Shown here: positions 1 through 26,928 of the stretch, piece after piece
How the letters are laid out: each line of letters begins with the position of its first letter
Position numbering within the stretch: position 1 is the first letter of the stretch
IMG/VR virus record: IMGVR_UViG_3300042520_001746
Location: 1-26,928 of that record
Strand: one strand, 5' to 3'
Length of the DNA: 26,928 bases
Origin: a virus
Program-made: the position numbers and the translations under genes
The notes under the pieces: generated by a model
The model's database searches: none
The model's input: the letters and a program-made list of their open reading frames with translations, nothing else
Told to the model about the DNA's origin: nothing

Positions 1-524
1 CCACTTGAACCTGAAGTTCCACTTGAACCTGAAGTTCCACTAGTTCCCGAAGAACCTGATGTTCCGCTAGTTCCTGATGAACCTGAAGTTCCTGAAGTAC
101 CACTAGTTCCTGATGAACCTGATGTTCCGCTAGTTCCTGATGAACCTGAAGTTCCTGAAGTACCACTAGTTCCTGACGAACCTGATGTTCCTGATGTTCC
201 TGATGTTCCACTTGAACCTGAAGTTCCGCTAGTTCCTGACGAACCTGATGTTCCTGATGTTCCTGATGTTCCACTTGAACCTGAAGTTCCACTTGAACCT
301 GAAGTTCCACTAGTTCCTGAAGAACCTGATGTTCCGCTAGTTCCTGATGAACCTGAAGTTCCTGAAGTACCACTAGTTCCTGATGAACCTGATGTTCCGC
401 TAGTTCCTGATGAACCTGAAGTTCCTGAAGTACCACTAGTTCCTGACGAACCTGATGTTCCTGATGTTCCTGATGTTCCACTTGAACCTGAAGTTCCGCT
501 AGTTCCTGACGAACCTGATGTTCC
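1..524 (-). repeat. 254-bp near-perfect direct duplication inside the fibre array
   Basis: Bases 1-254 and 271-524 match with one difference (C at 48, T at 318), which is synonymous because both codons are Ser. The unit offset is 270 bp, exactly 90 codons. Left copy may extend beyond the window. The near-identity across a block much longer than the basic 9-base motif indicates recent duplication or gene conversion rather than ancient divergence. Confidence 0.9.
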
Positions 525-1745
525 GCTAGTTCCTGAAGAACCTGATGTTCCCGATGTTCCACTTGAACCTGAAGTTCCCGATGTTCCACTTGAACCTGAA
601 GTTCCGTTTGTTCCGCTAGTTCCTGACGAACCTGATGTTCCTGATGTTCCTGATGTTCCACTTGAACCTGAAGTTCCGTTTGTTCCGCTAGTTCCTGATG
701 AACCTGAAGTTCCGTTTGTTCCGCTAGTTCCTGACGAACCTGATGTTCCTGATGTTCCACTTGAACCTGAAGTTCCACTAGTTCCTGACGAACCTGATGT
801 TCCTGATGTTCCTGATGTTCCACTTGAACCTGAAGTTCCACTAGTTCCTGACGAACCTGATGTTCCTGATGTTCCACTTGAACCTGAAGTTCCACTTGAA
901 CCTGAAGTTCCACTAGTTCCTGAAGAACCTGATGTTCCGCTAGTTCCTGATGAACCTGAAGTTCCACTAGTTCCTGAAGAACCTGATGTTCCGCTAGTTC
1001 CTGATGAACCTGAAGTACCACTAGTTCCCGAAGAACCTGAAGTACCACTAGTTCCCGAAGAACCTGATGTTCCGCTAGTTCCTGATGTTCCTGAAGTACC
1101 ACTTGAACCTGACGTACCTGAGCTACCTGAAGTACCACTAGTTCCTGATGAACCTGAGCTACCTGAAGTACCACTAGTTCCTGATGAACCTGAAGTTCCT
1201 GAAGTACCACTAGTTCCTGATGAACCTGATGTTCCGCTAGTTCCTGATGAACCTGAAGTTCCGTTTGTTCCGCTAGTTCCTGATGAACCTGAAGTTCCCG
1301 ATGTTCCACTTGAACCTGAAGTTCCGTTTGTTCCGCTAGTTCCTGATGAACCTGATGTTCCGCTAGTTCCTGATGAACCTGAAGTTCCGTTTGTTCCGCT
1401 AGTTCCTGAAGAACCTGATGTTCCGCTAGTTCCTGATGAACCTGAAGTTCCCGATGTTCCACTTGAACCTGAAGTACCGTTTGTTCCTGAGGTTCCTGAT
1501 GAACCTGAAGTACCGTTTGTTCCTGAGGTTCCTGATGAACCTGAAGTTCCGTTTGTTCCGCTAGTTCCTGATGAACCTGAAGTTCCACTAGTTCCTGAGG
1601 TTCCTGAAGAACCATTTGTTCCGCTAGTTCCTGATGAACCACTTGAGCCATTTGTACCTGAAGTTCCTGACGAACCACTTGAGCCATTTGTACCTGAAGT
1701 TCCTGACGAACCACTTGAACCGTTTGTTCCGCTAGTACCTGATGA
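1..1745 (-). repeat. Tandem array coding for Gly-Thr/Ser-Ser/Asn triplets
   Basis: Low-complexity DNA built from 9-base and longer combinations of a few codon triplets, read on the minus strand as GTS, GSS, GTN and similar triplets. The period is always a multiple of three, so the frame of the fibre gene is preserved throughout. Codon choices vary slightly (TCA/AGT/AGC for Ser, ACT/ACG/ACA for Thr), and these variants form higher-order blocks. A short outlying piece of the same array lies at about 1920-1995, on the other side of the Trp/Tyr-rich module. Such tracts are prone to slippage and unequal recombination, so the copy number given here may differ between isolates or be an assembly compromise. 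Confidence 0.95.
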
Positions 1746-2858
1746 ACCGCTTGTTCCACCAGCAACCATAACTTCCCAATCAGGGTTAGAGTCAGGTGCC
1801 GCTTGTCCTGCAGATATAGGTACTAATGCAACATATGTTATATTATTATAAGAAACAACATCATTTACACCGTAAGCCGTTAAATTTGACCAACCACCTA
1901 ACCAATTAAATCCAAATCCTGAAGTTCCTGATGAACCACTTGAACCGTTTGTTCCGCTAGTTCCTGAAGTTCCTGATGAACCTGAAGTTCCTGTGGTTCC
2001 TGTAACAGTTACCGAAATATTTCCACCACTATCATCAGTTACAGATGCATTTGTGAATGTAATACCAGTAACATTTGAAACAATATTTGTTCCGTCACCA
2101 ACTTGGAGAGGACTACCTCCACCACCACTTGTAAACCCTGTAATTAAAACATTTGAACCATCACTATTATTTAGTGTCAATTCTCCCAATCCACTATTGT
2201 AAGTTCCACCTGTTACAGTACCTGTAAATCCTGTTATTGATAAAGTACCACCTGTATTATTATAAAGTTCTAAAGTTGTTGACGCAGAAAAATATGTACC
2301 ACCCGTAATTTCGGTATCTGTACCATAAAAGACTCTCCATCTTGCATTATTTCTTGTTACACCACTAACACCTTCAATTGTTGACCCTGTCCAAGCATTA
2401 ATAAAGTTTATACCCGCTTCAGAACGGTCATTAACAGTTGTTGTATAAGTTGTTTGAGTTTTAGCCGAATTACCTGTCAAACCAGAAAGAGCATCCCACA
2501 AATCTTCATAGTTTGGTATGGTATATTGATAAACAGTATCTGTTTCTTGTACAAAAACTTGCATACCAAGTCTTCTACGTCCTGATGAAATATTATCAGA
2601 ATTTAACGTTAGAATATCTCTAGAAAACGCAGTACCAAGACCCTTTGTAAATTGAATTGGTATTGTATTTCCCGAATAATTTACAGGTCCAGATACAGTT
2701 CCACCTAGTGTCCACTCTAAATCTGTGAGGTAATAAACCTCCATATAACCACCTGTTTGTAAAACAGAGAAATTGGTACCAAAAGTTGATGTTCTAGCAA
2801 CACTCTCGGAGCCAGATAATTGAGAGCTCGTTATTGGGTTTCTATATTGGAATGCCAT
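1..2858 (-). CDS. Giant collagen-like (Gly-X-Y) tail-fibre protein, 3' end cut by the window
   Basis: The reading frame opens at ATG 2858 (MAFQYRNPITSSQ...) and stays open to base 1, giving 952 whole codons without a stop, so the C-terminus lies outside the window. Residues 1 to about 285 form a non-repetitive N-terminal head rich in Thr, Gly and Ser, likely the virion-attachment part, and include a GGTYNSGLGELTL-type stretch of a kind common in phage fibre proteins. A short run of Gly-Thr-Ser triplets follows, then a Trp/Tyr-rich module (about residues 313-366), then about 580 residues of Gly-X-Y triplets with X mostly Thr or Ser and Y Ser or Asn. Gly every third residue suggests a collagen-like rod, although proline is absent, so thermal stability would have to come from elsewhere. 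Position at the end of the structural cluster, after other repeat-rich proteins, supports a host-contact fibre. The receptor-binding tip is not visible. A TATTTAT box lies 11 nt before the start; no Shine-Dalgarno is seen. Confidence 0.85.
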   Translation of the reverse strand, partial: MAFQYRNPITSSQLSGSESVARTSTFGTNFSVLQTGGYMEVYYLTDLEWTLGGTVSGPVNYSGNTIPIQFTKGLGTAFSRDILTLNSDNISSGRRRLGMQVFVQETDTVYQYTIPNYEDLWDALSGLTGNSAKTQTTYTTTVNDRSEAGINFINAWTGSTIEGVSGVTRNNARWRVFYGTDTEITGGTYFSASTTLELYNNTGGTLSITGFTGTVTGGTYNSGLGELTLNNSDGSNVLITGFTSGGGGSPLQVGDGTNIVSNVTGITFTNASVTDDSGGNISVTVTGTTGTSGSSGTSGTSGTNGSSGSSGTSGFGFNWLGGWSNLTAYGVNDVVSYNNITYVALVPISAGQAAPDSNPDWEVMVAGGTSGSSGTSGTNGSSGSSGTSGTNGSSGSSGTSGTNGSSGSSGTSGTNGSSGTSGTSGTSGSSGTSGTNGTSGSSGTSGTNGTSGSSGTSGTNGTSGSSGTSGTSGSSGTSGTSGSSGTSGTNGTSGSSGTSGTSGSSGTSGTNGTSGSSGTSGTSGSSGTSGTNGTSGSSGTSGTSGSSGTSGTSGTSGSSGTSGTSGSSGSSGTSGTSGSSGTSGSSGTSGTSGTSGTSGSSGTSGTSGSSGTSGTSGSSGTSGTSGSSGTSGTSGSSGTSGTSGSSGTSGTSGSSGTSGSSGTSGTSGSSGTSGTSGSSGTSGTSGTSGSSGTSGTSGSSGTSGTSGSSGTSGTNGTSGSSGTSGTNGTSGSSGTSGTSGTSGSSGTSGTNGTSGSSGTSGTSGSSGTSGTSGSSGTSGTSGSSGTSGTSGSSGTSGTSGTSGSSGTSGTSGTSGSSGTSGTSGSSGTSGTSGTSGSSGTSGTSGSSGTSGTSGSSGTSGSSGTSGTSGTSGSSGTSGTSGSSGTSGTSGTSGSSGTSGTSGTSGSSGTSGTSGSSGTSGTSGTSGSSGTSGTSGSSGTSGTSGSSGTSGSS
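1761..1922 (-). other. CBM5/12-like Trp/Tyr-rich module embedded in the fibre
   Basis: Between the short and the long Gly-X-Y arrays the fibre frame encodes about 54 non-repetitive residues containing W..LTAYGVNDVVSYNNITYVAL and ending P.SNPDWEVM. The spacing of aromatic residues (W-x(n)-Y-x-x-x-D-V-V-x-Y-x-x-x-x-Y, then P-x-x-N-x-x-W) matches the small chitin/cellulose-binding fold of carbohydrate-binding module families 5/12, often found in phage tail fibres. Sugar binding is inferred from this pattern only. It interrupts the rod like a bead, so it could be a side-binding module. Confidence 0.6.
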
Positions 2859-2864
2859 TTTTTT

Positions 2865-2878
2865 TATTTATAAATAGT
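2865..2878 (-). promoter_or_regulatory. TATTTAT box, candidate promoter of the fibre gene
   Basis: The coding strand reads ACTATTTATAAATA, ending a few bases before an A-run and the ATG at 2858. The core ACTATTTAT (2870-2878) is the same as at 12063-12071 and 20873-20881. The 46-bp gap between genes also contains the self-complementary TATTTATAAATA and no Shine-Dalgarno. Promoter function is inferred from recurrence only. Confidence 0.4.
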
Positions 2879-2904
2879 AAATTTTTTATCAATTAATATT
2901 AATT

Positions 2905-4473
2905 TTATGTTTTTGTATCACCTTTGAAGTATAGTGATTGTGTGAGCGGCGTTGAAGGTGGTTGTTCCGCAAATGAACTTAACCATAATACCCTATAAAC
3001 ACCGGCAGGAATTGCCGCTCCTGAAGTAACCGTAACGTTTATTGTGGACAACAATGGGTCAGGTGGTCCATCATTTAAAAGATTAGTTGCACAAGCCGAA
3101 CCTGAACCAATATCTACAGTCATGTTGTTCATAACTCCACCAACACCCGCTAAAGGAATCCACATTGAGTAGAAATATTGAACATTAGGGTTAACTTGTG
3201 ATGTGGTAACCTGAATGGTTCCAAAAGTATATTGATTTTGAGAACATCCAAACGAGTCTGTTCCAGAACCTGAGGCCTGACGTATAAATGAACTAAATGA
3301 AGTTACAGATGTTAAGAAATTATTTTGTGGTGTAGTCCATCCTGGGAAGTGAACATAAGCATCTAAATTACTATTATAATTAGATGTACCAGGTGTACCA
3401 GTATTCCAATACCCATACCAACTAGCTCCAGCCCCAACCATGTAATTTCCTAAACTTGTACTTGAATTTACGTCTTGAGGTTCGGGGAATAGATATCCCG
3501 AGTATGCCGGTAAACTTGGAGTCACCGTTGGTGTTACCGTCGGTGTAGGGGTGACACTTGAAGTTATTGTAGGTGTCGGTGTAACCGTTTTTGTTGGGGT
3601 AATTGACGGTGTCGGTGTAACCGTTTTTGTTGGTGTTACTGATGGAGTAATAGTTGGTGTTACTGATGGAGATACAGTAATACTTGGTGTTACTGTTTTT
3701 GTTGGGGTAATTGTTGGTGTAACTGAAGGAGTTTGAGTAACTGATGGAGTTACCGTTGGTGTAATTGTATTAGTTGGGGTAATTGTTGGCGTTAATGTTG
3801 GAGTTGGAGTAATTGTACTTGTTTGGGTAGGTGTAATTGTTGGTGTTAACGAAGGCGTAATAGATGGTGTTATCGAAGGAGTGGGTGTGGTTGTTGGGGT
3901 ATTTGTTGGTGTAATAGATGGTGTATTTGTTGGAGTATATGTTGGGGTTGAAGTTACTGTTGGTGTTACAGTCTCTGTTGGTGTTACAGTCGGAGTTTGT
4001 GTTACAGTCGGAGTTTGTGTAGGTGTTTGTGTTGGAGATTCTGTTGGAGTTTGTGTAGGTGTTTGTGTAACGGTTGGTGTGTTTGTTGCGGTTAATGATG
4101 GTGTGTTTGTGGTTGTTGGGGTAACCGAAACAGAAACCGTAATAGATGGTGTAACAGATGGAGTTGTTGTTGGAGTTTGTGTAGGTGTTTGTGTAACGGT
4201 TGGTGTGGGAGTTACACTAGGTGTTGGGGTTGGTGTTGGATTTATATCACCAAAACAAATGGTGACACCATTTATCATTTCATTCCTTGTTACCGAAGTA
4301 TAAATTGCTGTAGTCCCTGTAGAGCCTGTATAAACATCAAAAGGCCCTACCGCATTTGATTCTGCAGGGATTCTTACTATAAAACATTGGTTTCCAGTTA
4401 CCTCTACCTGTTGTTCAACAGAGGTATCACATCCCGTGGCTGTATTTACTACAATTATTGACTCTAACGACAT
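2905..4473 (-). CDS. Virion protein with long Thr-Pro repeat stalk
   Basis: 522 residues in three parts. Residues 1-77 are a small globular head with four cysteines (positions 15, 30, 73 visible in CDTS, QCF, ICFG contexts and no second CxxC). Residues about 78-320 are nearly pure Thr-Pro repeats with Val, Ser, Ile, Gln and Asn at the variable positions ([13 protein letters not shown] style). The remaining C-terminal part, starting near [12 protein letters not shown], is a Gly/Ser/aromatic-rich domain typical of fibre tips. Thr-Pro tracts form stiff extended stalks and are common O-glycosylation targets in Bacteroidota; both points are inference here. It sits between the 122-residue protein and the collagen-like fibre with its own leader and TATTTAT box, so it may form a separate transcription unit. 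A short fibre or decoration protein is the likely role; no specific family is recognised. Confidence 0.75.
3515..4242 (-). repeat. Thr-Pro codon repeat tract
   Basis: About 243 codons of ACN-CCN-ACN-NNN periodic sequence on the minus strand. Six-base and twelve-base periods predominate. The opposite strand reads as Gly-Val repeats and stays open by periodicity alone, which produces spurious plus-strand reading frames here. A shorter relative (about 7019-7154) occurs in the neighbouring 1088-residue protein. Confidence 0.9.
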
Positions 4474-4481
4474 TGTGTTTT

Positions 4482-4517
4482 AACAATAAATACAAGGACT
4501 AACACCTTTTTATTGTT
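4482..4517 (-). terminator. Inverted repeat between genes, possible terminator or leader hairpin
   Basis: A 9-bp perfect stem (AACAATAAA with TTTATTGTT) encloses a second 4-bp stem (AAGG/CCTT), a 3-nt bulge and a 7-nt loop. It lies in the 57-bp gap after the 122-residue gene and contains the TATTTAT box of the next gene. It is not followed by a T-run on the coding strand, so intrinsic termination would be weak. It could instead be an mRNA end-protection or leader structure. Confidence 0.4.
4484..4493 (-). promoter_or_regulatory. TATTTAT box before the Thr-Pro repeat gene
   Basis: Coding strand reads GTATTTATTG, with the core ending 12 nt before ATG 4473. It differs from the ACTATTTAT copies at the first positions only. 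It overlaps the stem of the 4482-4517 hairpin, so an RNA hairpin and a promoter would share the bases. Confidence 0.35.
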
Positions 4518-4530
4518 GAAATTAATTTAA

Positions 4531-4899
4531 TTAAATAATTAAAGTCAACGAAGTTTCAGGTAGACAAGTTGCTACGTCTGCAGAAAGGTCAAAAATACAC
4601 TCCGCATCTGTTACTGATATATTAACAACACATGATTCCAACTGAACAGATATGTCAAAACCACAACCTTGAGTACAATCTAAAATGACAAATTTCTCAC
4701 ACCCGTTATTGTCAACAAGTTTGAGCATGATTGCAGGTGCAGTGTTGAATAACGATGGTGGATAGAACCTTGCCGCGGGTGGTATTACAGATGTATTTGT
4801 TATAGTACCAATCAAACTTTGATTATTACCATATACATCAGCAACATATACTAAAATTGGGGTTGCCCCTGAAACCGCTTCTATTCTAACTTGGTTCAT
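4531..4899 (-). CDS. Small Cys-containing structural protein of unknown function
   Basis: 122 residues starting MNQVRIEAVSGATP. The start codon overlaps the stop of the 1088-residue gene as ATGA (4896-4899), so the two are probably translationally coupled. The first 75 residues look like a compact beta-rich domain (alternating hydrophobic and polar residues, then LVDNNGCEKFVILDC). The second half contains seven cysteines in CxxxC-like spacing and ends in hydrophobic residues (TSLTLII). No signal peptide is seen. Coupling to the SprB-repeat protein suggests it is an accessory virion protein or assembly factor for it. No family recognised. Confidence 0.65.
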   Translation of the reverse strand: MNQVRIEAVSGATPILVYVADVYGNNQSLIGTITNTSVIPPAARFYPPSLFNTAPAIMLKLVDNNGCEKFVILDCTQGCGFDISVQLESCVVNISVTDAECIFDLSADVATCLPETSLTLII

Positions 4900-7800
4900 G
4901 ATAGACAGTCAATATCGTAAACAATAATTAGTTCAACAATAACTTCTTGTGTGGAAATATTATTTCCAGGATTTGATTTTATTGTGATTTGATTTGTTGT
5001 TGGATTAATAGTTACACTTACAATTCCTGAAATACTTAGTAACATACTTTGAATGGTATTATACCACAAGTTGTCACTTGGAACATCCACCAAAGTTGTA
5101 CCTGTATAGAAGGTATTTGTTAATACTGTATTCTGTGGTTGTATCTGAACGTTAGCTGTATACAAAGCCTGAGTTAAAATACAATCAGTATTCCCTGAAG
5201 TTAAATCATAAAACCCATCTACCAAGATTTGATTGATTCCGCATTTTGTTGGTGATATAATATCAAACAAATCTGAACCCATGGTGTAACTTTGAACCGA
5301 CGCATAAACTTTATTACAGTCTATGGTGGTTTGTCTTGCCAAGGAACATCCGTTTGAATCTTCAACGATTAAACTATACGTCCCCCCCGTTAAACCAGAT
5401 ATAGAAATCTGTTGTGGGTTACCCACCACATTATCTGACCAATAGAAATTAAATGGTGGAACACCACTTGAGATAAAGGCTGTTATTGTACCTTGACTTC
5501 CTGTTCCACAAGATGTGGAATATAATGAGAAATCAACTGAAGGTGTTGAACCAACGTAAAACGCTTTTGTTATTGCACATGCCGCTCCGTCAGTAACAGT
5601 AACCGTGTGTTGACCAACAGAGATGTTATTAAATGTAACAGAAGATAGTATTGTGTCGGTAATTTGTTGAATACCATCAATAGAATAAGTTAACGGTTCT
5701 TGATATCCACTACCAACATAAATGTCCACTTGTCCAAACGAATTATTACATGTTGAATCATTAACACCCAAGGTTACGTCAAACTTATCTTGAGTTAGAA
5801 TTGTAATTTCTTGAGAATACAGACATCCCCCATTGTCTTCAACAAATACGGAGTAGGTTCCACCCGATAGATTTGAGAAAACTTCTTGAGTTTGATTACT
5901 TGTTACAATATCAGAATTACCATCGGGGTCAACCAATGTAATTGTAAACGGAGTAACACCACCAACGATGTTTACCGTGATTTTTCCATCGGTGAGAGAA
6001 CAAAAAGAATTTTCTGTTGTTATATTAACAGATTCAATACCATAAGAACTATTCAGGGTTGTTGATGCCACGAACTTACAAAGTGCGGCATCGGTAACTT
6101 GAATCTGATATTGTCCATTACTTAATCCCGACAATACAAAGGTATCAGAATAACTAATTTCTACTGTTCCTGTAGATGCCGAATAATAATACGGAACAGT
6201 TCCACCTGTGATTAAGAACGTAAGGGTTCCGTTGTTGTTAAAACACGTTGGGTTAATCGCAGTAATTGAACCCAATCCAACAGGAGCTAAGTTAACAATC
6301 TCAGCGGTCTCCGTTTTTTTACATCCATAAAAATCCGTAACTTCAACAGAATAAACACCCGCAGTTAGACCTGAAATACTTGATGATAAACTACCATTAC
6401 TCCATAGATAAGAATACGGTGGTGTTCCCGTCTGACCTGTTACATACAACTTACCAATGTTTCCTGTACCACAAGAAGCATTTGGTACCACATACAATCC
6501 AAAGTCCAACTGTGTGGAATCTTCAACAATAAATGTTTGGCTAGTCCCTTCTCCACCACCACCATCGGTTGCAACAACATAGTAAGTTCCCGCAGACAAC
6601 GAAGTGAAAATAACCTGTCCTGTGTTGGAATCTATCTGATTGATGATTTCATCACCGATGTTGTATAAATTATATGTTACAACCGAGAACGATGAATCCG
6701 ATGTTGCGGTTATTGAACCATTGTCCAATCCGCACGTTGTCGGTTCAACACCCAAGATTGAAACACACAAACAACCCGAAACCGTGATGTTAATATAAAA
6801 CTCATTGTTGACAGGAACCGTTGAATCGTTAGCTCTTACATTATAAACACCAGGTGGTAATCCTGTTTTATAATCCCCCAATCCTAATTCAGGGTCAAAC
6901 CAATCAAAAGTATATGGCGAAATCCCACCACTAGCCGTTATTAACACAGCTCCTAACCCTGTCTGACAAGCTCCCGTAACATTTAAGAAATAATCAAAAA
7001 CACCACCATTACCAAAAGCACCTGTTGATGGTGTAACTGTTGGAGTTACTGTCGGTGTAGGTGTTTTAGTTTGTGTCGGTGTTGGGCTCGGAGAAGCGTT
7101 TGGCGTTATTGTTGGAGTCGGAGTTGTTGTTGGGGTTGTTGTTGGAGTTGGACTTGGACATGAAGGACAACTACCTGAATCATCACAACCTGCCGTTAAG
7201 AAATATGAAAAAGTTGGATTACTATCAATGTATAGTGTATCGCCAGTAAATCCTGTTGTTGCAGTTGCGCACCCAACATAAGAACCACCAACACCGTAAT
7301 AACTTATTGAAAATGTACTATTGTCAACATAATCGGTCGACATCTCAACATCACCTCGTCTAAAACTAAACGTAGAACCGTCACAACAATCGGTAAATGT
7401 ATAAACACATTCAGTAGTATTAGACTCTGTACAAGCTCCACACGCTCCTTGTGACACATCATTAGTGTAAGGACTAATAAATGTTTGTACTGGTGTATTA
7501 AAAGAATTTGTACCCAAGTAAGCATAACACAATCCATCACCACTATAAACAACAGATGATATTGCAATTTGGAATGCTGCAGTATTAACTTCAAATGTTT
7601 TATAAACCGGGTCAGGGTCAGATAATCCAAAACAACAACTTACAAAGTATTTATTAGCATATGTTGGACAAGGGTAACTACTTTCACATACTGCGCAGTT
7701 ATCAAAACCAATCATGTAGTTATCACCACCACTACCACTTAAACTTGTAATCTCCCAACACTCACCGTTGATAGCAATTGCCTGACCAACAGATGCTGTT

Positions 7801-8162
7801 GATGGGACATTTACATCTAAAGTTGTTACCTCATCACAACAACTTGTCAATATTGCAGGTACAAAAGTTGCCGGAGGTATAATACACCCACCACCATGTT
7901 CAAATGTACAAGCATCACAATCTGTACCCAAACCCCCTGAATAACTTGTAAAACTATTACTTAACGTATAAGTAAGAACACCACCAGTATGAGTACTGAA
8001 AGCCTCCCAACACAATGTACCATAAGTTCCATCTGTTGTTGTGTATGTTTCTCCCACAACAAAGGTACTATTTGAGGTACCGTTTACAGTAGGTGTACAA
8101 GGTTGAATGACGATTGTCGGGTCAGTACAACAACGAAGATAAAAGAAATTACTACAAGCCAT
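4896..8162 (-). CDS. Cys-rich, SprB-repeat adhesin-like virion protein
   Basis: 1088 residues, multi-domain. Residues 1-335 contain four tandem Cys-rich modules, each with a CC pair, a later CW/CY (or single Cys) and a CxxC. Residues about 337-381 are a Thr-Pro linker. Residues about 392-946 carry roughly seven SprB-like repeats of about 80 residues, each ending in a GLTAGVYSVEVTDFYGC-type strand; this is the repeat of the Flavobacterium gliding adhesin SprB and other Bacteroidota surface proteins. The last 90 residues (999-1088) resemble the C-terminus of the upstream 991-residue protein. No signal peptide is visible, as expected for a virion component. The start is fixed by a TAATG overlap with the 991-residue gene. 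Likely role: tail spike or long fibre making host contact; the repeat class is well supported, the role is inferred. Confidence 0.8.
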   Translation of the reverse strand: MACSNFFYLRCCTDPTIVIQPCTPTVNGTSNSTFVVGETYTTTDGTYGTLCWEAFSTHTGGVLTYTLSNSFTSYSGGLGTDCDACTFEHGGGCIIPPATFVPAILTSCCDEVTTLDVNVPSTASVGQAIAINGECWEITSLSGSGGDNYMIGFDNCAVCESSYPCPTYANKYFVSCCFGLSDPDPVYKTFEVNTAAFQIAISSVVYSGDGLCYAYLGTNSFNTPVQTFISPYTNDVSQGACGACTESNTTECVYTFTDCCDGSTFSFRRGDVEMSTDYVDNSTFSISYYGVGGSYVGCATATTGFTGDTLYIDSNPTFSYFLTAGCDDSGSCPSCPSPTPTTTPTTTPTPTITPNASPSPTPTQTKTPTPTVTPTVTPSTGAFGNGGVFDYFLNVTGACQTGLGAVLITASGGISPYTFDWFDPELGLGDYKTGLPPGVYNVRANDSTVPVNNEFYINITVSGCLCVSILGVEPTTCGLDNGSITATSDSSFSVVTYNLYNIGDEIINQIDSNTGQVIFTSLSAGTYYVVATDGGGGEGTSQTFIVEDSTQLDFGLYVVPNASCGTGNIGKLYVTGQTGTPPYSYLWSNGSLSSSISGLTAGVYSVEVTDFYGCKKTETAEIVNLAPVGLGSITAINPTCFNNNGTLTFLITGGTVPYYYSASTGTVEISYSDTFVLSGLSNGQYQIQVTDAALCKFVASTTLNSSYGIESVNITTENSFCSLTDGKITVNIVGGVTPFTITLVDPDGNSDIVTSNQTQEVFSNLSGGTYSVFVEDNGGCLYSQEITILTQDKFDVTLGVNDSTCNNSFGQVDIYVGSGYQEPLTYSIDGIQQITDTILSSVTFNNISVGQHTVTVTDGAACAITKAFYVGSTPSVDFSLYSTSCGTGSQGTITAFISSGVPPFNFYWSDNVVGNPQQISISGLTGGTYSLIVEDSNGCSLARQTTIDCNKVYASVQSYTMGSDLFDIISPTKCGINQILVDGFYDLTSGNTDCILTQALYTANVQIQPQNTVLTNTFYTGTTLVDVPSDNLWYNTIQSMLLSISGIVSVTINPTTNQITIKSNPGNNISTQEVIVELIIVYDIDCLS
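5322..6990 (-). repeat. About seven SprB-like repeats
   Basis: Protein-level tandem repeats, divergent at DNA level. Recurrent features are an opening C-x-x-x-x-G-x-I/L, a GG-x-x-PY/PF-x-Y-W core and a closing L-x-x-G-x-Y-x-V-x-V-x-D-x-x-x-C. Examples are the units with GTPPYSYLWSNG and GVPPFNFYWSDN. Divergence among units means they are not a recent DNA amplification, unlike the Gly-X-Y array. Confidence 0.75.
7157..8162 (-). other. Four tandem Cys-rich modules
   Basis: In the N-terminal third of the 1088-residue protein, CC pairs fall at residues 11-12, 108-109, 176-177 and 259-260. They are followed by a CW, CW, CY and single C at 51, 135, 212 and 298, and by CxxC pairs at 82/85, 156/159, 241/244 and 332/335. 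The repeated order CC...C(W/Y)...CxxC shows four copies of one domain of 68-97 residues. Disulfide or metal cross-linking is inferred. I do not recognise a named family. Confidence 0.7.
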
Positions 8163-11137
8163 TATTCAAAACAACTAACTGAAAGATTTATACCAACGGA
8201 TAATTGAACTTGTTCTGATGTGTTGTTGTCAACAGACCTCAAGTTAGTTATTGTTAATTTATTACCATTTAATGTGTAAGTATACCCATATTGGTAAATT
8301 TTATACAAATTATTGATTAATGTTGTTCTCCAAGTGTAATCAGATGGGGCATCACTAATACCATATCCTGTATAGAAAAACTCATTAATAATTGTTTGAG
8401 AACCAATAGTAAGAGTTAAATACCATTCTGATTTTACAGAGTTTTGTGTACAAATCTCAGGATTTAAATCATTTTGAGTATAAAAATTATTAACTCTATT
8501 AGCCAATATTCCTGTGAAGTTTGAAACAGTAGCATCACCATTTAACCAAGGGTAGATGAAGAACTCGGCGTAACCTGTGTTACAATCATAATCAAATATA
8601 TTTGAGATAATAAAACATGGTTCCGCAGGAACTGGTACAATTTGACAACCTCTCTGTCTTCTATAAACAAATTTTTGTTTGTGAAAGATTGAATTTTCAA
8701 GTCTGACACCTGTCATCCAAATTGTTGTTGCCGGAATCATTTGTTCAATTAGTTTCATCCAAAAAGGACCTAAAGCATCAACATACTCAATCAACTTTTG
8801 ATAGGTATATTTGTTATTTGGAAGTCCAACAGTTTGTTCAGATTGTATGTATTTCCAAAACACACTTTGTAGTGTTGGATACCCACCAGTCTTACCATCC
8901 GTTATGTACATTCTGTTTCTGGCATTAATCATATTTTGCCAAAACGTTTGAGCAAATTCAAAGAATGTTTTCTTCTGTGGTTCAGGGTCAATAACAGTAT
9001 CATCAATACCACCCGGTGTTGGGAAATTCGCGGTATATCCTGATTCAGGAATTGGGTAATTATAGTTTCTTGATTGGTCCCAAACATCATATGCCAAACC
9101 TTGGCCTACATTCAAGAATATATCAACGTTCTTAACGTTTAAAACTAATTTTTCACTATCAGTGAAATAGTAGGCTTCATATCCACCTTCAGTTGAAACT
9201 CTCAATCTATCATCGGTCGCAACCCAAGACTTTTGATTGTCAGGTACTTTTCTTAATTTGTAACCATCCATCATATATGGGAAGTCCGAAAATCTTTGAA
9301 GATATATTCCACCATAGGTGAATGGTTCTAACGAAACTTGGTTATCTAAATTTTGTCCTGTGTAAGTTTGATAGGTTGGTGTAAATTGGTCAGGACTTCT
9401 ATGTTGTGGTGTTGATTGATACCAACCAGCCCCTTCTTGAAAGAAAACCGCATTTGAACCCGTATTTGCCGGTGATTGTGGAAAACCATCATTCGCAACA
9501 GGGTAATCATTTCTTCTGATGTTGACGGTTTGATAATCAGTTGTTGTTGTGTATGCAGTAAATTGTTCACCTCTAATAGAATATGTAACAGCACCATTTA
9601 AAGTTGGTGTTTCTGTCACATAAGTACCACCTGATAATGATGCCCATTGGGTATCAAAATTGACCATATTAATTCTTTGGTCGGCTAAATAAATGAATTC
9701 GTTATAATCAATCAAAGCATCAGGTGCTCCAATCAATCTTAATAAAAATTCAACAGATTTTCTTGTTCCCTTACTTTTAAAAAGATATGCAGAATTTAAT
9801 ATCAAATTTCTATAGAATTGGTAATTTAATTCTGTAGGTGTTTGAGACCTTGCATAACCAGGGTATTCAGTTATGGTTGTTCCAAAAACACTGTCTAAGA
9901 AATTTTCGTTAGTGATTGGTGAGAAATTATTTGACCAACCCAACGTTTGAGAAAGATTAAATAATAATTGTGATGGGATATCATTACCCGGATTATAGTC
10001 AACACTATTCATCCACGCTAATGAATCAATAAATTGTTTTATTTGGTCAAAACTTCTACCATAAATCTGTAAAACTTTTTCAACCCTTTGGTCCATGGTA
10101 TCAAATTCTTTAATTGAATCTGTAATCAAAAATCTTGATACCAAGTTTGTTTTATACGAGTCTAAACTTTCCGCAGTGTCAGCTAATTTCGCAAGGTAAT
10201 TGTCAAATCTACCCGAGATAATATCTAAATTCCAAATACCATCTTTAGGCCATGTAACTTGAACATAACCAGTATAAAATTGTCCGGCTTCGTTCTGTAA
10301 AGGTACTTGAAAATTTGCGGTGTATTCAGGTGAAATAAGTCTATTCATCAAGAATTTTTCCACCTCATCTAAATCTTCCGCAAAAACTTGGTCAACAATA
10401 AAATCATTAGGTCTAACTATGAAATTATCTAACGATGTTGATAAACCACTGAAAGGATTTCCTTGAACTATAAAATTTAATGAACCTGAATCAATTGAAG
10501 GTGATGGTGTAAACCCAATAACTCGGTATTCAATACCATCCAATGATAATGCATAATCTAAATAAGTTTTTGTTAAATTACGATACTTGGATGTTACAAT
10601 TTCTCGTAACATAATATTAGTTGTTGCACTAACAGAATACTCTATGTTAAAAGGATTGTAGATTCTTGAAACACTCACATCAAAACTTGTCTCATCCTCA
10701 ACTGAGTCATAAACAATATTTGTTGCAGTTTGTCCTGTGGTATAGTTTGTCATCGTTCTTCTGACATCCAAACCCGCAGGGAAAAAGTTAATTATCTTAT
10801 TTATTGATACACTGAATCTTTTTGCTAATGAACCATAAAGAGAAAAGTTTAGAACTTGTGAAACATCATAATTTGGGTATACCCTAAACTGTGATTGTAA
10901 TATTCTTCTACTTTGGTCAACAGAATTTACATCTAAATCCTCTAAACTTATTGGTTCAGAAAATGTTCCAATTGAAAAAGTTCTATTAACTTTTTCTGTT
11001 ACCGATGTTGTAAAATCAAAAACAGCATTAGTCAGTCCACCACCTTCAACAACTTGAAATCCTACGATGTTGTCAAAAGTTCCGGCACCACTACCTGGTG
11101 TTGGTGGGTAGAAAAATTTTGTCGAATTGACTGCCAT
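8162..11137 (-). CDS. Baseplate wedge/tail protein with tail-protein-I (gp7-like) region
   Basis: 991 residues starting MAVNSTKFFYPPTPG. The start overlaps the preceding stop by one base (TAATG). Residues about 345-480 hold a helical segment with DTMDQRVEKVLQIYGRSFD and, around 439-475, YLFKSKGTRKSVEFLLRLIG; a Lys/Arg-Gly-Thr followed by an amphipathic helix is the hallmark stretch of P2 gpI-like tail proteins, the counterparts of T4 gp7 in the wedge. T4 gp7 is about 1030 residues, similar in length. The rest is beta-rich. Residues 903-991 form a C-terminal domain shared with the next gene's product. Cys is scarce until the last 150 residues. The wedge assignment rests on a short motif and position; an alternative is a baseplate-fibre connector. 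Confidence 0.6.
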   Translation of the reverse strand: MAVNSTKFFYPPTPGSGAGTFDNIVGFQVVEGGGLTNAVFDFTTSVTEKVNRTFSIGTFSEPISLEDLDVNSVDQSRRILQSQFRVYPNYDVSQVLNFSLYGSLAKRFSVSINKIINFFPAGLDVRRTMTNYTTGQTATNIVYDSVEDETSFDVSVSRIYNPFNIEYSVSATTNIMLREIVTSKYRNLTKTYLDYALSLDGIEYRVIGFTPSPSIDSGSLNFIVQGNPFSGLSTSLDNFIVRPNDFIVDQVFAEDLDEVEKFLMNRLISPEYTANFQVPLQNEAGQFYTGYVQVTWPKDGIWNLDIISGRFDNYLAKLADTAESLDSYKTNLVSRFLITDSIKEFDTMDQRVEKVLQIYGRSFDQIKQFIDSLAWMNSVDYNPGNDIPSQLLFNLSQTLGWSNNFSPITNENFLDSVFGTTITEYPGYARSQTPTELNYQFYRNLILNSAYLFKSKGTRKSVEFLLRLIGAPDALIDYNEFIYLADQRINMVNFDTQWASLSGGTYVTETPTLNGAVTYSIRGEQFTAYTTTTDYQTVNIRRNDYPVANDGFPQSPANTGSNAVFFQEGAGWYQSTPQHRSPDQFTPTYQTYTGQNLDNQVSLEPFTYGGIYLQRFSDFPYMMDGYKLRKVPDNQKSWVATDDRLRVSTEGGYEAYYFTDSEKLVLNVKNVDIFLNVGQGLAYDVWDQSRNYNYPIPESGYTANFPTPGGIDDTVIDPEPQKKTFFEFAQTFWQNMINARNRMYITDGKTGGYPTLQSVFWKYIQSEQTVGLPNNKYTYQKLIEYVDALGPFWMKLIEQMIPATTIWMTGVRLENSIFHKQKFVYRRQRGCQIVPVPAEPCFIISNIFDYDCNTGYAEFFIYPWLNGDATVSNFTGILANRVNNFYTQNDLNPEICTQNSVKSEWYLTLTIGSQTIINEFFYTGYGISDAPSDYTWRTTLINNLYKIYQYGYTYTLNGNKLTITNLRSVDNNTSEQVQLSVGINLSVSCFE

Positions 11138-12045
11138 TATTCTGTAATAGTGGTGAAGTTTTTAGTGTAATCAATATTAGTACCTCTATCCTGACGAACT
11201 TCGTAAAGAAGAGCATTAAATTGGTCACGGATTTCGTATAGATTGTATTGTTTGTAAATGTTATTTTCACTATCATACATTGTGTAAACCCCATCATCAA
11301 TACTCTTAGTTTGATTACCAAATAGAGCAATTGCAAGAGATGATGTGTCGTATTCAACAATATCAACTTCAATTGTTATTGGATTGAAAAATGTGTTGGA
11401 TAATATAATACTTTGCGCTGGTTGTCCAATAAATGGTGTTGCGTTTGGTTTGTTTGTTGGCGATGATGATGGTGATACAGTCAAAAACATTAAATTAGAC
11501 ACCCCATCAACGTAACGATATCTTACCGCCTTTTGTGTTGTGTTTACTTGGTTAACAACAACAGGTTCACAATAAAAACAAGATGTCACAATTCTGAAAA
11601 AATTTGGGACTTTAGAACCGTCAGAATTCAAGTATTCAATTCTAAACCCAACTAATCCTTGAGGTACAAATTTGTTTCTAAATTGTTCAGGAACATTAGA
11701 TAAATCAATAACAATCCCTTTTACGTTTGGTAATGCACTCAAAACACCACAATCACTAATTGTAGTTCTAATTTGTGCAGGTCTTATCATTAGAGTATAA
11801 ATCCCAATTTGGTTGAACTCTTCGGCTGGTAATGTTAGATTGTATAATCCCCCAAGTACTTCAATACCAGCATTACCACCTGTATTGGTGTTATTAAAGT
11901 AAGGACGCAATATTGAAGGTGCGTCTAATGTTTTTAAAACAAAGTCCGTAGTTTGGTCCCTTGAAGGTGTGTAATTCAGAATGATTTCCACATCTTCAGG
12001 AGAAACGTCTGCGGGTCTTATTGTTCCATATGTTCCAACTGCCAT
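11137..12045 (-). CDS. Structural protein of unknown function (302 aa)
   Basis: Begins MAVGTYGTIRPADVSPEDVEI. Beta-rich, with SCFYCEP near the middle and an Asp/Tyr-rich C-terminus ending NFTTITE. It has its own 26-bp leader with a TATTTAT box and heads a set of tightly overlapping genes (302, 991, 1088 and 122 residues), suggesting they are transcribed and assembled together. Length and position are similar to the T4 baseplate proteins gp8/gp9, which join wedge to fibres, but I see no diagnostic sequence match. Conserved position between a PKD-like protein and the gp7-like protein suggests baseplate periphery. Confidence 0.65.
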   Translation of the reverse strand: MAVGTYGTIRPADVSPEDVEIILNYTPSRDQTTDFVLKTLDAPSILRPYFNNTNTGGNAGIEVLGGLYNLTLPAEEFNQIGIYTLMIRPAQIRTTISDCGVLSALPNVKGIVIDLSNVPEQFRNKFVPQGLVGFRIEYLNSDGSKVPNFFRIVTSCFYCEPVVVNQVNTTQKAVRYRYVDGVSNLMFLTVSPSSSPTNKPNATPFIGQPAQSIILSNTFFNPITIEVDIVEYDTSSLAIALFGNQTKSIDDGVYTMYDSENNIYKQYNLYEIRDQFNALLYEVRQDRGTNIDYTKNFTTITE

Positions 12046-12062
12046 TTTATATCTTTATTTCA

Positions 12063-12071
12063 ATAAATAGT
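12063..12071 (-). promoter_or_regulatory. TATTTAT box before the 302-residue gene
   Basis: Coding strand reads ACTATTTAT directly after the stop codon of the 364-residue gene and 17 nt before ATG 12045. The nine-base core is identical to those at 2870-2878 and 20873-20881. Its position suggests a new transcript starting inside the structural cluster. Confidence 0.45.
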
Positions 12072-13166
12072 TTATCCTTTTTTTTCTATAAGAAAATATC
12101 CGTATCCATAATTTTCCATATCAGACACGGTTGATACTTCCCCTAATCTTCTTATTTGTTCGTAAGCGGTATTTTTACCTCTTTCAACAAACACATCTGA
12201 TATAATTTGAGGTTGGTCAATTACACCCATCAAAATCGGTTCTTTGGTTATGGGAACCGCTTCAATCATGTTTTGGGTTAATCCACTACTGTTTTCAAAA
12301 TATATTGTCGTACCATCTGAGTAGTCGTAGTAATCAACATTTTGAACCGTATATCCTGTATATGACGATGCAATGTTATTAACAACACCAATTATCTCAG
12401 CACCTTGAATTACAGGAACCCCAACTATGTAAGGTGTTACACCATATTGTTGTAGTTCTGTTAATCTTGAAGTCGTTACACCTGATACAACAAATGGTAC
12501 CGTTGTGTATCCTGATGAGACTTGTTGAGCAACAGTGTTGTCAGCGTCATATGGATAGATGTAATCATAACTTATTGGTGTTGTTGACCAATTACCACCC
12601 AAAGGTTGGAAGAATGCTCTTCCTTTCGGATTATAAATTATAACATTTTCAAACGGAACTTGAACTTCTTTTGAAACTAAGTTAACACCAAAAGGTGTTG
12701 TTTGTTTCATAGTTATGGTATACCCGCTTTTTGCCAATGGATATGTATGACTCAATGTCTCTCCACCGAATATTTCTTCAGGACTATTATCACCCCAATT
12801 TATTTTATAAGATGAAAACTCAAGAAATGATTTTGATTTTTGTGAGCTGTTGTATACGGTAAATGTATATGGAGTAACTGTAGATGATGTGAATATAAAA
12901 TTTGTTACAACATCAGCCTGTTCAGCTACACCATCAAATGGGGTATAATAACCCATGTCAATGGTTGTTTGAGTCAACATGATAGGAACCGTAAGACCTG
13001 TTAATATTGAAGCTCCGTTTGTTCCACCTGTCAACACTTGTTGCATTGATAGATAAACACCAACTTCAGTTACCTCTATGGTATTACCATTAACATAACT
13101 TGTTAAACCGGTTACCAAATCTGATTTGATAAATTCAGGCGATATTTGAAATTTATAATCAACCAT
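12072..13166 (-). CDS. Virion protein with PKD-like domain
   Basis: 364 residues starting MVDYKFQISPEFIKSD. Residues about 98-172 fit a PKD/immunoglobulin-like beta sandwich: KINWGDNSPEE at 121-131 (the WGD-x-S signature) followed by LSHTYPLAKSGYTITMK, where HTY and the alternating strand are typical. PKD domains in phages decorate capsid or tail surfaces and often bind carbohydrate or stabilise the shell. The rest is unrecognised. It overlaps the upstream 274-residue gene by 8 bp, so the two are coupled, and its stop is followed at once by the next TATTTAT box. Confidence 0.65.
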   Translation of the reverse strand: MVDYKFQISPEFIKSDLVTGLTSYVNGNTIEVTEVGVYLSMQQVLTGGTNGASILTGLTVPIMLTQTTIDMGYYTPFDGVAEQADVVTNFIFTSSTVTPYTFTVYNSSQKSKSFLEFSSYKINWGDNSPEEIFGGETLSHTYPLAKSGYTITMKQTTPFGVNLVSKEVQVPFENVIIYNPKGRAFFQPLGGNWSTTPISYDYIYPYDADNTVAQQVSSGYTTVPFVVSGVTTSRLTELQQYGVTPYIVGVPVIQGAEIIGVVNNIASSYTGYTVQNVDYYDYSDGTTIYFENSSGLTQNMIEAVPITKEPILMGVIDQPQIISDVFVERGKNTAYEQIRRLGEVSTVSDMENYGYGYFLIEKKG

Positions 13167-13983
13167 TTGGCTCTACATATTCATACCATTTTATGGGTTG
13201 AGTTGTTCCAACCCTATCAAAACTTATCGTGTCATAAACATTGTATTTTTGAGACGGATAATTTAAATTAACTTGATAGTAAAAATTAAATAAGTTATTT
13301 GGTGCGTATGTGTTAGATGTAGACTCAGATTGGGGTCTATTAATCATACGAGTAAACGTACCGGTCTTAGCGTTCCAAAATTTACAAGACATATAAAATC
13401 TTGTGATGTCAATATATTCTCTTGATTGTAACCAATAGATAAAGAATCCATTTGTATCCCCAACAAAATCCAAAATATATTTTGGTTTGTTAATATCAAC
13501 CACCGTTCCTTGCATGTCGGCAACCATCTTTTCACCTTGAGTTGTCGGGAGAATCATTGTTAAATAATTCTTTTGTTGTGCCTCTGATGGTGAATCGTAG
13601 AAATCTAATTTAAAGAAACTTTTCTTGAAATTATTTCTATAATAGTATACCTCGTCGGTTGTAAACCCTTCACTTCTATAATCAACAATCCAGTTTTGTG
13701 TAGAACCTGTTCCACTTATTGTACCACCAGAAAAGAAATAAAACTCATAGTTAACATCTGTCCTTACCGTTAAATCATTTACGTTTGTTGATGTGTAACC
13801 TGAATGAGCGAATCTGATAGTTTCAAAATCAAAACCTTTACCGGCAACTTCAGACACAATTTTTGTCTCAATTTCCCTAATCTCATTTTCAGTATCCAAC
13901 AAACTCCAATTCAATTGAACAGGAATAAACAGACCTTTGTCTTGAATATCATTTCTACTAATTTGAATTTTATTCACAGTCAT
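13159..13983 (-). CDS. Structural protein of unknown function (274 aa)
   Basis: Starts MTVNKIQISRNDIQDKG at ATG 13983, 14 bp inside the end of the 564-residue gene; the other end overlaps the 364-residue gene by 8 bp. Rich in Asn, Tyr, Phe, Thr and Ser with a beta-strand pattern, no cysteine cluster except SCKF, no membrane segment or signal peptide. Membership in the overlapping wedge cluster implies a baseplate or tail component. No family recognised. Confidence 0.65.
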   Translation of the reverse strand: MTVNKIQISRNDIQDKGLFIPVQLNWSLLDTENEIREIETKIVSEVAGKGFDFETIRFAHSGYTSTNVNDLTVRTDVNYEFYFFSGGTISGTGSTQNWIVDYRSEGFTTDEVYYYRNNFKKSFFKLDFYDSPSEAQQKNYLTMILPTTQGEKMVADMQGTVVDINKPKYILDFVGDTNGFFIYWLQSREYIDITRFYMSCKFWNAKTGTFTRMINRPQSESTSNTYAPNNLFNFYYQVNLNYPSQKYNVYDTISFDRVGTTQPIKWYEYVEPNG

Positions 13984-15664
13984 CTACGGCAGGTTGTGTT
14001 GCAATGTTTAATCCTCCAAGGATGTCTTGATAGTTTGTACCCTCAGGTATTAATCTAAACACATAATCCCTGTAAGGATAATGAGCTCTATTCAAATAAG
14101 GATAGTTTACACCTCTATCTAAATTATCAAACTCACCATATAAATAAGGCTCCCTCCATCTAAACTCTTGGTCTATGGTAGAATAAAACGCATAACTTGG
14201 GATGTTTTCAGAATTGTTCTGTGGTGCGGTTTCAACGTAATCAGAAAATACTCTCAAGGTTAATGGAACGTGAGGTACATAATAGTAACCCATGGCATTT
14301 GGATTTGGGGTTGATTCTGTTTTAAACACATCTTGGTTGAATTTAATTTTATGAATCAACGGTGAAATAACTCTTTCAACTTGTTCATAATCATTCCACT
14401 CACAAAAATCACCGTCTAATAAATCTCCAACTTTTAATACTTGATTGTAATAAAATGTTTCAGTTGTTCCGCTAGTTTTAGTGTAACTATTAACAGGTAT
14501 ATTCGTAAAAGAATATTGGTTATTATCTGACCACCAAGTACTAACGTCTTTAGTTATATTAAATCCCCAACCTATTTTGAGCCCCACACCATTAAATGAC
14601 TTGTTAAAGTATCCACTATATCCTTTGTTGACAACCGATAAAAATATCTCACCGACAGGACGATTTCTGTTGTCCGTAATCCCACTAAGAATCAATTCTT
14701 TTTTCAATGTAACATCGTAAGTATTTGATGATGTTTTCGTTGAGACTCTTGTCTGTTGATTTGGTGTAATAGAACTGAACTCTAATTTTTTCTGATTATT
14801 GAATGGGTTGAGTTCAAATCCAGTTTTTGTTACATCAACTTCATTCTGTGTAAATAAAACTCTGTTTTTTCTAACATAATATTTTGACCTTGTCTCCAAA
14901 TTTGATGGGTTGGAAACTCTTTTAAAAGTCCCCATCCTTCCATTAAAGAATGTATTACCAGTGTAACCAGGGTTTATAATATTAAACACAAAATCAGAAC
15001 TTTCATATCTGTCATTACCTAATGATAATACCTCAAATATTGTATCACCGTCATAGTCAAATGATAATTCAACGGATTCAAATGGAGTTAGTCCATGTGA
15101 CATCAAACACTGAAAAGAAATAATATTAAAACCACCTTCTGAAGATGATGATATTATAAATGGGATACCTTCTTCAGCATTCCACTGAATGGTTTGTCCC
15201 GAATAGGTCCCTTGCATTGTAACACTACCATCATTTGTAGATGGGTAGGTTAAATAATAAGTCCAATTGTAAGTGTACGCACTCTCAGGTGAGTAATCAA
15301 AGTGATAGTCTGTTATTCGTGGTCTAAAGAAATCAAACTCATAATATTGTGGGTAACCTCTCCACACACTACTAACCGATGATTGTTCAGGATTTACATA
15401 ATATAGATTATTAAGAAATGGAATATATTCTGTAGTTCCCGTTAAAGTATTATCATACAAATATTGTAACTTGAATGTTGGTCTGAACACCTCACAAGTT
15501 TGTCTCTCATCATCATATAATTGTGATAAGTTCAAAGAGGTGTTTCTAACAAACTGCGTTAACTCCTCTTGTGTTTGACTTAACTCAAGATTTACCTGTT
15601 GGTCAATAGAAGGTGCCGATTTAAACTGAAGTCTAGACGGTATAATTGTAAAATCACTCATCAC
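13970..15664 (-). CDS. Large structural protein of unknown function (564 aa)
   Basis: Starts MMSDFTIIPSRLQFKSAP (ATG at 15664 or 15661; the upstream gene's stop lies at 15654, so both give an overlap). An N-terminal helical part (NLELSQTQEELTQFVRNTSLN) is followed by aromatic, Tyr-rich beta structure, including many YxY and FxF patterns and a DYEQVERVISPLIHKIKFN segment. Nearly cysteine-free apart from a few residues. It overlaps both neighbours, by 11 and 14 bp, so it belongs to the same expression unit as the 1734-residue protein. A baseplate wedge role is inferred from context alone. Confidence 0.65.
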   Translation of the reverse strand: MMSDFTIIPSRLQFKSAPSIDQQVNLELSQTQEELTQFVRNTSLNLSQLYDDERQTCEVFRPTFKLQYLYDNTLTGTTEYIPFLNNLYYVNPEQSSVSSVWRGYPQYYEFDFFRPRITDYHFDYSPESAYTYNWTYYLTYPSTNDGSVTMQGTYSGQTIQWNAEEGIPFIISSSSEGGFNIISFQCLMSHGLTPFESVELSFDYDGDTIFEVLSLGNDRYESSDFVFNIINPGYTGNTFFNGRMGTFKRVSNPSNLETRSKYYVRKNRVLFTQNEVDVTKTGFELNPFNNQKKLEFSSITPNQQTRVSTKTSSNTYDVTLKKELILSGITDNRNRPVGEIFLSVVNKGYSGYFNKSFNGVGLKIGWGFNITKDVSTWWSDNNQYSFTNIPVNSYTKTSGTTETFYYNQVLKVGDLLDGDFCEWNDYEQVERVISPLIHKIKFNQDVFKTESTPNPNAMGYYYVPHVPLTLRVFSDYVETAPQNNSENIPSYAFYSTIDQEFRWREPYLYGEFDNLDRGVNYPYLNRAHYPYRDYVFRLIPEGTNYQDILGGLNIATQPAVDDCE

Positions 15665-18600
15665 TTAAATACTTTTGTTTAAATTTATCAAGTGCGGTTA
15701 ACCCAGTTTTTAACCCAAAATAAAAATGGAATGGTGCACCCACTAAAAATTTACTATTCCAATTACCAACATTTGGTGTAATTACACCGTTGTTATCTTG
15801 CATGTAAATGTAACCTCTCGCTCTTCTGTCATCACCTTGAGTATTTGAACCGATAAAGTATGTGGGAGATACAACATTTGTTCTATCCAAAACCTGATAC
15901 TTTCTTGAGAAGATATCATTTGTTTCTGTCGCCCATGTATTTTCATCACTACCAAATATTGTTGGATTAGTTAATCTTGGGAATAAATAAGTTAAGAACG
16001 AACTTCTCGGTGGGTTTTGTTCCCACTGATAGAATGGTACTTCTTGTGATTTAATACCGTAACTATATTGAATTGCAGAAGCTGCAGGATTTGGTCTAAA
16101 ATTAATTTTACCAGGTGTTAAGAAATCTTTAAACTGTAGGTCTTCTGTAGTTGAAGAAAAAAAGATTCCCATAACAGGTCCACTGATATTGTTTCCCAAT
16201 AATTGAACGGGGTCATCCGTACCACCAAAAGACTCATAAGCATCTGCCGAGAATTTAACAACACCATTTTCAGAGTTGATTGATAATAATTGTACTAAAT
16301 CACCATCCGCTCTAAATTCTTTTCTTGAAAAAAGAATATTAATAATACTACTATTAAGTGTTTGTGGTAATGTTGTTAAAGATATTAATCTAATAAACAA
16401 GTTATTTGTTATTCTTGATATAACAAAAAACGTTAAAATATCTGAAGTATCACCATAACTTGTTGGTGTAAGTTTATTCATTACAAAACCTTTGTATGTT
16501 GGGTCTAATGAAATTTCAGAATAGATATCACTCTTTGGACCCAAATTCATGATTGTTGTTGGGTATAATAAGTTCAAATCATTAATCTTACCAGCCGAAG
16601 GTGTTTGTCTTTTACCAATAAACCCTTTAGCAGACGATGGATTATAAGGGCTACTTCTCATGTAGAAGTTGTTACTATCGTCATTGAAGTAAACAAACTC
16701 TTTACAGTACGTTGTTCTAACAGGTTTATTCTGACCATCATAAACAGTTCTTGTTTGAATTGGTGGTGTGTATAATGTTCCGTTTACCCAGTTGTTAGTA
16801 AATGTTTGTGATAAAACACCTCTACACAACGCATAAAAGAATCTATACCTAACACCATATTCTGTAAATCCTAACAAATCTTTAGGTAATGAAACTAAAG
16901 GTTTTGTCATAAACCTATAACATCCATCATAAACTATGTCATTATTTTGACAGTCGGCTTTAACCCCAAAAGTTTTTCCATCACCACTATAACAATCAAT
17001 ACTAACCATGTTGGTACATGAAAAAGTTTCAAGAACATTCACAGCACCTGTTAAATCTGTGATGTCAGAAGTTACAATGTCAGCACCCGTACCATAAGCA
17101 ACAGTTGTAAAATCCTCCTGATACTGAGTGGTGATTTCATAAATGGTGAAACCTAAATTCTGTTGTAACACAGGAACAATACCATTCCAATTTGAACCCT
17201 CCAAGAAATCTGAAGACGGTAGTCTGTCAGTTCTCATTACATTTAAAATCTTATTAGAAATTGTAAGAGGTGTTGATTCAAATTGTGGTAACAAAGAAAC
17301 TGAAATATATTCACTATCAACTTGTGAAGGTTTTTTACCTTGACCTGTTGTCTTTAACCAATAAAAATCTAAACCTGAAACATCTTCTAAAGAATCGTAT
17401 TTACCATCATTGATTTGAGTATCAAAAAAATCGTTTTTATCTTTACTTGTTGTTAATACAACACCACTATTTGTTGGATATCCAAAGTAATCATCAACAC
17501 CATAACTCTTTAAAGTTCTACCACCACTATTTATGAAATTTTTCCATTCAGTATTTGCATCTAATCCACTATAGTAACCAACATTTGATGTTGTAAATGC
17601 TGAAAAACCGTTACCAGCCATAAAGAATTTACTCTCATAAAATATATTAGATTGAACATTGTGATTTTGAACTGACATATCAGTTTCTGTCAGTTTTTGA
17701 ATTGGAATATTAACTCTTGATTTAGTTGTAACAACAACGTCATCTTCATTTGTAAATCCAAGAATCTTACCAATACCATACTTGTTAGTATACAAAGGTG
17801 AGTAAGGGTCAACCCCTCTTTGAAGAATTAAAATATATTGATTTTCAAATCCTTCAAATGTTGTTCTTGGTTGATATCCTGTCGTGTACTTATCCCAAGA
17901 CAAACCTTGTTTCCTAGCATAGGTGACATTAACAACCGAATTTATTAATTTTAAAAATGAATTATATGTAGGTTGTAATTGACATACAGGACCCACAAAC
18001 ACAACACTACCATCACCACTATCAAGTGTTGGTGTTGCACAAGCACAAACCTCTAAAGTTTCACCAACCCAATCTTGTGCGGTTGTATCATATACGTTAG
18101 TTAGGTTAACATATTGTGTAGTTCCATCACAAGCCTGATATGAGAAATATGCGAATAATTGACCGACAGTTGAGTCGTCACATTTTACAACATACTTTCT
18201 ACAAGATGAACACCCTGGTTGTGCAATAAGATTAAACGCATCACTAACGGTAATTGCGGTAACCACTTGGTAATATTCAATGTCCGCAGGGTAATTATAA
18301 TTTGTTTCTGTTGAACCCGAACTTAAGTTATACGTCTGTGTTGTGTCATTAGTTTGAGATGTTGCGTATCTTACCGTTATCGGTCCTGGACCCACCTGTA
18401 AAGTAGTTCCACTAATACCTGTATCTGATTGAGTATTAGAACTGAACTTATAGTTATTGTCCGACGAATTTTCAGGGTTAACAAACGTCAACAACGTTCC
18501 TGATGGGAACGAAGATTGAGACATTATTGTTAAAGTATTATCAAAGTGTTTTACCGTTGCGTTTGATGGATTATCAAAACTAACAGAAATTCTATTGAGT

Positions 18601-20858
18601 CCGTCAAAGTATTTTTTTCTACTATTGAATTGGTTAACTCTCTGAGCCATCGGTAATGATGTTCCATAGGCGAAATACTTGTCATTATCTGCGTCAGGTA
18701 ATCTTGTCTCCTCAGACTCTGTAGATTTATAAACCCCCAACTTTTGGTTTCTAAAAATTCTTGAACCAACCGCCTGTGACAAAGCAAAAGATTGAACCGC
18801 AATATTATTATCTGAGATTGTACCTTTATCATCACCTTTTTCAACCTCATTAAACCTCAAATAACCCTCAGAAATGTTTTGATAATAAAGTGCAGGATTT
18901 GCTAAAGGTGTTAACAAAGATGTTCCACCACCTTCACTGTCACCGGCAATGGTGTCACCAGGTTTACAATCACAACCCTGACATTCAGGATATGTAATCA
19001 TTGGTAAGTTAAACGCCCCAAATTTAAACTTTGTAATTCTTCTAAATTGTGTTGTAAGAGTTATTGCTAATGCCGCAAAAAAGATTGCCGGTAAAAGAAA
19101 TAGTAAACCAGCACCAAATAGCGCCATCAAAGCTGCTGTAAGGGTGAAGAAAGTGTAAGATAAATACGATGAAATCGCTATCAAAGCAATTACAATAGGA
19201 ACCGCTAAATTATTCCACAGAAATGCAATAATATGATATATTATAAGAATCGGTGGAAATATGGTTTGGAATATTTGAAATATAATTGAGAATAAGAAAT
19301 ATAATAAATCAAAATTCTTAACCCCCTCGTTGACAGGGAAATTGTTTGTTGTGTTGGTACACTGATTGTCGGCAATATCTTTTACACCAATAAACTTACT
19401 TCTACCACCCCCCCTTTTATATTGGTCAATTAAACTAGAAACGGTAAAGACTTTGTTGTATTGTAACTCATAGAAAGTATCAAGACAATTAATGGCGTTA
19501 TTTAATTTCTCATTCTCAATTGCTGTGGTACTGGCATCGGTATATCCTGACCAATCAATACCAAAGTAATATGAACTTTTTAAATCTTTTAACAATAATG
19601 GGTTACTACCATAAATCGGGTCAACAGAGGACAACTGCCATCCGTATTCTCTGATGTTTGGAACCAAGTAATATGGTCTTCTAATTTGTTCAACAGAGTT
19701 TGGCGATTGTTGCCATTTGATTTTGAATCTGTATTTTCCTTTTGTTGGAATACCCACAGATGGGTCTCTTGAGAATATTCTCGTTCCGTCTTCAGATGTT
19801 GTTACATAATCCAAATTCATCGGGACTTCAACAACCCATGTACCATCCCCGTCAATTACATTACCTGAGTTCTCCAATCTATACTCTTCCAAGATGGGTC
19901 TACCTTCAGCATCCTGATTAATTGTTTGTCTAACGGCTAACACCTGACCAGGACCAGGGATATTCTGACACAGACTACCTGTATTGTCTTTTGGTTTACA
20001 TCCCCTACCTAATACACTTGGAGGTCCATCGGTTCTTACAGATGGTGCTCCAATTCTATACTCATCAGGACTTGAGAACATTGAACCCATGAATATCGCA
20101 GTTGGTTCAATATCAATATTAGCTTCTTCACGTAAATCAAAATCAACACGGTTTACCTCGGCTTGACATAGACTTGGGTCACCCCAAAATGGATTTACTT
20201 CAAAGGTCTTGGTGATGGATACAATCTGCGGTAAACTCTCCAAGTTGGTTGATGTTTGGAATCTGTCACCAGCAACTTGAGCTTCAGTTGCTCTACCCAT
20301 ACGAATCAAATCCTGAGGGGTTAGTGAGAACTCACCAATGTCACTCAAGTCCAAATCCATTACCATGGTTTGTTGTCCCAATGGAACACCAAAAATCATG
20401 TAGTCACCACTCTCGTTGGTCTTAACAGTATACTTGTAATAACGGTCGTAAACCGCAACCAAGGTCGGGTCTTTTAAAACCTCTTCTCTTGTTGGGAAAG
20501 TACCAACTACCGCATGTTTTGCGTAGGACTGCTCACTTGGTAATAAGTTATATCTAATACCATTGGTATCTCTATCGTTTGGTTGAACATAAGGATAAAG
20601 AGCAACAATTTGTTCGTTAAGTGCATCGGTTTCAGTGATAGGTACAAAGATTGAAACCTTTACGTTTGGAATACCTAATCCACCGTTGGCAATAACCCTA
20701 CCAACTACTACACCGTAGTCCGCACAGTTTCTTGTGTAAACATCATTCTGAGAAATTTGAAGAGACAGGATTTCTAAAAATTCAAAATCTTGCTCTAATT
20801 GAAACGATATATTTTTGTCTACACCTAAGTCAGTTTTTATCCTATATGATTTTCCCAT
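15654..20858 (-). CDS. 1734-residue baseplate-region protein with internal hydrophobic segment
   Basis: The largest complete gene here. Starts MGKSYRIKTDLGVDKNISFQ. Residues about 45-165 resemble a carboxypeptidase-regulatory/prealbumin-like beta fold (VVVGRVIANGGLGIPNVKVSIFV ... SGDYMIFGVPLGQQ, shown here in two parts). Residues about 518-602 are strongly hydrophobic and could span a membrane three or four times, followed by basic QFRRITKFK and a CxxCxC knot (C626, C629, C631). Another Cys-rich module lies at about 866-963. The C-terminal 700 residues are beta-rich. It follows gp6 where T4 has gp7, so it may be a wedge component, but it is longer than T4 gp7 (about 1030) and no clear similarity is visible. 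Ends with an 11-bp overlap into the 564-residue gene. Confidence 0.7.
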   Translation of the reverse strand: MGKSYRIKTDLGVDKNISFQLEQDFEFLEILSLQISQNDVYTRNCADYGVVVGRVIANGGLGIPNVKVSIFVPITETDALNEQIVALYPYVQPNDRDTNGIRYNLLPSEQSYAKHAVVGTFPTREEVLKDPTLVAVYDRYYKYTVKTNESGDYMIFGVPLGQQTMVMDLDLSDIGEFSLTPQDLIRMGRATEAQVAGDRFQTSTNLESLPQIVSITKTFEVNPFWGDPSLCQAEVNRVDFDLREEANIDIEPTAIFMGSMFSSPDEYRIGAPSVRTDGPPSVLGRGCKPKDNTGSLCQNIPGPGQVLAVRQTINQDAEGRPILEEYRLENSGNVIDGDGTWVVEVPMNLDYVTTSEDGTRIFSRDPSVGIPTKGKYRFKIKWQQSPNSVEQIRRPYYLVPNIREYGWQLSSVDPIYGSNPLLLKDLKSSYYFGIDWSGYTDASTTAIENEKLNNAINCLDTFYELQYNKVFTVSSLIDQYKRGGGRSKFIGVKDIADNQCTNTTNNFPVNEGVKNFDLLYFLFSIIFQIFQTIFPPILIIYHIIAFLWNNLAVPIVIALIAISSYLSYTFFTLTAALMALFGAGLLFLLPAIFFAALAITLTTQFRRITKFKFGAFNLPMITYPECQGCDCKPGDTIAGDSEGGGTSLLTPLANPALYYQNISEGYLRFNEVEKGDDKGTISDNNIAVQSFALSQAVGSRIFRNQKLGVYKSTESEETRLPDADNDKYFAYGTSLPMAQRVNQFNSRKKYFDGLNRISVSFDNPSNATVKHFDNTLTIMSQSSFPSGTLLTFVNPENSSDNNYKFSSNTQSDTGISGTTLQVGPGPITVRYATSQTNDTTQTYNLSSGSTETNYNYPADIEYYQVVTAITVSDAFNLIAQPGCSSCRKYVVKCDDSTVGQLFAYFSYQACDGTTQYVNLTNVYDTTAQDWVGETLEVCACATPTLDSGDGSVVFVGPVCQLQPTYNSFLKLINSVVNVTYARKQGLSWDKYTTGYQPRTTFEGFENQYILILQRGVDPYSPLYTNKYGIGKILGFTNEDDVVVTTKSRVNIPIQKLTETDMSVQNHNVQSNIFYESKFFMAGNGFSAFTTSNVGYYSGLDANTEWKNFINSGGRTLKSYGVDDYFGYPTNSGVVLTTSKDKNDFFDTQINDGKYDSLEDVSGLDFYWLKTTGQGKKPSQVDSEYISVSLLPQFESTPLTISNKILNVMRTDRLPSSDFLEGSNWNGIVPVLQQNLGFTIYEITTQYQEDFTTVAYGTGADIVTSDITDLTGAVNVLETFSCTNMVSIDCYSGDGKTFGVKADCQNNDIVYDGCYRFMTKPLVSLPKDLLGFTEYGVRYRFFYALCRGVLSQTFTNNWVNGTLYTPPIQTRTVYDGQNKPVRTTYCKEFVYFNDDSNNFYMRSSPYNPSSAKGFIGKRQTPSAGKINDLNLLYPTTIMNLGPKSDIYSEISLDPTYKGFVMNKLTPTSYGDTSDILTFFVISRITNNLFIRLISLTTLPQTLNSSIINILFSRKEFRADGDLVQLLSINSENGVVKFSADAYESFGGTDDPVQLLGNNISGPVMGIFFSSTTEDLQFKDFLTPGKINFRPNPAASAIQYSYGIKSQEVPFYQWEQNPPRSSFLTYLFPRLTNPTIFGSDENTWATETNDIFSRKYQVLDRTNVVSPTYFIGSNTQGDDRRARGYIYMQDNNGVITPNVGNWNSKFLVGAPFHFYFGLKTGLTALDKFKQKYLSDE
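19050..19307 (-). other. Predicted multi-pass hydrophobic segment in the 1734-residue protein
   Basis: Codes for residues about 518-602, beginning LLYFLFSIIFQIFQTIFPP and continuing through IVIALIAISSYLSY, LMALFGAGLLFLLP and IFFAALAITL. There is almost no charge over about 85 residues, enough for three to four helices. The segment is flanked by acidic/polar sequence on the N side and Arg/Lys on the C side. Nothing comparable was seen in the other virion proteins of this window. Confidence 0.75.
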
Positions 20859-20872
20859 TTAAGGCTTTTATG

Positions 20873-20881
20873 ATAAATAGT
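20873..20881 (-). promoter_or_regulatory. TATTTAT box before the 1734-residue gene
   Basis: Coding strand reads ACTATTTAT 14 nt before ATG 20858, followed by CATAAAAGCC. Core identical to the boxes at 2870 and 12063. The leader has no Shine-Dalgarno. Confidence 0.45.
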
Positions 20882-20887
20882 TATTTG

Positions 20888-20905
20888 GGTTTTTTTGAGA
20901 AAACC
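20888..20905 (-). terminator. Weak hairpin after the gp6-like gene
   Basis: A 6-bp stem (GGTTTT/AAAACC) with a 6-nt loop lies in the 91-bp gap downstream of the gp6-like gene; further upstream in the gap is the palindrome ACCTTAAGGT (20923-20932). No T-run follows on the coding strand, so this is at best a weak terminator or pause site. Confidence 0.25.
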
Positions 20906-20949
20906 TCTTAATCTAAAAATATACCTTAAGGTGTGATTAAATAAAGGTG

Positions 20950-22788
20950 TTATGAGAAAGAAACGTTCTGTAAGTTTCTTACCCTTACCTTAATATCTTT
21001 TTGTGGGTATCTAACCTGATAAACTTGGTTAGGTTGTGCAAACAAAGTATCGTCAACCGGTCTGATAATTCTTAACTCAGGGTCTGAATATGGCATTGAA
21101 GTTTCAGCCGAAGAATATTGTCCCCCAACTTTGTTATCAATAACAATATCAGATACGGTGATTACACCATTTTGACTTTGAACAATACTTCTAAGTTCTG
21201 ACAAATAAACGTTCTGACCTAACTGCCTGAATTGGGGGTCAAAATATGTAGAAATTCTATTAACAATATCACTAATAATTTGTCCTGAGTTTTGTGTTGC
21301 ATCTAACACAACTGAAATCTCCACACCCAAGTCTAAAACCTCTGCGGTTGTTACCTGAATATAGTCGTTCATCATTCTATAATTTGACAAATAATTCGCA
21401 ACGTTTTGTTTCAATGTGTTTGACACAATACTAGTCAATTTACCTGACGTATCATAAGATAACATTGAGATAACAATTTTGTTATTGTTTTCTGTGATTG
21501 ATACTTTGGCAGGCGCACCGAATTCAGCTGGCATGTTTCTCAATAAAGAGTCATAGTCATTAACGGTAACGGCTCTGTTCTGAGCTGCGAAGTTAAATGC
21601 CACGTAGTTTCTAACTTCTTCTGTGTTTGGTGCGTTTGAACCACCGATAGCTGCAGTAACGTTGGTACATCTCAATGAATTGATTACCGAACTATTAATT
21701 GTTTGTGAAGGACCATTAACAAAGAATGATACAGTTCCAACCTGATTAATAACGTTTGTACCTAAGTTTGTCGCCAAACCACCACCAACTCTATACTGAA
21801 CAAATAACGTTGCGTTTGGTGTCAATGTTGAACCTAATGAAAAGTTATTGGTAATGTTCTGAATTGTGATTGGAAAACCTAAATTGGTAAAGGTATTCAA
21901 TTGGTCTTGAGCTGAAGTTGTACCCCCACCAAAAGTTAGTTTATCAAACCCTTCAGGTGTGAATTCAGAGATGAATCTACTATTTGTTTGAAGGTATCTA
22001 CCTACCTTAATACCGGGTTGGTCAGACACTTTAGTAGGGTCTTCAATGAAGATTCTATCCTCAGCCAAAGCATCTACCTCAAACCATCTGTTTTCCAAAC
22101 CTAAAAATTCTGCGGCAGTAGGAACGTTAGTGTAGTTGGTTCCGTTCTTCAATAATACACTTGTAATACCAAGAACGTTTTTATCAGGTAAGAACAATTC
22201 AAAGAATGGTTTTACATCGGCTGGTGTGATAACTCTTTTGTAAACTTTGGTAATACCGTTTACAACAAGTTCTCTTTTTGTGATTGTGTAGTTAACTAAG
22301 TTACCCGTAGCATCAAAATTTGGAATCTTTAATCTGTTTGGGAAACCGGCGTAATTGTATGGTGATGAAAAATCAATGTCATATTGGTTTTCAAACACAA
22401 TACCCGCACCAAATATTTGAGAACCTCTATTTAGAATACCCAAATATCTTTCATCTTCCTTGTCACCAAAAGCTGGTACAGTGATTGAGAAATCAACTAA
22501 AGATACTGATGGTCTCTGACCCGGTATTTTAAGACCGTATGTTCTGGCTATATTATAAATTGATGACCTTTGTTGAGCGTATTGTAATACAGTCTCTTGG
22601 ATACTTCTATCAATGTGATAGTGTAGGTTGTCTGCAACCGCAGCATTCAAATCCAAGAATACCGAGAACACTGACGCGTCGTTGAAGTCCTGAATCAGTT
22701 CAGGATAATATGTACGGACATAGTTTTGTAACTCTATACGAATTCCTTCATAATCTCGTACTGTATATGAAATTCTATTGTTTGCCAT
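20950..22788 (-). CDS. Baseplate wedge protein, gp6 / baseplate-J family
   Basis: 612 residues starting MANNRISYTVRDYEGIRIEL; T4 gp6 is about 660. The N-terminal helix-rich part (YYPELIQDFNDASVFSVFLD, followed by LNAAVADNLHYHIDRSIQET) is the typical opening of baseplate-J/gp6 proteins: a motif that places an aspartate-rich turn before a long helix and then the AR..G region (YNIARTYGLKIPGQRPS). The middle is beta-rich and the C-terminal half has the VNDYDSLLRNMPAEFGAPAK stretch common in this family, followed by a ferredoxin-like region (VEISVVLDAT). Two copies of gp6 with one gp7 make each wedge's trifurcation in T4. It lies 7 bp after the gp25-like gene, the same order as in T4 and P2, which supports the call. 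Confidence 0.85.
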   Translation of the reverse strand: MANNRISYTVRDYEGIRIELQNYVRTYYPELIQDFNDASVFSVFLDLNAAVADNLHYHIDRSIQETVLQYAQQRSSIYNIARTYGLKIPGQRPSVSLVDFSITVPAFGDKEDERYLGILNRGSQIFGAGIVFENQYDIDFSSPYNYAGFPNRLKIPNFDATGNLVNYTITKRELVVNGITKVYKRVITPADVKPFFELFLPDKNVLGITSVLLKNGTNYTNVPTAAEFLGLENRWFEVDALAEDRIFIEDPTKVSDQPGIKVGRYLQTNSRFISEFTPEGFDKLTFGGGTTSAQDQLNTFTNLGFPITIQNITNNFSLGSTLTPNATLFVQYRVGGGLATNLGTNVINQVGTVSFFVNGPSQTINSSVINSLRCTNVTAAIGGSNAPNTEEVRNYVAFNFAAQNRAVTVNDYDSLLRNMPAEFGAPAKVSITENNNKIVISMLSYDTSGKLTSIVSNTLKQNVANYLSNYRMMNDYIQVTTAEVLDLGVEISVVLDATQNSGQIISDIVNRISTYFDPQFRQLGQNVYLSELRSIVQSQNGVITVSDIVIDNKVGGQYSSAETSMPYSDPELRIIRPVDDTLFAQPNQVYQVRYPQKDIKVRVRNLQNVSFS

Positions 22789-22795
22789 CTATTGT

Positions 22796-23266
22796 TTAAA
22801 TATTGATAATAACGAAATCACTTTGTGCAAACGCTAAATTGTCAACTGTGTAGTCAATCTTTACCTTTGCGGTATACTCAGATGTTCCTTTACCGGGAAC
22901 TCTATAAACATACTCTCTTGCCGTTCCTGGTATCGTGGTTCCTTTAGCCAACGGAACCTCTTCAGACGGGTCCGCAGGTTCAATTGTAATTTTATTAAGT
23001 AAAAGATTTGGCATGAAATTTTGGACAGAATCCCTAATATCCGCTTCTATTGCATCAAAAGTAAGACCATCATACGGTTCAAAAATATATTCATACAACC
23101 TTGTACCAAAAGTTGGTAAAAAATATCTTGAACCCCTTCTCGTAAGAATTAGGTGTAATAAGTCACTCCTTATTTGTTGAAACTGAGTTTCCGTTAGGGC
23201 TAAATAATCCCCTTGTGTTGAATCCACAAAAGGAAATTCTAAACCATATGTAATACCTTCAGCCAT
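22796..23266 (-). CDS. Baseplate wedge protein, gp25-like
   Basis: 156 residues; T4 gp25 is 132. The core LHLILTRRGSRYFLPTFGTRLYEYIFEP matches the gp25/P2 gpW lysozyme-like wedge family pattern (L-x-T-x-x-G-x-R-x-x-x-P-x-F-G-x-x-L-x-x-x-x-F-E-P; quoted here only to show spacing, residues about 37-64). The following LTFDAIEADIRDSVQNFMPN is the family's next helix. An insertion (EVPLAKGTTIPGTAREYVYR) near the C-terminus makes it longer. gp25 links the inner baseplate to the sheath's first ring. It heads the structural block right after the terminator, with TATTTAT boxes 5 and 32 nt before the start. Confidence 0.85.
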   Translation of the reverse strand: MAEGITYGLEFPFVDSTQGDYLALTETQFQQIRSDLLHLILTRRGSRYFLPTFGTRLYEYIFEPYDGLTFDAIEADIRDSVQNFMPNLLLNKITIEPADPSEEVPLAKGTTIPGTAREYVYRVPGKGTSEYTAKVKIDYTVDNLAFAQSDFVIINI

Positions 23267-23271
23267 ATCTT

Positions 23272-23280
23272 ATAAATATA
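23272..23280 (-). promoter_or_regulatory. TATTTAT box before the gp25-like gene
   Basis: Coding strand reads AGTATATTTATAAGATATG; the TATTTAT core ends only 5 nt before ATG 23266. A second copy (TTTATTTAT, 23299-23307) lies 32 nt upstream and overlaps the terminator's tail. If the far copy is the active one, the leader would be similar to a normal short mRNA leader. Confidence 0.35.
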
Positions 23281-23305
23281 CTCTGTATTTTTTTTCTTAT
23301 AAATA

Positions 23306-23333
23306 AAAAACCCACCGAAAACGATGGGTTTTA
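23306..23333 (-). terminator. Strong intrinsic terminator after nrdA
   Basis: Coding strand shows AAAACCCATCG, loop TTTT, CGGTGGGTTTTTT: a GC-rich stem with one G-T wobble flanked by an A-run and a T-run. It lies about 20 bp past the nrdA stop and before the gp25-like gene. The flanking A and T runs would make it work on either strand. It marks the boundary between the replication/RNR block and the structural block. Confidence 0.85.
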
Positions 23334-23350
23334 TTTAGTTTAGATGTTAA

Positions 23351-25057
23351 TTATGACTCACAAGCCACACATTGTAAATCATTTAGATTTAACTTCTTCC
23401 TTGCGAAAGCTTGTGCTGAGTTCATAGAGTGTTGGTAATACAGAGTTTTAACTCCAAGTTGCCACGCATCAATTAGAAGTTTGTTAACGTCCCTTGTTGG
23501 CATGTCAGGTGAAATCATCAAGTTCAAAGATTGAGCTTGGTCAATGTAATCTTGTCTTACCGCCGCTTGGTTGATAATAGAAGCTTGGTTGATTTCCGCA
23601 AAGGTTCTAAAAACATCTTTTTGTTCATCTGTTAAGAAATCCAAGTGTTGGACAGAACCATCATACTTCTTAATACTATCCCAAGTAGCTTTATCATCTT
23701 TACCCATATCAACTAATAATTTCTTAAGAACAGGATTTTTGATTGTTACTTTCATCTTCGCAACATCCTTAACATAACAGTTAGACCAAATAGGTTCAAT
23801 TGACTGAGACACTTGACCCAAGATAAATGCTGAAGATGTTGTTGGAGCAATTGCGTTCAAAGTGACATTTCTTCTACCATAACCAACAAGTGTTTCAGGT
23901 TCACCAAAAACTTGAGCCAATTCTTCTGAAGCCTTGTATGATTTATCTTTAATTAATTTGAATACCTCAACATTCAATTTTGCGGCTTCCTTGCTGTCAA
24001 AAGGTAATCCTTTAGATTGTAGTAGTGAGTGCCAACCCAATACTCCCAAACCAAGAGCTCGTTGTCTTTTAGCGAAGTTGTATGCCTTTTCAAGATAAAA
24101 GAATGCTCTTTGACCTTCAACGGTACCGTTAGTTCTAATGTCATCAATTTTACCGATAAACTCAGTTACAACTGCGTCAAGGAAATGAACCATAGTCTCA
24201 ACCGCATCCGTATCTTTCCACTCATCATAGTGTAAAACATTCATTGAAGACAATACACAAACGAAAGACTCTTCCTCTGAATTATGTAATGCAATTTCAG
24301 AACATAAGTTAGAGTTATAAATTTTCATACCTTTTTCTCGGTATACTTCAGGAGCCTTATTGTTCATAGTATCTGTGAACATAATGTACGGATATCCAAT
24401 CTCACCTCTTCTTTGAATAACCTTAGCCCACACCGCTCTCTTATCAGGGTTACCGTTAACCATGGATTCCATGAATTCATCAGTTACAGTAACTGCGTGA
24501 GTCAAATCTTGGATGGGGAACCCTTCAGTTCCAATTTCCAAGAACTCCATGATGTCGGGGTGTTCAATTGGTAGATAAGGTGAGAATCTACCTCTACGTG
24601 TTGAACCTTGAGAAATATTGTCAACAACACTTTGGAATAGGTTCATAAAATGAACTGCTCCTGGTGCGTGTCCGTTGTCAGTGATTTCCGCACCTCTACC
24701 TCTAAGGTTACCAAAATAACCTGAGGTACCTCCACCCATCTTACTCATCTCACCAACTTCAGCCTGAGTATAAAGAATTGATTCAATGTTGTCCCCAATA
24801 TTAGAACCAAAGCAACTTACCGGTAGTCCACGTTTTTTACCAAAGTTAGCCCATACAGGTGATGATAATGAATACCATCCTTTACTCATATACTCGTAAA
24901 ACTTGTCCGCAAAACCAACCTTACCTAATAGTTTTTCAGCATGGTTCGCAATTACACGAATTCGTTCAAGTGGTTCTTCTCCTTCGCTGAGATATCCTCT
25001 ACGAAGAAATGTTATGGATTCATCATTAATCCAATCAAAAGGTTTTCTATTTTCCAT
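23351..25057 (-). CDS. nrdA: Class I ribonucleotide reductase, catalytic (alpha) subunit lacking an ATP-cone
   Basis: Reduces ribonucleoside diphosphates to deoxy forms for phage DNA synthesis, with NrdB. 568 residues, against about 760 for E. coli or T4 NrdA; the missing part is the N-terminal ATP-cone, not a truncation of the barrel. Catalytic residues are present: C82 and C267 (substrate-reducing pair), N250-L-C252-S-E254 (thiyl radical Cys with its Asn and Glu), Y540-Y541 (radical transfer) and the C-terminal redox pair C563-V-A-C566 ending CVACES. ATG 25057 starts 23 bp after the nrdB stop, preceded by an AT-rich leader with a TATATTTAC variant of the box. Followed by a strong terminator. 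No intein or intron interrupts it. Overall-activity control must come from the cone on NrdB. Confidence 0.95.
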   Translation of the reverse strand: MENRKPFDWINDESITFLRRGYLSEGEEPLERIRVIANHAEKLLGKVGFADKFYEYMSKGWYSLSSPVWANFGKKRGLPVSCFGSNIGDNIESILYTQAEVGEMSKMGGGTSGYFGNLRGRGAEITDNGHAPGAVHFMNLFQSVVDNISQGSTRRGRFSPYLPIEHPDIMEFLEIGTEGFPIQDLTHAVTVTDEFMESMVNGNPDKRAVWAKVIQRRGEIGYPYIMFTDTMNNKAPEVYREKGMKIYNSNLCSEIALHNSEEESFVCVLSSMNVLHYDEWKDTDAVETMVHFLDAVVTEFIGKIDDIRTNGTVEGQRAFFYLEKAYNFAKRQRALGLGVLGWHSLLQSKGLPFDSKEAAKLNVEVFKLIKDKSYKASEELAQVFGEPETLVGYGRRNVTLNAIAPTTSSAFILGQVSQSIEPIWSNCYVKDVAKMKVTIKNPVLKKLLVDMGKDDKATWDSIKKYDGSVQHLDFLTDEQKDVFRTFAEINQASIINQAAVRQDYIDQAQSLNLMISPDMPTRDVNKLLIDAWQLGVKTLYYQHSMNSAQAFARKKLNLNDLQCVACES

Positions 25058-25071
25058 AATAATTATTACTG

Positions 25072-25081
25072 TAAATATAGT
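25072..25081 (-). promoter_or_regulatory. Variant TATTTAT box before nrdA
   Basis: Coding strand reads ACTATATTTAC just after the nrdB stop codon, 14 nt before ATG 25057. It has an extra TA compared with the structural-gene boxes, so it may be chance in AT-rich sequence. Confidence 0.2.
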
Positions 25082-26370
25082 TAAAATAAATCGTTTAAAG
25101 TAATAGACTTTGATTTTTTACTGTAGTTTATACTACGTTTGTTAAAAAAGTCTGTGTGTTTTGTTGTTAAAATTTCGTCATCAAACCATTCGGTGGTTTC
25201 CAATATAACAGGGTTCACATCAAATACTTTATCAATACCAATAGCATTTAATGAAATGTTAAATCTATGTTTGATAAACTCTAATGTTTGTTCCTTAGTT
25301 AGGAAGTCCAAATCACCTTCTTCAAAAATCCATTCAACAATATCAGTCTCAGCTTCGTAAGCATCAATGGTTGCGTTAATTAAATCTTGAACTAATTCAG
25401 GTGTCCACCAACTTGGGTTTTCTTTTTTAATTAGATTCACTAAGTCAAATCCAAATTCTGCGTGAATGTTTTCTTCTTTAGAAGTTGCCTCAACTGCGTT
25501 ACTCGTACCTTTCAATACGTTTTTAAACTTATTGAATGACATAATAACTAAAAACTGTGAGAACAACGATACGTTTTCCACAAACATTGAAAATAATATA
25601 ACAGACTCAAAGTAATCTTGGTTTTCAATTGACTTTGAATTTGAGATAGATTTCTCCAAATACTTAATTCTTCTACGCATTGCGGGTACCTCAAGTAGAT
25701 TTTCAAATTCTTTATTGAGTCCAAGTACTTGTATTAGGTTTGAGTAAGCGTCTGCGTGTCTTACTTCAGATTCTGCAAACGTTGCTCCAACACTACCAAT
25801 TTCAGGTTTTGGTAACTTCTTATAAATGTCACCCCAAAAAGTTTTAACGGCAATTTCAATTTGTGAAATAGCCAACATAGCTCTTTGTACAGCAGACTTT
25901 TCTTTTTCATTCAAATGGACCTTAAAGTCTTGAATGTCAGAAGTAAAATTGAACTCAGTGTGAACCCAATAAGAATGACGAATAGCGTCAACGTATTGAA
26001 GCAAATTAGGATATTCATAAGGTTTTAAGTTAACTCTCTTGTTGAAGATATTTGGTCTGTGTTTAGAACGGTAAATGATATACTCTTTAGCAACATCATT
26101 CAAACCATTGTCCATTAATTTATTCTCAACCATATCATGAACCTCATCAACATGAGGTACTCTGGTCTTATCGTTTCTGAAAAGACTTTTCTTCGTTAAT
26201 CTTGATATTTTTTCAGCCATTTCAGCATCAACTTTATTAATACCCATCATCGCTTTTAAGATAGCATTTTGGATTTTGTCAGATTCAAATGGTACTTTAT
26301 CACCACTTCTTTTAATCACATATTGTGTTTCAACTTGAGTTAATTCATCAGAATTATCCATAATATTCAT
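25081..26370 (-). CDS. nrdB: Class I ribonucleotide reductase, radical-generating (beta) subunit with N-terminal ATP-cone
   Basis: 429 residues from ATG 26370 (MNIMDNSDEL). The frame is open further up to an ATG at 26487, but that would overlap the helicase end with 39 Lys/Asn-rich residues, so the internal start (or the ATG at 26361) is preferred; no Shine-Dalgarno decides. Residues about 15-104 are an ATP-cone (YVIKRSGDKVPFESDKIQNA), the overall-activity site normally on NrdA. Residues about 125-429 are the di-metal ferritin-like domain: E172, E202, H205, E265, E300 and H303 fit the six metal ligands, and Y209 lies at the tyrosyl-radical position (H plus 4). First ligand is Glu where E. coli has Asp84. 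Sits directly upstream of nrdA as one operon. Confidence 0.93.
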   Translation of the reverse strand: MNIMDNSDELTQVETQYVIKRSGDKVPFESDKIQNAILKAMMGINKVDAEMAEKISRLTKKSLFRNDKTRVPHVDEVHDMVENKLMDNGLNDVAKEYIIYRSKHRPNIFNKRVNLKPYEYPNLLQYVDAIRHSYWVHTEFNFTSDIQDFKVHLNEKEKSAVQRAMLAISQIEIAVKTFWGDIYKKLPKPEIGSVGATFAESEVRHADAYSNLIQVLGLNKEFENLLEVPAMRRRIKYLEKSISNSKSIENQDYFESVILFSMFVENVSLFSQFLVIMSFNKFKNVLKGTSNAVEATSKEENIHAEFGFDLVNLIKKENPSWWTPELVQDLINATIDAYEAETDIVEWIFEEGDLDFLTKEQTLEFIKHRFNISLNAIGIDKVFDVNPVILETTEWFDDEILTTKHTDFFNKRSINYSKKSKSITLNDLF

Positions 26371-26392
26371 TTTATATTTTTTTAATTTTTGT

Positions 26393-26928
26393 TTATTGGG
26401 CGTTTTGTTGTTCTCTTTGTTTTCTTTTCTCGAGAAGTTCTTTGACCCTGTCTCTTTTTTTACCTTCTTGTTGTTCTTCAAACCCAAGGAAAGTGGTTGA
26501 CGATTCAGTATCTATCTCTAACAATTCGTTGTCAAATTTACAATTTTCAAAGATAATACCATCGGAACCAATACGAGATTTTGTAATCGCAATTGTTGCT
26601 AACTTTAATTCTTTTTGTTGAAGTGTTTTAGCAACTGAAATAATTACGTGACCAACCTGAGCCTTTTTGATTGAACCCCCCATTTGGTCGGTAGTTACAA
26701 CTTCAGAAGAAATTGATGAACGGTTACCTTGAGTTGCAGTCCATCCAACAAGATTCATTTCGTGACACATAGCCTCAAAATGTCTCATCACAGAACCTTC
26801 CGCTTTCCACTCGTCATTCCTTGTATTCTCAGGAACAACACAGTCAATGTAATCCAATGTAACCATATCAATTGGGCTACCATCGGCAACCATCTTTCTA
26901 ATTTGGTTTTTGATTTCATTCATTGTCA
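26393..26928 (-). CDS. Replicative DNA helicase, DnaB/gp41 family, C-terminal part (5' end outside window)
   Basis: About 178 codons are visible; the frame continues past base 26928, so the ATG at 26923 is internal. Features of the RecA-like motor domain: MVTLDYIDCV (Walker B strand with the acidic Asp), WTATQGNRSSI (motif H3, polar sensor Gln), DQMGGSIKKAQVGHVIISVAKT (motif H3a/H4 region, here quoted as DQMGGSIKKAQ plus HVIISVAKT) and ATIAITKSRIGSDG with Lys-x-Arg arginine-finger spacing. Walker A lies outside the window. The acidic-to-basic tail (KKRDRVKELLEKRKQREQQNAQ) may bind partners or DNA. It unwinds the fork for phage replication and lies directly before nrdB, coupling replication with dNTP supply. 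Confidence 0.85.
   Translation of the reverse strand, partial: TMNEIKNQIRKMVADGSPIDMVTLDYIDCVVPENTRNDEWKAEGSVMRHFEAMCHEMNLVGWTATQGNRSSISSEVVTTDQMGGSIKKAQVGHVIISVAKTLQQKELKLATIAITKSRIGSDGIIFENCKFDNELLEIDTESSTTFLGFEEQQEGKKRDRVKELLEKRKQREQQNAQ

What the first reader, a model, noticed from the sequence alone, without database searches (positions are those of the whole stretch)
25081..26370. ATP-cone moved from NrdA to NrdB in a phage RNR
The catalytic subunit has no ATP-cone (568 residues) and the radical subunit carries one at its N-terminus. This arrangement is known from ATP-cone NrdB proteins characterised in the flavobacterium Leeuwenhoekiella blandensis, where the cone controls activity by changing NrdB oligomerisation. 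Finding the pair intact in a virulent-type phage suggests acquisition from a flavobacterial host and retention of dATP feedback, which many phage RNRs avoid. Both subunits keep all recognisable catalytic residues.
Basis: partly seen in the sequence, partly recalled or inferred. Interest (0 to 1): 0.65.

Follow-up and report, generated by a model that had tools for sequence, protein, structure and literature searches.

The report
Phage ribonucleotide reductase with relocated on/off switch
A large uncultured T4-like phage group carries a two-part enzyme for making DNA building blocks, with the nucleotide-sensing on/off switch on the small radical-making part instead of the large catalytic part; this layout is already known from flavobacteria and other phages, so it is a well-conserved new member of a known kind with one small structural twist.

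Summary
[quoted passage not shown] adjacent NrdA (23351-25057, 568 aa) has none. The pair is a class Id (NrdAi/NrdBi) ribonucleotide reductase, closest solved relative Leeuwenhoekiella blandensis NrdB (5OLK, 58% identity). Metal ligands, class Id Lys and Trp, NrdA catalytic residues and the cone-cone interface residues are present, and the cone is predicted to fold as an ATP-cone.

The evolutionary reading is only partly right. Cone-bearing NrdBi in viruses was already reported (eLife 2018), and annotated Staphylococcus, Sporosarcina and Salicola phages carry it. The gene lies in a large all-viral clade (100/100) outside the flavobacterial sequences, in a fixed gene order (DnaB-nrdB-nrdA-gp25-gp6), so it is not a recent pick-up from a flavobacterial host. 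The cone is under strong purifying selection (dN/dS about 0.04), which supports a retained dATP switch; activity was not tested.

One real difference: throughout this clade the cone-core linker is exactly four residues shorter, and the arginine that contacts the dATP gamma-phosphate in L. blandensis is not conserved. New member of a known kind; modest interest.

The parts
25081..26370 (-). nrdB: class Id (NrdBi) radical-generating subunit with N-terminal ATP-cone, 429 aa
26056..26322 (-). ATP-cone domain (residues 17-105 of NrdB): beta-hairpin plus four helices
   Evidence: Pfam PF03477; AlphaFold2 and Foldseek
26053..26067 (-). cone-core linker (residues 102-106, SKHRP), five residues against nine in flavobacteria and in Firmicute phages
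25084..26052 (-). NrdB core: dimanganese site ligands E172, E202, H205, E265, E300, H303; class Id K176 and W179; Y209
23351..25057 (-). nrdA: class Id (NrdAi) catalytic subunit, 568 aa, no ATP-cone; C82, C252, C267, E254, Y540-Y541, C563-x-x-C566
25058..25080 (-). 23-base gap between nrdB and nrdA (beta-alpha order, probable operon)
   Evidence: sequence; order in relatives
26393..26923 (-). C-terminal part of a DnaB-like helicase, conserved upstream neighbour (cut by the window end)
   Evidence: phrog_19; synteny
22796..23266 (-). gp25-like baseplate wedge protein, conserved downstream neighbour
   Evidence: PF04965; synteny
20950..22788 (-). gp6/Baseplate_J-like wedge protein, conserved downstream neighbour
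   Evidence: PF04865 and phrog_219; synteny

Best explanation
nrdB and nrdA encode a complete aerobic class Id ribonucleotide reductase that the phage uses to turn host NDPs into deoxynucleotides for its own replication. NrdB (beta2) carries a dimanganese cofactor that starts the radical; NrdA (alpha2) is a minimal catalytic subunit with the substrate-specificity site but no activity site. Overall activity is set by the cone on NrdB: with ATP bound NrdB is a dimer and forms active alpha2beta2; when dATP builds up, two dATP per cone lock the cones of two NrdB dimers together (beta4), which holds NrdA in a non-productive position. The architecture, residues and selection are shown here; the manganese cofactor, dATP binding, tetramer and inhibition are inferred from the L. 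blandensis and Facklamia ignava enzymes. The gene pair is an old, fixed part of this phage lineage rather than a recent pick-up.
For: Closest solved proteins are class Id: 5OLK for NrdB (E 8e-157; 57.6% identity, cone 41%, core 63%) and 6DQX for NrdA (E 4e-203; TIGR02510 758.5 bits against cut-off 602). All six metal ligands, K176, W179, Y209 and T296 are present and invariant in 121 distinct viral NrdB of the clade. Cone residues K20, R21, K32, E82, M86, I98, Y100, R101 are 99-100% conserved; D79 and K95 are kept or replaced by E and R. Median dN/dS is 0.040 for the cone and 0.025 for the core (188 pairs). All 225 viral loci recovered have cone sequence, and the larger viral contigs of the clade hold exactly one cone each. 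NrdA and NrdB trees agree. The cone model matches ATP-cones, 5OLK first. The dATP mechanism is published for L. blandensis (PMC5794259, PMC8350387) and F. ignava (PMC6187632).
Against: No activity, binding or oligomer data exist for this protein. The linker is four residues shorter than in L. blandensis, and Arg102, its only gamma-phosphate contact, has no conserved counterpart, so the inhibited complex could be shaped differently or be weaker. The cone varies more than the core (mean entropy 0.68 against 0.34). The searches that brought in the viral loci favoured cone-bearing sequences, although a core-only query returned the same group.
Confidence: 0.8

Rival explanations
1. The cone is kept but re-tuned: with the shorter neck and without the gamma-phosphate arginine, the phage enzyme responds to dATP at a higher threshold, treats dADP and dATP alike, or forms another inhibited complex, so that synthesis continues at the high dNTP levels of a lytic infection. 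(This refines rather than excludes the main explanation.)
For: Linker length is strictly five residues in the whole clade (plus Salicola phage SCTP-2) and nine in 29 other rows. Positions 103-105 are variable (R105 is R in 68 and Q in 47 of 121). Lytic phages are expected to gain from weak dATP control (argued for cyanophages that lost the cone, PMC6370689).
Against: Nucleotide-contact and interface residues otherwise match L. blandensis. Linker length alone does not show a change of function.
Confidence: 0.25
2. The cone is vestigial or purely structural in the phage and has no role in regulation.
For: The cone changes faster than the core.
Against: Cone dN/dS is about 0.04, charged and interface residues are invariant or nearly so, and no cone loss was found among the viral loci recovered.
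Confidence: 0.05
3. Recent acquisition of the nrdBA pair from a flavobacterial host.
For: The nearest cellular sequences are Flavobacteriaceae at about 60% identity. The nearest cultured phages by baseplate and terminase include Flavobacterium phage immuto. No Shine-Dalgarno motif stands before 14 genes, as expected of a Bacteroidota phage.
Against: The gene lies in an all-viral clade (34 representatives, 100/100, stem 0.71 changes per site) outside the flavobacterial set; NrdA agrees; gene order is fixed across the clade. An ancient transfer, in either direction, remains open because the tree is unrooted.
Confidence: 0.07

Closest known systems
Leeuwenhoekiella blandensis NrdAi/NrdBi (class Id, PDB 5OLK/6SF5; PMC5794259, PMC6754362, PMC8350387)
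   Same: N-terminal ATP-cone on NrdB, cone-less NrdA, beta-alpha gene order, all metal ligands, Lys174/Trp177 equivalents, and cone interface residues D73, E76, M80, K89, I92, I93, R95
   Different: Only 58% identical; linker four residues shorter; no conserved counterpart of Arg102; NrdA lacks the N-terminal extension of about 35 residues seen in Leeuwenhoekiella
Cone-bearing NrdB of Staphylococcus Silviavirus/Sciuriunavirus phages and Sporosarcina phage Lietuvens
   Same: Phage-borne nrdB with cone followed by a cone-less nrdA
   Different: A separate viral clade (48-50% identity), with the linker four residues longer where it could be measured
Salicola phage SCTP-2 NrdB
   Same: Cone plus the same five-residue linker
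   Different: Very long branch, 49% identical; its NrdA holds an insert of about 310 residues right after the NLC motif
Facklamia ignava Grx-cone-NrdB (PMC6187632)
   Same: Class Id NrdB with a cone acting as dATP switch, beta-alpha order
   Different: Extra glutaredoxin domain in front of the cone
[quoted passage not shown]
   Same: Same metal site and minimal NrdA
   Different: No ATP-cone on either subunit

Membership tests
NrdBi / class Id radical-generating subunit (PMC6754362) | First metal ligand is Glu (Asp in NrdBk) and the remaining ligands are in place | tested here: met
   E172, E202, H205, E265, E300, H303; invariant in 121 viral sequences
NrdBi / class Id radical-generating subunit (PMC6754362) | Strictly conserved Trp (Lb W177), with the Lys three residues before it (Lb K174) of the characterised subgroup | tested here: met
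   W179 and K176, 121/121
NrdBi / class Id radical-generating subunit (PMC6754362) | Mn2(IV,III) cofactor, activated by superoxide | not testable with these tools
   needs EPR and metal analysis
ATP-cone NrdBi (L. blandensis type) | ATP-cone at the N-terminus of NrdB, over the curated cut-off and with the ATP-cone fold | tested here: met
   75.7 bits against 25.8; model matches 5OLK, Z 14.6
ATP-cone NrdBi (L. blandensis type) | Nucleotide-contact Lys/Arg of the hairpin and first helix, and the cone-cone interface set | tested here: met
   K20, R21, K32; D79, E82, M86, K95, I98, I99, R101; site roles from PMC5794259 and PMC9110341. Arg102 of Lb (gamma-phosphate contact, not a defining feature of the family) is not conserved
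ATP-cone NrdBi (L. blandensis type) | Two dATP per cone, dATP-induced beta4, loss of activity | not testable with these tools
   needs ITC, GEMMA or SEC and assays
NrdAi / class Id catalytic subunit | Full-length match to the family model and to solved class Id alpha subunits, without ATP-cone | tested here: met
   TIGR02510 758.5 bits; 6DQX over residues 3-567; no cone
NrdAi / class Id catalytic subunit | Catalytic Cys pair, thiyl-radical Cys, Tyr pair of the radical path, C-terminal CxxC | tested here: met
   C82, C267, C252, E254, Y540-Y541, C563/C566; the Cys residues, E254 and Y540 are invariant in 54 NrdA

The most novel reading that the evidence does not exclude
This phage lineage has re-tuned the NrdB-borne switch: the neck shortened by four residues (about one helical turn) and the loss of the gamma-phosphate arginine change the dATP threshold, the discrimination between dATP and dADP, or the inhibited complex, making a cone fitted to the high dNTP demand of lytic growth instead of the outright cone loss seen in other viruses.
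Probability: 0.25. Interest if true: 0.5.

Novelty: new member of a known kind. Interest (0 to 1): 0.3.

Why it matters
Published work holds that viruses tend to lose the ATP-cone, because of genome compactness or because a lytic phage gains from escaping dATP inhibition (PMC9669993, PMC6370689). Here a large uncultured T4-like phage clade, with 121 distinct sequences examined, shows no sign of such a loss: the cone was present in every viral sequence recovered, under strong purifying selection, on the subunit other than the usual one. That makes the question of whether lytic phages can want feedback on dNTP synthesis testable with a simple two-protein system, and gives a natural linker variant for dissecting how a cone on NrdB shuts the enzyme down. 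The architecture itself is not new.

Tried and rejected
Longer TTG start at 26487: rejected, because close relatives have an in-frame stop just upstream of the ATG. A second cone on NrdA or elsewhere in the phage: none in the window, and one cone only in each of nine larger contigs up to 172 kb. Integrase (PF00589) in the same contigs: none found, but they may be incomplete. A cone-less sister inside the window's clade: none seen with a core-only query; short matches lay at contig ends. Test that the bacterial rows form one clade: not rejected (AU p 0.31), so it neither helps nor hurts the transfer question. A viral-contig scan with the Salicola NrdB found one weak locus only. The 1734-aa tail protein has no tblastn match in annotated phages. 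The whole-protein structure comparison has a large rmsd (11.7) from cone-core orientation, so the cone was folded and searched alone. Contact residues for the two dATP could not be read from 5OLK coordinates with these tools; the published residue roles were used. PMC5794259 names residue 76 of L. blandensis NrdB Asp; the PDB chain sequence has Glu there by the numbering that fits every other residue.

Full report
What is there. On the minus strand at 25081-26370 lies a 429-aa NrdB with a Pfam ATP-cone at residues 17-105 and a Ribonuc_red_sm core at 112-385. After 23 bases follows NrdA at 23351-25057, 568 aa, with only the alpha-helical and barrel domains. The start at ATG 26370 is supported by relatives that have an in-frame stop just before it. 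Upstream is the end of a DnaB-like helicase, downstream a gp25-like and a gp6-like baseplate protein, so the window is part of a T4-type contractile-tailed phage.

Which enzyme. NrdB finds L. blandensis NrdB (5OLK) first among solved structures (E 8e-157), with 57.6% identity overall, 41% in the cone and 63% in the core. NrdA finds the class Id alpha of 6DQX over residues 3-567 and passes TIGR02510 with 758.5 bits. The six metal ligands (E172, E202, H205, E265, E300, H303), the class Id Lys176 and Trp179, Tyr209 and Thr296 are all in place. In NrdA the Cys pair C82/C267, the radical Cys C252, E254, the Tyr pair at 540-541 and the C-terminal C563-x-x-C566 are in place. The pair is therefore NrdAi/NrdBi, class Id by sequence; the manganese cofactor itself was not tested.

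Is the cone a working cone? AlphaFold2 of the cone alone gives a beta-hairpin and four helices with mean pLDDT 84.8. Foldseek ranks 5OLK, then P. aeruginosa NrdA with dATP (5IM3) and Prevotella NrdD; VIA-align gives Z 14.6 to 5OLK. The residues that hold the L. blandensis tetramer together, by the numbering of PMC5794259, are identical in the window (D79, E82, M86, K95, I98, I99, R101). Among 121 distinct NrdB sequences of the same viral clade K20, R21, E82, M86, I98, Y100 and R101 do not vary, K32 is at least 99% conserved, and median dN/dS is 0.040 for the cone against 0.025 for the core. This is strong purifying selection on the cone, which supports a retained ATP/dATP switch; regulation as such is inferred.

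What differs. Between the conserved YR at the end of the cone and the NIF motif of the core the window has five residues. Every one of the 34 viral representatives of its clade has five, as does Salicola phage SCTP-2; 29 other rows, flavobacterial and Firmicute-phage, have nine. In L. blandensis this stretch holds Arg102, the only protein contact to the gamma-phosphates of dATP (PMC5794259). In the viral clade the nearby positions are variable (H104: H, N, R and others; R105: R or Q). Four residues are about one helical turn, so the cone may sit at another angle to the core. Whether this matters is unknown.

Where it comes from. A tree of the NrdB core puts the window in an all-viral clade of 34 representatives with support 100/100 and a stem of 0.71 changes per site; flavobacterial NrdB forms another group, and phages of Staphylococcus and Sporosarcina a third. 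NrdA gives the same all-viral clade. The order nrdB-nrdA holds in all loci where both genes were recovered; among the 80 closest viral loci the DnaB neighbour is found upstream in 77, gp25 downstream in 59 and gp6 in 53, many of the contigs being short. The reductase is thus a fixed part of this phage lineage. The nearest cellular genes are Flavobacteriaceae at about 60% identity; in a sample of 100 genomes of that family 23 have cone-NrdBi, 6 have cone-less NrdBi and 71 had no match. A recent acquisition from a flavobacterial host is not supported; an ancient exchange is possible, and its direction cannot be read from an unrooted tree. Host: no Shine-Dalgarno-like motif precedes 14 genes, and the nearest cultured phages by baseplate and terminase include Flavobacterium phage immuto at 27-28% identity, but also an uncultured huge phage and a Microcystis phage. 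A Bacteroidota host is plausible, not shown.

What is known. The eLife paper that described the L. blandensis enzyme states that cone-bearing NrdBi is encoded by viruses and by bacteria of several phyla, Flavobacteriales predominating (PMC5794259). Burnim et al. note that cones on beta go with beta-alpha gene order (PMC9669993), which is the order here. Annotated Staphylococcus, Sporosarcina and Salicola phages carry the same fusion, and several hundred viral contig stretches encode relatives (489, 592, distant ones included). The finding is therefore a new, well-conserved member of a known kind. The points beyond the literature consulted are the scale and constancy of the cone in one phage lineage and the shortened neck.

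Limits. Some of the 225 viral loci are the same contig fetched by different queries; the selection analysis used 121 distinct sequences. Structure models carry no ligands. No biochemistry was possible.

Noticed in passing
window 3-2858 (-): Tail-fibre-like protein (952 aa, cut by the window end) whose residues 368-952 are an unbroken collagen-like G-x-x run, mostly GTSGSSG-type repeats; the repeat also opens a long antisense frame (1-1851 +).
   Followed up: partly
L163:6294-8963 (Salicola phage SCTP-2): NrdA of 889 aa whose class Id sequence is interrupted by about 310 residues directly after the NLC motif of the radical cysteine, which looks like an intein at the active site.
   Followed up: partly
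window, 14 gene starts on the minus strand: No Shine-Dalgarno-like motif in the 25 bases before any of 14 starts, with A/T-rich leaders instead, in keeping with a Bacteroidota host.
   Followed up: partly
window 15654-20858 (-): 1734-aa protein in the tail region with no tblastn match in 50,697 annotated phage records.
   Followed up: no
L166 (Rhizobium phage RHph_TM39), L167 (Tunturiibacter phage), L168 (uncultured phage): Phages with cone-less NrdBi-like NrdB, forming their own clade; in L166 sequence resembling the end of a cone lies in frame upstream of the annotated start, possibly a cone remnant.
   Followed up: no
G006:C1:133555-133815 and 136307-136567: A virus record of 160 kb with two ATP-cones, one in a 747-aa frame about 2.7 kb from the NrdB cone, perhaps a class III NrdD.
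   Followed up: no
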